NCBI RefSeq assembly: GCF_041477585.1
Contig: NZ_JBGNYA010000001.1
Span: 558,001 to 622,000, forward strand
DNA from: Halobellus sp. MBLA0158
GTDB lineage: Archaea; Halobacteriota; Halobacteria; Halobacteriales; Haloferacaceae
Direction: 5' to 3'
DNA length: 64,000 nt
Under the pieces are notes generated by a model. It searched no databases. It was given only the letters and a program-made list of their open reading frames with translations, and was not told the origin of the DNA. This document shows, in pieces, positions 1 through 64,000 of this stretch. The number at the start of each line of letters is the position of its first letter. The stretch's first letter is position 1. A program made the position numbers and the translations under genes.

Positions 1-2
1 TC

Positions 3-803
3 GCGCAGTACGTCCTCGGCCGGCAGCTCATCGAGGTCGAGAGCGACGGGCCGATCGGGCCGCCGATCTTCGAGGCCATCACCGAGACCGAGCGCCGGCT
101 GATGGGCCTGGGCGTCGTCGAGGAGGGGATCGACACGGTCGCGATCCGCTGTTCGGTCGACCCCGGCGACTTCGAGCTCCCGACGCTGATGGACCGGCTG
201 TGGCGCACGGAGGCGACGATGCGGTCGGAGGCCGTCGAGGCGCTCCTCTCGTCGGACACCGACCTCGCAGAGCGAGCCATCGGCCGCCAGCGCCAGGTCG
301 AGAAGCTGTTCTACCTCTTTCTCCGCCTGGTGTTCACGACCTACCGCAACCCCCGCCTCAACGAGTCGGTCGGCCTGGAGACCGGCTTCCCCCTGATCGG
401 CTACCGGTCCGTCGCCCAGGACGTCGTGCTGATGGCGGGCGCGGCCCGCGACCTGGCCGACGACGTCATCGATGCCGGCGGCGTCGCCCTCGACGCGGAG
501 ACCCAGGAGCTGCTGACGGAGGTCGCGACCGCGCTCGAAGACGCCGCGACCGCGACCCGCCAGGCGGTCACGAACCCGACGACGACCGCGACGAGCGAGG
601 GCCGCGAGGCGCTCGCGACGTTCGCGTCACACGCCGACCGAGCCCAGGAACACCTCGAATCGGCCCGGCCCGAACCCCTGCTCGCGCTCCAGCGAATCCT
701 GCTCGCGCTCCGCCGGAGCGCCGACCACGCCGAAGACAGCCTCGACGTGGCGACGCACTTCGCCTTCCACTCGACCGGCGCCGTCGAGACGAACGGCGTC
801 TGA
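3..803 (+). CDS. PhoU-family phosphate uptake regulator, 5' end outside window
   Basis: The frame is open from base 3 to the stop at 801-803, giving the last 266 residues; the start lies upstream of the window. The visible part is almost entirely alpha-helical, with two helical-bundle halves joined near residue 140, as in PhoU-type proteins. In haloarchaea these proteins usually carry an N-terminal AbrB-like DNA-binding domain, which would be in the missing part. PhoU proteins repress or modulate Pst phosphate transport and are cytoplasmic. The next gene, an ureohydrolase, is 271 bases downstream with its own promoter, so the two are probably not cotranscribed. Assignment rests on overall pattern rather than one motif, so related PhoU-like regulators of other transporters are possible. 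Confidence 0.7.
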   Translation, partial: AQYVLGRQLIEVESDGPIGPPIFEAITETERRLMGLGVVEEGIDTVAIRCSVDPGDFELPTLMDRLWRTEATMRSEAVEALLSSDTDLAERAIGRQRQVEKLFYLFLRLVFTTYRNPRLNESVGLETGFPLIGYRSVAQDVVLMAGAARDLADDVIDAGGVALDAETQELLTEVATALEDAATATRQAVTNPTTTATSEGREALATFASHADRAQEHLESARPEPLLALQRILLALRRSADHAEDSLDVATHFAFHSTGAVETNGV

Positions 804-964
804 GCGCCGGTAGGCGGCCGTCCCTCGGTTCTCTTCTCCATCCCCCAGCACCGTCGCCTTCCACTTGTGACGCGGGCCTTCCCTTACCTTCGACACCTCC
901 TCGCGAATATAAGGTCTCAAAGGTCACATCGAGAGTACATACCCGCACAAGCCTGTGTGAGGTG

Positions 965-981
965 CTTGGATATATTCCAAG
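965..981. promoter_or_regulatory. Inverted repeat upstream of the ureohydrolase
   Basis: Perfect 6-base arms (CTTGGA / TCCAAG) flank a 5-base TATAT spacer. It lies about 45 bases upstream of the TATA-like element of the 1075 gene in an AT-rich stretch between two GC-rich genes. It could be an upstream operator; no regulator is assigned. Confidence 0.4.
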
Positions 982-1008
982 AAACGCTTTTCTAAGTAAA
1001 CGAACCAC

Positions 1009-1046
1009 GCTTATTTGTCGTGAATTAGCCGACGTACGTTCGGCTA
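1009..1046 (+). promoter_or_regulatory. Promoter with start-site inverted repeat, ureohydrolase gene
   Basis: A TATA-like GCTTATTTG (1009-1017) would place transcription start near 1040. A 7-7-7 inverted repeat (TAGCCGA, 7-base spacer, TCGGCTA, 1026-1046) covers exactly that position. It could be an operator over the start site or a 5' leader hairpin; the leader to the ATG at 1075 would be about 35 bases. Confidence 0.45.
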
Positions 1047-1074
1047 TTTCGGCGACTACGACCGATCCACTACA

Positions 1075-2187
1075 ATGACAGAGGACAGATCCGGCCGCGA
1101 CATCTACGGCGAAGCGTACGAGGAAGCGAACGAACCCATCTTCAGCGGCATCCCGACGTTCCTGAAGCTCCCCCAGGTCGACCGCGACAGCCTGGCGGAC
1201 GAGGACGTCGACATCGGCATCCTGGGCGCGCCGCTGGACACGGCCACGACGATCCGGCCGGGCACCCGCTACGGCCCCCGCGCGGTCCGCGCGGCGTCGA
1301 CGGTGCCCTCGCCGCCGTACCAGCACTTCAACATCGAGACCGGCGTCGACCCCTTCGACACCTTCAGCGTCGCCGACACCGGCGACGCGGCGGTCTCGCC
1401 CGGCGACACGCGCCAGAGCCAGCTCAACATCGAGGACGCCGTCTACGAGATCTCCGAACAGGCGACGCCGATCGTCATCGGCGGCGACCACTCCATCTCC
1501 TATCCCGACATCAAGGGCTGGGCGGAGGCCAACGGCTACGACGACATCGGCCTGATCCACTTCGACTGCCACGCCGACACCGGCGACGAGGGCCTCACCG
1601 GCTTCGAGTACGACCACGGCGCCTGGGTCAAGCGCGTCTACGACGACGACCTGATGGCCGGCGAGAACTACACGCTCATCGGCCCGCGCGGCTTCTGGCC
1701 CGGCCCCGACACCTACGAGGAGATGCGCGAGGCCGGAATGAAGTGGTACACCGCGATGGAGGTCGGCAATATGGACCTCGACGACATCGTCGCCGACGCC
1801 GTCGAGCGCGCGACCGACGGCACAGACGCCGTCTGGGTCTCCTTCGACGTCGACGTGATGGAGCCCGCCTACGCGCCCGGCACCGGCGAGCCCGAACCGG
1901 GCGGCCTCATCCCGCGCGAGGCGATCTATATGGTCCGCGAGGTCGTCAAGGCGCTCGATCCCGACGACTTCGGCTTCGACGTCGTCGAGGTCTCGCCCGC
2001 CTACGACGCCAGCGACACCAACTCCTACAACGGCGGCATCACGAGCGGCTTCGCCAACCGCCTCATCATCGAGGTGATGGGAAGTATGGCCCTCGCGGAG
2101 AAGGGCCTCGACGAGGGCTCGCCGATCAAGCCGAAGGAGCCTCTCGGACCGAGCGGGAGCGCCGCGACGCCCGCCGACGACGACTGA
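1075..2187 (+). CDS. Agmatinase-like ureohydrolase
   Basis: Arginase/agmatinase superfamily enzyme of 370 residues that hydrolyses a guanidino compound to urea and an amine, with a binuclear Mn centre. Metal-ligand motifs are intact: GGDHS (H139), DCHAD (D164, H166, D168) and SFDVD (D257, D259), followed by the PGTGEPEPGG signature that favours agmatinase-like over arginase-like members. The N-terminal 40 residues and the acidic C-terminal tail are longer than in the usual 300-residue agmatinase. The substrate could be agmatine, guanidinobutyrate or another guanidino compound; DCHAD rather than the commoner DAHTD leaves this open. It sits alone, with inverted repeats in its promoter region, so it is probably regulated independently. 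Confidence 0.85.
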   Translation: MTEDRSGRDIYGEAYEEANEPIFSGIPTFLKLPQVDRDSLADEDVDIGILGAPLDTATTIRPGTRYGPRAVRAASTVPSPPYQHFNIETGVDPFDTFSVADTGDAAVSPGDTRQSQLNIEDAVYEISEQATPIVIGGDHSISYPDIKGWAEANGYDDIGLIHFDCHADTGDEGLTGFEYDHGAWVKRVYDDDLMAGENYTLIGPRGFWPGPDTYEEMREAGMKWYTAMEVGNMDLDDIVADAVERATDGTDAVWVSFDVDVMEPAYAPGTGEPEPGGLIPREAIYMVREVVKALDPDDFGFDVVEVSPAYDASDTNSYNGGITSGFANRLIIEVMGSMALAEKGLDEGSPIKPKEPLGPSGSAATPADDD

Positions 2188-2244
2188 CCGCCGACTGCGG
2201 CAGCGACTCGCCGCTCCGGAACCCACCGACCCGTTTCGCGCCGC

Positions 2245-3477
2245 TCAGAGCTCCACCGTCTCGCCGACCGCCGGCGCCGACGCCCGGTATCCCTCCCCGT
2301 TCAGTTCCTCGGCGAAGGCCTCACAGCGATCGCCGTGATTGACGAAGACCGGCACGTCGCGGTACTCGGAGAGCAGTTCCAAGAGGCCCTCGCGGTCGGC
2401 GTGCGCGGAGAAGTCGTACCACTCCACCTGGGCGCTGATCGGCATCACCCGCCCGTCGATCTCGGCGCGGCCCCGCTCTAGGAGGTCGCGTCCGGGCGTC
2501 CCCTCGACCTGGTAGCCCGTCAGCGCGATCTTGTTCGTCGGGTTCGCCCTGATCGCCGGGACGTAGGTCATCGCCGGCCCGCCCGAGAGCATCCCGCTCG
2601 TGGTCACGATCACGGTGTTCTGGTCGGCGATGCGCTTCCGCTGGCCGTCGCGTCCGTCGACGAACCGGGCGTTCGACTTCGCGCGCCGGAGCGCGTCGGC
2701 GTCCCGGACGAACTCGGGGTGTCGCCGCAGCATCTCGGTCACGCCCTTGCCCATCCCGTCGACGTAGCAGTCGATGTCGTTGGCCTCGCAGACGAGCAGT
2801 ATCTCCTGGGTCCGGCCGATGGCGAACGCCGGGACGACGACGGTGCCGCCCTCCCAGACGGTCGTCCGGAGGCTCTCTGCGAACCGCCGTTCGATCGCTG
2901 CGCGGGCCTCGTGTTCGACGTCCGAGTACGTGCTCTCACAGATCACGGCGTCCGCCTCGGGGCGGGCGGTCGACGCCGACACGAGCCGCTGGTCGTCGGT
3001 GTGGAAGTCGGCGGTGTACAGCAGGCGCGCGTCGCCGTCGTCGACGAGCACGTGGGCGCTCCCGGGGATGTGGCCCGCGTCGAACAGCGTCACCTCGTGG
3101 CCCGCGGCCTCGAAGGACTCCCCGTAGCCGTGGGTCTCCGAGACCTGCGTGACGCGCCGGAGCTCCTCCTCGGTGAACGGGCAGTCGTAGGTCCCGCCGT
3201 GGAGCCTGAGCGTGTCGCGGGCGAGCGTCAGCGCGAGCTCCCGGGTGGGCGGCGTCCAGTGGATCGGCGGTCGGCGGTCGCCGGACAACAGCGAGGGGAT
3301 CGCGCCGACGTGATCGAGGTGGCCGTGGGAGGCGACGACCGCCTCCGGCTCGGGCGTCTCGACGGGGAACTGCGGCGGATTCCCGGTCAGGGTTCCGTAG
3401 TCCAAGAGCAGCGAGTCGTTCACGAGGATGGCGCTCCGGCCCACCTCGCGGGCGCCGCCGAGAAACCGAACGTCCAT
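2245..3477 (-). CDS. Beta-CASP metallo-beta-lactamase ribonuclease (aCPSF2-like)
   Basis: A 410-residue metallo-beta-lactamase/beta-CASP nuclease. The zinc motif HGHLDH is near residue 51-56, GHIPGSAH near 140, a TADFH block near 155, the beta-CASP motif PAFAIGRTQE near 215-225, and a C-terminal SAHAD near 360. These proteins act as endo- and 5'-exonucleases in archaeal RNA maturation and decay. The protein starts directly with the MBL fold and has no N-terminal KH domains, so it matches the shorter aCPSF2 class rather than the aCPSF1 termination factor. It is convergent with the ureohydrolase (57-base gap). The ATG at 3477 gives the expected beta-strand start (MDVRFLGGAREVG). Confidence 0.88.
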   Translation of the reverse strand: MDVRFLGGAREVGRSAILVNDSLLLDYGTLTGNPPQFPVETPEPEAVVASHGHLDHVGAIPSLLSGDRRPPIHWTPPTRELALTLARDTLRLHGGTYDCPFTEEELRRVTQVSETHGYGESFEAAGHEVTLFDAGHIPGSAHVLVDDGDARLLYTADFHTDDQRLVSASTARPEADAVICESTYSDVEHEARAAIERRFAESLRTTVWEGGTVVVPAFAIGRTQEILLVCEANDIDCYVDGMGKGVTEMLRRHPEFVRDADALRRAKSNARFVDGRDGQRKRIADQNTVIVTTSGMLSGGPAMTYVPAIRANPTNKIALTGYQVEGTPGRDLLERGRAEIDGRVMPISAQVEWYDFSAHADREGLLELLSEYRDVPVFVNHGDRCEAFAEELNGEGYRASAPAVGETVEL

Positions 3478-3529
3478 CGCGTCCCGCTACCGACTCCGTC
3501 CGCTTGGGTCCGTCGCTTTCGCGTCAGTT

Positions 3530-3859
3530 CTATTCCTCGTTCGGCACCGCCCGGACCTCGAACTCGCGGTAGCCGCCGTAGGCGGTGTCGAGCGCGCCCA
3601 GCCACCAGTTCCAGCGGTCGGCCACGCTGGAGTCCTCGGGCGCGTCGTCGAGGTTGCGGACGATGGCCTCGATCGTGAGCGGTTCGCCCCGGTCCTCGGC
3701 GACGACGCCCGCGTCCGCGAGGTCGCGGGCCTGTCTGGCGACGACGCGGTACTCCGCGTCGGTGCCGTCGAAGGCGTCTTCGAGCGCTTCCGCCAGTTCG
3801 TCGGCCTCGAAGCGGGCCATCTCCAGCGTCGGGGTCTCGGAGTCGCCGTTTTCGGTCAT
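3530..3859 (-). CDS. Small acidic hypothetical protein
   Basis: A 109-residue protein starting at the ATG at 3857-3859 (MTENGDSETPTLEMARFEAD). Acidic and mostly helical; the middle (about residues 20-75) looks like a small helical domain and the C-terminal third has a tryptophan-rich DRWNWWLGALD segment. No catalytic motif, zinc ligand, signal peptide or membrane segment is visible. I do not recognise the family. It lies 52 bases upstream of the beta-CASP nuclease on the same strand, so cotranscription is possible. A longer open frame extends upstream to 4342, but that part is Arg-rich out-of-frame sequence of the neighbouring protease gene. Confidence 0.65.
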   Translation of the reverse strand: MTENGDSETPTLEMARFEADELAEALEDAFDGTDAEYRVVARQARDLADAGVVAEDRGEPLTIEAIVRNLDDAPEDSSVADRWNWWLGALDTAYGGYREFEVRAVPNEE

Positions 3860-3909
3860 AGCTCGGCCTACGTGATCGACAGAAAAGAATCCGCCGACGC
3901 GCGTCCCGA

Positions 3910-5031
3910 TCAGGTCCACCACTCGCTCCGGCGCTCGTCGTAGTCGGCGTCCCGGAACGGCGGCGGCTTGTCCGCGTCCTCCTCGGCGCCGAAGCCGTAC
4001 GCCAGCCAGTAGCCCGTGTGCCACGCCACGGCGTCGGTGTCGAGGTCGACGAGCGAGACCCGGAGCTGCGAGTAGGTCTCGATCGCGCCGTCGCCGTCGG
4101 GGTCCCAGCCTCGGGTCTCCCCGCAGGACGCCGCGCCCGACCCGCACGGCGAGGTCCCGGCCGATCGGACGACGATCTCGGCGTCGCTGGCGTTGTCGAC
4201 GCGCGTGAAGGTGATGTTGGTCGGCATTCCCGGCGCGTCGTCCTCGTAGTACTCCAGCGCGTGGCGGACCTGCTCGCGGGCGCCCGCGGGGTCGGACGCG
4301 TTCGCGACGTCGACGTAAACGGTGAAGTCGGCGTCGTCCCACGGGAAGGCGCGCTCTGTCGCGTTCGGCCGTTCCTCGGTGTAGAGCACCGACCGACTGG
4401 CCATGATCTCCTGCGGCGCGTCGTCGTGCCGGAGCCCGAGGGTGTGACCGAGTTCGTGCTCGATGATCCGCACCGTGGAGTCGTCCGAGAAGCCGGTGCG
4501 GACGTAGACGGTCTCGGGCCGCGTGATCTGCCGGCGGTCCTCGATCAGCGGCGCACAGCCGGCGGCGTCGTCGGCGCCCTCACAGACCGGGACCGTGTCG
4601 ACGAATTCGACGATCAGGTCCGGGTTCGACGCGTCCGGCCGGACCGCGTAGTCGACGGGGAATCCGGCGAAGCGCTCGGCGCTGGCCTCCCAGTAGGCGG
4701 TTGCCTCCTCGACCAGCGGCGTCCACTCCCGGCCGGTGCCCGCGGTGTCGCGGACCGAGACCACGATCGGCTCGTCGCCCCACGGACTCCGCCGGTCGGC
4801 GACGGCCGTCGGCGTCGCGGTCGGCGTCCCCGAGGGCGTCGTCGCCGTCGGCTCGGCGGTCCTCGCGGTCGATCCGGTCGTCGTCGGGGACGCTCCGACG
4901 GTCGTCGTCGTTGCGGGCTCGCTCTCTGGCTCCGTCGCCGGCAACTCCGCGACCGGGCTCGCACAGCCCGCGAGCACGACGAGGAGCGCGAGGCCCGCCG
5001 CGACCGCGACCCCGGACGACCGGTTCGGCAT
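3910..5031 (-). CDS. Secreted matrixin-like zinc metalloprotease lipoprotein
   Basis: 373 residues. Residues 1-23 form a signal peptide with lipobox LAGC, so the mature protein is probably anchored by a lipid at the outer face of the membrane. A Thr/Pro/Glu-rich linker of about 55 residues follows. The catalytic domain carries HELGHTLGLRH near residue 190-200, the extended HExxHxxGxxH zinc motif of metzincins, then a downstream Met (EIMAS) that could be the Met-turn. Several cysteines (CEGADDAAGC, CGSGAASC) may form disulfides, as expected for an extracytoplasmic protein. The substrate is unknown; a role in surface protein turnover is inference. It stands alone between the 109-residue protein and the RNase P RNA gene. 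Confidence 0.85.
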   Translation of the reverse strand: MPNRSSGVAVAAGLALLVVLAGCASPVAELPATEPESEPATTTTVGASPTTTGSTARTAEPTATTPSGTPTATPTAVADRRSPWGDEPIVVSVRDTAGTGREWTPLVEEATAYWEASAERFAGFPVDYAVRPDASNPDLIVEFVDTVPVCEGADDAAGCAPLIEDRRQITRPETVYVRTGFSDDSTVRIIEHELGHTLGLRHDDAPQEIMASRSVLYTEERPNATERAFPWDDADFTVYVDVANASDPAGAREQVRHALEYYEDDAPGMPTNITFTRVDNASDAEIVVRSAGTSPCGSGAASCGETRGWDPDGDGAIETYSQLRVSLVDLDTDAVAWHTGYWLAYGFGAEEDADKPPPFRDADYDERRSEWWT

Positions 5032-5125
5032 ACGCTCGGAGAGGGCCGTCGCGGCAAAGAAGGTTCGGTACCGACCGACGGAAGCGGGGTGGGGTGCCGA
5101 AACCGACGCCCCTATCGCCGGCGCC

Positions 5126-5147
5126 GCCGCTCTCGGGCGTGAGCGGC
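5126..5147 (-). terminator. Hairpin at the 3' end of RNase P RNA
   Basis: Arms GCCGCTC (5126-5132) and GAGCGGC (5141-5147) with an 8-base loop overlap the last bases of the RNase P RNA P1 strand. It could assist termination or 3' processing; it has no T-run, so termination is uncertain. Confidence 0.35.
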
Positions 5148-5530
5148 TGAGAGGAGTAAGCCCCCTTCTGTTCGGCTCGGCATTCGGCTGAGCGTCAGCG
5201 CCCTGTCCGGACTACCTTGTCGGCGCTGACTTGCACCGGTGAGGATTCGCCGTTCCATCCGTTCTCGGCCGTCTGCGGCCTCGCGGCCGCGGGCCCTCCG
5301 CGGGTCAGCTCCCCTTCCTTGCGGTCGGGTTCGCGCGTTCGCGTCTCCGCGAACGCCGCCGACGGCGAGGCCGTCGACGCGCGTCATCGGTCGGGCCGAG
5401 GGGTCTCGTTTCTGTTCCAGAGCCAGCCGTCTCCGACTCCGGGCTTGCGCCCGGTCACCCGTCCGGACGGTGGGGGGACTTTCCTCATCGGTCCGGTCGG
5501 ACCGACGGGGGCCGAGCTCTCTCTGCCGAT
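5141..5530 (-). ncRNA. rnpB: RNase P RNA
   Basis: The catalytic RNA that removes tRNA 5' leaders. Read on the minus strand it has the conserved GAGGAAAGTCC (CR-I; 5476-5486), the GAACAGAAACGAGA block, a CACCGGTGCAAG block near 5230-5240 and the universal 3' block ATGCCG...ACAGAAGGGGGGCTTAC (5156-5182). P1 pairs CGGC-A-GAGAG at the 5' end (5519-5528) with CTCTC-A-GCCG at the 3' end (5144-5153); P2 pairs GCCCCC with GGGGGC; P3 is a 7-bp hairpin TCGGTCC/GGACCGA just before CR-I. About 390 nt is in the archaeal type A range. The ends are set from P1 and may be off by a few bases. Protein-like reading frames across it are chance. Confidence 0.95.
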
Positions 5531-5548
5531 CGGATCTTGGGCGGAGAT

Positions 5549-5566
5549 CCGGATAAGCCGTTCGGT
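5549..5566 (-). promoter_or_regulatory. rnpB promoter
   Basis: On the minus strand CGAACGGCTTATCC supplies a BRE-like CGAAC and a TATA-like TTATCC (5551-5556) centred about 26 bases before the predicted 5' end of RNase P RNA, the standard archaeal spacing. Confidence 0.65.
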
Positions 5567-5733
5567 CCCCCGGTTTCGTCGGTCGAACGCGTCGGCGGCG
5601 GGACGCGAGAAAATGAACTCGGTCGTCAGTAAGTCCGGGCATCGATCCAAACCCCGCCGAACCGACGCTCACAGCCGTATACGTCCGAGATAGAAGGGAA
5701 GCGTTCAAGTCGGGCGAGCGCCTCCACAACTGT

Positions 5734-6336
5734 ATGTCCGAGGCGCAGACCGTTCGTCTCTCCTACGACGACGGGGCGAGGGCGGTCGAGCTAGCGCGTG
5801 AATCGGTCGAATCGTACGTTCTCCACGGACAGCGCGAACAGCCGGGCAGTATGCGGGACGCCTTCTACGCCCGCACCGGCGCGTTCGTCCGCATCCGGTC
5901 CACGCGCGGCCGCGGTCGCCTCCGGGGATGTGCCGGCGCGTACCGCGGCAACGACCAACTGGGCCACGCGATCGTCGACGCCGCGATCCAGGCCGCCTCC
6001 GGCGACTCCTGCGGCTCGGAGATCGAACAGCCCGAACTGTCGAACCTCACCATCTCCGTCTGCGTCGTCTGCGACTACACCCAGACCGACCGACCGCTCG
6101 ACGACGTCGACCTGGGGACACACGGCGTCGTCGTAGACAAGGACGGCAACCACGGCTGGCTCTATCCGACGATCCCGATCGAGAACGGCTGGAACGAAGA
6201 ACAGTTCCTCACCCACGCCTGCCGGAAGGCGGGCCTCTCCCCGCTCGCCTGGCAGGACGACGACACCACGGTCACGCTTTTCGACGGTCAGGTCTTCCGC
6301 GAGCGCGCCGACGGCGGCAGCGTCGAAGAACTGTAA
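5734..6336 (+). CDS. AMMECR1-domain protein
   Basis: A 200-residue single-domain protein of the AMMECR1 family, conserved in archaea and eukaryotes, whose molecular function is not settled. The family signature LRGCAGAY appears at about residues 63-70 (usually LRGCIGT) with its conserved Cys; later SVCVVCDY, HGVVVD and GWLYP match the fold core. The length is normal for archaeal members, which often adjoin radical-SAM or MEMO genes; here the neighbours are RNase P RNA and a phosphatase, so context does not help. The start ATG (MSEAQTVRLSYDDGARAVEL) is the first in frame. Confidence 0.85.
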   Translation: MSEAQTVRLSYDDGARAVELARESVESYVLHGQREQPGSMRDAFYARTGAFVRIRSTRGRGRLRGCAGAYRGNDQLGHAIVDAAIQAASGDSCGSEIEQPELSNLTISVCVVCDYTQTDRPLDDVDLGTHGVVVDKDGNHGWLYPTIPIENGWNEEQFLTHACRKAGLSPLAWQDDDTTVTLFDGQVFRERADGGSVEEL

Positions 6337-6410
6337 GCGACGGCGCCGACGCCAGCGACGCTGACTCTGACGGCCGACACGCGACCCTCGACAGCCGAGT
6401 AGAGACGACC

Positions 6411-6496
6411 GTCCGCCGGATCGCGGCGTCGATACGACTACCACCGGGCCCCCGTCCGCCGGATCGCGGCGTCGATACGACTACCACCGGGCCCCC
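6411..6496. repeat. 43-bp perfect tandem duplication
   Basis: Two exact head-to-tail copies of a 43-base unit beginning GTCCGCCGGATCGCGGC and ending CCGGGCCCCC (6411-6453, 6454-6496). It fills most of the gap between the convergent AMMECR1 and phosphatase genes. Perfect identity implies a recent duplication. Confidence 0.95.
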
Positions 6497-6504
6497 GGCC
6501 GCCG

Positions 6505-7140
6505 CTACAGGTGCGACGTGTCGCCGGAGAAGTCGAGCCGCCACTCGCCCGCCTCCGTCCCCTCCTCACCGCCGACCTGTTCGACCCGCGTGAGCCCGCA
6601 CAGCGGCGCGTCGACGCCGTCCGTCGAGCCGACGAGCCCGTCGACCACGCCGCCGATGGTGAGGCCGTGGCCGACCACGAGGACGGTCCCCGGCTCGTCG
6701 GCGACGATCCGACGGACCGTCTCCCCGACCCGCGCCGTCGCCGCCGCGCCCGTCTCCGGGAACGTCGGCCGGACGTACGGCTCGCGGTCGGCCCGGATCG
6801 TGTCGAACCGCGCGGTCAGTTCGTCGACGGGGAGCGTCTCCGGCTCGGCGTCGAACCACTCCGGGTTCCGGTGTTCGCCGAGTCCCGGTTCGAGCCGTCC
6901 CTCCCGTCTGATCTCCCGGCAGATCTCGTCTGCGGTCTCGACCGTCCGCAGAAACGGCGAGGCGTAGACGGCGTCGAACGGCGGCCCCGACTCCGCGAGC
7001 CGGCGGCCGACGCGCCAGGCCGCCCAGCGCCCCAGTTCCGTCAGCGGCGGGTCGTGGAGCCGCTCGGCGTGCGCTTCCCAGTCGGGGTCGACGGTGTCCT
7101 GCCGTTCGCCGTGCCTGACCGCCCAGACGACGTCCGCCAT
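6505..7140 (-). CDS. Histidine phosphatase family protein
   Basis: A 211-residue phosphoglycerate-mutase-like phosphatase. The catalytic RHGER motif sits at residues 9-13, the second catalytic arginine is in the SPFLRTVETA block near residue 65, and the second catalytic histidine is in VVGHGLTIGG near residue 155. The fold normally dephosphorylates small phosphorylated metabolites or, rarely, proteins; the substrate cannot be read from sequence. It converges on the AMMECR1 gene across the 43-bp tandem repeat and lies about 100 bases downstream of the nicotinate phosphoribosyltransferase gene on the same strand. Start ATG at 7140 puts the RHG motif at the expected distance from the N-terminus. 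Confidence 0.85.
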   Translation of the reverse strand: MADVVWAVRHGERQDTVDPDWEAHAERLHDPPLTELGRWAAWRVGRRLAESGPPFDAVYASPFLRTVETADEICREIRREGRLEPGLGEHRNPEWFDAEPETLPVDELTARFDTIRADREPYVRPTFPETGAAATARVGETVRRIVADEPGTVLVVGHGLTIGGVVDGLVGSTDGVDAPLCGLTRVEQVGGEEGTEAGEWRLDFSGDTSHL

Positions 7141-7245
7141 ACGCGCACTACGCGGTCGCGACGCATAGCTTCCGCGCCGGGGCGGATCGCTGTCAGCGGC
7201 GGGGCGGTGGGTCGACGGATCGGCGTTCGAGACGGGAATGGGCCG

Positions 7246-8400
7246 CTACTCCGCGCCGTACGCACACAGGTCCGCGTCCCGCGCCGCCCGCTCGGCCGCC
7301 GCGTCGATGTCGAACGCGACGTCCTCGACGACCTCGCCGTCGCGGAGCAGCGGCTGGAGGAGCACCTCGCCGTCGTCGGGGCCGTCGCGGTCGCGCAGGC
7401 CGACGTGGTGGCCGCCGTCGGCCGTCCGGTAGACCTCCTTCGCGCCGGTGAGCTTGCCGCGTTTGGCCGCCGGCTCGCCGTCGACCTCGACGATGTCGAG
7501 CGCGAAGTCGACGGGGTCGGCGTTGGAGACGTAGCCGCCGACGCCGAAGCCGTCGGCGACGTCCCGGAGCTCGCGGAGTTCCTCGGGCCCCAGTCCGCCC
7601 GAAACGAAGACCCCGACGTCCTCGTGGCCGTGGGCGTCGAGCGTCCAGCGGACCTCCTTGATGATGTGCTGGAAGTCCCCGCGGCGCGAGCCGGTGGTGT
7701 CGAGGCGGACGCTGTCGAGGCGGTCGCCGAGGGCTTCGGCGGCCCGCAGCGCCTCGTCGGTCTCGTCGGAGTAGGTGTCACACAGCGCGACCCGCGGCAC
7801 GTCCTCGCCGACGGCCTCGTCGAAAGCCGTCCAGGCCTCCTCCTGGTTCCCCCGGCCGAAACAGATCACGAGCGCGTGCGGCATCGTCCCGCCGGCCTCC
7901 TTCCCCAGCACGTCCCCCGCGGCGACGTGCGAGAAGCCGTCGAGGCCCGCGACCAGCGCGCTCCGCTCGATCATCGCCGCCACGGAGGGGTGGACGTGGC
8001 GCGCGCCGAACGAGAGCACGAGCGAGTCGGGCGCGGCCCGCCGGACGTCGAGCGCGGCGGTCGCGACCCCCGAGGCGTGCGAGAGGAAGCCCAGGATCGA
8101 CGTCTCCAGCCGCGCGAACTCCAGGTAGTCGCCCTCGATCCGCATCACCGGCCCGCCGTCGAAGAGCCGCCCCGACGGGATCGCGTCGACGTCGACGTCC
8201 CGCCCTTCGAGCAGCGCCGCGACGTCCTTCACGCCCGCCAGGAGCTCGTAGTCGCCGTCGGGGAACTGATCGGCGGTGATCTCCGCGACGACGCGGGGGT
8301 TCCGCCCGGCGTGCCGGAGCGTCGTCTCCGTCCGGTCGAAGTACGCGTCGGTCGCCCTGCCCTCCCGGATCGCGTCGGGCCCGACGATGTCGAAGTCCAT
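7246..8400 (-). CDS. pncB: Nicotinate phosphoribosyltransferase
   Basis: 384 residues. Makes nicotinate mononucleotide from nicotinate and PRPP in NAD salvage. The type II PRTase features are present: N-terminal ATDAYFDRT, LSFGARHVHP near residue 130, CDTYSDETDEAL near 205, LDTTGSRRGD near 230 and a glycine-rich FVSGGLGP phosphate-binding loop near 265. The nicotinamidase that supplies nicotinate is encoded 1.7 kb away at 10071 and an NAD synthetase at 45593, so a complete amide-to-NAD salvage route is largely in this window. A TATA-like AATTTTTC lies about 30 bases upstream of the ATG, consistent with a nearly leaderless mRNA. Confidence 0.92.
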   Translation of the reverse strand: MDFDIVGPDAIREGRATDAYFDRTETTLRHAGRNPRVVAEITADQFPDGDYELLAGVKDVAALLEGRDVDVDAIPSGRLFDGGPVMRIEGDYLEFARLETSILGFLSHASGVATAALDVRRAAPDSLVLSFGARHVHPSVAAMIERSALVAGLDGFSHVAAGDVLGKEAGGTMPHALVICFGRGNQEEAWTAFDEAVGEDVPRVALCDTYSDETDEALRAAEALGDRLDSVRLDTTGSRRGDFQHIIKEVRWTLDAHGHEDVGVFVSGGLGPEELRELRDVADGFGVGGYVSNADPVDFALDIVEVDGEPAAKRGKLTGAKEVYRTADGGHHVGLRDRDGPDDGEVLLQPLLRDGEVVEDVAFDIDAAAERAARDADLCAYGAE

Positions 8401-8497
8401 ACGCGGGGTTCGACCGGCGCGCTGAAAAATTCACTCGTTCGTCCGCCGAATCCGAAGGGGATTCCTCTTCAACGACGCGGACGCTCGGCCGCCGCTG

Positions 8498-9958
8498 CTA
8501 CGACGACTGAGACGACTGGGGCCGGATGTCGTCGAGGTCCGACACCGTCGGGCCGTTGACGATCGTCACGCGCGTGCCCGACCGCGTCACGCGGAAGGCG
8601 TCCGCGTAACTGCCCTCGGGGACGACGTACGTGTTCTCGGCGCGCTGTTCGGCGTCGTGGGCGTCGAGGATGGCCTGGTACGCCCGCCGGAACTCTCTGG
8701 CGTCCTGCGCTGTGTCCCACTCGGTCACCCAGACGTAGCCGAACTCCTCGCCGTCGCCGACTTCCTTCTGGTAGGGGAACAGCCGGTCGTTGGCCCACCC
8801 CGCCGACGGCTCGGCGTCGTAGTTGTAGGTGTCGTAGGGGCCGTCGGCGTTCCCGAGCGTCCGCGTGTCGATCGTCTCGGCGTCGGCGGTCCGGGCCTGG
8901 TACCAGAACATCACGTACATCGACGCCTCGCCGACGGTGTCGGAGCCGTCTTCGCCCTGCTCGGGGAACGTCTCCCAGCCGTTCCGCGCGCGGTCGCGGT
9001 AGGTGATCGGCGTCGGCGTCTCCGAAGTGCGGTGGATGATCTGCTCGGAGGAGACCGGCGGCTCGCGGAAGCGCTCCTCGACGGCGCCCCAGCCCTCGGT
9101 GCTGACGAGGTCGTGGACGTAGACCGGGCCGTCGGAGTAGGGCTGGAAGATCGTCAGGAAGATGCCGAGGTTCGACGGGCCGGCGCCTCCGCCGCCCCCG
9201 CTGCCGCCGCTGGGGGCGGGCGTCGGGACGCACTCCCACGCGCCGCCGCACCGCTCGACGTACCGCTGTTCGATGTAGCTCGCGTCGCCCTCGACGAGCC
9301 CGTCGGTCGCGAGCTGGGCGTCCTGGGTCTCGCCCCCGTACTTCGACTTGGTGAGGTCGTAGTGCTGGTCCTGGAGCGCGTGGACGAGCTCGTGGATCAG
9401 GGTCGTGTTGCTGATCGTCGGCGACTCGGGCGTTCCGGTGATCACCTTGATCTCGTCGTCCGTGGGCGAGTAGAAGCCGGCGACGGCCGCGCTCCGGGTG
9501 CTGCTGATCGCCGATCCGCTCCCCTGGGACTCGCCGACGACGAACAGCGCCTCCCAGATCTGGTCGTTCCACTGGCTGTACTCGCTCGGCCCCGCAGACG
9601 AGTCGCCGCCGGACGAGCGGTTGCGGTACTCCGCCCTGGAGATGACAGACACCGGGACGCGTTGCTCGAACTCGCGCCCGCGGAGGTACTCGACGCGGGC
9701 CATCGCCCGGCCGACGTACGCCCGGAGTTCGTCGTCCGAGAGCCCGTCGGACTGGTCGACGTCGATCGACTCGTTGTGCCAGTAGCCGTCCTCCCAGCCG
9801 AGCGGGTCGCCGGCCGGGTCGTCGAAGTCGTCGTTCGGGACGCCGACCTCACCGCCGGGGCCGCCCGCCGGATCGGACTCCATCGCCGGCGCGGCGCAGC
9901 CGGCGAGCACGAGCAACAGGGCGACCGCCGGAACGACGAGACCGCGTCTCCGCCTCAT
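8498..9958 (-). CDS. Hvo_1808-family surface lipoprotein with HExxH-like motif
   Basis: 486 residues from the ATG at 9956-9958, chosen because it opens a signal peptide (MRRRRGLVVPAVALLLVLAGC) with lipobox LAGC; longer readings upstream lack this. The mature protein is acidic and resembles the haloarchaeal Hvo_1808 surface protein family. A HELVHALQDQH segment near residue 185-195, flanked by hydrophobic residues, looks like a zincin HExxH helix, with further glutamates near EGDASYIEQRY that could be the third ligand. A Gly/Ser-rich stretch near residue 260 is low complexity. A surface metallopeptidase is plausible but not shown. Divergent from the nicotinamidase gene. Confidence 0.8.
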   Translation of the reverse strand: MRRRRGLVVPAVALLLVLAGCAAPAMESDPAGGPGGEVGVPNDDFDDPAGDPLGWEDGYWHNESIDVDQSDGLSDDELRAYVGRAMARVEYLRGREFEQRVPVSVISRAEYRNRSSGGDSSAGPSEYSQWNDQIWEALFVVGESQGSGSAISSTRSAAVAGFYSPTDDEIKVITGTPESPTISNTTLIHELVHALQDQHYDLTKSKYGGETQDAQLATDGLVEGDASYIEQRYVERCGGAWECVPTPAPSGGSGGGGGAGPSNLGIFLTIFQPYSDGPVYVHDLVSTEGWGAVEERFREPPVSSEQIIHRTSETPTPITYRDRARNGWETFPEQGEDGSDTVGEASMYVMFWYQARTADAETIDTRTLGNADGPYDTYNYDAEPSAGWANDRLFPYQKEVGDGEEFGYVWVTEWDTAQDAREFRRAYQAILDAHDAEQRAENTYVVPEGSYADAFRVTRSGTRVTIVNGPTVSDLDDIRPQSSQSS

Positions 9959-10070
9959 TGGCGGGGAATGGGTCCACGCGGGGAAGTGCCTTTCTGCCGG
10001 GCGTCGCCGGCGTCCGTCGACCGCTGTGGGAGAACGCATTTGCCGCTGTGTCGGCGACGTTCGAACACCG

Positions 10071-10649
10071 ATGCCTACGTTCGACGCCGAACGCACGGCC
10101 CTGGTCGTCGTGGATATGCAGAACGGCTTCTGCCACCCCGAGGGGAGCCTCTACGCGCCCGGGAGCGAGGCGGTCGTCGACGACGTCGCCGCGCTCGTCG
10201 CGGACGCCCGCGACGCGGGCGCGCAGGTCGTCTACACGCGCGACGTCCACCCGCCCGAGCAGTTCGCGGACGCGCACTACTACGACGAGTTCGAGCAGTG
10301 GGGCGAACACGTCCTCGAAGGGTCGTGGGACGCCGAGCTCGTCGACGACCTCGACGTGCGCGAGTCCGACCACGTCGTCGAGAAGCACACCTACGACGCC
10401 TTCCACCAGACCGAACTCGACGGGTGGCTCTCGGCCCGCGGGATCGACGACCTCGTGTTCTGCGGGACGCTCGCGAACGTCTGCGTGCTCCACACCGCCG
10501 GGAGCGCGGGCCTCCGGGACTACCGGCCAGTCCTCGTCGAGGACGCGATCGGCGCGATCGAAGCCGACCACCGCGAGTACGCACTCGACCACGCCGACTG
10601 GCTGTTCGGCGAGGTCACAGCGCGCGAGGAAGTCACATTCGAGGAGTAG
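10071..10649 (+). CDS. Nicotinamidase / isochorismatase-family hydrolase
   Basis: 192 residues from the ATG at 10071. Cysteine hydrolase family with catalytic triad positions visible: D11 in VVVDMQNGF, a lysine in HVVEKHTYDAF near residue 105, and the nucleophile cysteine in GTLANVCVLHTA near residue 135. YTRDVHPPEQF near residue 55-65 supplies the metal ligands typical of nicotinamidase (Asp-x-His). It probably deamidates nicotinamide to nicotinate, feeding the nicotinate phosphoribosyltransferase at 7246. Isochorismatase activity is a less likely alternative. A start at 10026 is possible, but the extra residues do not fit the fold. Confidence 0.85.
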   Translation: MPTFDAERTALVVVDMQNGFCHPEGSLYAPGSEAVVDDVAALVADARDAGAQVVYTRDVHPPEQFADAHYYDEFEQWGEHVLEGSWDAELVDDLDVRESDHVVEKHTYDAFHQTELDGWLSARGIDDLVFCGTLANVCVLHTAGSAGLRDYRPVLVEDAIGAIEADHREYALDHADWLFGEVTAREEVTFEE

Positions 10650-10664
10650 CGCGGCGCCGCCGTC

Positions 10665-11669
10665 TCACCCCAGTCGGATCGGATCGTCGCTGTCGCGGAT
10701 CGACACGCGGACCCGCTCGCCGACCGCGAACGTCCGGTCCGGACAGACGAGCTTCGCGCCGAACTCCGGGTCGATCCCGGCGAACAGCGACAGCCCGGTG
10801 ATGCGCTCGCCGTTCGCGAGGACGTCGACGTCGCGCCAGGCGACCGTGCGGCCCACGCAGTCACCGACCGAGTGACCGAGGAACGACACCGCACCGTCGG
10901 CGCCTCTGCTCTCACCATCGCCGAGTGGGCCGCTTCCGAGCGCCCCGCCGCCGGCGTAGTGGGCGAAGCCGCCGTCGAGGGCGACTTCCTCCTTTCCGGC
11001 TCCCGCGTTCGCAACCCCGCCGATCCCGACGAACCGCTCGCCCGGCGCGGGATGGGCCGGCGCGTCGAGGAGGGCGTACGTCTCGCCGACTTCGGTCACC
11101 CGGCCGGTGCCATCCCACGACAGCGGCTCGACGTCGGCGGCGACGTCGATCGGCAGCGACCCGCCGGCGCGGTGGAGGTTCTGGTCACTCCGCCGGAATC
11201 CGAGGTGGACGTGGTTTCCGACCCACGGCGCGAAGAAGCCCGAGCGGATCATCGGCCCGAGCGAGTCGCCGACGGCGACGCGGTCGCCGGCCTCGACCGT
11301 CGGGCGGACGTGGAGGATCCGGGCCACCAGCCCGTCCGCGGATCGGTCGTCGCCTCCGGTTCCGAAACCGAGCCCGCTCTCCTCGCTGTCGACCGCGACG
11401 AGGATCAGGAACTCCTCGTCGGCGGCGTAGGACTTCGGCGGCGCGCGGACGGTCCGCGTCTCGACGACCTCGCCCGCGACCGGCGAGCGGGCGTCGTTTC
11501 CCTCAGGATAGAGGTCGATCGCACACCCCGAGTCGTGCGCCGGGTACGGCGAATTGTACAGCGAGAAGCGGCGATAGCGACGGAGCGTCGACGCCGGGAG
11601 TGACACGGACGCGTCGCTCGCCGATGCGTCCTCGCCCCCACCGCCATCTCGGCGCGCACTTCTCGTCAC
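10665..11669 (-). CDS. M23-like (LytM fold) peptidase-domain protein
   Basis: 334 residues from a GTG at 11667-11669. Residues 40-160 carry the M23/LytM pattern: H45 and D52 (HDSGCAID), SPVAGEVV after it, ILHVRPTVEAGDRVAVGDSLG at about 118-138 with H120, and the NHVHLGF pair (H153, H155). All zinc-ligand positions of M23 endopeptidases are therefore present. There is no signal peptide, which is odd for a family best known for cell-wall peptidoglycan cleavage, and Halobacteria lack peptidoglycan. The C-terminal half (about 170-334) is beta-rich with Gly/Ala turns, ending in a small barrel-like segment (GERVRVSIRD). The substrate is unknown. It converges on the nicotinamidase gene. Confidence 0.7.
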   Translation of the reverse strand: MTRSARRDGGGGEDASASDASVSLPASTLRRYRRFSLYNSPYPAHDSGCAIDLYPEGNDARSPVAGEVVETRTVRAPPKSYAADEEFLILVAVDSEESGLGFGTGGDDRSADGLVARILHVRPTVEAGDRVAVGDSLGPMIRSGFFAPWVGNHVHLGFRRSDQNLHRAGGSLPIDVAADVEPLSWDGTGRVTEVGETYALLDAPAHPAPGERFVGIGGVANAGAGKEEVALDGGFAHYAGGGALGSGPLGDGESRGADGAVSFLGHSVGDCVGRTVAWRDVDVLANGERITGLSLFAGIDPEFGAKLVCPDRTFAVGERVRVSIRDSDDPIRLG

Positions 11670-11737
11670 CGGGACTCACCGACCATACCGGACCGGCGGA
11701 CCGAGAGCGCTTAGGCTCGTCGGCACGTGGTCCGAAC

Positions 11738-12502
11738 GTGATCGAACGCGTCCGACCCGACGCCGATCGAGTCCGCGTCGTCCGCGGCTGCGCGCCCACG
11801 CTCGACGCCGATCGGTCGGTCCTCGACGATGTGGTCGCCCGCGCCGCCGACAGCGACGCGCCGGCGCTGCGGGTCTGGACGCCGCACCGACAGCTCGCGT
11901 TCGGCCGTCGGGACGCGCGCTCGGACGGCTACGAACGCGCTCGCGAGGTTGCCGAACGCCGCGGCTACCCGCCGATCGAGCGGTCGGTCGGCGGCCGGGC
12001 CGTCGCCTACACCGGGACGACGGTCGCCTTCGCGGCCGTGATTCCCGCCGAGGATCCCCGGCAGGGACTCGAAGACCGCTACGAGGCCGCGACGGCGGCG
12101 GTCGTGCGCTCCCTGCGGACGATCGGCGTGCCCGCGCGGCGCGGCGAGCCCGAGGCGTCGTTCTGCCCGGGCGACTACTCCGTGCAGGGCCACGGGAAGA
12201 TCGCCGGCCTCGCACAGCGGATCGGTCGCGACGCGGCGCGCGTCTCCGGCGTCGTCGTCGCCGATAGCCACGCGGAGATCGCCGCCGTTCTCGCAGAGGT
12301 GTACGACGCGCTCGACGTCCCGTTCGATCCCGACTCGGTGGGGAGCGTGGCGCGAAGCGGCGGCCCGGCCGCCTCTGGGACCGTCATCGACGCGCTCGTC
12401 GACGCGTTCTGCGGCTCGCTCGCGCGCGAATCAGTCGACGTCGACTCGGTACGGGACGGTTCGACCAGTCGCGACCTCGACGAGCCGAACCGCCGGGCTT
12501 AG
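11738..12502 (+). CDS. Lipoate/biotin protein ligase family protein
   Basis: 254 residues from a GTG at 11738 (VIERVRPDADRV). The BPL/LplA catalytic fold is recognisable: TPHRQLAFGRRDA near residue 45-55, ERSVGGRAVAYT near 80-90 (the RRxxGG-type loop), and CPGDYSVQGHGKIAGLAQR near 140-160 containing the lysine expected to contact the activated acyl-AMP. It probably attaches lipoate or octanoate to dehydrogenase or glycine-cleavage proteins, or acts as an amidotransferase; the exact reaction is not readable. It ends 24 bases before dihydroorotase on the same strand, so they may be cotranscribed. A much longer frame upstream (from 10925) is antisense to the M23-like gene and is not coding. Confidence 0.82.
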   Translation: MIERVRPDADRVRVVRGCAPTLDADRSVLDDVVARAADSDAPALRVWTPHRQLAFGRRDARSDGYERAREVAERRGYPPIERSVGGRAVAYTGTTVAFAAVIPAEDPRQGLEDRYEAATAAVVRSLRTIGVPARRGEPEASFCPGDYSVQGHGKIAGLAQRIGRDAARVSGVVVADSHAEIAAVLAEVYDALDVPFDPDSVGSVARSGGPAASGTVIDALVDAFCGSLARESVDVDSVRDGSTSRDLDEPNRRA

Positions 12503-12526
12503 GTCGCCTGCGGCTGACGCCCGCGT

Positions 12527-13825
12527 ATGTCGACGCTCTTTCGCGACGCGCGGCTCGCCGACGGGCGGGTCCGCGACGTCCGCACCGAATCGGGTCGGAT
12601 CGCCGAGGTGGCCGCGTCGATCGACGCCGACGCGGACCGCGTCGTCGACGCCGACGGCCGACTGCTCCTGCCGGGCGCCATCGACGCCCACGTCCACTTC
12701 CGCGAGCCGGGCCACGGCCACAAAGAGACCTGGACGACCGGCTCGCAGAGCGCGGCCGCCGGCGGCGTGACGACCGTCGTCGACCAGCCGAACACGACGC
12801 CGCCGACCGTCTCCGGCGCGGCGTTCGACGAGAAGGCGTCGCTCGCTGAGGCCTCGGTCGTCGACTACGGAATCAACGGCGGCGTCACGCCCGACTGGGA
12901 CCCCGAATCGCTGTTCGACCGCCCGCTGTTCGCGCTCGGCGAGGTCTTCCTGGCGGACTCGACGGGCGATATGGGCATCGAGGCCGACCGCTTCGCCGAC
13001 GCGGTCGAGCGCGCGGCCGCCCGCGACGTGGTCGTCACTGTCCACGCCGAGGACGCGGATCTGTTCGACGACTCCGCCCGCGACCGCGACGCGGGCGGAG
13101 TCGGCCGCGACGCCGACGCCGACGTCTGGAGTCAGTTCAGATCTCCGGAGGCCGAGGCGGCCGCTGTCGAGCGCGCGGTCGAGGTCGGCGCCGAGACGGG
13201 CGGCGAGATCCACATCGCCCACACGAGCACGCCCGAGGGCGTCGACGCCGCGGTCGCGGGCGGCGCGACGTGCGAGGTGACGCCGCACCACCTCTTCCTC
13301 TCGCGCGAGGACGCGACCGAACTGGGCACCTACGGCCGGATGAACCCGCCACTCCGCGGCGAGGAGCGGCGCGCCGGGCTCTGGGACCGCCTCGTCGACG
13401 GCGACGTCGACATCGTCGCGACCGACCACGCGCCGCACACCGTCGAGGAGAAGGAAGCCGGCCTGTGGGACGCGCCGAGCGGCGTCCCCGGCGTCGAGAC
13501 GATGCTGCCGCTGCTCCTCGAACGCGCGCGGCGGGACGAGATCTCCTACGAGCGCGTCCGCGACGTCACCGCCGCGAACGTCGCCGACGCCTTCGACCTC
13601 CCGAACAAGGGTCGGGTCCGCGAGGGATGCGACGCTGACCTCGTCCTCGTCGACCCCGAGAACGCCCGCGAGATCCGCGGCGACGACCTCCACTCGAAGT
13701 GCGGGTGGACGCCGTTCGAGGGCCGGACGGGCGTCTTCCCGGACCTCACGATGGTCCGCGGTCGCGTGGTCTTCGACGGCGACTCCGTCACCGACGAGCC
13801 GATCGGCGAGAACGTCCGGCGGTAG
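12527..13825 (+). CDS. pyrC: Dihydroorotase
   Basis: 432 residues. Cyclises carbamoyl-aspartate to dihydroorotate in pyrimidine synthesis. Amidohydrolase metal ligands appear in order: DAHVHFREPG near residue 62, a histidine in VVTVHAED near 175, IHIAHTSTPE near 228, and the catalytic aspartate in IVATDHAPH near 302. The carboxylated lysine of type I enzymes is uncertain; HGHKETWTTGSQSA near 67-80 carries a candidate. TPHHLFLS near 250 and the substrate-binding MNPPLR near 275 also fit. It follows the lipoate-ligase family gene with a 24-base gap. Full length. Confidence 0.93.
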   Translation: MSTLFRDARLADGRVRDVRTESGRIAEVAASIDADADRVVDADGRLLLPGAIDAHVHFREPGHGHKETWTTGSQSAAAGGVTTVVDQPNTTPPTVSGAAFDEKASLAEASVVDYGINGGVTPDWDPESLFDRPLFALGEVFLADSTGDMGIEADRFADAVERAAARDVVVTVHAEDADLFDDSARDRDAGGVGRDADADVWSQFRSPEAEAAAVERAVEVGAETGGEIHIAHTSTPEGVDAAVAGGATCEVTPHHLFLSREDATELGTYGRMNPPLRGEERRAGLWDRLVDGDVDIVATDHAPHTVEEKEAGLWDAPSGVPGVETMLPLLLERARRDEISYERVRDVTAANVADAFDLPNKGRVREGCDADLVLVDPENAREIRGDDLHSKCGWTPFEGRTGVFPDLTMVRGRVVFDGDSVTDEPIGENVRR

Positions 13826-14031
13826 CGTCCTCGCGTCCGACCCCTGCGGTTCGGCTGGAGATCGGACTCTGTGGCCGTTCACTGGCGTTTTGGCGAACAG
13901 CCGACACCCGCGACCGACCCGCGCCGACGTGTCGGACAACCGCTGACCGACGCGGGGCCGTTCTCAGTTCACGGACGGCCTGGCCTCGGTATCGTATGTA
14001 AACGCTCGCGCCGCGGACCGCCGGCCGCGAC

Positions 14032-14802
14032 TCACAGCCGCCGGTCGTCGAGCGCGGGGAACGACTCCCGTACCTCCTGAATCTCGTCGCGATCGATCGT
14101 CGCGTGCGCCGCTCCGGGTTCGCGGCCGGCGTTGGCGCGCTCGACGCCCCAGGGATCGACGACGACGCTCTCGCCCGCGAGGTCGACGTCCCGGACCGAT
14201 CCGGCGAGGTTCGCCGCGACGAGGAGCGACTGATTCTCCACCGCGCGCGTCCGGGCGAAGAGGTGCCAGTGATCGCGCCGCTCGCTCGGCCACGCCGACG
14301 TGACGAGGAGGGTTTCGACGCCTTCGTCGACGAGCGACCGGTAGAGCGCCGGAAACCGGAGATCGTAGCAGGTCGTCAGCCCGAGCGTGCCGAGGTCGGT
14401 GTCGACGGCGCAGGCCTCCTCGCCGGGCGTGAGCCGACGCGCTTCCTCGGACTCGTAGCCGAAGAGGTGCATCTTGCGATAGGTCGCGAGGAGATCACCG
14501 CCGGGACCGAACAGCACCGAGGTGTTGTACAGGTCGTCGCCTTCGCGCTCGACGATGCTCCCGCCGTGGAGGTGGATCGAGCACTCGTCCGCGAGGTCGG
14601 CGAGGCGCTCGGTGGTGGGCCCCGGAACCGGCTCGGCCGCGTCGTCGTAGGCGTCGAAGGCGAAGTAGCCCACCGGCCACATCTCCGGGAGGACTACGAA
14701 GTCCGCGCCGCGTTCGGCGGCGTCACGGATCCGCGCCGTGGCCCGGGCTCGGTTCCCCTCGGGATCGTTCCGCGCCGGGAGCTGGACGGCCGCGACGTGC
14801 AT
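14032..14802 (-). CDS. Nitrilase-superfamily carbon-nitrogen hydrolase
   Basis: 256 residues from the ATG at 14800-14802 (MHVAAVQLPARNDPEGN). The Glu-Lys-Cys triad is complete: E40 in VVLPEMW, K110 in ATYRKMHLF and C145 in GLTTCYDLRFP. It belongs with the omega-amidase / (R)-amidase side of the family, cytosolic enzymes that hydrolyse amides or repair deaminated metabolites; the substrate is not determined. It is divergent from the CoA-disulfide-reductase-like gene with 131 bases between them. A longer start at 14850 adds residues without family similarity. Confidence 0.88.
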   Translation of the reverse strand: MHVAAVQLPARNDPEGNRARATARIRDAAERGADFVVLPEMWPVGYFAFDAYDDAAEPVPGPTTERLADLADECSIHLHGGSIVEREGDDLYNTSVLFGPGGDLLATYRKMHLFGYESEEARRLTPGEEACAVDTDLGTLGLTTCYDLRFPALYRSLVDEGVETLLVTSAWPSERRDHWHLFARTRAVENQSLLVAANLAGSVRDVDLAGESVVVDPWGVERANAGREPGAAHATIDRDEIQEVRESFPALDDRRL

Positions 14803-14933
14803 ATTCGACCTTCGAGCCCCGGGCGTGTAAAAGCGGACGGCGGGCGACACGCGCGACCGGTCGCCCGCTCGGCCGTGCGCGAGTCGAACCGACCGGCGAA
14901 AGCTATCTACCGTCGGCCGGCGCAGGTGGCGGT

Positions 14934-16358
14934 ATGACGGACCCCTTCGTCGTGATCGGCGGCGACGCCGCCGGTCTCTCGGCCGCGAGCAAGTGCCTGC
15001 GCGAGGACCCCGAGCGCGACGTCGTCGTCTTCGAGAAGGGTCGGTGGATCTCCTACGCCCACTGCGGCACCCCCTACTTCGTGAAGGGCGAGGTCGACCG
15101 CCTCGAAGACCTCCTCTCTCTGTCGCCCGAGGAGGCCGACGAGCGCGGCATCGACCTCCGGCGCGGCCACGAGGTCGTCGCGATCGACACCGACGCGCGG
15201 ACCGTCACGGTCGAATCCGGTTCGGAGACCTTCGAGCAGGCCTACGGCGACCTCCTCGTCGCTACCGGGGCCCGCGCGGTCGACGATCCGATCGAGGGCG
15301 CGGCGCTCGACGGCGTCTTCACGCTCCACGGCCTCGACGACGCGGCGGCGATCCGAGCCTTCCTGACGCCGCCCGAGGAGTTCGATATCGCGGACCTCGG
15401 CGGCGGCGACGCCCTCGACGCGTCGGCGATCGAGCGCTACGGCGAGCTGGCTCCCCCCGAGACGGTCGCGGTCGTCGGCGCGGGCTACGTCGGCGTCGAG
15501 ATGGCCGAGGCGTTCGACGCCTGGGACCTCGACGTCCACGTCTTCCAGCGCTCCGAGCGACCCGTTCCGGGCTTCGGCGACGCCGTCGGCGACGCGGTCG
15601 CGGAGGCGCTCCGGGACGCGGACGTCACGACCCACTTCGGCGAGGAGGTCGTCCGGCTCCGCGGCGACGACGCGGTCGAGTCGGTGGTCTGTGATACCGG
15701 CTCGGAACTCGACGTCGACGCCGCGCTCGTCGGCATCGGCATCCGGCCCAATACCGAACTGATCGAGGGTACGCCGATCGAACGCGGGGAGTCGGGCGCG
15801 ATCGCCACCGACGCCTACGGTCGGACGTCGGTTGAGGACGTCTACGCCGCGGGTGACGTCGCCGAGATGCCTCACGCCGTCACCGACGCGCCGACCTGGG
15901 ATCCGCTCGGCCTTCCCGCGAACCGCGCCGGCCGAGCCATCGGCGCCACGGTCGGCGGCGACCCCACGCCGGTCGGCGCCGTCGCCGACACGGCGATGGT
16001 GAAGGCCTTCGACCTGGAGTGCGGCCGGACCGGGATTTTGGATCCGGACCGCGCCCGCGAGGCCGGCTTCGATCCCGTCTCGGAGACGATCACCGCCGGG
16101 TCGCGCTCGGGCTACTACCCCGGCGCCGCGGAGACGACCGTCACGCTCGTCGCCGACCGCGACTCCGGTCGCTTGCTCGGCGGCAGCATCGCCGGCACCG
16201 ATCGCGCGGCCGTCCGCATCGACACCGTCGCGACGGCGCTCGGCGCGGAACTGACCGTCGCGGAACTCGAACGCCAGGACCTCGGTTACGCGCCGCCGTT
16301 CAGTCCCGTCTGGGATCCCGTGCTCGTCGCCGCGAAGGTGCTGAACGGGAACCTCTGA
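14934..16358 (+). CDS. CoA-disulfide reductase-like FAD oxidoreductase
   Basis: 474 residues, pyridine nucleotide-disulfide oxidoreductase family. FAD-binding GGDAAGLSAA at residues 9-18, single redox cysteine C44 in SYAHCGTPYF (the pattern of CoA-disulfide reductases and NADH oxidases), ATGAR near 112, NAD(P)-binding VVGAGYVGVEMAE near 181-193, YAAGDVAE near 305, and a C-terminal dimerisation domain (GGSIAG..., AYA-like region to 474). Compared with staphylococcal CoADR there is an insertion of about 20 residues before the NAD-binding domain. Likely keeps CoA or another low-molecular-weight thiol reduced, or reduces O2 to water; the two cannot be separated by sequence. Confidence 0.87.
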   Translation: MTDPFVVIGGDAAGLSAASKCLREDPERDVVVFEKGRWISYAHCGTPYFVKGEVDRLEDLLSLSPEEADERGIDLRRGHEVVAIDTDARTVTVESGSETFEQAYGDLLVATGARAVDDPIEGAALDGVFTLHGLDDAAAIRAFLTPPEEFDIADLGGGDALDASAIERYGELAPPETVAVVGAGYVGVEMAEAFDAWDLDVHVFQRSERPVPGFGDAVGDAVAEALRDADVTTHFGEEVVRLRGDDAVESVVCDTGSELDVDAALVGIGIRPNTELIEGTPIERGESGAIATDAYGRTSVEDVYAAGDVAEMPHAVTDAPTWDPLGLPANRAGRAIGATVGGDPTPVGAVADTAMVKAFDLECGRTGILDPDRAREAGFDPVSETITAGSRSGYYPGAAETTVTLVADRDSGRLLGGSIAGTDRAAVRIDTVATALGAELTVAELERQDLGYAPPFSPVWDPVLVAAKVLNGNL

Positions 16359-16774
16359 CGCCCCCTCACCTTCCTGCTCGGGCGCGTGCTGTCGCGCGCT
16401 CCGTCGCGCGGCACACGCACGCGAGGGATGACGAGCGAGCGCCGCGAGCGAGGAATCGGCTGGGGAGGACGTGGCGGTCGGGCGGGACTGGAAAGGGCCG
16501 TCCGGATACTCGCACCGCTCCTCACGTCGTTTGGAGCCGACTCGACGGGCCGGGAGGGACTTGAACTACGGTCGCTGCTCGCTCCGCTCGCGACGCTCCC
16601 TAGTTCACGTCTCCCGACGAACTCGAACCACGGCTCGCTCCGCTCGCCGGGTTCTCACGGGCCGGGAGGGACTTGAACCAAGCCCGGACGTGCTCGCTCC
16701 GCTGTGCTCGCCCGGTCCGGTTCAATTCCTCCGGATACTCGCGTCGCTCCTCACTTCGTTCGGAGCCGACTCGA
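16359..16774. other. Gene-free stretch with tRNA-derived and simple repeats
   Basis: 416 bases with no convincing gene. It holds repeated GCTCGCTCCGCTCG-type words and several partial copies of the 3' end of the tRNA-Lys gene. Protein frames reading GREGLEP here are translations of reverse-complemented tRNA 3' ends and should not be annotated. Confidence 0.85.

Positions 16775-16795
<21 letters not shown>
16501..16795. repeat. Direct repeats of tRNA-Lys 3' end plus flank
   Basis: A 66-base copy (16501-16566) matches 16730-16795 at 62 of 66 positions. The right copy contains the last 21 bases of the intact tRNA-Lys and 45 bases of downstream flank. A third, shorter copy (ACGGGCCGGGAGGGACTTG, 16657-16675) lies between. 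The arrangement, an intact tRNA with direct repeats of its 3' end downstream, is that left by tRNA-targeting integrative elements, although the spacing (229 bases) leaves room only for scars. Confidence 0.8.
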
Positions 16796-16848
<53 letters not shown>

Positions 16849-16872
16849 GCAGGGTGGGGTAACTGACGGGCC

Positions 16873-16887
16873 GTGATAAGCGTTTGC
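16873..16887 (-). promoter_or_regulatory. tRNA-Lys promoter
   Basis: Minus-strand CAAACGCTTATCACG has a BRE-like purine run and TTATCA (16874-16879) centred about 28 bases before the tRNA 5' end. Confidence 0.6.
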
Positions 16888-16930
16888 TCTCGCACGGCGT
16901 CGGGCGATCCGGCCGTCTACCCGCGAGAAG

Positions 16931-16942
16931 AACATATATTCG
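16931..16942 (+). promoter_or_regulatory. TATA box upstream of PAS histidine kinase
   Basis: AACATATATTCG is the only strong TATA-like element between the tRNA-Lys and the kinase gene. It predicts transcription start near 16963 and an untranslated leader of about 80 bases to the ATG at 17045, or a short one to a TTG at 16979. Confidence 0.5.
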
Positions 16943-17044
16943 TCCCCCCACAGAACGTTCTGGGTACGGCGTGATTCATTGGACTCGTGCGGCGGGCGGA
17001 TCCGGAACGCAGCCGCGGGGCACCGGCCCCGCCCAGAGGTGTCG

Positions 17045-19273
17045 ATGACCGCGGGCGCTTTCTCCCCGACTGTCCTCGTCGACGGCGACGACGCGCTTCT
17101 CGCGACGGTGCGGTCGGCCGTCGCGGACCGGACCCCCGCGGTCCGCGTCGTCGGACCGGATTCGACCCAGCACCGCTCGGCCGACTGCATCGTCGCCCGC
17201 ACGGCTCCCGCGTCAGTCGAGGGCGACGTAACGCGCGGCGGACCCGATGTCGTCCTCTATCCCCGGACCCCCGACGACGACCTGGCCCGCCGTGCGGCTG
17301 GCGCGGCGGGCGTCCGCTACCTCCCGGCGTCGATCGACACCGACGGCGCCGACCTGCTCGCCGATGCGATCGACGCGTTCGTCTCCGTGCGGGAGCGCGG
17401 CGGCGACCCCGACGCCGCGGACGAGGCGTCTGCCGCTGACGCTACCGGCCTCATCGAAGAAGCGACCGCTCTCGCCGGGGTCGGCGGCTGGGCGTACGAT
17501 CCCGACGCGGAGACGGTCACCTGGACCGCGGAGACCTACCGCCTGCACGGCGTTCCCGAGTCCTTCGAGCCGACACCCGAGCGGGCGGTCTCGTTCTACC
17601 ACCCGGACGACCGCGACGCCGTCCGCGCCGACATCGAGCGCGCGGTCTCGGGCGAACCGTTCGACGCCACCTACCGACTCCGGCGGGCCGACGGCGAACT
17701 CCGGTGGGTCAGATCGAAGGCGGCGCCCGTCGTCGAGGACGGCTCGGTCGTGGCCGTCCGCGGCGCGTTCCAGGACGTCACGGAGCGCGAAAAGCGCGAG
17801 AACACCGTCCGGCGGTTCAAGCGGGCCATCGAGGCGGCCGGACACGCCATCTTCATCACCGACAGGAGCGGCGAGATCGAGTACGTCAACCCCGCCTTCG
17901 AGGAGGTGACGGGCTACCGCTCCGAGGAGGCGATCGGCCGCGACCCCTCGATCCTCAAATCGGGGCAGATGGACCGGACCTACTACTCGGACCTCTGGAG
18001 CACGATCCTCTCGGGCGAGGTCTGGTCGGAGCCGATCGTGAACGCGCGCAAGTCCGGCGAGCACTACCACGCCTCCGAGACGATCGCGCCGATCACCGGC
18101 GTCGACGGGACCATCGAGGGGTTCGTCGCGATCCAGACCGACGTCACAGAACAGGTCCGAACCCGCGAGCGGCTCGAGACGTTCGAGGAGATCGTCAACC
18201 GCCTCGACGACCCGATTATGCTCCAGAACCGCGACGGCACGTTCCGCGTCCTCAACGACGCCGTGGCGGAGTACGCCGACCGCTCGAAGGCGGAACTGAT
18301 CGACGCCGACGAGTTCGCGTTTATGGACGACGTCACCGCCCGGCGGATCCAACGGGAGAAGGGGGCCGTGCTCGACTCCGAGTCGACGATCACCTACGAG
18401 GTCACGCCGACGTTCCCGACGAAGGGCACCCGGTCGGTCATCACGACGCGGTACCCGCACTACGACGGCGACGGCAACGTCGACGGGACGGTCGCTATCT
18501 GCCGGGACGTCACGGAGCGGGCCGAACGCGAGCACCAGCTCCGGGTGCTCGATCGCATCCTCCGACACAACCTCTACAACAAGATGAACCTCGTCCTCGG
18601 CCACGCGGAACTGCTCGAAGAGCGGACCGAGGGCCGAATCTGCGAGTCCGCGCGGAAGATCCGGGAGACGGGCGACGCCCTGGTCGAACTCGCGGACAAG
18701 GAGCGCCGGATCGTCGACCTCCTCACAGACGAGTCCGAGCGGCAGCGGCTCGCCCTCCGGCCGATCATCACGGAGGTTGTCGGGGAGCTCCGCGCGGCCC
18801 ATCCGGACCGGGAGATCGCGCTCGACTGCGCGGAGCCGTTCGAGGTCTGTACGATCCCCGAACTCCGCGATGCCCTCGCCGAACTCCTGCGGAACGCCGT
18901 GGTCCACACCGAGCCGGACGCCGACGTCGCCGTCAGAGTCGAACGCGCGGACGGACGCGTCGTCGTGACCGTCGCCGACACGGGGCCCGGGATCCCCGAG
19001 ATGGAACAACAGGCCGCCCACAGCCCCGGGGACATCACGCCGCTGTTCCACGGCTCCGGGCTGGGCCTCCAGTTCGTCTACCACGTCGTCCAGCGCTCCG
19101 GCGGGACGCTCCGGTTCGGCGCCCGCGACGTCGGCTCCCTGCTCGATGCGGACGCGATCGGGGCGAGCGTCTCGCTGTCGCTCGTTCCGCAGCCGAACGA
19201 GGAGCCGAACGAGGACGCCCGCGACTCGGCGGACGGCACTGACGCCGACGCCAACGTCGACGCGGCGAGCTGA
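17045..19273 (+). CDS. Three-PAS sensor histidine kinase with degenerate receiver-like N-terminus
   Basis: 742 residues, soluble. Residues 8-115 look like a response-regulator fold (VLVDGDDALLATVRSAV) but lack the phospho-acceptor aspartate pattern. PAS domains follow at about 130-245 (VGGWAYDPDAETVTW), 255-375 (AGHAIFITDRSGEIEYVNPAFEEVTGY) and 380-495 (DPIMLQNRDGTFRVLNDAV), the second being a classic flavin- or redox-type PAS by length only. The H-box ILRHNLYNKMN is near 505-515, N-box ELLRNAVVH near 615, G1 DTGPGIP near 645 and G2 GSGLGLQFV near 675. No transmembrane helix, so a cytoplasmic cue is sensed. The C-terminal 30 residues are an acidic low-complexity tail. No partner regulator is adjacent. 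Confidence 0.9.
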   Translation: MTAGAFSPTVLVDGDDALLATVRSAVADRTPAVRVVGPDSTQHRSADCIVARTAPASVEGDVTRGGPDVVLYPRTPDDDLARRAAGAAGVRYLPASIDTDGADLLADAIDAFVSVRERGGDPDAADEASAADATGLIEEATALAGVGGWAYDPDAETVTWTAETYRLHGVPESFEPTPERAVSFYHPDDRDAVRADIERAVSGEPFDATYRLRRADGELRWVRSKAAPVVEDGSVVAVRGAFQDVTEREKRENTVRRFKRAIEAAGHAIFITDRSGEIEYVNPAFEEVTGYRSEEAIGRDPSILKSGQMDRTYYSDLWSTILSGEVWSEPIVNARKSGEHYHASETIAPITGVDGTIEGFVAIQTDVTEQVRTRERLETFEEIVNRLDDPIMLQNRDGTFRVLNDAVAEYADRSKAELIDADEFAFMDDVTARRIQREKGAVLDSESTITYEVTPTFPTKGTRSVITTRYPHYDGDGNVDGTVAICRDVTERAEREHQLRVLDRILRHNLYNKMNLVLGHAELLEERTEGRICESARKIRETGDALVELADKERRIVDLLTDESERQRLALRPIITEVVGELRAAHPDREIALDCAEPFEVCTIPELRDALAELLRNAVVHTEPDADVAVRVERADGRVVVTVADTGPGIPEMEQQAAHSPGDITPLFHGSGLGLQFVYHVVQRSGGTLRFGARDVGSLLDADAIGASVSLSLVPQPNEEPNEDARDSADGTDADANVDAAS

Positions 19274-19290
19274 CCGCGCCGGCGGGCGGC

Positions 19291-19977
19291 TCACTCGGGC
19301 GAGACCGATTCCTCGGCGAAGTAGGCCTCCAGGGCCTCGCCGACCAGCTCGCCCGGCTCGCGGTTCTCGATCGAGGCCCGGCGGCGGAGCTCGCGGTAGA
19401 TCTCCAGGGGGAGCGACAGCTCGACCCGGCCGAGTTCGATCCCCCGCTCTGCGAGCGCGTCGGCGGCGCTCGTGGTCCCGTCGACCTCGCTGGCGATCCG
19501 GCGGACCTCGCGGACCGTGAGGTCGGCGTCGACGACGGCCCACGCCAGGTCGAAGCGATCGACGCCGGAGACGCGCGCGATGTGCTTGGCGGCCGTCGGG
19601 GCGATGTCGCCGCGGGCGACGTGCCGGCGGATCGCCTGCGGGAGGTCGTGGACGCGCGCCCACTTGCGGACGAACGAGACGGAGACGTCGCCGCCGGCGC
19701 GCTCGACCGCCTCCTTGTAGGAGCCGACGCCCCGCACGAGCGCCGCGCACGCGGCCGCGCCGCGGAGCATATACACGTTGTCGGCGGCGCCGACGGTGTT
19801 CTCCGAGAAGGCGCGAACCGTCTCGGCGGCCTCAGCGACGCTTTCGGGGTCGTCGGGGTCGAAGCCGACCGCCTCCTCGGCGCGCTCGCCGGTGACGGCG
19901 GGGTCCGCGCGGACGACCGGCTGGCCGATGGGCTCTTCGCGGTCGGCTGGCGGGCGTCCGGGGGCGTCGTCGGGCAT
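19291..19977 (-). CDS. Haloarchaeal HTH/ParB-like conserved protein (probably DUF7119)
   Basis: 228 residues. A central helical part (about 65-165) with SFVRKWARVHDLPQAIRRHVARGDIAPTAAK-type spacing resembles the ParB/Spo0J HTH region, in which a helix recognising DNA is followed by an IAPTAA helix. The C-terminal 60 residues (LSLPLEIYRELRRRASIENREPGELVGEALEAYF) look like a ribbon-helix-helix DNA-binding domain. A DNA-binding role is therefore likely, the target unknown. The family appears restricted to Halobacteria; DUF7119 is from memory. It converges with the kinase gene across 17 bases. Confidence 0.72.
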   Translation of the reverse strand: MPDDAPGRPPADREEPIGQPVVRADPAVTGERAEEAVGFDPDDPESVAEAAETVRAFSENTVGAADNVYMLRGAAACAALVRGVGSYKEAVERAGGDVSVSFVRKWARVHDLPQAIRRHVARGDIAPTAAKHIARVSGVDRFDLAWAVVDADLTVREVRRIASEVDGTTSAADALAERGIELGRVELSLPLEIYRELRRRASIENREPGELVGEALEAYFAEESVSPE

Positions 19978-20130
19978 CGTCTGTCCTACGTAGCGAGTCC
20001 GGCACTAAAAGGCTCTTCCCGTCGTGCGCCCGGCGCGGCGATCACGCCGCAGAAACCCTCGCCCCGTCGGAGACGAGCCGGCCGGGTCGCGTGCGCCTCG
20101 GGGACGTCTCCGCCGAGCGCGTTCGGGGGA

Positions 20131-20277
20131 TTACTCCTCGCGGCCTTCGGAGAGGTGCTCCCAGATTTCGGTACACCCGGCGCCGTCCGAGAGGTCGTCG
20201 AGATGGCTGTGCTCCGGTTCGGCTTCGGCGTCGGTCTCGTCCGCGTCTGTCTCGTCGAATTCCATCGTCGGGCTCAT
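20131..20277 (-). CDS. Small acidic haloarchaeal protein, 48 aa
   Basis: 48 residues (MSPTMEFDETDADETDAEAE...), with an acidic N-terminal half and a C-terminal segment GAGCTEIWEHLSEGREE that recurs, to my knowledge, in short haloarchaeal proteins of unknown function. Its ATG overlaps the stop of the upstream 44-residue frame in an ATGA junction, a strong sign of translational coupling. Contains one cysteine and one histidine, too few for a zinc site on its own. A start at the internal ATG (codon 5) is equally possible. Confidence 0.72.
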   Translation of the reverse strand: MSPTMEFDETDADETDAEAEPEHSHLDDLSDGAGCTEIWEHLSEGREE

Positions 20278-20408
20278 CGCTGGTACCTCGCAGTAGTCAG
20301 TGTCACCGCATCATAGAGTTCCGGAGCGACGTCCGCGGGGGCGTGCTGTCGCGCCCCGCCGGCGTCGGTGGTCGGCGTTCGGTCATCGATCTGGACTGAC
20401 TCACTCAT
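20274..20408 (-). CDS. Small hypothetical protein, 44 aa
   Basis: 44 residues (MSESVQIDDRTPTTDAGGAR...), overlapping the following 48-residue gene by 4 bases (ATGA). Its ATG lies about 26-28 bases after a TATA-like CTTATGT, the geometry of a leaderless haloarchaeal gene. No recognisable domain; the second half (VAPELYDAVTLTTARYQR) may be a short helix. The coupling and promoter are the main evidence that it is real. Confidence 0.6.
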   Translation of the reverse strand: MSESVQIDDRTPTTDAGGARQHAPADVAPELYDAVTLTTARYQR

Positions 20409-20432
20409 CGAATTCCCATATGGAGCCGACCC

Positions 20433-20440
20433 ACATAAGG
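20433..20440 (-). promoter_or_regulatory. Promoter of the small-gene pair
   Basis: Minus-strand CCTTATGTGG is centred about 27 bases upstream of the ATG at 20408, predicting a leaderless transcript carrying both small genes. Confidence 0.5.
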
Positions 20441-20626
20441 GGCGCTTCCGGTGTAAATCGCACCCCCACTCCCGGATACCAGAAATTCGTTCCGGAACCT
20501 ATGACACGTCAGAACGGCGAAAACCGCACCACTGCGTCACGATAGGGCATCCTCTCCACCGTCGGCGACAGCGTCGCCCTTTGTGACCGCCGTCAGAGTC
20601 GGGGTCATAGAGCACATAGCGGGGGT

Positions 20627-20938
20627 GTGACCACTCGACTTCGCATCCTCGACGACGGGGCCTGGCTCTCCGTCGACGACAGCCGGCGGGTGAGCGTGAG
20701 CGAACTCTGGCGCCTTCGGAGCGACGATTTCTGCGATTGCGACCTCGCGGACCTGGTCGTCGAGAACTTCCAGGAGATCGGCGTCGACGGCTCCACCGTC
20801 GAGGTCCGCGTCTACGGCCAGTGCATCGCCTGCGGCACCAAATCCACGACCGGCTGGATCCCCGTGGGCCGGATCGTCGACGGCGAATACGTCGATCTGG
20901 ACCGGGAGAGCGTCCTGCGCGCCCGTCCGGACGCGTGA
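20627..20938 (+). CDS. Hypothetical protein with CxC/CxxC cysteines
   Basis: 103 residues from a GTG at 20627 (MTTRLRILDDGAWLSVDD). Four cysteines are placed CDC (36, 38) and CIACG (66, 69), suggesting a bound metal or a redox pair; the rest is a small beta-rich fold. Family not recognised, function unknown. It precedes the nitrite/sulfite reductase by 98 bases on the same strand, so a link to that pathway is possible but unproven. Confidence 0.65.
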   Translation: MTTRLRILDDGAWLSVDDSRRVSVSELWRLRSDDFCDCDLADLVVENFQEIGVDGSTVEVRVYGQCIACGTKSTTGWIPVGRIVDGEYVDLDRESVLRARPDA

Positions 20939-21036
20939 CCGACGATACCGGCAACATTCTCCGCAGAGCGGGAGCAGCGGGAAGGGTTGACGAAAAGGAG
21001 TATGCTTTGAAGGTGGGTGTGTTGTAACCGATAACG

Positions 21037-22785
21037 ATGCCATCGGACGTCGAGAAATGGAAATCCGAAGTCTACGGTAACGAGATACGAGAGCACCTGT
21101 TCAGGTTCGCCGAGGAGGGCTTCGACGCCATCCCGGACGACGAGCGCGACGCGTGGTTCGAGCGCTTCAAGTGGTGGGGTCTGTACCACCAGCGGAACGG
21201 CCAGGAAGGCTACTTCATGATGCGGATCGGGACGCCGAACGGCGTGCTCGAACCGGGCCAACTGAAGGTCGTCGGCGAGATCGCCGACGAATACGCGAGA
21301 GGCCCGGGCACGAACCCGATCTTCGGCGACGCCTACGCCGACTGGACGACGCGGCAGTCGATCCAGCTCCACTGGATCGAACTCTCCGACGTCCCCGAGA
21401 TCTTCGAGAAGCTCGAAGCGAACGGTCTCTCGACCCAGCAGGCGTGTGGCGACTCCTGGCGGAACATCGTCGGCAACCCCGTCGCCGGCAAGGACGGCCA
21501 GGAGGTCATCGACGCCTGGCCCGTCATCCGCGAGCTCAACGAGACGTTCAAGGGCAACGACGACCACTCGAACCTCCCGCGGAAGTGGAAGGTCTCGGTG
21601 ACGGGCTCGGCCGACGGCTCCGGCCAGGGCGACATCAACGACCTCGCCTTCGAGCCCGCCTACAAGGAGATCGACGGCGAGGACGTCGTCGGCTTCAACG
21701 TCCGCGTCGGCGGCGGCCTCGCGCGCAACGAGCCGCGCTTCGCCCGCGACATCGACGTGTGGGTCCGCCCCGAGAACGTCTCGGACGTCGCCGGCGGCCT
21801 CTCGGCGCTCTTCCGCGACAACGGCGACCGCGAGGACCGCTACAACGCCCGCATCAAGTTCCTCGTCGACGAGTGGGGCCCCGAGAAGGTCCGCGAGACG
21901 CTCCAGGAGGAGTACGTCGACTTCGAGCTCCACACCGCCGGCCGCGACGTCCGCGAGGAGTACACCTACAACACCGGCGAGGGCGAGCGCAACGACCTCG
22001 TCGGCGTCCACGAGCAGAAGGACGGCAAGTACTTCGTCGGCCTGAACGTCCTCGTCGGTCGGATGGGCGCCGAGGACGTCCTCGAACTCGCCGACCTCGC
22101 CGAGGAGTACGGCTCCGGCGAGGTCCGCCTCTCCCAGCGGCAGAACGTCATCGTCACCGACGTCCCCGAGGAGAACCTCGACGCGTTCCTCGAAGAGGAC
22201 CTGCTGGAGCACTACTCGCCGGACCCCTCGCCGTTCATGCGCGGCTCGATCGCGTGTACCGGCACCGAGTTCTGTTCGCTCTCGATCGTCGAGACCAAAA
22301 ATCGACAAGTGCGCTACGCGCGCTGGCTGAAGGAGAACGTCGACCTCCCCGAGGACGTCGACGAGTTCCACATCCACCTCTCGGGCTGTACCGCCTCCTG
22401 CGCCCAGCCGCAGATCGCCGACGTTAGCCTCCGCGGGATGAAGACGCGGAAGGACGGCGAGGCGGTCGAGGCGCTCGACGTCGGCCTCGGCGGCGGCCTC
22501 GGCGACGAGCCGCAGTTCGCACGCTGGGTCACCCAGCGCGTCCCCGTCGACGAGGTCCCCGGCGCGCTCGCGAACCTCATCGAGTCGTTCGCCGACGAGC
22601 GCGAGGAGGGCGAGTCCTTCCGCGCGTTCGTCGCCCGCCACGACGACGAGGAACTCGACGAGCTCGTCGAGCCCGAGGAGACGGACTACGAGGACCCGAT
22701 GATGCACAACACGAAGATGACGTGGTACCCCTACGCCGAGGAGGACGGGATGGACGCCGCTCCGCCCGCCCCGGCCGACGACTGA
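21037..22785 (+). CDS. Ferredoxin-dependent nitrite/sulfite reductase
   Basis: 582 residues. Siroheme/4Fe-4S reductase with the two-fold ferredoxin-like plus NiR/SiR repeat architecture. The Fe-S/siroheme cysteines are complete: C407 and C413 (CTGTEFC), C451 and C455 (SGCTASC). The first half has the matching MRIGTPNGVL substrate-side block and QQACGDSWRN near 134-143. It performs six-electron reduction of nitrite to ammonium or sulfite to sulfide. No nitrate reductase or transporter is adjacent; the following gene at 22911 is a haloarchaeal DUF6360-type protein. I favour an assimilatory role, and lean to sulfite without proof. Start ATG follows a purine-rich AAGGAG-like stretch further upstream. 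Confidence 0.9.
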   Translation: MPSDVEKWKSEVYGNEIREHLFRFAEEGFDAIPDDERDAWFERFKWWGLYHQRNGQEGYFMMRIGTPNGVLEPGQLKVVGEIADEYARGPGTNPIFGDAYADWTTRQSIQLHWIELSDVPEIFEKLEANGLSTQQACGDSWRNIVGNPVAGKDGQEVIDAWPVIRELNETFKGNDDHSNLPRKWKVSVTGSADGSGQGDINDLAFEPAYKEIDGEDVVGFNVRVGGGLARNEPRFARDIDVWVRPENVSDVAGGLSALFRDNGDREDRYNARIKFLVDEWGPEKVRETLQEEYVDFELHTAGRDVREEYTYNTGEGERNDLVGVHEQKDGKYFVGLNVLVGRMGAEDVLELADLAEEYGSGEVRLSQRQNVIVTDVPEENLDAFLEEDLLEHYSPDPSPFMRGSIACTGTEFCSLSIVETKNRQVRYARWLKENVDLPEDVDEFHIHLSGCTASCAQPQIADVSLRGMKTRKDGEAVEALDVGLGGGLGDEPQFARWVTQRVPVDEVPGALANLIESFADEREEGESFRAFVARHDDEELDELVEPEETDYEDPMMHNTKMTWYPYAEEDGMDAAPPAPADD

Positions 22786-22804
22786 TCCGGGTGGCGTAGC
22801 CGGC

Positions 22805-22826
22805 TCCCGATCCCGATCCCGATCCC
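22805..22826. repeat. Hexanucleotide microsatellite
   Basis: Three and a half units of TCCCGA between the reductase and DUF6360 genes; a slippage-prone simple repeat outside coding sequence. Confidence 0.85.
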
Positions 22827-22910
22827 GGCCTCGGCTTCGACTCCGACGCCCCACCCTCGACGTCCGACCGGAGCGGTACCCACTTCCCGCCCGGCCCCCT
22901 TTTCGCGCCT

Positions 22911-23216
22911 ATGCCCAACCGCCTGCTCAAAGTCAACGCCTACACGACGCTCGACCTCGTCGACGCCGCGGCCCGCGGCCACGACTTCGAAGACGAGGCC
23001 GTCGCGGTGCTGAACGTCACCTCGCCGCGCGAGGACCCCGACCACGTGAAGTTCCAACTGGAACTGGACAACTCCCAGCTGGAGTCGGTCCCGGCCCACG
23101 CCGACGAGGTGACGCTCTCGCCGGATCAGGCCCGGACGATCGCGGACGCGCTCAATTCCCACGCCGACAAGGTCGAGGCGAACCTCGCAGACGAGGGCGA
23201 CGGGGACGACGCGTAA
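22911..23216 (+). CDS. DUF6360-type small protein
   Basis: 101 residues (MPNRLLKVNAYTTLDLVDAAARG). Acidic alpha/beta protein with VAVLNVTSPREDPDHVKFQLELDN in the middle and a helical C-terminus, matching my memory of the haloarchaeal DUF6360 group, which tends to sit next to a nitrite/sulfite reductase gene as here. No catalytic residues stand out; function unknown. The gap to the reductase (125 bases) leaves room for its own promoter. Confidence 0.75.
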   Translation: MPNRLLKVNAYTTLDLVDAAARGHDFEDEAVAVLNVTSPREDPDHVKFQLELDNSQLESVPAHADEVTLSPDQARTIADALNSHADKVEANLADEGDGDDA

Positions 23217-23243
23217 GTCCCGTCTTCTTCCGAGCCGTCGCTC

Positions 23244-25079
23244 TCAGAGCCCCCAGATCCCGGCGATCCCCACCGTTCCTACGACCGCGAGGAGCACCTG
23301 TAACGGCCCGCCGACGCGGAGGAAGTCCGCGAACTCGTAGCCGCCCGGGCCGTAGACCATCAGATTCGTCTGGTAGCCCACGGGCGTCGCGAACGACGTC
23401 GCGGCCGCGAACGCCGCCGCGAGCAGGAACGAGAACTCGTTCGCGCCGAGCCGCGCGGCCGCGTCGACCGCGACCGGGATCGCGAGCACGACGGTTGCGA
23501 CGGGAGTGATGACGCTGGCGAGCGCCCCGACCGCGAGGTAGAGCACGAACAGCACGGCGAGCAGGGGGAGCACGCCGCCGGCCGCGACGAGGAGTTCCGC
23601 GAGGAGCGCCGCGCCGCCGGTCTCGGTGAGCGCCAGTCCGAGCGGGATGACGCCCGCGAGCAGGAAGACGACGTTCCAGGAGACCGCGTCGTAGGCGTCG
23701 GCGGTGGTGAGACAGCCCGTGACGACCATCGCGACCACGCCCGCGAGCGCGGCGATCACTATCGGGAGGAGATCGAGCGCCGCGACGGCGACGACCGCGA
23801 AGAGGATCCCGACCGCGACTGGCGTCTTCGGCGAGACCGGCGGGAGCGCGTCGTCTCCGCCCGCGCGGTCCTCGCGCGGTTCGTCCACGACGACGAGATC
23901 GCCGGTGTCCCGGAAGTACTGGACCGACGCCGGAGTCGTGCGGAGCAAGAGCAGGTCGCCGGCCTGGAGCGTCTGCGATCCCAGGTCGGTCCGCGTCAGG
24001 GTCCCCTCCCGGCGAATCGCGAGCACGGTCGTCCGGTGGTACTCGCGGAAGCCCGTCTCGGCGACGGCCTCGCCGACGTAGCGGGAGCCCTCGGGGACGA
24101 TCGCGCGCGCCAGCCGCCCCTCCGTCGCCGTCGACTCGAAGGTGTCCTCGGTGACCGACTCGCGGACGAGGTGGCTCACGCCGGCCGCCTCGCGGAAGCG
24201 GTTCACTGCCTGGAGCGACCCGTGGACGACGATGGTGTCGCCGGCCTCGATCGGCGTGTCGGCGTGCGGGCCGGCGAACGCCTCGCCATCCCGGCGGAGT
24301 TGCAGGAGGCGGATTTCGGGATGCTCGGCGTCGAACGCCTCGACCGAGGCGCCGACCGCCGTCGACTCCGGGCGGACGCGGACGAGCGCGAGGTGGTCGT
24401 CGAGGTCGAACTCCGAGATGGGATCGCTGTCGACGGGGATCCGCGCGGGCGTGAGCCGCCGGCCGACGGTCAGGAGGTAGGCGCCGCCGACGAGCACGAG
24501 CGGGAGGCCCAGTTTGGTGAACTCGAACATCCCGATCCCGTCTCGACCCGCGACGAGCCGGCGGGCGAGGTCGCTCGCGAGGACGTTCGTCGAGGTGCCG
24601 ACGAGCGTGAGCGTCCCGCCGAGGATCGCCGCGTAGGAGAGCGGCAAGAGGAGCTTCGAGGGGCTGGTGTTCGACCGCTCGGCCAGGTCCGTGATCATCG
24701 GGATGAACACGGCGACCACCGGCGTGTTGTTGATGACGCCCGCGATGGGGCTCGTCGTCCCGACCGTCGCCACGAGCGCGCGGAACTCGTCGCCGCCGGT
24801 GAACGCCGCGAGCTCGACCCCCAGGCGCCTGATCACGCCCGTCTCCTGGATTCCGGCGCTCAGCATATACATCGCGATGATCGTGACCGTCGCGGGGTTG
24901 GCGAAGCCCGAGATCGCCGCGCGCGGGCCGACGCCGGTCCACGGCTCGAAGACGACGAGCGCGGCGACGACGGCGATCGCGGTCACGTCGTTCGGGACGA
25001 TCTCGGTGACGAACGCGACGAGCGCGGCGACGACGAGCGCGAACACGACGACCACGCCGGGGATCCCGAGCGGCGGCAT
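23244..25079 (-). CDS. SLC13-family permease with two RCK_C domains
   Basis: 611 residues from the ATG at 25077-25079, where the first membrane helix begins (MPPLGIPGVVVVFALVVAALV). Five to six membrane helices precede a cytoplasmic pair of TrkA-C/RCK_C domains (about 215-390; VRVRPESTAVGASVEAF and IVPEGSRYVGEAVAE), then six or more helices to the end. The anion-transporter signatures INNTPVV near residue 115 and SFATPVGYQTN near 565 are present. Members transport sulfate, dicarboxylates or similar divalent anions with Na+. Proximity to the sulfite/nitrite reductase makes sulfate a reasonable guess, but the genes are convergent. Upstream extensions of the frame are not coding. Confidence 0.88.
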   Translation of the reverse strand: MPPLGIPGVVVVFALVVAALVAFVTEIVPNDVTAIAVVAALVVFEPWTGVGPRAAISGFANPATVTIIAMYMLSAGIQETGVIRRLGVELAAFTGGDEFRALVATVGTTSPIAGVINNTPVVAVFIPMITDLAERSNTSPSKLLLPLSYAAILGGTLTLVGTSTNVLASDLARRLVAGRDGIGMFEFTKLGLPLVLVGGAYLLTVGRRLTPARIPVDSDPISEFDLDDHLALVRVRPESTAVGASVEAFDAEHPEIRLLQLRRDGEAFAGPHADTPIEAGDTIVVHGSLQAVNRFREAAGVSHLVRESVTEDTFESTATEGRLARAIVPEGSRYVGEAVAETGFREYHRTTVLAIRREGTLTRTDLGSQTLQAGDLLLLRTTPASVQYFRDTGDLVVVDEPREDRAGGDDALPPVSPKTPVAVGILFAVVAVAALDLLPIVIAALAGVVAMVVTGCLTTADAYDAVSWNVVFLLAGVIPLGLALTETGGAALLAELLVAAGGVLPLLAVLFVLYLAVGALASVITPVATVVLAIPVAVDAAARLGANEFSFLLAAAFAAATSFATPVGYQTNLMVYGPGGYEFADFLRVGGPLQVLLAVVGTVGIAGIWGL

Positions 25080-25193
25080 ACGACTGCGCCTCACCCGGCG
25101 GGGAGATATACGTTTCGTGGCGGCCGCGTCCGTCCGCGCGGCGCTCGTCCGGGACCGCCACCCACTTCGGGCTCGGCGGCCTCCTCGAAGCGA

Positions 25194-25913
25194 ATGCTCG
25201 CTGCTCCCCTCGCCGGACTGGCCGACGCGCTCGCTCCGTTCCGCGCCGCGGTCGTGCCGGCGCTCTCGGACCCGACCGTGCTGGCCGCGTGGGCGGTCCT
25301 CGTCGCGCTCGCGCTCGGCGCGCTCCTGTGGGACCTGCGGACGCGAAACGCCGCGATCCCGTCGCTGATGAAGGGCGTCTGGACGCTCGTCGTCCTCTAT
25401 GCGGGGCCGTTCGGGCTCGCGGTCTACTGGCGGAGCGGCCGCTCGGAGATGGCTCGCGACTCGCTGTGGCGCCGCGGCGCGCGCTCGACGGCCCACTGCT
25501 TTTCGGGCTGCGGCGCGGGCGAGGTCACCGGCGTCGTCGTCCTCGTGGGCCTGCTCACGATCGAGAGCACGCTCGCGACGACGCTCGGCACGTTCGCGCT
25601 CGCGTACCTGTTCGGCTACGCCCTCACCGTCGGCCCGCTCCTCCAGGACGGCGAGAGCCTCGGGACCGCCGTCCGCGACGCGCTCTACACGGAGACGCCG
25701 AGCATCACCGTGATGGAGGTCGTCGCCATCGGGACCGACGTGCTCCTCGCGGGCGAGGCCACGATCGGCACCGCGCTGTTCTGGGGCGCGCTGATCTTCT
25801 CGCTGTCGCTCGGGTTCGCCGCGGCCTACCCGATCAATGTCGCGCTCATTGCTGTCGGCATCAAGGAGGGAATGGGCGACCCGACGGCGATGGACGGCGC
25901 GAGCGCGATCTGA
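25194..25913 (+). CDS. DUF4396 membrane protein
   Basis: 239 residues from the ATG at 25194. Six predicted membrane helices; the HCFSGCGAGEVTG motif near residue 105 (His and two Cys next to a helix) is the DUF4396 signature and could bind a soft metal. The family often occurs beside copper oxidases or copper exporters. Here it opens the copper block of SHOCT protein, CopZ, TRASH regulator and CopA. Function is unproven; copper or oxidoreductive handling at the membrane is inference. Confidence 0.8.
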   Translation: MLAAPLAGLADALAPFRAAVVPALSDPTVLAAWAVLVALALGALLWDLRTRNAAIPSLMKGVWTLVVLYAGPFGLAVYWRSGRSEMARDSLWRRGARSTAHCFSGCGAGEVTGVVVLVGLLTIESTLATTLGTFALAYLFGYALTVGPLLQDGESLGTAVRDALYTETPSITVMEVVAIGTDVLLAGEATIGTALFWGALIFSLSLGFAAAYPINVALIAVGIKEGMGDPTAMDGASAI

Positions 25914-25948
25914 TACGAATCTTTGAAAGTGAATTCTACAACATCTAT

Positions 25949-25965
25949 ACCTTCGAAACGAAACT
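25949..25965. promoter_or_regulatory. Copper-operator candidate, copy 1
   Basis: ACCTTCGAAACGAAACT matches the copy at 27440 at 13 of 17 positions, on the pattern CTTTCG-n3-CGAAAG. It lies 79 bases upstream of the SHOCT gene start in an AT-rich intergenic region. Confidence 0.45.
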
Positions 25966-26043
25966 GAATTAGCTATCAAAACCTCATAGTCGAAGTGGTA
26001 ATCGTGGTAAGTGTGGAGTGCGTACAATATCACGGTGAGACCG

Positions 26044-26472
26044 ATGACACAACAGTACTCCACGCGGTGGCTCGTCGGCGGCGTCGTCGCCCTGGCCGCG
26101 CTGGTGTTTCTCGCGCCGCTCCTGGTCGGTGGCGGCGCGATGGGCTGGGGCGGAATGGGCGCCGGAATGACCGGCGGAATGGGTAGCGGAACGTGGGGCC
26201 CGATGCACGGCGGCTGGATGATGGACGGTGCGACGGCGGGAGCGGGTGGCTGGTGGTGGCTCCTGCTCGCCGCGCTGTGGCGACTCCTCGTGCTCGCGGC
26301 CCTCGTCGGCGGCGGGTACCTCCTGTACCGCGCCGTCGTCGGCGACGGCGTCGGCGATGTCGACGGCACGGGCGCCGACCCGGCCATCCGCGAACTGCGG
26401 ACGGCCTACGCCCGCGGCGACCTCTCCGACGAGGAGTACGAGCGCCGCCGCGAACGCCTCGAAAACGAGTGA
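26044..26472 (+). CDS. SHOCT-domain membrane protein
   Basis: 142 residues from the ATG at 26044. Two membrane helices (about 9-30 and 70-95) flank a Gly/Met/Trp-rich loop (MGWGGMGAGMTGGMGSG...HGGWMM) with many methionines and a histidine, a composition typical of surface Cu(I)-contacting loops. The C-terminal 30 residues (IRELRTAYARGDLSDEEYERR) form a SHOCT domain, a short oligomerisation motif. Position within the copper block supports a copper-related membrane role. Alternative GTG starts upstream (26011) are less likely. Confidence 0.78.
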   Translation: MTQQYSTRWLVGGVVALAALVFLAPLLVGGGAMGWGGMGAGMTGGMGSGTWGPMHGGWMMDGATAGAGGWWWLLLAALWRLLVLAALVGGGYLLYRAVVGDGVGDVDGTGADPAIRELRTAYARGDLSDEEYERRRERLENE

Positions 26473-26509
26473 TCAGACGCTCACGGCGGCCGTCTCGGCC
26501 CTTCGGCCG

Positions 26510-26710
26510 CTACGCCGACGCCTCGTAGCCGGCGTCGTCGACGGCCGCGACGAGGGAATCGACGTCGGCGTCGCCCTCGACCGTGGCCGACTCGGCGTCT
26601 CGGTCGGCCGTCGCGGACTCGACGCCCGCGACCGACTCCAAGGCCTCCTCGACGGTCTGTTCGCAGTGGCCGCAGCTCATCCCTTCGACGGTGATCGTAC
26701 GCGTCGTCAT
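26510..26710 (-). CDS. copZ: Copper chaperone, HMA domain (CopZ-like)
   Basis: 66 residues, a single heavy-metal-associated domain with GMSCGHC at residues 10-16 (C13, C16), the Cu(I) site. It should deliver copper to CopA, encoded 0.8 kb away, and buffer cytosolic Cu. It is divergent from the TRASH regulator, and the intergenic region carries a copy of the block's shared semi-palindrome 71 bases upstream of this gene. Confidence 0.92.
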   Translation of the reverse strand: MTTRTITVEGMSCGHCEQTVEEALESVAGVESATADRDAESATVEGDADVDSLVAAVDDAGYEASA

Positions 26711-26780
26711 CGCCTCTCGCTAGGGGCTGCCCGTCTATGCCGATTTTCGTTTTCGTGGTTCGGATTCTCCCCCGGGGTTC

Positions 26781-26797
26781 GCTTTGGAAACGAAAGG
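26781..26797. promoter_or_regulatory. Copper-operator candidate, copy 2
   Basis: GCTTTGGAAACGAAAGG; its reverse complement matches the 27440 palindrome at 13 of 17 positions. It lies 71 bases upstream of copZ and 43 bases upstream of the regulator gene, so it could control both divergent units. Confidence 0.5.
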
Positions 26798-26839
26798 CAG
26801 GCGGGAAACTGACTTACGACCTCGGGGTTAATTCCCGGT

Positions 26840-27433
26840 ATGTCCACGCTCGACGAGATCGACGTGCGGATCCTCGAACTCCTGGTGGAAGACGCGCGAC
26901 GGCCGTACAGCGACATCGCCGAGCGGGTCGACCTCTCGCCGCCCGCCGTCTCCGATCGGGTGGAGCGCCTGCGCGAATCCGGCGTCATCCGGCGGTTCAC
27001 CGTCGACGTCGACCGCTCGCAGCTCCGCGCCGGCGTGCCCGTGCTCGTGACGCTCGAACTCCCCGCCGACGCCGTCGACGACGTCCGCGACGACGTCCTG
27101 GAGGCCGAGCCGGTCGAGCACGTCTTCGTCACCGCCGAGGGCGACGTGGTGTTCCACGGCCGCCTGCGCGCCGACGCCGTCCGCGAGCAGCTCGACCGGC
27201 TCGTCGACCTCTCGCGCGTCGACGACTACGCGGTGACCGTCGTCGGCGACGTCGAGTGGAGCCCGGCGGTCGGCGGCGCGGAGTTCGCGCTGTCGTGTGC
27301 GGAGTGCGGCAACACCGTCACGAGCGAGGGCCGCAGCGAGCGGTTCGGCGGCGAGCGCTACCACTTCTGTTGTCCCTCCTGTCTGGCGCAGTTCCGCGAG
27401 CGGTACGAGCGGTTCGAGGCCGACGCCGCGTAG
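26840..27433 (+). CDS. Lrp/AsnC regulator with C-terminal TRASH domain
   Basis: 197 residues. An AsnC-type winged HTH (residues 4-60; SPPAVSDRVERLRESGVIRRF) and a RAM-like domain (about 65-140) are followed by a TRASH metal-sensing domain with C153, C156, C177, C178 and C181 (CAECG...FCCPSC). In Halobacterium an Lrp-TRASH protein (VNG1179C) is reported to act in the copper response with the CopA-type ATPase, so the same role is likely here: cytosolic Cu sensor controlling copZ and copA. It sits between them, 92 bases before copA. Confidence 0.9.
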   Translation: MSTLDEIDVRILELLVEDARRPYSDIAERVDLSPPAVSDRVERLRESGVIRRFTVDVDRSQLRAGVPVLVTLELPADAVDDVRDDVLEAEPVEHVFVTAEGDVVFHGRLRADAVREQLDRLVDLSRVDDYAVTVVGDVEWSPAVGGAEFALSCAECGNTVTSEGRSERFGGERYHFCCPSCLAQFRERYERFEADAA

Positions 27434-27439
27434 CTCGGC

Positions 27440-27456
27440 ACTTTCGATTCGAAAGT
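27440..27456. promoter_or_regulatory. Copper-operator candidate, copy 3 (perfect palindrome)
   Basis: ACTTTCGATTCGAAAGT has perfect 8-base arms around a single central base. It is 70 bases upstream of the copA start and right after the stop codon of the TRASH regulator. Confidence 0.6.
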
Positions 27457-27525
27457 TCGGGACCGCTGCGAGTACGGATCCGAAAGGGGAAATCGGCGTA
27501 AGAGAGGGACCCGTACACTAGGACA

Positions 27526-30219
27526 ATGAGTACACGAACCGACCACATCGACGTGATGGGGATGTCCTGTGCCAACTGCTCGCAGACGGTGCAGGGCGCC
27601 GTGGAGGCCCTCGACGGCGTCGAGGAGGCCGCGGTCAACTTCGCGACCGACGAGGCCGCCGTCACCTACGATCCCGAGGAGGCGTCGCTGTCGGCGATCT
27701 ACGACGCGATTGCCGAGGCCGGCTACGATCCCGTCTCGGAGACGGTCTCGATCGCCATCACGGACCTGTCCTGTGCGAACTGCGCGGAGACGAACCAACG
27801 GGCGCTGGAGTCGACGCCGGGCGTCCTCTCGGCGGACGTGAACTTCGCGACCGACGAGGCGTCCGTGACCTACAACCCCGCCGACGCCTCGCTCGACGAC
27901 CTCTACGACGCCATCGCGTCGGCGGGCTACTCGCCGGTGCGAGAGCGCGGTGAGGGAGGCCCCGACGGGGACTCGGGCGAGTCCGACTCCGGCGGCGACG
28001 CCCGCGACGCCGCCCGCAAGGCCGAGATCCGGCGGCAGAAGCGCCTCACGCTCTTCGGGGCCGCGCTCTCGCTGCCGCTCTTGGCGATGCTCGCCGCGCA
28101 CCTCTTCGCGCCCGACCTCCTCCCCGAGACGGTCCCCGGGACGGGCCTGCCGTTCGGCTGGGTCGCGTTCGCGCTCGCGACGCCCGTGCAGGTCGTCCTC
28201 GGGCGGGAGTTCTACGAGAACAGCTACACCGCCCTGGTGCGGAACCGCACGGCCAATATGGACGTGCTGATCGCGCTCGGCTCGACGACGGCGTACCTCT
28301 ACTCGGTGATCGCGCTCGTCGGGATCCTCCCGAACGCGGGGCTGTACTTCGATACGGCCGCGCTCATCCTCGTGTTCATCACGCTCGGGAACTACCTCGA
28401 AGCGCGCTCGAAGGGCCAGGCCTCCGAGGCGCTGCGCTCCCTGCTTGAGATGGAGGCCGACACGGCCACGCTGGTCGAAGACGGCGAGGAGCGCGAGGTG
28501 CCCTTGGACGAGGTGGAAGTCGGCGACCGGATGAAGGTCCGGCCGGGCGAGAAGATCCCGACCGACGGCGTCGTCGTCGACGGCGAGTCCGCGGTCGACG
28601 AGTCGATGGTGACCGGCGAGTCCGTGCCCGTCTCGAAGGCGCCGGGCGACGAGGTCGTCGGCTCGACGGTGAATCAGAACGGCGTCCTCGTGGTCGAGGC
28701 CACGAAGGTCGGCGCCGACACCGCGATCCAGCAGATCGTCCAGACCGTCAAGGAGGCCCAGTCGCGCCAGCCGGAGATCCAGAACCTCGCCGACCGGATC
28801 TCGGCGTACTTCGTGCCCGCGGTCATCGCGAACGCGCTCTTCTGGGCCGCCGTCTGGGCGCTCTTCCCGGCCCAGCTCGCGGGCGTCGTCGAGGCGCTCC
28901 CGCTGTGGGGCGTCGTCGCCGGCGGCCCGGCCGTCGCGGGCGGCACCGTCTCGACGCTCGAATTCGCCGTCCTGGTGTTCGCCTCCGCCGTGCTCATCGC
29001 CTGTCCCTGCGCGCTCGGACTCGCGACGCCCGCGGCGACGATGGTCGGGACCTCTATCGGCGCGCAGAACGGCGTGCTGTTCAAGGGCGGCGACATCTTA
29101 GAGCGCGTCCGCGACGTCGACACGGTCGTCTTCGACAAGACCGGGACGCTGACCGAGGGCGAGATGGCGCTGACAGACGTCGTCCCCGTCGAGCGGGCGG
29201 CCGACGGCGGGCAACTCCGCGAGCGCGACGCGACGGACGCCGGCGACGAGGCCGAGACCGAGCGCTCCGACGCCGAGACCGACCTCCTGCGCCTCGCGGC
29301 CGCGGTCGAACAGCACAGCGAGCACCCGCTGGCTCGCGCCATCGTCGAGGGCGCCGAAGAACGCGGCATCGACCTCCCGGAGGCGACGGACTTCGAGAAC
29401 GTCCCCGGGCAGGGCGTCCGCGCGACGGTCGACGGGGACACGATCCTGGTCGGTAACCGCCGGCTGCTCGAAGCCGCCGGGATCGATCCGACGCCGGCCG
29501 AAGACGCGATGGCGCGGCTCGAATCCGAGGGCAAGACCGCGATGCTCGTCGGGCGGGTCTCCAGCGACGGCGACGAGGAGGCCGATGCGGCCAGCGACGC
29601 TGACGCCGGCGAAGTCCTCGGCGTCGTCGCCGACGCCGACACCGTGAAGCCGAGCGCGGCCGACGCCGTGGCCGCCCTCCGCGAACGCGGCGTCGACGTC
29701 CATATGATCACCGGCGACAACGAGCGGACCGCGCGCGCCGTCGCCGAGGAAGTCGGCATCGATCCCGCGAACGTCCGCGCGGGGGTCCTCCCCGAGGAGA
29801 AGGCCGACGCCGTGGAGTCGATCCAGTCCGACGGGCGGAAGGCGATGATGGTCGGCGACGGCGTCAACGACGCGCCCGCGCTGGCGGCCGCCTTCGTCGG
29901 CACCGCGATCGGCTCCGGAACCGACGTCGCCATCGAGGCCGCCGACGTGACGCTGATGCGCGACGACCCGACCGACGTGGTGAAGGCCATCCGGATCTCC
30001 GCGGGGACGCTCGCGAAGATCAAGCAGAACCTCTTCTGGGCGCTCGGCTACAACACCGCGATGATCCCCCTCGCCTCCCTTGGGCTCCTCCAGCCCATCC
30101 TCGCGGCGGGCGCGATGGCGCTGTCGTCGGTGTCGGTGCTGACAAACAGCCTGCTCTTCCGGCGCTACACGCCGGACCACGACTACCGACTCCTCGGATT
30201 CCTCCGGGGCGGGAACTGA
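27526..30219 (+). CDS. copA: Copper-exporting P1B-type ATPase
   Basis: 897 residues. Two N-terminal HMA domains (GMSCANC, C14/C17; LSCANC, C83/C86), a Gly/Asp linker of about 30 residues, eight membrane helices with the transport motif CPC (C493, C495), phosphorylation site DKTGT (D537), actuator TGES near 370, SEHP in the nucleotide domain, and hinge GDGVNDAP near 785. This set defines a Cu(I) exporter. The nucleotide-binding domain carries two acidic insertions (near 565-585 and 680-695), as expected in a halophile. A TAAGAG-like element sits about 26 bases before the ATG, so the mRNA may be leaderless. Confidence 0.95.
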
Positions 30220-30297
30220 TCGGACTCCTCCGATCCGGTCGGTCGATTCCTGCGCACATCCGAACGGATTTGCCGTCGGAGTCCGAACCCGGCGTCG

Positions 30298-31203
30298 ATG
30301 ACCAAAGTCAACGTCTCCCTCCCTGCGGAGGCGGAAGCCAACGTCCAGGCCTTCATCGACGAGGTCGACGAGCGACTCGCCTCCGACGAGGACACCTGCC
30401 GCGTCGTCACCGAGACGCTCGTCGACCTCCACGGGGACAGAGAGGCGTACGACCGCTGGCAGGCCGGCGAGGAGATCTCGCCCGCAGAGCGCGTTCGGCT
30501 CCAGGGCTATGACCCCTGCAACGCGACGCTGGAATCGGAGTACTACGCCGAGAAGGACGACGACCGATTCCAGCGCTCGAAGTACCTTCAGTGGCTCTGG
30601 CGGCAGTTCGACGCGACGCCGATGGCCGACAACGTCGCCTTCGCGCTCCGGTTCCGGCAGATGCTCGCCGAGCACCTCTTCGAGGAGTGCGGCGACGACT
30701 GCCGCTTCTTCAAGGGCATCACCTTCACCTACGGGCACAACATCTCCGTCGGCGACAACGTCGTCATCCACGACGACGTCCACCTCGACGACCGCGGGAA
30801 GCTGACGATCGGCGACCGCGCGTCGATCTCGGACGACGTCCACCTCTACAGCCACGACCACGACACCGTCGACCAGACGCGGGTCGCGAACTACCACACG
30901 ATCGTCGGCGACGACGCCCGCGTCACCTACGACGCGATGGTCCGCGCGGGCCGTCGCGTCGGCGAGAACGCCATCGTCGGCGCGCGCTCGGTCGTCCAGG
31001 GCGACGTCCCCGACCACCACATCGCCGCGGGCATCCCCGCCAAGAGCCTGAAAGTGAAGGACGGCTGGGAGTCGGCAGCCGATCCCGTCGAGGATCGATT
31101 ACCGAACCGACAGGAGGAACGACGGATCGACTACGACCTGCCCGAGGACCTCGACGCCTTCGACGAGTTCCAGCGGGACCTGACGCCGCCGGACCGCTCC
31201 TGA
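30298..31203 (+). CDS. Left-handed beta-helix acyltransferase (hexapeptide repeat)
   Basis: 301 residues. About 100 N-terminal helical residues lead into the hexapeptide-repeat solenoid (about 135-245; ISVGDNVVIHDDVHL, LTIGDRASISDDVHL, VGENAIVGARSVV) containing the catalytic-type histidines in LYSHDHDTVD near 180, then the usual IAAGIPAKSLK exit. Related enzymes acetylate sugars or antibiotics; the substrate is unknown. The C-terminal 45 residues are acidic and look disordered. Not obviously tied to the copper block, which ends 78 bases upstream. Confidence 0.85.
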   Translation: MTKVNVSLPAEAEANVQAFIDEVDERLASDEDTCRVVTETLVDLHGDREAYDRWQAGEEISPAERVRLQGYDPCNATLESEYYAEKDDDRFQRSKYLQWLWRQFDATPMADNVAFALRFRQMLAEHLFEECGDDCRFFKGITFTYGHNISVGDNVVIHDDVHLDDRGKLTIGDRASISDDVHLYSHDHDTVDQTRVANYHTIVGDDARVTYDAMVRAGRRVGENAIVGARSVVQGDVPDHHIAAGIPAKSLKVKDGWESAADPVEDRLPNRQEERRIDYDLPEDLDAFDEFQRDLTPPDRS

Positions 31204-31227
31204 GGCTCCGACGCCGCCGGCTTGCCC

Positions 31228-32376
31228 CTACTCCGACGACTCCCGCCCGTCGTCCCCGGGCGGTCCTTCAGAGGCACCGGCGCTCGGCCGCAACGCGTCG
31301 CCGTCTCCGGCGGCGTCGGCCCGCGGGAGGGTCACCACGAACGTCGTCCCGGTGGGCTCGTTGTCCTCGACGCGGATGTCGCCGCCGTAGCCGTCCACGA
31401 GCGTCCGCACGAGCGACAGTCCGCCGCCGTCGCCGTCCGGCGGCGACTCGAAGAGCGCCTCCTTCTCCGCGTCTGGAATCCCCGACCCGTTGTCGCTGAC
31501 CCGCAGCGTGACAGCCGCGGCTTCCGCCTCGACGGCGACCTCGATCTCGGGCTCGTCGGCGTCGTTGTGCTCGGCGGCGTTCTCGAGGAGGTTGTCCACG
31601 ACCGACCGCAGCCCGGCGTTCGCGGTGACGGGCGCCCGATCCGGCAGGTCGGTCACGACCGGGACATCGAACGCGTTCTCGGTCTGTGTGGCCATCTCCG
31701 CGGCCATCGAGGCCAGATCGACCGTGTCGAGGTCGGGTTCGCCGATCAGCGTGTTCGTGATCGCCCGCGTGGTCTCGATCCGGGTGAGCGCCTCCGCGGA
31801 CTTCTCTTCGATGACCGCGGAGGAGTCGGGGCCGCGGGCCGGGTCGCCGCTTTCGTCGTCGGCGAGGAGTTCGGCGTGGCCGCGGATCACGTTCAGGTCG
31901 TTGCGGAGGTCGTGCCGGATGAGGCTGTTGACGAAGGTCAGCGCGTCGGTGACGGTCCGCGCCCGGCGGGCGTCCCGCAGCGCCCGGACGTTGTAGTACC
32001 CGGCGACGACGCCGGCCAGCGCCCCGGCCTCGGCCGCGATCAACAGCGGGAAGACGGGCTCGGCAGGGATCCGTCCCTCGAAGAGCCGAACGACGAAGGT
32101 CGCACCGATCGCCGCGACGAACAGCGCGCTCCCGCCGACACACCACTGAGCGATCCGGCGGTGGTCCGCGGCCGAGAGCCCCCGCTTGGAGAGCCAGTAC
32201 CCGACGTACGCGAGTGCGAGCGCGGGCACGCTGTCCAGCACGAACGCGGCGACCGGACCGCCCACGCTGCGCAGGGCTCTGGCCTCTTGCCTGTAGTGGA
32301 CGAGCGCGACCAGGAACAACGCCGCGCCGTACCCGACAATGAGCCACGGATATGGGTCCCGACCTCTCCGATCCAT
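31228..32376 (-). CDS. Membrane sensor histidine kinase
   Basis: 382 residues from the ATG at 32374-32376 (MDRRGRDPYPWLIVGYGAAL), preferred because a TATA-like CAATACTC lies about 30 bases upstream; an ATG at 32481 would add 35 unremarkable residues. Four membrane helices (about 10-130), no separate sensory domain, then dimerisation helix with H-box LIRHDLRNDLN near 155-165, N-box NLLENAAEHN near 270, G1 DNGSGIP near 310 and a GGGLSLV G2 box near 335. Probably senses a membrane or envelope cue. The HalX regulator at 32871 is on the same strand upstream, separated by tRNA-Gly; pairing is possible. Confidence 0.88.
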   Translation of the reverse strand: MDRRGRDPYPWLIVGYGAALFLVALVHYRQEARALRSVGGPVAAFVLDSVPALALAYVGYWLSKRGLSAADHRRIAQWCVGGSALFVAAIGATFVVRLFEGRIPAEPVFPLLIAAEAGALAGVVAGYYNVRALRDARRARTVTDALTFVNSLIRHDLRNDLNVIRGHAELLADDESGDPARGPDSSAVIEEKSAEALTRIETTRAITNTLIGEPDLDTVDLASMAAEMATQTENAFDVPVVTDLPDRAPVTANAGLRSVVDNLLENAAEHNDADEPEIEVAVEAEAAAVTLRVSDNGSGIPDAEKEALFESPPDGDGGGLSLVRTLVDGYGGDIRVEDNEPTGTTFVVTLPRADAAGDGDALRPSAGASEGPPGDDGRESSE

Positions 32377-32668
32377 ACCCACACATCGACGGTGCCAGTG
32401 ATGAGTATTGTGCCGGACGAACCCGCCGACTGCGACTCGGTGGATTCCGTTCTCGAAGCGGGGTTTCGTTTCCTCGGCCATTCACTACACCAGCGCCCGA
32501 TATCCACCGACCTCGACGGTCGAACGTCGATCCTCTCTCCTAATGGTCCTGACAGGAGTGGTGAATAGCCATACCGCGATAGGGAAGTAGGTGCTCAGCG
32601 TAACGTCGATGGTCCATTTGGTTTATTTCATAACTTATTTGCCGTAAAATATCTCGTTAGCGCCCTTA

Positions 32669-32682
32669 TGCGCCGGCCGGGA
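32669..32682. repeat. Duplicate of tRNA-Gly 3' end
   Basis: TGCGCCGGCCGGGA is identical to the 3' end of the tRNA-Gly gene (32742-32755), 73 bases away on its downstream side. Short, but in the position of an attachment-site scar. Confidence 0.6.
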
Positions 32683-32741
32683 GTCCCGCGAGTGAACGGA
32701 GTGAGTGAGGGGGACGTCGGCCGGCAAACGACCGCGGGGAG

Positions 32742-32812
32742 TGCGCCGGCCGGGAATTGAACCCGGGCTAGTGGCTTGGGAAGCCACTGTCCTACCACTG
32801 GACCACCGGCGC
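32742..32812 (-). tRNA. tRNA-Gly (anticodon CCC)
   Basis: Minus-strand cloverleaf: acceptor GCGCCGG/CCGGCGC, anticodon stem GTGGC/GCCAC around loop TTCCCAA (anticodon CCC), T-arm CCGGGTTCAATTCCCGG, discriminator A. 71 nt, no encoded CCA, no intron. Confidence 0.95.
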
Positions 32813-32837
32813 GCAGTTGAAACAGAGCCACAGCCTC

Positions 32838-32848
32838 GACTTAAGGAT
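32838..32848 (-). promoter_or_regulatory. tRNA-Gly promoter
   Basis: Minus-strand TCCTTAAGTCG; the TTAAG core is centred about 29 bases before the tRNA 5' end. Confidence 0.5.
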
Positions 32849-32870
32849 GACGGAACGCCGAATCGCCGTC

Positions 32871-33434
32871 TCACGCGTCCAGCCGGTAGAAGAGCGCCTC
32901 GAAGTCGTCGCCGCTCAGCTCTTCCATATGCGACTCCGACTCCGCTCTGAGCTCTTGGATTTCGGCCTCCAGGCTCTGGAACCGCTCGTCGGACTCCAGC
33001 TCCGACTTCGGTAGTTCGGCGAGCAGCGCCTCCCGCTGTGAGAGGCGCATAAAGAACTCCCGGAGGGTTTCCGTATACTCCGACCGGCGAAGCAGTCGGT
33101 CGATGACGTCCCCGAGTTGGCTCTCCTCGACGGGCTTTGTGATGTAGGCGTCGAAGCCCATCTCCAGGATGTCGAAGTCGGGATCGACGGCCGTGATCAT
33201 CGCGATGGCGCACTCCGGGAACTCCGCGCGGACCTTCTGGAGCACCTCGTCGCCCGACATCCCCGGCATCCGACGGTCCAAGAGCACCACGTCGACTGAC
33301 TCGTCCACCCGTTCGATTGCGGTCTCGCCGTCGTAGGCCGTCTCGACGGCGTAGTCGTCCGCGAGCCACGCCGCGTACAGGTCGGCCAGGTCGCGCTCGT
33401 CGTCGACGATCAGAACGTTCGGACGGTCGGCCAT
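32871..33434 (-). CDS. HalX-domain response regulator
   Basis: 187 residues. Receiver domain (1-120) with acidic pair D11/D12, phospho-acceptor D53 (VVLLDRRMP) and K100 (YITKPV), followed by the haloarchaea-specific HalX output domain (about 125-187; REFFMRLSQREALLAELPKS), a helical coiled-coil-like module of unknown mechanism. It has an intact phosphorylation site, so a kinase partner is expected; the membrane kinase at 31228 is the nearest candidate. The promoter region contains a TATA-like ACTTATTTC about 30 bases upstream. Confidence 0.92.
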   Translation of the reverse strand: MADRPNVLIVDDERDLADLYAAWLADDYAVETAYDGETAIERVDESVDVVLLDRRMPGMSGDEVLQKVRAEFPECAIAMITAVDPDFDILEMGFDAYITKPVEESQLGDVIDRLLRRSEYTETLREFFMRLSQREALLAELPKSELESDERFQSLEAEIQELRAESESHMEELSGDDFEALFYRLDA

Positions 33435-33560
33435 TGTGTTGGCTCTACTACATTATGGGTCGTCGGAGAAATAAGTCTTCTTCCGGCCGCCGAGCGCTCG
33501 TGGCGTCTCCGTCTTCTGACCTATCCACGCGCCGTTCTGCGACGATTCCGGACGTCAAGA

Positions 33561-33566
33561 TTTATA
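33561..33566 (+). promoter_or_regulatory. Promoter of the 33590 gene
   Basis: TTTATA centred 26 bases before the ATG at 33590; predicts a leaderless mRNA and supports that start. Confidence 0.65.
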
Positions 33567-33589
33567 GTCCGCCTCCAGTAGTGTCCGGT

Positions 33590-34453
33590 ATGCGAGACGA
33601 CGAGGACGAGTCCCACGCGGTCGACGACGACCGCTCCTCGTCGCTTTCGGACCTCGCCGATCGGCTCGACGACGACCCCGAGGTCGACACGGACAGGGGC
33701 AGGGACGACGCCGACGAGGGCACCAAGCCGACGCTCTCGGACCTGGCCGACTCGATCAGCCGACGGCGCGGGGCCGGCGCCGACGTCGACGACGCGGACC
33801 TCGCGGAGTGGGACTTCGTCTCCGGCGACGCGGCGGACGGCGAGCCGCTGGACCCCAAGACCGAAGCCGTCCTGGAGCTGACCGGCGAAGCCGCGAACGT
33901 CCTCCTCAGCGGTCCCGGAGACGTCCCGGCCGAAGAGAGCCTCTGCTCGCGGCTGATGTCTTCTTCGGACGATGGGCCGGTCAATCTGCTCGTGATCGCG
34001 ATCACCGAGACGCCGAGCGAGCGGCTCTCGGTCCTGGAGAACTACCTCTCGGGGCCGGTCGGCGAGACGGCCGTCGTCGACGTCCGGAACTACAACCGCG
34101 AGGTCAACTACGAGCAGTACGACGGCCCCGTCGACATCCGCACCGTCTCCAGTCCGCAGGACCTCCGCCGGATCGGTATCGTGACGAGCAAACTCCTCTC
34201 CAACTGGGAGGAGGCGCCCGGCGAGACGCGGCTGTGCTTTCACTCGCTGTCGGACCTGCTCCGCCTGAACGACGACCGCCAGCGGGTGTTTCGATTCCTC
34301 CACGTGCTTCGGGGTCGGGTCCGCGCCGCCGGCGCGCGCGCGCACTTCCACCTCGATCCCACCCGACACGACGACCCCGACGTCGGGACCTTCGAGTCGC
34401 TGTTCGATACGGTGTTGCAGTTCGACGAGGACGGCTCCGTCTCGCTGTTGTAG
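33590..34453 (+). CDS. DUF7504-type haloarchaeal protein (degenerate RecA/KaiC-like)
   Basis: 287 residues. The first 90 residues are acidic and repeat a SLSDLADRLDDD / TLSDLADSISRR motif. Residues 100-285 form an alpha/beta domain: NVLLSGPGDVPAEE, NLLVIAITETPSERL, IVTSKLLSNW, RLCFHSLSDLLRLNDD and FRFLHVLRGRVRA. The strand order and the HSLSDLL segment resemble RecA/KaiC-like proteins, but no Walker A motif is present, so ATP binding is unlikely. The DUF7504 name is from memory. Commonly such proteins neighbour two-component genes, as here. Function unknown. Confidence 0.72.
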   Translation: MRDDEDESHAVDDDRSSSLSDLADRLDDDPEVDTDRGRDDADEGTKPTLSDLADSISRRRGAGADVDDADLAEWDFVSGDAADGEPLDPKTEAVLELTGEAANVLLSGPGDVPAEESLCSRLMSSSDDGPVNLLVIAITETPSERLSVLENYLSGPVGETAVVDVRNYNREVNYEQYDGPVDIRTVSSPQDLRRIGIVTSKLLSNWEEAPGETRLCFHSLSDLLRLNDDRQRVFRFLHVLRGRVRAAGARAHFHLDPTRHDDPDVGTFESLFDTVLQFDEDGSVSLL

Positions 34454-34486
34454 CCGAGCTTTACCTGAGGACCTGGCCGCCGGCCA

Positions 34487-36067
34487 TTACGTGTCGCCGT
34501 CGCCGTTCTCCTCGCGCCGGAGCTCTTCGAGGTCGCCGAACGGACTGTCGCTCTGTGTCGGCTCCGCGTCGCGCTCGGACGCGTCAGACGTCGGCCCGTC
34601 GCTCGCGTCCCCCGAGTCCGCTGTCCCGCCGAACTCGAACCCGGAGCCGTCGTCCGAGCCCGTCGACGCCGTCGAGTCTGTCGTGTCCGCCGGATCGTCC
34701 GCCCGCCGTTCGTCGACCTCGCTCCCTCCGCCGAGCGCGGATCCGTCGTCGCCGAAGGGCGTCTCCAGGTCGATCGACTCCGGCGGCCGCTCGACGTCGG
34801 CGTCGCTCTTGTCGGTGCTGTCGGCCTCGCTGTGTCGACGGTCACGGCTTCGACCTCCCGGCTCCGTGCTCGCGTCCGCGTCGTCGCTCGCGGTCGACGG
34901 GGGACCTCCGGAGGCCCGATCGCCGACGGTTTCGTCCAGTTCCGGTGGGGTGTCGAGCCCGTCGGCGGGCTCTGTCGGTCCGTCCGTCGGCGGTGCGCCC
35001 GTCCCGTGGTCGTCAGAGCGACCCCGCCTCGGCTCTCGCTCCTCTCGGGTCCGCTCTCCACTCGGCAGCGGTCCCGAGCGCTCCCCCGTCGCCGACCGGC
35101 CCCCGTCGCGTCCGTCGTTCGCGGTCGTCACGACGGTGTCGGTGAAGAGCCACCACCGACTCTCGGTCTCGACGCCGGACAGCGGTGCGTCGCAGTGCGG
35201 ACAGTACGGTCGAGCGAGCAGATCGAGATCGATCTCCTCCCCGCAGGCCGCACACTCGCCGGCGTGCGCGTCGTGGGCTGCGGCCTCCTGTTTGATCGAC
35301 TGGAGGGCGTCCCACTCCTCGCGGAGCCGTTCGAGCTCCCGCTCCTGGCGCGACCCCGTGCTTTCGATCTCGTGTTCGAGCCCGTCAGTCCGATCGAGGA
35401 GGTACTCCAGGATCGTCCGGAGGCTGTCGAACTCCGCGTCCAGCCACGCTTCGACCTGTTCGTGTTCGTCTTCCAGCGCGGCCTGTCGATCCGTGAGGTC
35501 CGCTTCCACGGCCTCGATCCGCCCTGTGAGTGCCGTCTCTGTCGACTCCGCGCTCGCGGCCACCTCGTCGAGTTCCGACTCGACCTCGCTCAGGCGCTCC
35601 GCGAGGGCGTCGAACAGCTGATCGAGCGTCTGTCCGTGTTCGACTTCAGACTCCAGGCCGGTCTCGAGCGCTTCCAACTCCGATTCGAGGTCGTCGATCC
35701 GCTCTTCGAGGTCGGCGGCCGTCGGCGTCGCCTCCGCCCGTGAGTCGTCGTCGGCCTCGCCGTGCTCTCCGTCGGGCTGGTCGCGGCGCCGTGGCGCGGA
35801 TCCGTTACTCGGTTGTCCCGTCTCGGAGCCGTCCCCGTCGGGGAATCGACCCCCGCTTCCGGGGGCCGCATCGCGTCTGCGGATCGGCGCTCCGGCCCCG
35901 CCGGAGTCGTCGAGCAGCTGGGTCATCTCGTTGAGCGTCCAGTACGACGAGACGAGCTGCTCGAAGACTTCCTCGCGCGACATTCCCTGGCTTTCGGCCT
36001 GTTGGTCGAGCCACGCCTCAAAGGACGTGCTCGCGGAGTCGTCGCCACCAGGGAATTCGTCGGACAT
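34487..36067 (-). CDS. Coiled-coil / zinc-ribbon / acidic-tail protein of unknown function
   Basis: 526 residues. Residues 1-52 (SFEAWLDQQAESQGMSREEVFEQLVSSYW, split here) look like a short helical, RHH-like or oligomerisation domain; 115-245 form a long coiled coil (repeated LEERIDDLESELEALE-type heptads); 258-283 hold a zinc ribbon with CAACG and CPHC; the last 240 residues are an acidic Asp/Glu/Ser/Thr-rich region with low sequence complexity. A structural or scaffold role is inferred, no enzyme motif is visible. It is convergent with the 33590 gene and divergent from the DUF5305 gene. The ATG at 36067 follows a GTTATATGC TATA-like element by about 22 bases. Confidence 0.75.
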   Translation of the reverse strand: MSDEFPGGDDSASTSFEAWLDQQAESQGMSREEVFEQLVSSYWTLNEMTQLLDDSGGAGAPIRRRDAAPGSGGRFPDGDGSETGQPSNGSAPRRRDQPDGEHGEADDDSRAEATPTAADLEERIDDLESELEALETGLESEVEHGQTLDQLFDALAERLSEVESELDEVAASAESTETALTGRIEAVEADLTDRQAALEDEHEQVEAWLDAEFDSLRTILEYLLDRTDGLEHEIESTGSRQERELERLREEWDALQSIKQEAAAHDAHAGECAACGEEIDLDLLARPYCPHCDAPLSGVETESRWWLFTDTVVTTANDGRDGGRSATGERSGPLPSGERTREEREPRRGRSDDHGTGAPPTDGPTEPADGLDTPPELDETVGDRASGGPPSTASDDADASTEPGGRSRDRRHSEADSTDKSDADVERPPESIDLETPFGDDGSALGGGSEVDERRADDPADTTDSTASTGSDDGSGFEFGGTADSGDASDGPTSDASERDAEPTQSDSPFGDLEELRREENGDGDT

Positions 36068-36193
36068 TCAAGGCGCTCCTGACGCATATAACCACAGCGA
36101 CGACAAAAGTTTTGTTGCGAAAGCGGTAATCCGGCGATATGGCTCCGCTCGGCTGTCGCGTAATCCCTGTCTGTCCCCCTCCCTTCCCCACCG

Positions 36194-37216
36194 ATGGCGT
36201 TTGAACACCGAGCCAAGCTGTTCGTCAGCGAGAACGTCCGCCTCATCGCGGGAGTGCTGCTCGTTCTGGGCCTCCTCTGTTTCGCCGGCGCGGGCTACGT
36301 GTTCGTCACGCCGACGACCCAGACGCTGACAGAACAGACCGACCAGCAGACCTTCAGCACGCGCGTCGACGAGAGCGCGCTCGTGACCCAGGCGACCCCG
36401 CTGTACGACGAGGGCGAACGGATCGAGAACCGCTCTGTGTACTTCACGGGGATCTCGCCCGAACTCACCTTCGCGATGAACACGAGCGTCCCCGCCGACC
36501 AGCAGGTGGAGGTCCACCAGCAGCTGTCGCTGGAGCTCGTCGGCCTTCGGGGCGACCAGCCATTCTACCGCTCGGAGCGGTCGATCGTGGATACGACCCG
36601 GCAGGTCCAGGACGGCCGGGTCTCGACGACGGCCACGGTGAACGTCTCCGACGTCTCCCAAGAGCTCGCGGTGCTCGTCGAGGAGGTCGGCAACGCCGGG
36701 CAGTTCCAGCTCCGGCTCCAGATGAACGTCACCTACAGCACCGACGCGTACCAGGGGTCGTTGCAGTCGACGGTCCCCTTCGTCATCTCGGGGAACTCCT
36801 ACTACGTCGACGGGGCGCTCTCGGCCGAGCGCACGGAGTCGACGACGGTCACCCGGGAGATCACCCAACCGCCGAGCCCCGTGGAGTACGGCGCGCTCGC
36901 GGTCCTCGGGCTCCTGATGGTCGGCGCCGCGGCCGCGGTCACGCGGGTCGAAGACCGGGTGGATCCCGAGGAGCTGCGGACGCGCATCGCCCACGACCAA
37001 CACCAGGAGTGGATCTCCCGCGGGCAGTTCCCCACCGACTCCGAGAAGCAGTACATCTCGATCCTCACCCTCGAAGACCTCGTCGACGTCGCGATCGACA
37101 CGAACCGCCGGGTCATCCACGACCCGCAGATCGACGCCTACGCGGTGATCGACAGCTCCGAGATCTACTACTACGCGCTGGAGGACGTCGAAGCCGGCGA
37201 GTGGCTGGAGATCTGA
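36194..37216 (+). CDS. DUF5305 membrane protein
   Basis: 340 residues. One N-terminal membrane helix (about 15-38), a large extracytoplasmic beta-rich domain (45-225, with many NxS/T sequons such as NRS, NTS, NVS, NVT) and a second helix (230-252), then a cytoplasmic C-terminal domain of about 85 residues. DUF5305 proteins typically accompany a SipW-like signal peptidase, and here the signal peptidase is convergent and 49 bases away. The family function is not established; a partner of the peptidase in surface-protein maturation is inference. The ATG at 36194 begins the signal anchor. Confidence 0.85.
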   Translation: MAFEHRAKLFVSENVRLIAGVLLVLGLLCFAGAGYVFVTPTTQTLTEQTDQQTFSTRVDESALVTQATPLYDEGERIENRSVYFTGISPELTFAMNTSVPADQQVEVHQQLSLELVGLRGDQPFYRSERSIVDTTRQVQDGRVSTTATVNVSDVSQELAVLVEEVGNAGQFQLRLQMNVTYSTDAYQGSLQSTVPFVISGNSYYVDGALSAERTESTTVTREITQPPSPVEYGALAVLGLLMVGAAAAVTRVEDRVDPEELRTRIAHDQHQEWISRGQFPTDSEKQYISILTLEDLVDVAIDTNRRVIHDPQIDAYAVIDSSEIYYYALEDVEAGEWLEI

Positions 37217-37265
37217 GTCGGCGGCGAAATCCCTCTCGGTATCGACAGCCGATCCCGGTGTCTTC

Positions 37266-38414
37266 TCAGAGGAACCGCCGCTTGAGCTGCTGGACGAACG
37301 TGACGTTCCGCTTTTCGGAGCGCATCCGGATCGGGCCGATGCCGACCGCGATGAGCCCGCTCGCGACCGTGCCCAGCGTCAGGACGAGGTCGATCGCGGC
37401 GACGGCGGCGAGCGGATGCACGGCGTGCAGCGAGAGCAGCAGCGACCGCGGGAGGATCGGCAGGTACCGCCACTGTGAGATGCTCCGCGTGTACGCGCCC
37501 GTCTCCTCGGGCGCCAAAATCAGCAGCTGCGTCGTCTGCTCGGAGCGCCCGTTCACGACGAATGCCGACCGCGAGACCCTGACGCCGTCGCTCTGCGGTT
37601 CGAGCACCGTGAGGACGGGCACGTAGCCGTCGTTGGTGACGGTGTACTCCACGGAGTTTTGTCCCCCGACGGGGAGCACGAGCGGGTCGTCGTTCGGCGA
37701 CTCCGAACTGACGATGTCGAAGGAGGTCGTCCCCGAGGGCAACACCATACTGGCGGTCGCCGGCGCCGTGACGATGAGGACGAGCACGAGCAGGAACGTC
37801 GAGGTCTTGATGTAGTTCCCGCGGCGCCTGTTCCGCCCGCCGGTCGACCGGTCGCTCGTCACCGCGTCGACGACGAAGCCGACGGCGATGATGGCGACGC
37901 CGACCCACACGAGCGACTGCGCCGACCCGCCCCCGCCCAAGAGCGCCCCGATCCCGGTCGCCGCCATCGCCCCGGTGGCGAACTCCTGGACGGTGACGAC
38001 GGCGACGCCGAGGTTTCGGAGCACGACCGCCTGACCGTTGACCTGGAGCGCCTTCGCGACGATCTGGTCCCGCGAGACGGGCGGTTCGGCCCCGGACTGG
38101 TCGGTGAAGGGGTTGGCGTCGCCCTTGGTGATGTAGCCCTCCTCCGTCTCCCTGACGATCCGGTGGGTCGTGAGCCCGCCGCCGTGGAGTTCCTCGGCCT
38201 GGAACGTGACCACGTCGCCGGATTCGATCGGCCCCGCGACCGCCATCGGGACCGCGACGAAGCCGTCGCCGGGGTTCATCGTGGGCGCCATACTGCCGGT
38301 CTCGACGTAGCCCAAGAGCACGGGCTGGCCGGCCGCCTGGCCGAACAGCATCGCGCCGACGGCCGCAAAGAGCAGCAGCAAGACCGCGTACTCCAGGACT
38401 TTCGAGACCTTCAC
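37266..38414 (-). CDS. SipW-like signal peptidase I
   Basis: 382 residues, S26B family. After an N-terminal anchor (8-26) come the catalytic Ser box ETGSMAPTM (S41), a His in LTTHRIV (H84) and D99 in KGDANPFTD, the Ser/His/Asp arrangement of archaeal and ER signal peptidases, then two further helices (about 120-175) and an unusual 200-residue C-terminal extension with a beta domain (200-320) and final helices (330-365). Ordinary archaeal signal peptidases are near 180-220 residues, so the extension is notable. It probably processes the exported proteins at 39166-43554. Confidence 0.88.
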   Translation of the reverse strand: MKVSKVLEYAVLLLLFAAVGAMLFGQAAGQPVLLGYVETGSMAPTMNPGDGFVAVPMAVAGPIESGDVVTFQAEELHGGGLTTHRIVRETEEGYITKGDANPFTDQSGAEPPVSRDQIVAKALQVNGQAVVLRNLGVAVVTVQEFATGAMAATGIGALLGGGGSAQSLVWVGVAIIAVGFVVDAVTSDRSTGGRNRRRGNYIKTSTFLLVLVLIVTAPATASMVLPSGTTSFDIVSSESPNDDPLVLPVGGQNSVEYTVTNDGYVPVLTVLEPQSDGVRVSRSAFVVNGRSEQTTQLLILAPEETGAYTRSISQWRYLPILPRSLLLSLHAVHPLAAVAAIDLVLTLGTVASGLIAVGIGPIRMRSEKRNVTFVQQLKRRFL

Positions 38415-38468
38415 GCGCGCCGATAGGAAGCCGATCGGTATAACGCTTGATCCGCGACGCCGCCGACG

Positions 38469-38825
38469 CTACGGCGCGGCGGACTCGACGGCCTCCAAGA
38501 GCTCGTCCTGGTTGTAGGGCTTGACCAGGTACACGTCGGCGCCCGCCTCAAGCGCGCGCTCGCGCACGTCCGCGTCGGCGGCGACGGTGCTGACGACCAC
38601 GCCGACGCCCCGATCGATCTCCTTGATCGCTTCGGTGGCCTCGATGCCGGTCCCCTCGTGGAGATTGAGGTCCATCACGACGACGTCGGCCCCGTTCTCG
38701 CGGACCGCCTCGACCGCCCCGTCCGCCGTCGTGACGATGTCGACGACGTCGTGGACGCCGCGGAGATACCGCTCGATGAGGGTTGCTTGCATACCGATGT
38801 CTTCGGCGATCAGGACGTCTGCCAT
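38469..38825 (-). CDS. Single-domain response regulator
   Basis: 118 residues, receiver only: E8/D9 pair, phospho-acceptor D52 (VVVMDLNL), K102 (YLVKPYN). With no output domain it must act by protein contact, as CheY-type or phosphorelay intermediates do. It lies between the signal peptidase and the first exported-protein gene; its kinase is not in the cluster. The gap downstream of its start (38826-39165) contains the divergent promoter region of the exported proteins. Confidence 0.88.
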   Translation of the reverse strand: MADVLIAEDIGMQATLIERYLRGVHDVVDIVTTADGAVEAVRENGADVVVMDLNLHEGTGIEATEAIKEIDRGVGVVVSTVAADADVRERALEAGADVYLVKPYNQDELLEAVESAAP

Positions 38826-39165
38826 CTCGGTGGGGGCTCCTCGCCGACCGCGTGGTGCTCCAAGCCGACGCGTCTCGGTCCGGAGGCGTGCTACGAATCG
38901 CTAACACACCGCACGCAATTATCGGGGATAACGACCCGCTGGACTTGAAACTATCCCCTCGGTCATCGTTCGCTGTTTCCATCCGGCCCACATACCGGAC
39001 CACAAATCGCCATAAATCGACGATTAAGCGCCGTTTCGACGGTTACAAGCCGGCCTTTCGATTCGCACGCTCGGCTTGAATCTGCTTCAAGCGACGGAAT
39101 ACAAAGTGGGTGTAGTGGTAAGGGATAGGTAGAGGCGCGGCCCCCGCGCCAAGGAGCACACAACT
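38826..39165. other. Intergenic region between response regulator and exported-protein genes
   Basis: 340 bases, AT-richer towards the right, no gene. Notable content is the inverted repeat, TATA-like element, hairpin and Shine-Dalgarno sequence listed separately at 39074-39156. Confidence 0.8.
39074..39156 (+). promoter_or_regulatory. Promoter and leader of the first exported-protein gene
   Basis: In order: inverted repeat GCTTGAA-5-TTCAAGC (39074-39092), TATA-like AATACAAA (39099-39106) predicting transcription start near 39130, a GC hairpin GGCGCGG-CCC-CCGCGCC (39134-39150) and a Shine-Dalgarno GGAG (39153-39156) 9 bases before the ATG. A hairpin abutting a ribosome site suggests translational control, unusual beside the mostly leaderless genes here. 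Confidence 0.5.
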
Positions 39166-39786
39166 ATGGCACTCAGCAGACGCAACATACTGATCGGACT
39201 CGGAGCATTGGTCGGCGGCGGCGGCGCGCTCGTCGGTACGGGCGCGTTCACTACCGTTAGTGCGGAGCGGTCCGTAGACGTAAGTACAGCAGGAGATGCG
39301 GACGCGTTCTTACAGATTGAAGACGACAGTTCGTACGTCCAGGGTGGTGACAATGATGCCCTGCAAATCAATCTCGATGCAGATGGAGGCAACACGGACG
39401 CGGATTCGGGATTCAATGATGAGGCTGTCACAGAGCTCGCGGGAGTGATTCGGATCACGAATAACGCTGCCGACGAGAGTACGGCTACGATCGGTCTGTC
39501 AACAGAGGCAGCCGACAGTGCGAGTGCAAGCGGGAGTGTGACTGTCACAGTTGATGATGGAGATTCTGGAAATAGTAATGTTGCTGATATAGAAGTACTC
39601 GTTTCCAACAATGCCGGCGATTTCGATGGCTCTACTACAGATCTCGCTGTTGGCGAGACAGCATATTTGGATGTCCGTGTGGATACTCGCGATGACAGTA
39701 TTAGTGGGGTTGACGCAAACGAAATCACTATTGTCGCAAACGAATCAACTGCCGATCAGGGCGTGACGGATACGCCTACATCGTAA
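39166..39786 (+). CDS. Exported DUF1102/TasA-like surface protein
   Basis: 206 residues. Tat-type signal (SRRNILIGLGALVGGGGALVGTG, shown in part) leads to a GAFTTVSAERSVDV motif, the processing and N-strand region of the DUF1102 group related to TasA/CalY-like proteins. The mature part (about 170 residues) is an acidic beta-sandwich-like chain rich in Asp, Ser, Thr and Ala with few aromatic residues. Probably cleaved by the SipW-like peptidase at 37266 and assembled or anchored on the cell surface. The codons turn AT-rich after about residue 35 compared with the surrounding genome. Confidence 0.82.
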   Translation: MALSRRNILIGLGALVGGGGALVGTGAFTTVSAERSVDVSTAGDADAFLQIEDDSSYVQGGDNDALQINLDADGGNTDADSGFNDEAVTELAGVIRITNNAADESTATIGLSTEAADSASASGSVTVTVDDGDSGNSNVADIEVLVSNNAGDFDGSTTDLAVGETAYLDVRVDTRDDSISGVDANEITIVANESTADQGVTDTPTS

Positions 39787-39799
39787 TCATTCCCCAAGC

Positions 39800-39806
39800 T
39801 TATACA
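39800..39806 (+). promoter_or_regulatory. Promoter of the 39827 gene
   Basis: TTATACA centred about 25 bases before the ATG at 39827; the gene can be transcribed separately from its upstream neighbour with no leader. Confidence 0.55.
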
Positions 39807-39826
39807 ACACAAATTTCAAATCAAAT

Positions 39827-40579
39827 ATGAAACGCAGACAAGTCATCACGGCATTCGGCACGCTCGCAATCGGCACTGGGACAGCGCTTGGGACGGGCGC
39901 ATTTGACGCGACATCGACCAGCAGTAGTTCAGCGATGTCAATCGTCACACAGAATCAAGACGCAGATATTGAGATTGTTCCTGGTGATGGTGCGCCCTCG
40001 ACCACCGGAAGCACTAGCGGGAATATAAAAAGAGGCACATTCAACTCGGTACCAAATGTGGATCAAATGCCAATAGCGGCAGTTAGTGGCACTGGACCGG
40101 GTATGGTTCAATTACAGGTGTATACCACCACTGACAATAGTGGCAGCGACCCGACATTTAGTGATATTATTGAAGTCAATAATCTTGATAATGTCGCCTA
40201 TAATGTAGGATTCGTGTTCAGTGGTATCTCGAACGTTAGTGGAGATGACATCGAGGAAATATATCAATTTAGGTATGATTCTGGCAATGGCAGCCGAACT
40301 GTGTCTGAAGAAATTCAACCGGATTCCAATGGTGATTTCAGCAATAAAAGCTTCAGCAGCATCAACCCAATAGTCATTAATACGGGTGGATCTGCGCAGG
40401 TCTCTTTGGACTATGACGCCCAGTTCGTTCCTGACGAATATGATCTTGAACCCGGTAACTTCAGCAATAATTCTGCGGAGGGACCGTTTGATTCGGACGG
40501 GGACTTTGATGAAGTCGCTGAGTCAACTCAATTTGTTAATGAAGTTACCGCTGTAGCTAACGAAACAACGGTACAATAG
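39827..40579 (+). CDS. Exported DUF1102-like surface protein, AT-rich
   Basis: 250 residues. KRRQVITAFGTLAIG twin-arginine signal, then the same GTGAFDATS processing-site motif as the 39166 product. The mature part has Asn- and Ser-rich beta-strand segments (VQLQVYTTTDNSG, VAYNVGFVFSG, QVSLDYDAQFV) with many N-glycosylation sequons. The base composition is clearly lower in GC than neighbours, with many A/T-ending codons that are rare elsewhere in the window, indicating acquisition from another lineage or fast divergence. It has its own TATA box. Confidence 0.78.
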   Translation: MKRRQVITAFGTLAIGTGTALGTGAFDATSTSSSSAMSIVTQNQDADIEIVPGDGAPSTTGSTSGNIKRGTFNSVPNVDQMPIAAVSGTGPGMVQLQVYTTTDNSGSDPTFSDIIEVNNLDNVAYNVGFVFSGISNVSGDDIEEIYQFRYDSGNGSRTVSEEIQPDSNGDFSNKSFSSINPIVINTGGSAQVSLDYDAQFVPDEYDLEPGNFSNNSAEGPFDSDGDFDEVAESTQFVNEVTAVANETTVQ

Positions 40580-40605
40580 AGTTTTCAACGTCGGATACGC
40601 TCGGC

Positions 40606-40613
40606 ATTTAAGC
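40606..40613 (+). promoter_or_regulatory. Promoter of the 40641 gene
   Basis: CATTTAAG centred about 31 bases before the ATG; separate transcription of the third exported-protein gene is likely. Confidence 0.45.
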
Positions 40614-40640
40614 GTAATCCGGACCTAATTCCTCTAGATA

Positions 40641-41258
40641 ATGCTTACCCGCCGTCAACTCATCGCTGGCCTTGGAAGTGCTGCGATCAGCGGCGGCATT
40701 GTCAGTTCGACGGCAGCGTTCACTGCAACTTCATCCAACTCTACTGCCTCCTTCACCGTCGTAGCCCCGAATTATATCGAACTCCGAGCTGTCAACGACC
40801 CTCCGATCCACGTCGAAACAAACGACGACGGCATTGTCACGAAACTCACGCCCGGCAACGACACTGGCCTCAACGAATACGCCATCACACGCTTCGAGGA
40901 TATTGTCGAAGTACACAACGTCAGCAGCGTAGCGCTCTCGGGATTGTACTTCGATTTCGTGGTCGAAAGTGAAAGCGACACGCTCAGTTCGAGTGATGCC
41001 ACGGAGATCGAAGAAACACTATCGGTCACGGCCGGATCCGAAACCCTGACGACGACCGGTGAGTCCGGCGACGATCTCTTGGCGGTGAGCGATGCCGAGT
41101 CCGCTGCTGACGGCATACTTTCGTCGGGCGAGGAGTCCGTCCCCTTCGGCGTTCAGGTCGATCTCATTCCCGACAGCGGCGAAAGTTCCCTCTCGGATCT
41201 CCCGGACCCGAACGATTTCTCGGCGACGCTCCGCGTGATCGTCGAGACAGAGGAGTAG
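40641..41258 (+). CDS. Exported surface protein, third of the cluster
   Basis: 205 residues. TRRQLIAGLGSAAISGG twin-arginine signal followed by TAAFTATSSNSTASF, a variant of the cleavage motif in the two preceding products. The mature chain alternates short beta-strands (VVAPNYIELRAV, VEVHNVSSVALSG, VPFGVQVDLIP) with acidic Asp/Glu/Ser loops. Similar size and order suggest a paralogue or minor subunit of the same structure. GC content rises back toward the genome average in its second half. It has its own promoter. Confidence 0.78.
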   Translation: MLTRRQLIAGLGSAAISGGIVSSTAAFTATSSNSTASFTVVAPNYIELRAVNDPPIHVETNDDGIVTKLTPGNDTGLNEYAITRFEDIVEVHNVSSVALSGLYFDFVVESESDTLSSSDATEIEETLSVTAGSETLTTTGESGDDLLAVSDAESAADGILSSGEESVPFGVQVDLIPDSGESSLSDLPDPNDFSATLRVIVETEE

Positions 41259-41345
41259 TCGGACTGCTGGACGAAGTTAGTTATCGTCCACCCGAGATTC
41301 GGGGACAGATTATATGTAGGCATTGCTAAAATTGAACGGTAGTCG

Positions 41346-41939
41346 ATGGGACAACGCAGCGCAGAGGAGTTGGCCGAAGGGGAAGTCGATACTGGCCTCA
41401 GCGACGAGTCCGACGACGAGACTGAACTGCAGCGCGACGAGATCTTCGATCTGATGAGCAATCACCGCCGTCGGTACGCCATCCACTACTGCAAGCAGGC
41501 CGACGGCCCCGTCGCCCTCTCGGACCTCGCCGAACAGGTCGCCGCCTGGGAACACGACAAGGATGTCGCAGAGGTCACTTCCGCCGAGCGCAAGACGACC
41601 TACACCTCGCTGCAGCAGACACACCTCCCGCGGCTCGATCGTGCGGGTGTCGTCGACTTCGACGGCAGCGAGATCGAACTCAGCGACCGCATCGAGCGCC
41701 TGGATATCTACCTGGATATCGTCCCCGCGAACTCGGTGTCGTGGGGGATGTATTACCTCGGGCTGTCGGCGTTCTCGCTCGTGGTGCTCGCGGCGCTGTG
41801 GGTCGATTTCCTCCCGACCGACGGAATCCCCGTGTTAGCGTACCCCGCGGTCCTCATCGCGATGTTCGCGGTCTCTGCGGGATACCACGCCTACGTGAAT
41901 CACAAGTACCGCTTCGAGAACCTCGAACGGCCGCCGTGA
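41346..41939 (+). CDS. HTH domain plus membrane protein (DUF7344-like)
   Basis: 197 residues. Residues 25-120 look like a winged HTH (EIFDLMSNHRRRYAIHYCKQ, then LQQTHLPRLDRAGVVDF), the DUF7344 pattern, and two membrane helices close the C-terminus (about 132-152 and 160-180). A membrane-bound DNA-binding protein beside secreted structural proteins suggests it controls them. A strong TATA (ATTATATG, 41307-41314) precedes the ATG by 32 bases. It is convergent with the solenoid gene. Confidence 0.8.
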   Translation: MGQRSAEELAEGEVDTGLSDESDDETELQRDEIFDLMSNHRRRYAIHYCKQADGPVALSDLAEQVAAWEHDKDVAEVTSAERKTTYTSLQQTHLPRLDRAGVVDFDGSEIELSDRIERLDIYLDIVPANSVSWGMYYLGLSAFSLVVLAALWVDFLPTDGIPVLAYPAVLIAMFAVSAGYHAYVNHKYRFENLERPP

Positions 41940-41985
41940 GGGCGAACCGGGACGACGAACGTCGAACGCCGACCGGTCCTGATTC

Positions 41986-43554
41986 TCAGCCCGCCTGAAC
42001 GCTCCCCTGCGCGGGCGTCCCGTTCACCGTGATGCCGCTGGGGCTGTAGACGACCGTCGAATCCCGGTCCTGCATTACTGCTCCGTCGATCGCGAGCGTC
42101 GCCGACGCCTGATTGAGCGTGAGCGACGCCTCGCCGTTCTTGGACCTGATCTCGGCGTTGTCGAGGGTCATATCGCCCGACGACGTGAGCTTGATCTGCT
42201 TGTTGGTGTCGATGACCGCGCCGCTCGCGAGCAGTTCGGCGTTCGATTTGAGTTCGATCTGGCCGTTCTTGCTCTGGATCGTCGCGTCGGTGATGTCGAG
42301 CGCTCCCGATTCCGCCGTGAGCTTGATCTGCTTGTTCGTGGTGATCGACGCGCGGTCCGCGTCGATGCTCGGACTCTTGAGTTTGATCTGGCCGTTCTTG
42401 GAGTCGACCGTCGAGTCCGTGAGCGTGAGCGTGCCGGACTCGGACTCGACGTCGATCTGCTTGTTCGTGGTGATCGACGCGCCGCTCGCGTCGATCGGGT
42501 AGCCCTTGAGTTTGATCTGGCCGTTCTTGGAGTCGACGGTCGCGTCCGTGAGCGTCAGCGCGCCGGACTCGCTCGAGAGCTTCACCTGCTTGTTGGTCGT
42601 GACCGTCGACCCCGACGCGTCGACGCTGGGGCCTTTGAGTTCGACCTGCCCGTTCTTGGAGTCGACCGTCGAGTCCGTGAGCGTCAGCGCCTCGGACTCG
42701 GACTCGACTTTGATCTGCTTGTTGCTCGTGATCGTCGTCCCGCTCGCCGTGATCTCCTTTGCTTTGAGGTCGACCTGGCCGTTCTTGGTGTCGATCGTCG
42801 AGTCGCGGAACGAGACCGTGCCGTCGTCGGCCTCGATCTTGAGCTGCTTGTTGGTCTTGAGCGTCGTCTCGTCGACGACCACCGACTTCGCCTCGATGTC
42901 TACCTGGGCGTTCCTGAAGTCGATCGTCTCGCCGCCGCCGGCGATCACGAGGGCGGCGCTGTCGTTGTCGAAGGAGGCCAGGTCCTCGACGATCTGGTCG
43001 CCTTCGTTGAACGAGAGGTCCTCGTTCCCGTCGATGTAGGCGATCGCATCGCCCGGCGGCTCGCCCGGATCCGGCGGTCCGCCACCGCTCCGGCCCGGAC
43101 AGTCGTACTCGACGGGGGCTTCGAGCGTCGCGCCCGTGATCGTGGCCGAGTCGCTCTCCGCCTCGATCACGTCGATGGTGAGCGTCGCCGTGCCCGCGCC
43201 GCCCTTCGGCGGGACGCACGACACCTCGATCGGCGTGGTCCCCCCCTGGGGGATCGTCACCGTCTCCGAGGGGTTCGCGACGGAGAGCGAGCCGACGCTC
43301 ACGCTCGCCTCGTACTGGACGGTCGCACCGGAGTCGAGGTTGTTCTCCAGTTCGGCCACCGTGGTCGAACTCCCCGGCTGGGTCACCACGTTGTTCGTCC
43401 CGTCGATCGCGATGAACGCCTCGCTGTCGCCGGCGACGGCGACGTCGACCGGCCGGTCGCCCGCGATGGTGCTGAAGCTCCCCGTGGGCACGATGGTGAG
43501 CATCGCGCCGAGGATGACGAGCGACAGCCCGATGTACTGGAGCGACCGCTGCAT
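41986..43554 (-). CDS. Exported DUF1102-type protein with C-terminal beta-solenoid repeats
   Basis: 522 residues. A Sec-type signal/anchor (4-22) leads into PTGSFSTIAGDRPVDVAVAGDSEAF (split), the motif shared with the 39166 product. A beta domain (30-150) contains C113 and C152. After a Pro/Gly linker (153-170) residues 208-510 are a repeat array: five and a half 43-residue units, each made of two similar halves headed TNKQIKL and SKNGQIEL, about 21 residues per coil. This strict periodicity predicts a right-handed or similar beta-solenoid of about 13 coils, mostly without cysteine or aromatic residues. Likely a surface fibre tip or adhesin, processed by the SipW-like peptidase. Family not recognised beyond its N-terminus. 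Confidence 0.8.
   Translation of the reverse strand: MQRSLQYIGLSLVILGAMLTIVPTGSFSTIAGDRPVDVAVAGDSEAFIAIDGTNNVVTQPGSSTTVAELENNLDSGATVQYEASVSVGSLSVANPSETVTIPQGGTTPIEVSCVPPKGGAGTATLTIDVIEAESDSATITGATLEAPVEYDCPGRSGGGPPDPGEPPGDAIAYIDGNEDLSFNEGDQIVEDLASFDNDSAALVIAGGGETIDFRNAQVDIEAKSVVVDETTLKTNKQLKIEADDGTVSFRDSTIDTKNGQVDLKAKEITASGTTITSNKQIKVESESEALTLTDSTVDSKNGQVELKGPSVDASGSTVTTNKQVKLSSESGALTLTDATVDSKNGQIKLKGYPIDASGASITTNKQIDVESESGTLTLTDSTVDSKNGQIKLKSPSIDADRASITTNKQIKLTAESGALDITDATIQSKNGQIELKSNAELLASGAVIDTNKQIKLTSSGDMTLDNAEIRSKNGEASLTLNQASATLAIDGAVMQDRDSTVVYSPSGITVNGTPAQGSVQAG
42079..42855 (-). repeat. 43-residue (129-bp) tandem coding repeats
   Basis: Residues 234-492 of the solenoid protein: units at 234-276, 277-319, 320-362, 363-405, 406-449 and a degenerate one to 492. 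Units 3-5 are closest, e.g. LTLTDSTVDSKNGQ recurs almost exactly. DNA similarity between units makes copy-number change by recombination possible. Confidence 0.9.
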
Positions 43555-43644
43555 CAGGATCTACGGGAAGCTACACACCGCATTGTCTTGTGTACTTCGA
43601 CTGGTAGACACGTCTCGCGGCGGGAAGCCCGCTCGATCCCGCCC

Positions 43645-44442
43645 TCAGAGATCGAGGCCCTCGCTGTGGCTGTGGTCGTCGTCGGGGAACGTCCCCTCTA
43701 CGACCGCGTCCCGGTACGCCTCGATCGCGTCGCGCATCTCGCCGCGCACGTCGCCGAAGGCTCTCGCGAACGACGGCACCGACGGCGAGAGCCCCACGGC
43801 GTCGTTGACGACGAGTACCTGCCCGTCGGTGTCGGGGCCGGCGCCGATCCCGATGACGGGAATCTCCAGGGCCTCCGTCACCGCGGCTCCGACCTCGCGG
43901 GGCACGTGCTCCATCACGAGCCCGAAGGCGCCCGCCTCCTGGTGGGCCTCCGCGAGGTCCAGAATCTCGGCGGCCTGCTCCTCGGTGGTTCCCTGGCGGG
44001 CGTACCCGCCGATGCCGTGGACGTGCTGGGGGGTCAGCCCGAGATGGGCCATCACGGGAATCCCCACCTGGGTCAGCCGCTCTGTCAGCTCGACGGTGTG
44101 CGGCCCGGACTCGATCTTGACCGCCTGCGCGCCCGCCTCCTTCAGGAGCCGGCCGGCGTTCGCGACGCTCTCGGCGGGATCGACGCCGTAGGAGAGGAAC
44201 GGCAGATCCGAGATGACGAGCGCCTCGTCGACGGCGCGGGCCACGGCCGCGGTCGCCCGCGCGACGTCGTCCATCGTCACCGGGATCGTCGAGTCGTAGC
44301 CGAGCATCGCGTTCCCCAGGCTGTCGCCGACGAGCACGCTGTCGATCCCCGCCTCGTCGACGAGCTCTGCCGTCGGGGCGTCGTAGGCCGTGAGCATCGT
44401 GATCGGCTCGTCCTGTTCCCGGAGGTCCGCGACTGTGACCAT
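43645..44442 (-). CDS. panB: 3-methyl-2-oxobutanoate hydroxymethyltransferase
   Basis: 265 residues. Transfers a hydroxymethyl group to alpha-ketoisovalerate, giving ketopantoate for CoA. TIM-barrel with the PanB signature TAYDAPTAELVDEAGID near residue 18-34, VGDSLGNAMLGYDSTIPVT (split) near 37-55, SDLPFLSYG near 78-86 and catalytic Glu in the VMEHVPREVG block near 178. Full length. It follows the ketopantoate reductase gene by 33 bases on the same strand: two successive steps in one operon. Confidence 0.93.
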   Translation of the reverse strand: MVTVADLREQDEPITMLTAYDAPTAELVDEAGIDSVLVGDSLGNAMLGYDSTIPVTMDDVARATAAVARAVDEALVISDLPFLSYGVDPAESVANAGRLLKEAGAQAVKIESGPHTVELTERLTQVGIPVMAHLGLTPQHVHGIGGYARQGTTEEQAAEILDLAEAHQEAGAFGLVMEHVPREVGAAVTEALEIPVIGIGAGPDTDGQVLVVNDAVGLSPSVPSFARAFGDVRGEMRDAIEAYRDAVVEGTFPDDDHSHSEGLDL

Positions 44443-44475
44443 ACCTCATCCATTCCCGAGGAGGCCCTTGAATGG

Positions 44476-45453
44476 CTACGCTCCGTCGCTGTCTCCGTCG
44501 TCGTCACCGTCACCGTCGCCGTCGCCGTCGTCGGAGCTCTCCCCGTGTCCCCGTCCCGCCTCCCACGCCCGGATCAGCGTCCACAGCGTCCGGTTCGTGG
44601 GGACGTCGATCCCGGCCTCACGCGCCCGCTCGACCACGTACCCGTTGATTACGTCGATCTCGGTCCGCCGGCCACGCCGGACGTCGTGGCACATCGACGA
44701 CTCGTTTTCCGCGGTCGCGTCGACGACCGCCTCGACCGCCTCGATCGTCTCCGCCTCGCCGAGGTCGACGCCGACCGCCTGAGCCGTCGCGGCGACCTCG
44801 CGGGCGATCGGCGCCACGAGGTCGGCCGCTGGCGGGGCGGCGAGCGCGCCGTTCTCGGCGCGAGCGAGCGCGGTCGTGGGGTTGATCGCGGCGTTGACCG
44901 CGAGCTTCTCCCAGAGCCGCTTCCGGATGCCGTCGGCGTCGACCCGCTCGGCGTCGATCTCCGCGGCGCGGAAGGCCTCGGCGACCTCGCCGGCGACGCC
45001 GTCGCAGTCGCGTGGCTCCCAGGGGCCGACGACGAGGTCGCCCGCGCCGTTCCACGTCACCTCGCCGGGCGCCTCCCGGACCGCGCCGTAGCTCGTCGTC
45101 CCCCCGAGGACCGGGCAGTCGAGGGCGCCTGCGAGCACGTCCTCGTTTCCCATCCCGTTCTGGAGCGAGCAGACTGCCCGGAAGTCGCCGGTCCGGAGCT
45201 CGCGGGCCGCGCTCTCGGTGTCGAAGGCCTTCACCGTCACGAGCGCGAGGTCCGCCGCGAGGCCGGTCCCGTCTGTCGTCGCGTCCGGCCGGACCGTGAA
45301 CGCCTCGCGACCGGTGATCCGGAGGCCCTCCTGCCGGACCGCGTCGACGTGGGCCTCCCGGCCGACGAGGGTGACGTCGTGGTCGGGAACGCACGCCAGC
45401 AGGCCGCCGAGGAGGCTCCCGATGCTCCCCGCGCCGAAGACGACGATCTCCAT
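44476..45453 (-). CDS. panE: 2-dehydropantoate 2-reductase
   Basis: 325 residues from the ATG at 45451-45453. NADPH-dependent reduction of ketopantoate to pantoate. N-terminal GAGSIGSLLGG Rossmann loop (7-17), VTVKAFDT near 72, LQNGMGNED near 93 and the catalytic lysine in LWEKLAVNAAINP near 178. The C-terminal 25 residues are a GDGDGDDDG-type acidic tail encoded by a trinucleotide-rich stretch, dispensable by comparison with other PanE. First gene of the panE-panB operon, divergent from nadE. Confidence 0.9.
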   Translation of the reverse strand: MEIVVFGAGSIGSLLGGLLACVPDHDVTLVGREAHVDAVRQEGLRITGREAFTVRPDATTDGTGLAADLALVTVKAFDTESAARELRTGDFRAVCSLQNGMGNEDVLAGALDCPVLGGTTSYGAVREAPGEVTWNGAGDLVVGPWEPRDCDGVAGEVAEAFRAAEIDAERVDADGIRKRLWEKLAVNAAINPTTALARAENGALAAPPAADLVAPIAREVAATAQAVGVDLGEAETIEAVEAVVDATAENESSMCHDVRRGRRTEIDVINGYVVERAREAGIDVPTNRTLWTLIRAWEAGRGHGESSDDGDGDGDGDDDGDSDGA

Positions 45454-45561
45454 ATCGGGGCCACACCGCGGACCGAAAAAGCCGTTCCGCCCGCCGCTCC
45501 CGCCGCCTGCGTCCTCCGCGAAAAGTGTACACGTGTCCACAGATCCGCCGGGACGGGTGGG

Positions 45562-45567
45562 TATTAG
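45562..45567 (+). promoter_or_regulatory. nadE promoter
   Basis: TATTAG centred about 28 bases before the nadE ATG; consistent with a leaderless or near-leaderless transcript. Confidence 0.5.
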
Positions 45568-45592
45568 TGTCTCGAGGCGGTACTCACTACCG

Positions 45593-46426
45593 ATGACTAC
45601 GGACCAAGTGGTCCTCGAAGCAGACGCACCGCTCGACCTCCGCCTCTCGGAGTCGGAACTCGAAGCGACCGCCGACCACCTCGCCTCGTTCATCGCAGAC
45701 ACCGTCGAGGCCGCCGGCGCCGAAGGGGCCGTCCTCGGTCTCTCGGGCGGCATCGACAGCACCACCGTCGCATACCTGGCGGCCGAGGCGCTCGGCCCGG
45801 AGAACGTCCACGGGCTCGTGATGCCGAGCGTCGCGAACACCGAGGACAACATGAGCGACGCCGAGTGGGTCGCCCAGGAGCTGGGGCTGGAGTACGACGT
45901 CGTCGAGATCCAGCCCATCGCCGAGACGTTCTTCGACGCGTTCCCGGAGGCCGCGGACGACCGGACCGCCGCGGGGAACGTCTACGTCCGCACCCGCGCC
46001 GTGCTGAACTACTTCGTCGCCAACCACGAGGGCAAGGTCGTCCTCGGGACGGGCAACCGCTCGGAGGCGCTGACGGGCTACTTCACGAAGTACGGCGACC
46101 AGGCGGTCGACTGCAACCCGATCGGGAACCTCTACAAACAGCAGGTCCGCCAGCTCGCGGCCCACCTGGGCGCGCCCGAGCGCCTGGTGACGAAGACGCC
46201 CTCCGCGGAGATGTGGACCGGCCAGACCGACGAGGAGGAGATGGGCCTCGACTACGACACCCTCGACGCCGTCCTCGCGCTCCACGTCGACGGCCCGCTC
46301 TCCGTGGCCGCGACGGTCCGGCAGCTGGACGTCACCGAAGACCAGATTGAGCGCGTCGTCGAACTCTACGAGGGGAGCGCCCACAAGCGGTCGATGCCGC
46401 CCGCGCCGGAGCCGCTGCACCGCTGA
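45593..46426 (+). CDS. nadE: NH3-dependent NAD synthetase
   Basis: 277 residues from the ATG at 45593. Adenylates and amidates deamido-NAD. The PP-loop LGLSGGIDSTTVA is at residues 48-60, the GTGNRSEALTGYFTKYGD block near 155-170 and the KTPSAEMWTGQTDEEEMG specificity loop near 202-219. No glutaminase domain, so ammonia is the donor, as in most archaeal enzymes. With nicotinamidase (10071) and pncB (7246) it completes the salvage route apart from the nucleotidyltransferase. Frames extending to 45218 overlap panE antisense and are not used. Confidence 0.93.
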   Translation: MTTDQVVLEADAPLDLRLSESELEATADHLASFIADTVEAAGAEGAVLGLSGGIDSTTVAYLAAEALGPENVHGLVMPSVANTEDNMSDAEWVAQELGLEYDVVEIQPIAETFFDAFPEAADDRTAAGNVYVRTRAVLNYFVANHEGKVVLGTGNRSEALTGYFTKYGDQAVDCNPIGNLYKQQVRQLAAHLGAPERLVTKTPSAEMWTGQTDEEEMGLDYDTLDAVLALHVDGPLSVAATVRQLDVTEDQIERVVELYEGSAHKRSMPPAPEPLHR

Positions 46427-46508
46427 TCACTCCCCTCTGCGCGTCCGTTCCGCGCCGCCCCCTGCCCGACCGCGACGCTTTTAGCCCGAGACCGACGATG
46501 CTCCGCCG

Positions 46509-46754
46509 ATGCGACTCGGAATCTTCGGGACGCTCCAGCTGGCGGCCACGCTGATCTTCGCCGCGCCCGTCGCCGTCTTCGGCCTCTCCCGGCTCGCGGC
46601 CGGCGAGACGCTCCTCGGCACCGGCGCCGTCGTCGTCGCCGTCGGGATGGTCGTCCTCCCGCAGTACCTCACGACGCCGAGCGACCTCCCCGGCGAAGCG
46701 GCCGAGCGAGTCGTCGGCGCGGTCGTCAAAGAGCCCGAGGACGACGAGAACTGA
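46509..46754 (+). CDS. Small two-helix membrane protein
   Basis: 81 residues (MRLGIFGTLQLAATLIF). Two membrane helices (about 6-28 and 33-52) and a short charged cytoplasmic tail. It resembles short haloarchaeal membrane proteins of unknown function. A CTTTTAG TATA-like element lies about 28 bases upstream. Function cannot be inferred. Confidence 0.7.
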   Translation: MRLGIFGTLQLAATLIFAAPVAVFGLSRLAAGETLLGTGAVVVAVGMVVLPQYLTTPSDLPGEAAERVVGAVVKEPEDDEN

Positions 46755-46767
46755 CGCCTCCTCCGCT

Positions 46768-47961
46768 TTACTCGTCGCGCCGAGGCGCGAACGACGGCTC
46801 GCCGTCGCCCACTTTCTCGTATCCGTCTTCCGTGACGACGACCGCCGCTCCCAGTCTGACACAGCCCTCGTCGGGATCGACGACGCTCGGCGCCACCGCC
46901 AGCACCGTTCCCGGCCGTAGCTCCGCACCGCTCGCGAACGGCCGCTCCCGCGCCGAGAGCCCGATTCCGTGGACCGTCGCGAGCGGCCCGCGCGCCGACT
47001 TCCCGCCCGGATCGAACCCGAACGCGGCCACCTCGGCGTCGGCCTCGCGGGCCACGGTCGCGGCGTCGACGCCGGGTTCGATCTCGCCGAGCGCGGCGTC
47101 GAGCGCGGCCTCGACCGCGACGTAGGCCCGCCGCTCCCAGCCGCCGTCGCTGTCGACGGCGAGCGTCCGCGCACAGGCGCCGTGGTAGCCGTGCGGCCCG
47201 CGCGGGGCGACCTCGATCCGGATCGGTTCGGCCCGCCGGATCGCGCTCTCCGGGTCCGCCGCCTCGCCGTCGGGCGTCGTCGCGCCCGCCGAGACGACCG
47301 TGTTGCCGGCGCTCCGGACCCCTCGCCGCGCGAGGTCGGCGTCGATCTCCCGCCGGAGCCGCTCGGCGGTGAGCGGTTCGTCCCGCCAGCGGAGCCCGCC
47401 GTCCGCGACGTCGGCCGCCGCCAGAATCGACTCCGCGTGTCGAACGGCCCCGATTCCCGCCCGCTGGACGGCGCGGATCGCGCCGCATTCGCTCTCGGCC
47501 TTCGTCGCTCGCGCCGCTCGGACGGCGTTCGTCGAGCGGGGTTCGTAGCCCGCGCGTTCGAGGTAGACGGCGGCATCGTGGGGAATCGTCGCCGGCGTGA
47601 GGACGGTCGCGTCCGCGTCCGAACGCGTGCCGAGCGCGTCGTCGAGGACGGCCGCGGCGCGCTCGCCGGGCGGGGCTCTGAGACTCTCGGTCGCGACGCG
47701 CCCGTCGAACTGTCGGCGGGCGCGCTCCGTGTACCCCTGGGGCGCACACAGCACCCGCTCGTCGGCGACGCGGACGAACGCGTACTCGCGCTCGGGGCCG
47801 TCGAACCCCGTCAGATATCCGAGATCGGGGTCGGCTCCGTCGCCGACCGCGACGAAGCCGACGGGGTCGTCGCTGCCGCCGCGCTCGTCCGGCTCGGCCA
47901 GCAGATCCTCCACGAAGCCGTCGTCGATCCGGGGCCGCTCGGGGAGGTCGTCTCCGGGCAC
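46768..47961 (-). CDS. M24-fold protein with degenerate metal site (pseudo-aminopeptidase)
   Basis: 397 residues. The N-terminal creatinase-like domain (about 33-140) and pita-bread catalytic domain (155-390) of M24B Xaa-Pro peptidases are both recognisable. Four of the five metal ligands are replaced: the first Asp is E250 (IRIEV), the second is lost (HGACART for SDMTRT), the EPG Glu is A357 (VAPSV) and the last Glu is G371 (VRLGAAVVV); only H331 (VHGIG) remains. It is therefore probably not a metallopeptidase, and may bind peptides or proteins. It lies 9 bases after the helicase gene and is probably cotranscribed with it. Confidence 0.82.
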   Translation of the reverse strand: MPGDDLPERPRIDDGFVEDLLAEPDERGGSDDPVGFVAVGDGADPDLGYLTGFDGPEREYAFVRVADERVLCAPQGYTERARRQFDGRVATESLRAPPGERAAAVLDDALGTRSDADATVLTPATIPHDAAVYLERAGYEPRSTNAVRAARATKAESECGAIRAVQRAGIGAVRHAESILAAADVADGGLRWRDEPLTAERLRREIDADLARRGVRSAGNTVVSAGATTPDGEAADPESAIRRAEPIRIEVAPRGPHGYHGACARTLAVDSDGGWERRAYVAVEAALDAALGEIEPGVDAATVAREADAEVAAFGFDPGGKSARGPLATVHGIGLSARERPFASGAELRPGTVLAVAPSVVDPDEGCVRLGAAVVVTEDGYEKVGDGEPSFAPRRDE

Positions 47962-47970
47962 GCTTCGCCG

Positions 47971-49827
47971 TCAGGCGTCCGGCTCGGGCGCCGGCGCCTC
48001 GCCCTCCTGGGCCGCCTCCAGTAGGTCCTCGACGGACTCGTCGCGGATCTCGTTGTGGAGGAGCACGCTCACCGGCAGCGTCGGCGCGCCGCTGACGAGG
48101 TTCTCGAGGAGGACGAGCCGCTCGCGCGCCCGCGACATCCCGACGTAGAAGACCCGGCGCTCGTTGTCGGTGAGGATCGGCACGGGGTCGGTGCTGGAGG
48201 TGAACTCCTCGACGCCCGCCACCTCCTCGTCGTCGACGGAGGCGGCCATCTGCTCGACGACCTTCTCTGTCAGGTCGGTCGCGACGAAGACGTGGTCGGC
48301 CTCGCGACCCTTCGCCGAGTGGATCGTCCCGATCCGGACGCGGTTCGGATCCATTCCCCTGTATTCGCCGTCGAAGTACGCCTCGACGGAGTTGCGCTGG
48401 AACGAGGTGACCTTCCGGAGCATGTCGCCCGCCGAGTCGGCGTCGGGCGCGAAGGGCGCGAACTCGTTGATGACGTCGGGGTCGACCGTCATCTCGGTCA
48501 GGTCCTCGACGCCCGCTTCCTCTTTCAGGTCGTCGATGCGGTCGAACAGCTCGTCGCGGTCGTTCGTCCCGAACGCCGAGTCCTGGAGCATGTCCGCGAG
48601 CCGGCGCGCCTGGAGGCCGTCCAGCGGCTCGTCCCGATCGAGGGCCTCGATGCCGCGGACGTACTGGGTCAGCCGGTCGGTCCACATCCGCTGGTCGGTG
48701 AGCGCCGAGAAGGGCATCCCCAGCGGGAGGAACTCGTCGATGAACTGGAACAGCTGGTAGCGCGCGCGGAACAGCACCATAATCGTCTCGTCGTCGTCGC
48801 CCTGCTCGATGGTGTAGCGGACGTTCCGCGCCAGGTCCAGCATCGACGGGGAGTCGATCCCCTCGACGACCCCGCCTTCCTTCCGGGGCTTCAGGTCCTT
48901 CTCCTGGCGCTTGTCGATGTGGCGGATCTCCTGATTGACGACGTTCAGGACGCGCGAGGGGAGGCGGTACGAATTCGGAAGGACCTCGTCCTCGTCGCGC
49001 TCGGCGTCCAAGAGGAGGTTCGGGTCCGCGCCCTGCCAGGCGTAGACGACCTGGTCGTCGTCGCCGGCGATGAGGACCCGCTCCATGTGCGGCTTCCACT
49101 CCTCGTAGACATCGTACTGGAGGGTGGTGATGTCCTGGAACTCGTCGATCACGAGGTAGTCGACGTGGGGGACGAGCGAGCGCTGCTTCACGCGTTCGAG
49201 CATGTCCGCGAAGCCGACGAGGCCGTGTTCGCCCTTGTAGGCGCGCCACGCGCGGATCACGTCCGGCACGTCGATCCGGTCGTCGTCGGAGGGCCACGTC
49301 GGGGTGTACTTGTTGCCCTCCTGGGCGTTCGGGTCGATCTCCGGCGGCAGCCGCACCTCGTCGACGTTCCACTGGAAGGGGACGTCGTACCAGTCGGCGA
49401 CGTCTCGGCGGGTCCGCTGGAGCCACTGGCTCGTCGCGATGATCTTGTTGCCGATCGTCGTCGACCGGGCGGTCCGGCGGCCGGCGCCGCCGTACTCGTC
49501 TTCGAACTCGATGCCGTAGTCCTCGCAGAACTCCTTTTTGTCACTCTCGCCGACGACATCGTTGCGCGAGAGGTCCAGCAGCTCGTAGGCCTTCGCGTGC
49601 ATCGTCGCGACGTTGCCCTTCAGCGCCCGCGGGCTCACGTCGAGCCGCTCTGCGAGTCGCTCGCGCACCTCGGCGGCCGCCGCACGGGTGTACGAGACGA
49701 CGAGGATGTCGCGAATCGTGATGTCGTCCTGCTCTAGGAGTCCGTCGACTCGATCGAGCAGTGCCGTCGTCTTCCCGCTGCCGGGGCCACCGAACAGCCG
49801 GGTGACCGTCGCGTCCGAGTCGCTCAT
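47971..49827 (-). CDS. UvrD/Rep-family superfamily 1 helicase
   Basis: 618 residues. SF1A helicase: Walker A GGPGSGKTT (13-21), motif Ia VVSYTRAAAAEV near 43, motif II VIDEFQDI near 230, GDDDQVVYAWQGA (motif III) near 260, motif IV region RLPSRVLNV near 293, motif V TIHSAKGREADHV near 490 and motif VI VFYVGMSRARERLVL near 560. Shorter than bacterial UvrD. Likely 3'-5' DNA unwinding in repair or replication restart. The N-terminal ATG is followed directly by the Walker A strand. Confidence 0.92.
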   Translation of the reverse strand: MSDSDATVTRLFGGPGSGKTTALLDRVDGLLEQDDITIRDILVVSYTRAAAAEVRERLAERLDVSPRALKGNVATMHAKAYELLDLSRNDVVGESDKKEFCEDYGIEFEDEYGGAGRRTARSTTIGNKIIATSQWLQRTRRDVADWYDVPFQWNVDEVRLPPEIDPNAQEGNKYTPTWPSDDDRIDVPDVIRAWRAYKGEHGLVGFADMLERVKQRSLVPHVDYLVIDEFQDITTLQYDVYEEWKPHMERVLIAGDDDQVVYAWQGADPNLLLDAERDEDEVLPNSYRLPSRVLNVVNQEIRHIDKRQEKDLKPRKEGGVVEGIDSPSMLDLARNVRYTIEQGDDDETIMVLFRARYQLFQFIDEFLPLGMPFSALTDQRMWTDRLTQYVRGIEALDRDEPLDGLQARRLADMLQDSAFGTNDRDELFDRIDDLKEEAGVEDLTEMTVDPDVINEFAPFAPDADSAGDMLRKVTSFQRNSVEAYFDGEYRGMDPNRVRIGTIHSAKGREADHVFVATDLTEKVVEQMAASVDDEEVAGVEEFTSSTDPVPILTDNERRVFYVGMSRARERLVLLENLVSGAPTLPVSVLLHNEIRDESVEDLLEAAQEGEAPAPEPDA

Positions 49828-49914
49828 TGGACACGTTCACGCACTTGTACCTGATAAACTACCTGTTTCGAAAACGTAATTGTGGAGCCGTTCGGCGCCG
49901 CGCGAGGAACGGAC

Positions 49915-50097
49915 TCAGGCCCGCGGATCCCACCCACAGACGCCGCAGTCGTTCGCCGCGGAGTCGTGAAGCGCACCGCACTCCGGACACTGCTTTTTGT
50001 TATACGATGTCTCCCACTCTACAGTTTCCATATCGTGACCGCGGTCGTCGAGGAACTGGTCGAACAGGGCATCGTCGGAGCTCGGTGCTGAGGCCAT
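49915..50097 (-). CDS. Small zinc-finger protein (HVO_0416-like)
   Basis: 60 residues from the ATG at 50095-50097 (MASAPSSDDALFDQF). Two zinc knuckles CPECG and CGVCG near residues 37-40 and 51-54 form a small zinc ribbon; NKKQCPECG recalls the HVO_0416 family of haloarchaeal small zinc-finger proteins. Such micro-proteins influence motility, biofilm or stress in some haloarchaea; a role here is not known. The TATA-like AAGTATTG is about 24 bases upstream, giving a leaderless transcript. Confidence 0.78.
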   Translation of the reverse strand: MASAPSSDDALFDQFLDDRGHDMETVEWETSYNKKQCPECGALHDSAANDCGVCGWDPRA

Positions 50098-50186
50098 ACA
50101 CGCTATGGTATGGCGTACCAATACTTAGTTGTACTGCCGCGTTTCGCCCCGTGAGAATCAGAAAATTCCAGAGCGGATGTCGGCTT

Positions 50187-50266
50187 ATAGTGATTACTCT
50201 CGTCTCTTAGCGCCGAACGCCGTCACCGGAGGGCGTTCGGCGGTAAACAGTGAGAGTAATCACTAT
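50187..50266. repeat. 80-bp palindromic element
   Basis: Symmetrical: 15-base terminal inverted repeats (ATAGTGATTACTCTC / GAGAGTAATCACTAT), 9-base internal loops, 11-base inner arms (CGCCGAACGCC / GGCGTTCGGCG) and a 10-base apex. The right terminus ends in the stop codon of the M32 gene. It may be a terminator or a small mobile palindrome; a 14-of-15 copy of its terminus occurs at 54192. Confidence 0.9.
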
Positions 50267-51825
50267 CAGACCGAATCGAGGTCGTAGAGCGATCCGTACT
50301 TGTCGGTGACGTACTCGACGAAGGCGTCGGCGGTGAACGGCTCGCCGGTCGCCCGTTCGACCAGTTCGTCGGTCTCGTAGCGCGCGCCGTGGCGGTGGAC
50401 GTTGTCGGTGAGCCACTCGTGGAGCGTCTCGAAGTCGCCCTCGCGGACCCCTTCGTCGAGCGCGTCCGCGCCGACGTCGTCTTCTATGGCGGCGTACAAC
50501 TGCGCGGCCATCGCCGACCCGAGCGAGTACGTGGGGAAGTACCCGAAGTTGCCGTGGCTCCAGTGGATGTCCTGGAGGCAGCCCTCGGCGTCGTTCTCGG
50601 GGCGGATCCCGAGGTACTCCTCGTACTTGTCGTTCCAGACGGCCGGCACTTCCGCGACGTCGAGGTCGCCCGCGATCAGCGCGCGCTCGATCTCGAACCG
50701 GATCACGATGTGGAGGTGGTAGGTGAGTTCGTCGGCCTCGACGCGGATGAGGTTGTCCTCGTACACCTGGTTCGCCGTCTCGTAGGCCTCCCGCGGCGTC
50801 ACCGACTCGGCCTGCGGGAAGTGCTCGGCGACGGTCGGCAGGAACGACTCCCAGAACGCCTGCGAGCGCCCGACGTGGTTCTCCCAGAGCCGCGACTGGG
50901 ACTCGTGGACCGAGAGGTCGCGGTCCTGGCCCAGCGGCGAGCCGTAGTGCTCGTCGGGGAGCCCGAGCGTGTAGGTCGCGTGGCCGAACTCGTGGATCGT
51001 CGAGAGGAGCGACCCCAGCGGGTCGGCCTCGTCGAACCGGGTCGTCACCCGCGCGTCGAAGGTCGTCCCCGTCGAGAACGGATGCGAGGCGGTGTCGAGC
51101 CGCCCCCGGTCCCACGGGTAGCCGAGCGTCGAGAGCGCGTCCCGACAGAGCGCCTCCTGATCGTCGGCGGGGTACGTTCCCAGCGAGGTGAACGCGTCGG
51201 TCGTCAGGTCGACCTCGGAGGCCCTGATCTCCTCGATCATCGGCACGAGCGTCTCCCGGATGTCCGCGAGGATCGACTCCGCGCGCTCCAGGGAGAGACA
51301 CGGCTCGAAGTCCTCGAAGAGCACCTCGTAGGCGTCGCGGTCGGGGTCGACGTGCTCGGCGTACTCCCGCTTGAGTTCGACGTGCTTCTCTAAGTACGGC
51401 GCGAACGTCTCGAAGTCGCTTTCGGCCTTCGCCTCCTCCCACGCGGACAGCGCCTCCGAGGAAGTCGTCGACATCTCCTCGACCAGCTCGGCGGGCACGG
51501 CGTCGGCGCGCTCGTACTCGCGGCGGATCTCGCGCACGACGGCCGCCCGCTCGGCGGTCAGCTCGGCCGCGTCGAGCTCGTCGAGCGCCGACCCGACCGC
51601 GTCGTCGGTCAGGAGGTCGTGGGAGACCGACGACAGCGTCGAGAGCTGCTGGGACCGCGCCGGCGTCCCGCCCTCGGGCATCATCACCTGCTGGTCCCAC
51701 GAGAGGAGCCCGCCCGCCTCGCGGACGTTCGTCACGCGCCGGTACTGGTCCAGAAGCGTCTCGTAGGCGGCCGGGGGCTCGTCGCCCTCGCCGTCGCCCG
51801 CAGCGTCGGATGCGTCTGTCGCCAT
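50266..51825 (-). CDS. M32-family carboxypeptidase
   Basis: 519 residues. Zinc carboxypeptidase of the thermostable CPT type: HEFGH motif (STIHEFGHATYTLG) near residue 279, with the third ligand Glu in a downstream ESQSRLWENH segment near 305, the M32 ES-type signature. SWDQQVMMP near residue 45 and DTASHPFSTG near 243 are also conserved. Removes C-terminal residues from peptides in the cytoplasm. Its stop codon overlaps the end of the 80-bp palindrome. Confidence 0.92.
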   Translation of the reverse strand: MATDASDAAGDGEGDEPPAAYETLLDQYRRVTNVREAGGLLSWDQQVMMPEGGTPARSQQLSTLSSVSHDLLTDDAVGSALDELDAAELTAERAAVVREIRREYERADAVPAELVEEMSTTSSEALSAWEEAKAESDFETFAPYLEKHVELKREYAEHVDPDRDAYEVLFEDFEPCLSLERAESILADIRETLVPMIEEIRASEVDLTTDAFTSLGTYPADDQEALCRDALSTLGYPWDRGRLDTASHPFSTGTTFDARVTTRFDEADPLGSLLSTIHEFGHATYTLGLPDEHYGSPLGQDRDLSVHESQSRLWENHVGRSQAFWESFLPTVAEHFPQAESVTPREAYETANQVYEDNLIRVEADELTYHLHIVIRFEIERALIAGDLDVAEVPAVWNDKYEEYLGIRPENDAEGCLQDIHWSHGNFGYFPTYSLGSAMAAQLYAAIEDDVGADALDEGVREGDFETLHEWLTDNVHRHGARYETDELVERATGEPFTADAFVEYVTDKYGSLYDLDSV

Positions 51826-51921
51826 CGTCGAAGCCTGGGAGGCGCGCGCGTATCAAGCCGACGCCTCCGGCGACGGGCCGGGACGCCGGCGGTCGGGTGT
51901 CGACCGCTCGCGGACGCACCG

Positions 51922-53055
51922 CTACTCGGCCGGCCACCGCTCGGCGAGCCCCCGGTAGATCCGGTAGCACCGCGACAGGACGTCGAGGGCGACCGACTCC
52001 CCGGCGGTGTGGGCCTCGCCGGGCTCGGCGGCGCCGACGACGACGCAGTCCGTCCCGGCGTCGGCGAGCCACCCCGCGTCAGTCGCGTGGGGCTTGGTGA
52101 CGTGTTCGGGCGTCGCGTCCTGTGCCGCGTCGGCGGCGGCGAGCGCCGCGTCGGCGAAGCCGGCGTCGCCGCACGCCATCGGCGGGAGGTCCTGATCCAC
52201 CGTCCACTCGACGCCGTCGACGGCCTCGACGCGCTCCAGCGGCGCGCGCTCCCCGGGGACGGTGCGCTCGTCGACAGTCACGGTCGCGGACTCGGGAATG
52301 ACGTTCCACGCCGACCCACCCTCGATCTCGGTGACGACGACGCTTCCGTTCACTTCCTGACCCAGCACCGTCGCCGCCGGCGCGTCGAGGTCGCGGACGA
52401 CGTCGACGGCGTCGCAGGCGCGGTAGACGGCGTTTTCGCCCGCCGCGGGCTCGCTGGCGTGCGCGGCGGTCCCCCGCGCGGTGATCGTCGATCCGCGGCG
52501 GCCGCGGTGGGCGACCGCCACGTCGGTCTGGTCGTCGCCCGCGTAGTTTGTCGAGCCCTCGCCGACGACCGCGTAGTCCGGCGCGAAGCCGTCGCTGATT
52601 GCGGCGCGGGCGCCCACGCCGCCCTGCTCCTCGCCAACGAAGGAGGCGAAGACCAGTTCGGCCGCGGGCTGGGCATCGCGGAAGGCGACCATCGCGGCCG
52701 CCAGCGACCCCTTCATATCGGCCGTGCCGCGGCCGTACAGCCGGCCGTCGCGCTCGTCGACGACGTACTCGGCTTCGGCCTCGGCCTCGTCTCCCCCCGC
52801 ATCCCGGGCTGAACCGTCCCGGAGTTGTGACTCGTCGGGCTCGACCACGTCGTGGTGGCCGACCAGCGCGAGCGACTCGTCTCCCCGGCCCCGCCGGGCG
52901 AAGACGTTGCCGTGATCGTCCCGCTGGACTGCGGCGTCGGTCTCCTCGCGGAGCCACGACTCGATGGCGTCGCCCGCGGCCGTCTCGTCGTCGTGGCTCG
53001 GGATCGAGACCAGCCGTCGCGTCAGCGCCTCGACCTCGCTCTCGTTCGCGCGCAC
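51922..53055 (-). CDS. M20-family amidohydrolase/peptidase
   Basis: 377 residues from a GTG at 53053-53055 (VRANESEVEALTRRL), supported by a TATA-like CCTTTTCAACC about 28 bases upstream. Binuclear zinc ligands are all present: GHHDVV near 69, RGTADMKG near 108, EEQGG near 140, VGEGS near 163 and EAHTAGES near 350; dimerisation domain in the middle. Resembles ArgE/DapE/carboxypeptidase G2 enzymes; the substrate is unresolved. Divergent from the alcohol-dehydrogenase-like gene. Confidence 0.88.
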   Translation of the reverse strand: MRANESEVEALTRRLVSIPSHDDETAAGDAIESWLREETDAAVQRDDHGNVFARRGRGDESLALVGHHDVVEPDESQLRDGSARDAGGDEAEAEAEYVVDERDGRLYGRGTADMKGSLAAAMVAFRDAQPAAELVFASFVGEEQGGVGARAAISDGFAPDYAVVGEGSTNYAGDDQTDVAVAHRGRRGSTITARGTAAHASEPAAGENAVYRACDAVDVVRDLDAPAATVLGQEVNGSVVVTEIEGGSAWNVIPESATVTVDERTVPGERAPLERVEAVDGVEWTVDQDLPPMACGDAGFADAALAAADAAQDATPEHVTKPHATDAGWLADAGTDCVVVGAAEPGEAHTAGESVALDVLSRCYRIYRGLAERWPAE

Positions 53056-53176
53056 ACCGGAGTGTCGCCGCCATCGGTTGAAAAGGCTCGGGCTCGGGGC
53101 TTGCCGCCGGCCCGGTGAAGCGGCGAATCTGTGGCCCAACGGAGCACGAAAGTGGCGAGCGTCCGAACCGACGGCG

Positions 53177-54193
53177 ATGCGAGCCTACGAAGTCCAGGAG
53201 ACAGATCCCGACTACGAGGGCGTGGTGCAGGTCGAACGCGACCGGCCGACTCCCGGCGCCGGCGAGGCGCTCGTCCGGATCCGGGCGGCGTCGCTGAACT
53301 ACCGCGACCTCGCGATCGCGGACTCCGAACTGATCTACCCCGGCACCGACCTCCCGGTCGTCCCCCTCTCGGACGGCGCGGGCGAGGTCGTCGCGGTCGG
53401 CGACGGCGTCTCTGACCTGTCGGAGGGCGACCGCGTCGCGACGCCGTTCGCGCCCGACTGGATCGACGGCCCCAGCGCGCCCGAGAAGGTCGCGCGCTCG
53501 ACCGGCGGCAACGTCGACGGCGCGCTGGCGGAGTACGCGGTCTTCCCCGCCGAGAGCCTCACGACGCTCCCCGAGCACCTCTCCTACGAGCAGGGCGCGA
53601 CGCTCTCCTGCGCCGGCCTGACGGCGTGGCGCGCGCTCGCGGAGGACGGCGACCTCGGCGCCGGCGAGTCGGTGCTGGCGCTCGGCACCGGCGGCGTCTC
53701 GACGTTCGCGCTCCAGTTCGCGAAGCTCCACGGGGCGGAGGTCGTCGTCACCTCCTCCAGCGACGAGAAGCTCGACCGCGCCCGCGACCTCGGCGCCGAC
53801 GAGACGATCAACTACGAGGCGACGCCCGAGTGGGGGCCGGTCGTCGCCGAGGAGCTGGGCGGCGTCGACCACGTGGTCGAGGTCGGCGGCCCCAACACGC
53901 TCGAACAGTCGCTCCAGGCGGCGGCCCACGGCGGCCACGTCCACCTCATCGGCGTTCTCGCCGGCCAGGCGGGCCAGGTCGACCCCTCGCCGATCCTGGC
54001 GAAGGCGCTCGACGTCGAGGGCGTCATCGGCGTCGGGAGCCAGGCGATGTTCGAGCGGATGACCGAAGCGATGCGCGTCGCGGAGCTGGAGCCCGTCGTC
54101 GACCGCGTCTTCGACTTCGACGAAGCGAGGGAGGCCTACCGCTACGTCGAGGCCGGAAACCACCAGGGCAAGGTCGTGATCAGCGTCGACTGA
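53177..54193 (+). CDS. Zinc-independent MDR-family NAD(P) oxidoreductase
   Basis: 338 residues from the ATG at 53177. Medium-chain dehydrogenase with N-terminal GroES-like domain (ALVRIRAASLNYRDL near 34-48; N and D instead of zinc cysteines) and Rossmann domain with LGTGGVSTFALQFA near 172-185. No catalytic or structural zinc cysteines, so it belongs with quinone oxidoreductase/enoyl reductase-like members. Substrate unknown. It converges on pdxT; its stop codon abuts a repeat-related sequence. Confidence 0.85.
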   Translation: MRAYEVQETDPDYEGVVQVERDRPTPGAGEALVRIRAASLNYRDLAIADSELIYPGTDLPVVPLSDGAGEVVAVGDGVSDLSEGDRVATPFAPDWIDGPSAPEKVARSTGGNVDGALAEYAVFPAESLTTLPEHLSYEQGATLSCAGLTAWRALAEDGDLGAGESVLALGTGGVSTFALQFAKLHGAEVVVTSSSDEKLDRARDLGADETINYEATPEWGPVVAEELGGVDHVVEVGGPNTLEQSLQAAAHGGHVHLIGVLAGQAGQVDPSPILAKALDVEGVIGVGSQAMFERMTEAMRVAELEPVVDRVFDFDEAREAYRYVEAGNHQGKVVISVD

Positions 54194-54206
54194 GAGTAAT
54201 CAGTAT
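54192..54206 (+). repeat. Half-site related to the 80-bp palindrome
   Basis: GAGAGTAATCAGTAT matches the 50252-50266 terminus at 14 of 15 positions. It also begins within a TGA stop codon, here of the MDR gene. Confidence 0.7.
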
Positions 54207-54211
54207 GAGGA

Positions 54212-54808
54212 TCAGGCCTCGACGGCCCGCTCTTCGAAGAACGCGAGGTCGTGGATCCGGCTGTCCTGGGTGAGTTCGGGGTGGAACGAGGTCCCCACGA
54301 CGACCCCGTCGCGGACGGCGACCGGGCGGCCGTCCCACTCGGCCAGCACCTCCACGCCGTCGCCGACCTCGTCGATGACGGGCGCGCGGATGAACACCGC
54401 CGGGAACGGCTCGTCGAGGCCGGCGACGTCCAGCGGCGCCTCGAAGCTGTCGACCTGGCGGCCGAAGGCGTTGCGGTCGACGGTCGCGTCCAGGACGTCG
54501 AGTGTGTCGACGCGGTCGTCCTTGGCGTCCCGCGAGGCGACGATGAGCCCCGCGCAGGTCGCGAGGACGGGCTTTTCGGCCTCGACGTGAGCGACGATCT
54601 CCTCGTCGATGCCCTCGCGGGCGAGGAGTCGCGAGATCGCGGTCGACTCCCCGCCCGGCAGGAGCAACACGTCGCAGTCGGGGACGTGCCCCGACTGTCT
54701 GATCTCGACTACCTCGACCTCCTCGCCGTGGGCCGCGCCGGCGCGCCGGATCGCGGCGGCGTGTTCGGAGACGTCGCCCTGAACGGCGACGACACCCGCT
54801 CGTAACAT
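54212..54808 (-). CDS. pdxT: Pyridoxal 5'-phosphate synthase glutaminase subunit
   Basis: 198 residues from the ATG at 54806-54808. Class I glutaminase supplying ammonia to PdxS. Triad residues: nucleophile Cys in ATCAGLI near 84, His/Glu in SFHPELT near 178-184; oxyanion loop PGGESTAIS near 50-58. PdxS is not in the window. Sec61-beta lies just upstream on the same strand, an arrangement common in Halobacteria. Confidence 0.93.
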   Translation of the reverse strand: MLRAGVVAVQGDVSEHAAAIRRAGAAHGEEVEVVEIRQSGHVPDCDVLLLPGGESTAISRLLAREGIDEEIVAHVEAEKPVLATCAGLIVASRDAKDDRVDTLDVLDATVDRNAFGRQVDSFEAPLDVAGLDEPFPAVFIRAPVIDEVGDGVEVLAEWDGRPVAVRDGVVVGTSFHPELTQDSRIHDLAFFEERAVEA

Positions 54809-54860
54809 ACGCGTGGCTCGGGGGTGAGTGGACAAAAAGCGTCCGTTCGCCTCGCCGACC

Positions 54861-55025
54861 TCAGATCGCGACGACGTTCAGGACGAGCACGCCGATCCCG
54901 AAGAGGAGTCCGAACGCGACGACGGTCTTGGGGTCGATGCGGATGGCGTTGCGATCCTCGGCGTCGAAGTAGCGAACGAGGCCCGCGCTCGACATCAGGC
55001 CGCCGCTGTTCTGGCCGCTGCTCAT
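54861..55025 (-). CDS. secG: Preprotein translocase subunit Sec61-beta
   Basis: 54 residues ([20 protein letters not shown]), stop at 54861-54863. A short N-terminal tail, the [16 protein letters not shown] block and one membrane helix (about 34-52) are characteristic of archaeal Sec61-beta. A component of the SecYE-beta channel. It lies 52 bases upstream of pdxT. Confidence 0.92.
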
Positions 55026-55182
55026 ACTCCCACCTCGGTGGTCCGGCGCCTAAACGTTTCGGATGCGCGGTTCCGCGGTCGCCGACCCGACCGGCCGCGA
55101 CTGCGGCGGAGTCCGCTTCCGGGCGGAATTGATCCTGTGGAAACGCTTATGCGACGCCCCGCGTTACGTCGCTACGCACACG

Positions 55183-55461
55183 ATGACCGTCCGAGTACTC
55201 GACTTCTACGCCGACTGGTGCGGCCCGTGTAAGAAACAGGACCCGATCCTCGACGAACTCGAATCGGAGTACGGCGACGTCGACTTTCAGAAGATCGACG
55301 TCGACGAGGAACAGGACCTCGCGAATCAGTACCAGGTCCGCTCGCTGCCGACGGTCGTCGTCGAGCGGGACGGCGAGATCGTCGACCGCTTCGTCGGGTT
55401 CACCCAGCGCGAGGACATCGAAGACGCGCTCAATCAGGCCGCCCAGCCGGCCGGCGCCTGA
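55183..55461 (+). CDS. Thioredoxin
   Basis: 92 residues. WCGPC redox motif (C13, C16), cis-Pro in SLPTVVV near 63, single thioredoxin fold with no signal. A general cytoplasmic disulfide reductant. A TATA-like GCTTAT is about 34 bases upstream of the ATG, giving a leader of under 10 bases. Confidence 0.92.
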   Translation: MTVRVLDFYADWCGPCKKQDPILDELESEYGDVDFQKIDVDEEQDLANQYQVRSLPTVVVERDGEIVDRFVGFTQREDIEDALNQAAQPAGA

Positions 55462-55552
55462 CCCGCGCCCGACCACCGAGTTCCGCCGCCGCCGCTCTGT
55501 TCCGCCTTTTCGGCCCCGATCGCACGACCCGGAGTCGCCCGTCTCGCAAGCG

Positions 55553-55558
55553 TTATAC
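55553..55558 (+). promoter_or_regulatory. L40e promoter
   Basis: TTATAC centred 26 bases before the L40e ATG, the standard leaderless spacing. Confidence 0.6.
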
Positions 55559-55581
55559 TGCCGCGTCCGGTAGCGGGGCGT

Positions 55582-55731
55582 ATGCCAAAGAACGAGGCCG
55601 CGGTCGACCGGATGCTGGAAAAGCAGATCTGTATGCGCTGCAACGCGCGGAATCCCCAGCGCGCCGAGCAGTGCCGCAAGTGCGGGTACAAGAACCTTCG
55701 ACCCAAGTCGAAGGAACGCCGCACCGCGTAA
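55582..55731 (+). CDS. rpl40e: Ribosomal protein L40e
   Basis: 49 residues ([20 protein letters not shown]). Four cysteines as CMRC and CRKC form the zinc finger; basic C-terminal tail. Large-subunit protein. Adjacent to the thioredoxin gene, but with its own promoter. Confidence 0.95.
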
Positions 55732-55850
55732 TCGACGGTCTCGCTTCTCTCGCCGTCTCCGACGCGTCAGCGGCGGCGCTCTTCTAACCGAATCTTGGCA
55801 CCGACGCCGCCGTCGCCGACGACAACCCAAAAACAGAACGTCGGACCGCT

Positions 55851-56336
55851 CTACGCCCCTCGGGCCCACAGCACCGTCGCGTCGACGGCGTCCGCGAGGT
55901 CGCGCTTGTGCGTCACCGCGAGCGCGATCGTCAGTCCGACGCCGTACAGCGCGATGGCGATCCACCCGTAGCCGACGAGCGCGGCGTCGATCCCGGCGAC
56001 GAGCCCCGCCGTCCACGCGCCGGTGAGGACCGCCCACCCGACGAGCGCCGCGACGTACGCGTAGAGCGGCGCGCCGCTCAGGCGGTGCTCGTCGAAGCGC
56101 GCGAGCCGCCGTCGGTTCGGCTCGGTCCGGAACAGGCCGTCGCCCCGGAGGTGTACCGACGCCATCGACACCCCGACGACGGCGCCGAACGCCGCGATTG
56201 CGAGCCACCCGTAGCCGAGCACCGACGGGTCCATCCGCAGATCCGTTCCGAGCCAGACCGCCGACCAGCCCGCCCACACGATCACCGCGGCGCCGTAGCC
56301 GCGGTACGCCTGCCGAATGACTCCTTCCAGAGACAT
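55851..56336 (-). CDS. Four-helix membrane protein
   Basis: 161 residues. Helices at about 12-32, 40-60, 92-112 and 118-140; the two halves repeat GYGWLAIAAFG / GYGWIAIALYG, indicating an internal duplication. Family not recognised. A strong AT-rich promoter (TTTATGATGG) lies about 27 bases upstream of the ATG. Confidence 0.75.
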   Translation of the reverse strand: MSLEGVIRQAYRGYGAAVIVWAGWSAVWLGTDLRMDPSVLGYGWLAIAAFGAVVGVSMASVHLRGDGLFRTEPNRRRLARFDEHRLSGAPLYAYVAALVGWAVLTGAWTAGLVAGIDAALVGYGWIAIALYGVGLTIALAVTHKRDLADAVDATVLWARGA

Positions 56337-56456
56337 AGGTCACGTATGCTAACGACCATCATAAATACATACGGTAATTTATGTATATTATACGACTAAA
56401 ACGTCGAGAACCAAATTCGGCGTCCGCGGCGCGCCGTTTCGGCCGCGCGGCGTCCG

Positions 56457-58286
56457 CTACGGCGCGTAGTAGTACTCGCCCTGTTTCTTCTGCTTGCGGT
56501 CCAACTGCGATCCGGGCTTGTTGATCCGAGGGCGCTGAGTCCGCTCGTCGCGGCGGAACGTGATGTCCAGGTCCGCGAGGAAGTCGTTCATCCCCGCGCG
56601 CATCTCCTGGGGCGCCGCGGCGTGGCCGTACTCGGAGGGTTCGCCGTCGAACACCATCAGCCGGTCCGCGAGCAGGTCGATCATGTAGATGTCGTGGTCG
56701 ATGACGAGCACCGTCTCGTCGTGGTTCTCGGCGTACCGCCGGATGGCGCTCGTCGCCTGCACGCGCTGTTCGACGTCCAAGTGCGCCGAGGGCTCGTCCA
56801 TCACGTACAGGTCGGCGTCCTCGGAGAGACACGCCGCGATGGCGACACGCTGGCGCTCCCCGCCCGAGAGGTCGTCGAGGTTCCGCTCCATAATCCGGTC
56901 GAGCTGGAGCGGGTCCGCGACCTCGGTCTTCCAGTAGGAGGTGCCGAAGTCGTCGGTGATCGACGAGAGGAAGGCGTCGACGCGCATCGGCTGGTCGATC
57001 TCGATGTACTGCGGCTTGTAGGAGATGTCGAGCCGGAAGTCGAGTTCGCCCTCGTCGGGGGAGAGCGCGCCCGTGAAGAGCTTCGCGAGCGTCGACTTCC
57101 CGATCCCGTTGGGACCGACGACGCCCAGGACCTCCGACTCGTAGATCGTCCCGGCCTCGACTTCGAGGGCGAACTCGCCCTCGCCGTAGGACTTCCGGAG
57201 CTCGGGGTAGTCGACGAGCGGCGTCGACTTCGAGGTCTCGCGGGGGGCGTGCTCGTGGAACTCGATCTCGTTCGGCCGGATCCGCATGTTCTCGTTGGAG
57301 AGGTAGCCCGTGAGGTACTCGTTGATGCCGTTTCTGACGGACTTCGGGTCGGTGATGACGCCGAAGGCGCCGGGCTCACCGTAGGCGACGTGGAGGGTGT
57401 CGGCGAGGAGGTCCAAGATCGCGAGGTCGTGTTCGACCGCCAGCACCGCGCGGTCTTCCTCCTCGGCGAGTTCGCGGATCAGCCGCGCCGCGGTGACGCG
57501 CTGGCCGATGTCGAGGTACGGCGAGATCTCGTCGAGGAAGTAGAAGTCCCGGTCGCGAGCGAGCGTGGCCGCGAGCGCGACCCGCTGGAGCTCGCCGCCC
57601 GAGAGCGTATCGAGCGGCTGGTCGACGACCGGGCGGATGCCCAGCCGGTCGATGTAGTCGTCGAGCGCGCCGCGCTCGTCGGTCGACTCCAGGAGGTCGA
57701 TCGTCGTGCCGTCGAACTGCTTGGGGAGCTGGTCGACGTACTGGGGCTTGCGCGCGATCGACACCTCGTCGTTCCGCACGCGCTCGACGTAGGTCTGGAG
57801 CTCGGTCCCGCGGAAGCGGTCGAGGACGGCCTCCCAGGTCGGCTCCTCGTCGTGGGCGCCGAGGTTCGGCACCATCTCGCCCGCGAGCGCCCGGACGGCG
57901 GTCGTCTTCCCGATCCCGTTCGGCCCGAGGATCCCGGTCACAGAGCCCGATTCGGGGACCGGCAGCCCGTAGAGCGCGAAGGCGTTCTCGCCGTAGCGGT
58001 GGACCGGCTCCTGGTCCAGCTCGGTGGGCAGATTGATGATCTCGATGGCGTCGAAGGGGCACTTCTCGACGCAGATGCCGCAGGTCTCGCCGAGGCAGAC
58101 CTCTTCCGAAATGCGAATCTGGTCTGGGTCGCCGTCGAAGGGCTCGTCCTCCTCGTAGTACTCGCCGCGGGTGACGATGCACTCCTTTCCGGTTCGATTG
58201 GGCGGGCAGTAGTTCGCGCACTCGTAACTGCAGCGGTCGGGCTGACACCGATCGAGATCGACGACCGCGATGCTGTCGTCCGCCAT
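56457..58286 (-). CDS. Ribosome recycling ATPase RLI/ABCE1
   Basis: 609 residues. Two 4Fe-4S clusters at the N-terminus (CQPDRCSYECANYCPP and CLGETCGICVEKCP) followed by two ABC domains with Walker A GPNGIGKTT near 123 and GPNGIGKST near 390, and signature LSGGELQ / LSGGERQ motifs. Splits ribosomal subunits after termination. Three bases separate it from the preceding EMC6-like gene, so they are cotranscribed. Confidence 0.96.
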   Translation of the reverse strand: MADDSIAVVDLDRCQPDRCSYECANYCPPNRTGKECIVTRGEYYEEDEPFDGDPDQIRISEEVCLGETCGICVEKCPFDAIEIINLPTELDQEPVHRYGENAFALYGLPVPESGSVTGILGPNGIGKTTAVRALAGEMVPNLGAHDEEPTWEAVLDRFRGTELQTYVERVRNDEVSIARKPQYVDQLPKQFDGTTIDLLESTDERGALDDYIDRLGIRPVVDQPLDTLSGGELQRVALAATLARDRDFYFLDEISPYLDIGQRVTAARLIRELAEEEDRAVLAVEHDLAILDLLADTLHVAYGEPGAFGVITDPKSVRNGINEYLTGYLSNENMRIRPNEIEFHEHAPRETSKSTPLVDYPELRKSYGEGEFALEVEAGTIYESEVLGVVGPNGIGKSTLAKLFTGALSPDEGELDFRLDISYKPQYIEIDQPMRVDAFLSSITDDFGTSYWKTEVADPLQLDRIMERNLDDLSGGERQRVAIAACLSEDADLYVMDEPSAHLDVEQRVQATSAIRRYAENHDETVLVIDHDIYMIDLLADRLMVFDGEPSEYGHAAAPQEMRAGMNDFLADLDITFRRDERTQRPRINKPGSQLDRKQKKQGEYYYAP

Positions 58287-58289
58287 AGC

Positions 58290-58604
58290 TTACAGCGCGA
58301 CGCCCTCGGTCAGGAGAATGCCGAACGTGATGAACCACAGCGCGAACGTCATGAACGCCACGTAGAGGTAGTCCTTCGCCCCGAAGTCGGAGACGTCGAT
58401 CCCGCCCAGCCGCAGGATCGGGAACTGGAGGACGACGAACCCCGCGACGATCATCAGCGACTGCCGGCTCGTCGCGGCGTCGACGCCGGTCCCGACGACG
58501 TTCGCCGACGCCAAGGCGGCGGCGACGCCGGCCAGACAGGCGAGCGTGGTGACCGTGACGCCCCGGAGGTGATCGGAGAGTCCGCTCTGCGTTTCCGTAG
58601 CCAT
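58290..58604 (-). CDS. EMC6-like membrane protein
   Basis: 104 residues from the ATG at 58602-58604. Three membrane helices (about 16-36, 50-66, 80-100) with a short loop, the pattern of EMC6-like proteins found beside RLI in haloarchaea. A role in membrane protein insertion is inferred from its eukaryotic relatives. Confidence 0.72.
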   Translation of the reverse strand: MATETQSGLSDHLRGVTVTTLACLAGVAAALASANVVGTGVDAATSRQSLMIVAGFVVLQFPILRLGGIDVSDFGAKDYLYVAFMTFALWFITFGILLTEGVAL

Positions 58605-58669
58605 AGGTACGCCTCCGACACCCGGCGTCAAAAGCCGTTCGTTCCCGCAGCGACCGCCGACGCCGCGGC

Positions 58670-59386
58670 CTACAGCTCGAAAGTGGTGATCGTGCCGAAC
58701 AGCCCGGTCGTCACGTCTACCGGATCGAGGCCGGCGCGCGCGACGATCCGCCGGGGCTCCTGCGTCCAGCGACAGCCCGCGTTCGCGTAGTGGGCGTCCG
58801 AACGCCAGTCCTGATACCGGGCGATGATGCCGACGTCGCTCCGGCCGTGTTCGACCAGACGGATCGTCCCGCCGGGCGCACGGACGCGATCCATCTCCCC
58901 GAGCGCGGCGACCGGATCCGGGAACGTACACGTCGACAGCGCCGAGAGCACCGCGTCGAACGCCCCGTCGTCGAAGTCGAGGTCCTGGGCGTCCATCCGG
59001 TACAGGTCCCCGTCGATCCCGAGGCGATCGAGCCGGTCCCGCGCCTTCGCGAGCATCTCGCCGCTGATGTCGACGCCGACGTACTCGACCGATTCGGGGA
59101 GGTACTCGGCGTTCGTGCCCGTCCCGCAGGCGACGTCGAGCACCCGGCCGCCCACGTCGCCGAAGCGCTCGCGCCGGTACCGGCCGGTGACGAGTCGCTC
59201 GATCCGCTCGAAGCGGTGCAGCCAGTCGGCGTACTCGTCGTACGACGCCCGGATCTCGTCGAGCGACATCGGGCGGTCCAGGCCGGCCGTCTCTGCGGGC
59301 TCGGGGGTCGCCGCCGACTCGCCCGCCTCGCGCCCCGTCGGATCGGTCTCCCGCCCGTGGTCCCGCTCGCGGCGACGGGCGGACAT
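58670..59386 (-). CDS. Class I SAM-dependent methyltransferase
   Basis: 238 residues; the ATG (59384-59386) overlaps the TGA of the MerB-like gene by one base. Motif I VLDVACGTGTN near 80-90, motif II VGVDIS near 102, post-I block and VLSALSTCTFP near 145 fit small-molecule methyltransferases of the UbiE type. The N-terminal 38 residues are acidic and probably disordered. Coupling to MerB-like and HTH genes suggests a shared function. Confidence 0.85.
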   Translation of the reverse strand: MSARRRERDHGRETDPTGREAGESAATPEPAETAGLDRPMSLDEIRASYDEYADWLHRFERIERLVTGRYRRERFGDVGGRVLDVACGTGTNAEYLPESVEYVGVDISGEMLAKARDRLDRLGIDGDLYRMDAQDLDFDDGAFDAVLSALSTCTFPDPVAALGEMDRVRAPGGTIRLVEHGRSDVGIIARYQDWRSDAHYANAGCRWTQEPRRIVARAGLDPVDVTTGLFGTITTFEL

Positions 59387-60045
59387 CAGGGATCGACCTC
59401 CCCGACGCAGGCACAGCCCTCGTCGGCGCCCCGCCTCGGCTCCCGCCCTCCGTCACCGCCGAACTCTCGCCCCGCGAGCCGCGCCAGCGCCGCCAGGGCG
59501 CCGTCGAGCGGCAGGGCCTGGGTCGCGACCTCGGGGCGCGCGGCCGCCCACCGCTCGTACTCGTCGCGGGAGACGAACGCCTTGCTGTGCGGACAGACCC
59601 GGCCGTACATCCGCTCGGGAGTCACGGGCCCGCCCGGCGGGCTCGCGTCGCGTTCGACCCCGAACGAGAGCACGGCCCCGTCGGGCGCGTTGACCGCCCC
59701 GTCGGCGTCGTATTCGACGCTCAGCCCGCGGCCCTCCAGCGGCGAGACGGTCCGGACCGTGACGTCGCCGCCGCGTAGCCCGGCGTAGATGAAGGCGTCC
59801 GTGACACACCGGAACGACTGCGACTCGCCGCCGGCGACCGCGCGGTGCGGGGACGCGTCGGTCGTACAGAGGTCCGTGGCGCGCGCCGGGCGGCCCAGGG
59901 CGTCGGCGAAGGTTGCCATCATCCGCCCCCACAGGTCGCCGAAGGTCTCCGGCTCGGCGTCGAAGCCGAAGGCGTCGGCGGCGTGCCGCCGGACCGGCTG
60001 GTCGAGTTCGATGCTCGCGTCGTCGGTCGCTCGCTCGTCGGACAT
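59386..60045 (-). CDS. MerB-like organomercurial lyase family protein
   Basis: 219 residues from the ATG at 60043-60045. The MerB catalytic set is conserved: C80 and D83 in FRCVTDAF (C-x-x-D) and C151 in RVCPHSKAFVS, followed by DEYERW and a LPLDGAL helix. Its C-terminus has an extra CAC pair (C211, C213) that could hold metal. A carbon-mercury lyase or related C-metal/C-S lyase is implied; no MerA, MerP or mercury transporter is nearby, so the natural substrate may differ. It overlaps the methyltransferase by 1 base. Confidence 0.82.
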   Translation of the reverse strand: MSDERATDDASIELDQPVRRHAADAFGFDAEPETFGDLWGRMMATFADALGRPARATDLCTTDASPHRAVAGGESQSFRCVTDAFIYAGLRGGDVTVRTVSPLEGRGLSVEYDADGAVNAPDGAVLSFGVERDASPPGGPVTPERMYGRVCPHSKAFVSRDEYERWAAARPEVATQALPLDGALAALARLAGREFGGDGGREPRRGADEGCACVGEVDP

Positions 60046-60126
60046 CACACTCGAAACGACGGGACGCCGACGGATCGCCCTGGCTCCCACGCACGTGGGG
60101 GGATTTATCCCCCGCTCTCCCGGCCG

Positions 60127-60768
60127 TCACCGGCCGTCAGAGAGCAGCGCCGCGAAGACGTTCCGCTGTGCCCGCTGGAGGTGCTCTCGCACCGTCGAGG
60201 GATCGAGGCCGAGCGCGTCGCCGACCTCCTCGGTCGTCGCGCCGCGGGGGACGTCGAAGTACCCCCGATCGAACGCGGCTCGGAGGACCTCCCGCTGCCG
60301 CGGCGTCGCCGCGTCCAGCGGATCATCGGGCCCCTCGTAGTCCGACATCGCCCGCAGGAGCACGTCCGCGCCGGCGGCCTCGTACTCGCGGACGCGCTCG
60401 CCGATGGCCTCGTGGCTCCCGAGGATGGTCACGTCGAGTCCCTCTTCGGTCGGATCGATCCCGCGCTGGGCGACGTCGGTCTCGTGGTACGGCTCGACCG
60501 CGTCGCCGACGTCCGAGACCGCGACCTTGCAGAGGTACGCCACGCTCCCGCGGTCGTCGATGCGCTCCCACCATTCGACCTCCGAGCGCGCGTCCAGGCG
60601 GTCCTCGGCGACGGCGTCTTCGACCGTGACGACGAGCAGGCAGCCCGATCCGCGACACTGGAGTTCGCTGACCCGCCGGAGTCCCGCGCGTCGGAAGACC
60701 GAGACGAGCGCTCCGATCCCGAGATCGGCCAACTCGGCGTCGGAGAGGTGGATCGTCGCCTCGCGCAT
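60127..60768 (-). CDS. Bat-type HTH transcriptional regulator
   Basis: 213 residues from the ATG at 60766-60768 (MREATIHLSDAELADLG). N-terminal ligand-type domain (1-150) and C-terminal HTH_10 (about 155-213; TPRQREVLRAAFDRGYFDVPRG and EEVGDALGLDPSTVREHLQRAQR). It lies upstream of the MerB-like gene on the same strand (81-base gap) and is likely its regulator. Two cysteines near residues 38-43 (QCRGSGC) might sense a thiophilic metal. Confidence 0.88.
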   Translation of the reverse strand: MREATIHLSDAELADLGIGALVSVFRRAGLRRVSELQCRGSGCLLVVTVEDAVAEDRLDARSEVEWWERIDDRGSVAYLCKVAVSDVGDAVEPYHETDVAQRGIDPTEEGLDVTILGSHEAIGERVREYEAAGADVLLRAMSDYEGPDDPLDAATPRQREVLRAAFDRGYFDVPRGATTEEVGDALGLDPSTVREHLQRAQRNVFAALLSDGR

Positions 60769-60981
60769 ACGGGCTCCTTGCACCCGTTGCCGTCAAAGTT
60801 CTGGCGGGGGCGCGCCCGCCGGTGCGGCGCCCGGTTCGCATTCGAAGTCGTTAAGAGCGCCACGGCGGTAGCGTGACTAACTCGCTGGTCGAACGGGACG
60901 CCAGCGGGCACCCGAGAGATCGGGACGAAATGTGGGCCGGCGTCGAACGCCGCCCGAATCGCAAGCGCCCGTGGTGACACA

Positions 60982-61572
60982 ATGGCACGAAGCTTCTACT
61001 CCCACATCAAGGACGCGTGGAAGCAGCCCGGCGACGGCAAGCTCGCCGAGCTGCAGTGGCAACGAAAGCAGGAGTGGCGCGACCAGGGCGCCATCGTCCG
61101 CGTCGACCGACCGACGCGCCTCGACAAGGCCCGCGAGCTCGGCTACAAGGCCAAGCAGGGCATCGTCGTGGTGCGCGTCTCCGTCCGCAAGGGCGGCGCC
61201 CGCAAGCAGCGCTTCAAGGCCGGCCGCCGGTCGAAGCGCCAGGGCGTAAACCGCATCGGCCGCCGCAAGAGCATCCAGCGCATCGCCGAGGAACGGGCCG
61301 CGCGCAAGCACCCGAACCTCCGGACGCTCGCCTCCTACTGGGTCGGCGAAGACGGCTCCCAGAAGTGGCACGAGGTGATCCTCGTCGATCCCGAGCACCC
61401 CGCGATCGAGAACGACGACGACCTCAACTGGATCTGCAGCGACGACCAGAAGGGCCGGGCGTTCCGCGGCCTCACCAACGCCGGCAAGTCCAACCGCGGC
61501 CTCCGGACTCGCGGCAAGGGCGCCGAGCACACCCGCCCGAGCATCTCCTCGGACCGCCGGCGCGGAAAGTAA
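60982..61572 (+). CDS. rpl15e: Ribosomal protein L15e
   Basis: 196 residues. Basic, with the L15e hallmark blocks ARSFYSHIKDAWKQP at the start, KGGARKQRFKAGRRSKRQG near 65-85 and a GLRTRGKGAEHTRPS C-terminus. Component of the large ribosomal subunit. Oriented away from the HTH gene, with a T-run terminator downstream. Confidence 0.96.
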   Translation: MARSFYSHIKDAWKQPGDGKLAELQWQRKQEWRDQGAIVRVDRPTRLDKARELGYKAKQGIVVVRVSVRKGGARKQRFKAGRRSKRQGVNRIGRRKSIQRIAEERAARKHPNLRTLASYWVGEDGSQKWHEVILVDPEHPAIENDDDLNWICSDDQKGRAFRGLTNAGKSNRGLRTRGKGAEHTRPSISSDRRRGK

Positions 61573-61611
61573 CGGCGCGGCCGTCCCTCGACGCTCCGAT
61601 CGGATTCTCCG

Positions 61612-61618
61612 TTTTTTT
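61612..61618 (+). terminator. T-run terminator of rpl15e
   Basis: Seven consecutive T residues about 40 bases after the stop codon, the usual archaeal terminator. Confidence 0.6.
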
Positions 61619-61730
61619 CGCGCGGACCAACTCCAGAGGTCGCTACTTCGAGCACATAACGACACCTTCGACTCCCCGCTCGCGAGAATCACCCTCATCT
61701 TTTTTCAATACCGACTGACCACCGCGGGGT

Positions 61731-61841
61731 ATGGAACTCGAAGGCGACTCACAGTGTCCGAAGTGCCGATCCGACGACGTCGAGGCCGAGGAGGGCGGCC
61801 TGCGGGTCTGCGGGAACTGCGGGCTCCGCTGGCAGGCCTGA
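61731..61841 (+). CDS. Small CPxCG zinc-finger protein, 36 aa
   Basis: 36 residues (MELEGDSQCPKCRSDDVEAE). CPKC and CGNCG pairs form one zinc ribbon, the whole fold. Haloarchaeal genomes carry many such micro-proteins. A TCAATACC TATA-like element lies about 25 bases upstream, so leaderless. Confidence 0.85.
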   Translation: MELEGDSQCPKCRSDDVEAEEGGLRVCGNCGLRWQA

Positions 61842-61851
61842 CGGCGGGTCC

Positions 61852-61873
61852 GGCCGCGGCCGCACCGTTTTTT
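61852..61873 (+). terminator. Terminator of the small zinc-finger gene
   Basis: GGCCGCGGCC palindrome (61852-61861) followed by six T residues (61868-61873). Confidence 0.6.
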
Positions 61874-61909
61874 CGGAACTGATCCGCCAGCGGCGACTCC
61901 GTCGCCCGG

Positions 61910-62341
61910 TCAGAACGGCGCCTCGGGGCCGTCGGTCGGCCCCTCGTCGGGAGCGGCCGCCGATCCCGTCGACGATGAGCGGTCCTCGGTCGGACCGTCC
62001 CAGGCGTCGAAGCCGCCGCGGAGGCTCGACACGTCCGCGTCGAGGTGGCGGTCCAGCACCGACGCGACCCGCTTGGAACTCTTGCCGACGTAACAGGCGA
62101 CGACGACCTCGTCGGCCCGCGCCCACGCCGCGTCGAGGGCGGCCGTCGAGAGGCGGTTCGGCGGGACGTTCACCGCGCCCGCGATGTGGCCGTCGGCGTA
62201 GGAGGCCGGGTCCCTGATGTCGACGACCGAGACCGCGGGGTCGTCGTCGGCGTGAGCGTCTACATCCGAGTCGCCGTCGCCGCCCCCGTCGACGTCGTCG
62301 AGTCGCGCACGCAGCGCCGCGGGCGTGATCTCGTCTACCAT
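61910..62341 (-). CDS. Rhodanese-domain protein
   Basis: 143 residues. Rhodanese fold with VVDIRDP near 39-45, GHIAGAVNVP near 51 and catalytic loop CYVGKSSK with C83. An acidic insertion (residues 18-34) and a Ser/Asp-rich C-terminal tail are halophile features. Sulfurtransferase or thiosulfate-binding role. Upstream of it on the same strand, with a 59-base gap, is the PIN-like gene. Confidence 0.87.
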   Translation of the reverse strand: MVDEITPAALRARLDDVDGGGDGDSDVDAHADDDPAVSVVDIRDPASYADGHIAGAVNVPPNRLSTAALDAAWARADEVVVACYVGKSSKRVASVLDRHLDADVSSLRGGFDAWDGPTEDRSSSTGSAAAPDEGPTDGPEAPF

Positions 62342-62400
62342 CTCGCCTCACTCTACGGCCCGCCGCGGAAACACGCTTCGGTCCCGCCTCGGGGTCGACC

Positions 62401-63012
62401 TCACTCGCGCGGGTCCCGATCCGGGCCGGGGTACTCGCCGCCCGCGACCTCCCCGTAGAGGCCCTCGGGATCGAACAGCGTCGCGAACGCCCGCGGGTGG
62501 CGGGCGCTCACCGACAGGCGGCCGCCGAGCGTCGCGCTCGCCTGCGTCGAGAGGAGCCGCTCGTCGAGGGACAGCAGGTGCATCGCGCCGCCGCGGTACG
62601 CCGAGGCCAGCGCCGGGTGGTCGCCGAGGGGCTGGGAGACGGGCTCGCGCCACGCGTCGACCCGCTCGCGCCAGTCCGCCGCGAGGGCGTCGTCGGCGAG
62701 GTCGGCCACGACCGCCGCGGCGTCGTCCACGAGCGGGTCGCTCGCGACGAGGGCCGTCCAGGAGTGGGCCCGGAGGTGATCGAGCGCGCGCCGGGCGTCG
62801 CCGTCGACCAGGAGGTCGGCCGCGAGGACGTCGGCGTCGGCGACGACGCGCGCCGGCCCGGACTCCGCCGGCGGCGACACGTCGCCGTCGCTCCCGGTCG
62901 CGTCGCTACCGTCCCGCTCCCGATCGCGGACCCGTTCGAGCGCCCGGCCGATCGCCGCCTCGTCGACGTCGGCCTCGGCCGCCCGGTCGAAGAGCGCGCC
63001 CCACGATTCCAT
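62401..63012 (-). CDS. PIN-like domain protein
   Basis: 203 residues. VVADADVLAADLLV near 56-69 and LLSLDERLLS near 146-155 resemble the first and last acidic strands of PIN nuclease folds, but the set of four acidic residues is not certain. The N-terminal 50 residues are acidic linker. Haloarchaea-restricted family; function unknown, a nuclease being one possibility. Confidence 0.65.
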   Translation of the reverse strand: MESWGALFDRAAEADVDEAAIGRALERVRDRERDGSDATGSDGDVSPPAESGPARVVADADVLAADLLVDGDARRALDHLRAHSWTALVASDPLVDDAAAVVADLADDALAADWRERVDAWREPVSQPLGDHPALASAYRGGAMHLLSLDERLLSTQASATLGGRLSVSARHPRAFATLFDPEGLYGEVAGGEYPGPDRDPRE

Positions 63013-63510
63013 ACGTCGGATTCGAAGACGGTCACAAGAAGGCTACCGGTTTCGCCGGCCGCGGGACCGTCGTCTGCCGCGCTTCGGCCTCCGTTGTCCC
63101 CCAATCCCGGTGACGCCCTTCCGGCCGCGACCGGCCGGGTCCACGGACGGTTGTCGGGCGCTCTGGGTGGGTCGCTGCCAGAAGTGAAATAAAATTTACC
63201 TGTGAGCGAAAATGAACGACTGGCGCCGCGTCGGTTCACTCAGATGCGGATGAATCAGCGGATCTTCGGTCCGTCCCGTCGATCGACGGGATCGGCGCCT
63301 ATTAAGTAATAATTCTTACAATACTTATATGCTCCGTGGGGAATTTACATTCGGTGAGATGAATCCAGGGGTGGGCTACTCTTCGAGACCGTGTCGGGGG
63401 GCGCGGTCTCGATTCGGATACAGAACTCTCGTCTCTCACGGTCCCGACACTCGCATTTCGGGCCCGTATCGATCGTCACCTTCGACTCGCGTTCACCTGC
63501 TCGATAGCTT
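63013..63510. other. Intergenic region upstream of the 7TM sensor
   Basis: 498 bases with no supported gene. It holds AT-rich islands (near 63186-63215 and 63300-63355), a strong TATA-like ACTTATATG (63323-63331) pointing right, and the 18-bp palindrome listed separately. Confidence 0.7.
63274..63291. promoter_or_regulatory. 18-bp perfect palindrome
   Basis: TCCCGTCGATCGACGGGA, 40 bases upstream of the TATA-like ACTTATATG (63323). Position fits an activator or repressor site for the 7TM sensor gene. Confidence 0.45.
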
Positions 63511-64000
63511 ATGGCCGAGTGGCTGACGCCGACGGTCGCCATCGCGCTCATGTACCTGGGGGCGGTGCCCTCGGTGGCGATCATCTACGTCCTCTACGAG
63601 CACCGGCACAACCCCGGCGTCCCGTGGTTTCTGGCACTGATGGGGATCACCACGGTCTGGGCGGTGCTCTTCGCCACGTTCACGCTCGTCAGGTCGCCCG
63701 CGATCACGCTCGCCCTGGCGAACCTCTTCTGGGCGGCCGTTCCCTCCACGGCGGTCGCGATGTTCCTCCTGGCGTACGAGTACGTCTTTCGGACGGTCGC
63801 CTCCCGTCGGCTGATCTCGGCGCTCTTCGCGCCGGTCGCCGTGCTGTTTCTGCTGTCGTGGAGCAATCCCGGAAACCTCGTGTTCACGTCCGCGTACGGC
63901 ATCGGCCCGGACGGATTCCTCTACGTCCCGCCGCTCGGCGGGCCGGTCAAGATCCTGGTGACGAAGGTCTACGGCTACCTCCTGGCGTCGTTCGCGGCGG
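63511..64000 (+). CDS. Histidine kinase-type 7TM sensor, N-terminal part
   Basis: The frame is open from the ATG at 63511 (MAEWLTPTVAIALMYLGAVP) to the window end, 163 residues. Four to five membrane helices are visible (about 5-26, 33-54, 60-82, 90-112, 140-160) in the spacing of the histidine kinase N-terminal 7TM module; the rest, presumably PAS and kinase domains, lies outside. Signal unknown. The promoter TATA (63323) would give a leader of about 160 bases, so a closer promoter may exist. Confidence 0.75.
   Translation, partial: MAEWLTPTVAIALMYLGAVPSVAIIYVLYEHRHNPGVPWFLALMGITTVWAVLFATFTLVRSPAITLALANLFWAAVPSTAVAMFLLAYEYVFRTVASRRLISALFAPVAVLFLLSWSNPGNLVFTSAYGIGPDGFLYVPPLGGPVKILVTKVYGYLLASFAA

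Follow-up and report, generated by a model that had tools for sequence, protein, structure and literature searches.

Haloarchaeal Tat-fimbriae, named "Tafi", were reportedly described by Galeva et al. in iScience in 2025, and the structure of the Tafi pilus of Natrinema sp. J7-2 has been solved (PDB 9P0A). A passage of PMC12687288 cites the subunits of Tafi as being exported by the twin-arginine (Tat) pathway in haloarchaea. TasA polymerises through donor-strand exchange, and the archaeal bundling pili are related (PMC9674648). Eight consecutive genes at 36194-43554 of the window, the stretch of 64,000 nucleotides from Halobellus sp. MBLA0158 analysed here, had been proposed from the letters alone to be a haloarchaeal equivalent of such fibre islands, and all eight are real ORFs lying exactly where that reading had placed them (Table 1). 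The set was found together again in at least 100 loci across Halobacteria and its association is therefore not due to chance. The proposal was right in kind, but the cluster belongs to the already described Tafi system, of which it is a divergent variant common to Halobellus and Haloferax. With a probability of about 0.86 the island encodes a donor-strand fimbria of the Tafi/AbpA/TasA type, known here from genes and models; the product of the cluster is very probably thin surface protein fibres, whose subunits are probably joined by donor-strand exchange.

Table 1. Genes of the cluster and its flank, with positions in the window
Feature	Position	Strand	Evidence
DUF7504 protein, flanking gene, start uncertain	33449..34453	+	PF24336 6e-39
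Coiled-coil protein with zinc-ribbon-like CxxC motifs, flanking gene	34487..36067	-	gene-order map
DUF5305 membrane protein, 340 aa	36194..37216	+	Pfam PF17231 E=7e-49
Archaeal/SipW-type signal peptidase, 382 aa	37266..38414	-	TIGR02228 63.6 bits, cut-off 51.85
Stand-alone CheY-like receiver domain	38469..38825	-	PF00072 E=8e-22
T1, predicted Tat-exported fimbrial subunit, TafE-like	39166..39786	+	NCBIfam TafE 5e-16, below cut-off
T2, predicted Tat-exported subunit, AbpA/Tafi-like fold	39827..40579	+	predicted model vs known structures
T3, predicted Tat-exported subunit, T1 homologue	40641..41258	+	TafE 4e-7; T1 profile E=4e-14
DUF7344 winged-helix regulator (putative)	41346..41939	+	PF24035 E=5e-29
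TafC-like exported protein, N-domain and beta-solenoid	41986..43554	-	TafC 4e-9, TafE 2e-6

Comparison with Tafi, for which the NCBIfam models and PDB entry 9P0A were used, established that the window cluster has Tat-signal subunits with a G-A-F junction, a full-length homologue of the Tafi pilin, a long peptidase with DUF5305 and DUF7344 neighbours and a large TafC-like protein with a related N-domain, and hence the features of Tafi in the broad sense. A locus (L124) that the NCBIfam models certify as Tafi, with TafA, TafC, TafE and TafF at 225, 533, 178 and 594 bits, all above cut-off, likewise carries this peptidase together with DUF5305 and DUF7344. Unlike Tafi, the window cluster has an extra lone receiver gene, its T2 and T3 are without a named Taf counterpart, and its large protein lacks a twin arginine and has a beta-solenoid where TafC has a LamG-like lectin domain. 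In addition, the window proteins fall below the NCBIfam cut-offs (T1 at 58.9 of 155 bits for TafE, the solenoid protein at 31.7 of 410 for TafC, T2 and T3 lower) and no TafA was found above cut-off in the window; however, the Natrinema Tafi pilin itself fails the TafE cut-off, at 77.3 of 155 bits, so that these cut-offs describe a narrower group only. A TafF-like profile matched 81 loci, none of them the window or the Halobellus loci L033-L035 and L126-L130; an NCBIfam TafF search of the organism's own genome was both negative and uninformative.

The family profile of T1 aligns with the 9P0A pilin from end to end (profile positions 1-183) at E=1e-47. Natrinema gari has at locus L093 a gene 100% identical to the 9P0A sequence, and the gene order there is pilin, TafF-like gene, peptidase and DUF5305. 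That the exported proteins might instead form an S-layer-associated or matrix-forming set (TasA-like monomers, camelysin-like proteins or surface decorations) would be in keeping with the fact that no fibre has been observed in this organism and with the medium confidence of the fold models, but it is very improbable given that the T1 family has full-length homology to a pilin whose structure was determined within a filament and that T1 has its gene neighbourhood in common with that pilin.

T1, T2 and T3 carry twin-arginine signals at their N-termini (SRRNIL, KRRQVI and TRRQLI, respectively), a feature absent from the sequence-only reading, and in 58 T1 homologues R5 is invariant and R6 nearly so. 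The processing motif had been given as G(A/S)F, and this holds for T1 and T2 (GAF) and for the solenoid protein (GSF), but T3 has AAF and the motif is therefore not strictly G(A/S)F. Searched against the whole genome, the T1 profile recovered T3, the N-domain of the solenoid protein (2e-11) and the start of T2 (9e-6), and beyond the window proteins the matches listed comprised one second Taf-like cluster only. The N-terminal domain said to be shared by the exported proteins and the solenoid protein is thus real, but divergent. Comparison by hhalign of mature regions only related T3 to T1 with 97.4% probability (E=1e-11). For T1 and T2 the corresponding 97.7% obtained with the signals included was discounted, as it was inflated by signal-peptide similarity and fell to 34% for mature regions only; T2 was consequently assessed by structure. 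When compared with the PDB, the T3 profile also matched DnaK (E about 0.005), which was taken as chance. After the cleavage site a conserved strand, A-x-R-x-V-x-V, is suggestive of strand donation to the next subunit.

In agreement with the expectation that bundling pili would be recovered by fold prediction, AbpA of Pyrobaculum calidifontis (7UEG), a TasA-class donor-strand fibre, and the Tafi pilus ranked top for T1 and T2. Both models reach medium confidence (pLDDT 77 for T1 and 70 for T2), with global TM-scores of 0.3-0.4, and each has an open beta-sandwich fold matching AbpA. VIA Z scores for T1 were 8.4 to 9P0A, 7.1 to AbpA and about 6.5 to FimA, and the three best matches of T2 were AbpA (7.8), Tafi 9P0A (7.7) and the Sulfolobus thread (7.5), about 1 Z above unrelated folds, a Z around 8 being barely above background for small beta-sandwiches. 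Foldseek likewise returned AbpA as the best match of T2 (E 1.5e-3, prob 1.00). TasA was absent among the 50 matches listed for either model, which does not exclude an unlisted family. By sequence or model, T1-T3 have or share the fold that was solved for the Tafi and AbpA pilins. AbpA belongs to a hyperthermophile, and these searches detected no relation in sequence between it and the window subunits.

The sequence cannot single out the major subunit. It is possible, if on the doubtful side, that T2 forms the rod and T1 is a TafE-type adapter, as the TafE adapter model scores best for T1 and the best structural match of T2, AbpA, is a rod subunit. Against this, the solved Natrinema rod pilin, to whose family T1 belongs, itself scores higher with TafE (77.3 bits) than with TafA (53 bits), and T1 is widespread whereas the T2 family, at full length, was found solely in a subset of the sampled Haloferacaceae. 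The position of the solenoid protein was weighed in a similar manner. Its Taf-type N-domain (residues about 30-160) is followed by a beta-solenoid (about 165-522) built of 43-residue repeats, with 41% self-identity at a period of 43 aa, and Pfam beta-helix matches are found in the Halobellus clavatus ortholog. Its signal (MQRSLQ...) is without the twin arginine of the other subunits, its Haloferax ortholog is separated from the regulator by about 3.5-3.8 kb and stands beyond the peptidase, and its profile comparison with T1 aligned the first 25 mature residues only, all of which would suit an adhesin or other surface protein that uses Sec, stands on its own and shares the regulation of the fibre without being incorporated into it. 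Such independence is nevertheless unlikely, as the N-terminal 124 aa match both TafC and TafE, the T1 profile covers the protein over profile positions 2-114, and N-domain homologues lie a few bases from the DUF7344 gene in many loci. The solenoid protein is instead a candidate tip or adhesin of the fimbria, as judged from its neighbourhood. The TafC position is modular, in that a related N-domain bears a lectin-like domain or a beta-solenoid, depending on the lineage.

The peptidase satisfies the archaeal signal peptidase I profile, matches the SipW model (1.3e-8) and has the ER-type catalytic set Ser41-His84-Asp99, of which Ser and His are common to 88 catalytic homologues in an alignment of 112. 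The remaining 24 sequences, without Ser or His, were considered as catalytically dead tandem peptidases and rejected, being TafF-like proteins drawn in by the iterated profile. The 200-residue C-terminal extension described earlier is a fused unit in which membrane helices at about 168-186, 207-225 and 326-344 surround a domain of Ig/CARDB-like type; a common origin with TafF is not claimed, as the match is a generic Ig/CARDB-like one of 57% probability. DUF5305 is predicted to comprise a membrane helix, a beta-rich extracytoplasmic region, a second membrane helix and a C-terminal tail, with hydropathy peaks at residues 15-33 and 234-252. Co-occurrence and co-location of the peptidase with the exported proteins, on which the sequence-only reading depended, were borne out: among 60 relatives, which are not independent, 38 have both TafE and the long peptidase, 1 TafE only, 2 the peptidase only and 19 neither (57/60 agree; Fisher P=2e-12). 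For DUF5305, present in 43 of these relatives, the corresponding counts, subject to the same non-independence, were 39, 4, 1 and 16 (P=5e-10), and 40 of 50 long peptidases have it no more than 5 kb away. The comparison thereby ties DUF5305 and the peptidase with its conserved extracytoplasmic extension to Tafi across the order and makes both candidates for the assembly machinery, a role that their gene neighbourhood suggests.

As in the bacterial tapA-sipW-tasA/CalY system, a dedicated SipW-like ER-type signal peptidase adjoins the fibre subunits, an aromatic residue follows the cleavage site directly and membrane-side accessory proteins are present; the comparison speaks for SipW-TasA-type fibres being common to bacteria and archaea. 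The cluster differs in that its subunits would use Tat and not Sec, its peptidase carries the extension and no TapA homologue was identified in it. For the proposed fimbria, T1-T3 would fold in the cytosol before Tat export, the peptidase would cut at GTGA|F (or equivalent) to free the conserved N-terminal segment, and the freed strand would complete the fold of the neighbouring subunit and so drive polymerisation. DUF5305 and the extracytoplasmic domain of the peptidase may retain subunits at the membrane or pass them on there, the solenoid protein may cap or decorate the fibre and serve in adhesion, and expression would be controlled by DUF7344 and the lone receiver. It is a speculative and quite unlikely extension that the cluster represents a distinct class of mixed-export archaeal fimbria, with a Tat-exported rod of 2-3 TasA/AbpA-fold subunits, a non-Tat solenoid-adhesin cap, and the peptidase Ig-like domain and DUF5305 as a membrane assembly platform replacing chaperone, usher or TapA.

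Both putative regulators had been recognised correctly, the one as a lone receiver domain and the other as a membrane HTH protein, the latter having two C-terminal membrane helices by hydropathy. DUF7344 orthologs occur in at least 100 loci, mostly adjoining Taf-like genes; the receiver, which in some loci of Halobellus has an ortholog on the upstream side of the peptidase, is a probable regulator by its neighbourhood. The GC of the region is lower (55-60% versus about 70%), yet a recent origin as a mobile island is not evident, since Halobellus and Haloferax relatives retain the cluster together with its coiled-coil neighbour (21 loci). The long peptidase has two matches in the organism's own genome, one per Taf-like cluster. 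The coiled-coil protein is possibly linked to the cluster, and a homologue also adjoins the second one (L119:4610-5512), which is likewise flanked by a DUF7504 homologue (PF24336 5e-32).

The gene set in the window is a divergent variant of the known haloarchaeal Tat-fimbriae (Tafi) system. All eight consecutive genes described in the sequence-only reading were recovered in place (see table), confirming that observation, and their interpretation as an inferred haloarchaeal equivalent of fibre-building systems is supported as to the kind of fibre; the system itself was already known as Tafi. The N-terminus of 41986 is, as had been claimed, of the same kind as those of the small exported proteins, and is followed by a beta-solenoid of 43-residue repeats.

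Features of the cluster and its flank (window positions; single numbers are the lower coordinate of the gene)
Feature	Position	Strand	Basis
Receiver-HalX response regulator	32871-33434		
DUF7504 gene and coiled-coil gene	33317-36067		
DUF5305 protein			Pfam, 7e-49
Signal peptidase, archaeal type I	37266-38414		NCBIfam, 63.6 bits, above cut-off; SipW match weaker; catalytic Ser/His/Asp present
CheY-like receiver			Pfam/NCBIfam
T1	39166	+	Tat signal, then GAF or AAF junction
T2	39827	+	Tat signal, then GAF or AAF junction
T3	40641	+	Tat signal, then GAF or AAF junction
DUF7344 winged-helix protein			Pfam/NCBIfam
Solenoid protein	41986	-	

The NCBIfam models TafE, TafA and TafC, which derive from haloarchaeal Tat-fimbriae, gave matches below the equivalog cut-offs to all four exported proteins: 39166 (TafE, 5e-16), 40641 (TafE, 4e-7), 39827 at its N-terminus and 41986 in its N-domain. 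Without their signal peptides, 39166 and 40641 are homologous to each other (97.4%, E = 1e-11). A profile of the 39166 family (58 homologues) gave a full-length match (E = 1e-47) to PDB 9P0A, entitled 'Structure of Natrinema sp. J7-2 Tafi pilus' in Foldseek. As the 9P0A pilin itself reaches just 77 of the 155 bits required for TafE, scores below the cut-off are compatible with Tafi in the broad sense. A Natrinema gari gene encodes a protein with 100% identity to 9P0A, and next after it come a TafF-like gene, the long peptidase and DUF5305; a pilin of known filament structure thus adjoins the accessory genes that the window also has. Among the matches listed for the whole genome, the 39166 profile found only the four exported proteins of this cluster and one second cluster.

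Structure comparison, as proposed in the earlier reading, placed the Pyrobaculum calidifontis bundling pilus subunit AbpA (7UEG) among the best matches of both models examined. The 39166 model (pLDDT 77) aligned with 9P0A (Z 8.4, 124 residues, 3.3 A), AbpA (Z 7.1) and FimA (about 6.5), while for 39827 (pLDDT 70) AbpA was the best Foldseek match and the three leading VIA matches were AbpA (7.8), Tafi (7.7) and the Sulfolobus thread (7.5), roughly one Z unit over unrelated sandwiches. Such Z values are near background for small beta-sandwiches; what gives the fold evidence its weight is that the three archaeal donor-strand filaments head the ranking as a group, and in the case of 39166 also the sequence match.

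Across relatives, 80 loci, retrieved by the peptidase alone, usually show the order [TafC-like or S protein] - DUF7344 - subunits - [TafF-like] - peptidase - DUF5305, with rearrangements. Among the matches listed, the expected co-occurrence of peptidase and exported proteins was observed, TafE matches agreeing with the long peptidase in 57 of 60 relatives (38 both, 19 neither; P = 2e-12) and DUF5305 in 55 of 60 (P = 5e-10), where the P values take relatives as independent and ignore shared ancestry; DUF5305 lay within 5 kb of 40 of the 50 long peptidases listed. The certified Tafi locus L124 exceeds all curated cut-offs (TafA 225, TafC 533, TafE 178 and TafF 594 bits) and also holds the same peptidase, DUF5305 (2e-60) and DUF7344 (3e-28). 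Its TafC carries a twin-arginine signal (KKWTRRSAL) and ends in a Laminin-G/concanavalin-like domain (3e-24), whereas 41986 lacks the twin arginine and has the solenoid there. No TafA match exceeded the NCBIfam cut-off in the window. A TafF-like profile that was positive in 81 loci found no such gene there, nor in L033-L035 and L126-L130 of Halobellus. Full-length members of the 39827 family were found only in part of the Haloferacaceae sampled, and the lone receiver gene is an addition in some Halobellus; a T1-like subunit, T2, T3, DUF7344, peptidase and solenoid protein are common to Haloferax in rearranged order.

Donor-strand exchange is the way in which TasA fibres are built, and archaeal bundling pili resemble them in structure (PMC9674648). 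TapA has a strand-complementing chaperone role in Bacillus (PMC10151520), and PMC12687288 cites Tat export of Tafi subunits in haloarchaea. What the analysis shows for the window is the export signals, the class of fold, the relationship of a subunit to a pilin that forms filaments, the catalytic Ser/His/Asp and the conserved locus. In the mechanism inferred from this, subunits, already folded, would leave the cell by Tat, the dedicated peptidase would cleave just ahead of the conserved Phe, and the N-terminal strand so released would complete the next subunit. The 9P0A model covers 188 of 215 residues, which would fit a mature protein starting at Phe28 by residue-count arithmetic rather than as a reported site. 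DUF5305 and the membrane-anchored Ig-like extension of the peptidase, co-conserved and predicted to face outside, would then be the likeliest parts of a platform for docking or assembly; 41986 is a candidate tip or adhesin, and candidate regulators are DUF7344 and the receiver.

The same genome carries, outside the window, a second Taf-like cluster (G000:C1:824000-843900, locus L119). It comprises a peptidase, DUF5305, an Ig/PKD-rich protein of 1320 aa and two Taf-like proteins of 180 and 636 aa; the signals of these two are more hydrophobic and lack twin arginines, which suggests that, in addition to the Tat-exported fibre, there is a paralogous one exported by Sec. The DUF7504 and coiled-coil genes flanking the window cluster have homologues that flank the second cluster too, hinting at a functional link, and several Halobellus loci have a receiver gene similar to the receiver-HalX gene about 1 kb or more past the coiled-coil gene. 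In several genera, Halorubrum and Natronomonas among them, a receiver-containing gene of 315-321 aa lies convergent to the peptidase by Taf-like genes (L060, L063, L070, L044, L042). Several haloarchaea (L107, L122, L123, L125) have multiple tandem Taf-like genes per locus or multiple clusters per genome, which suggests subunit diversification.
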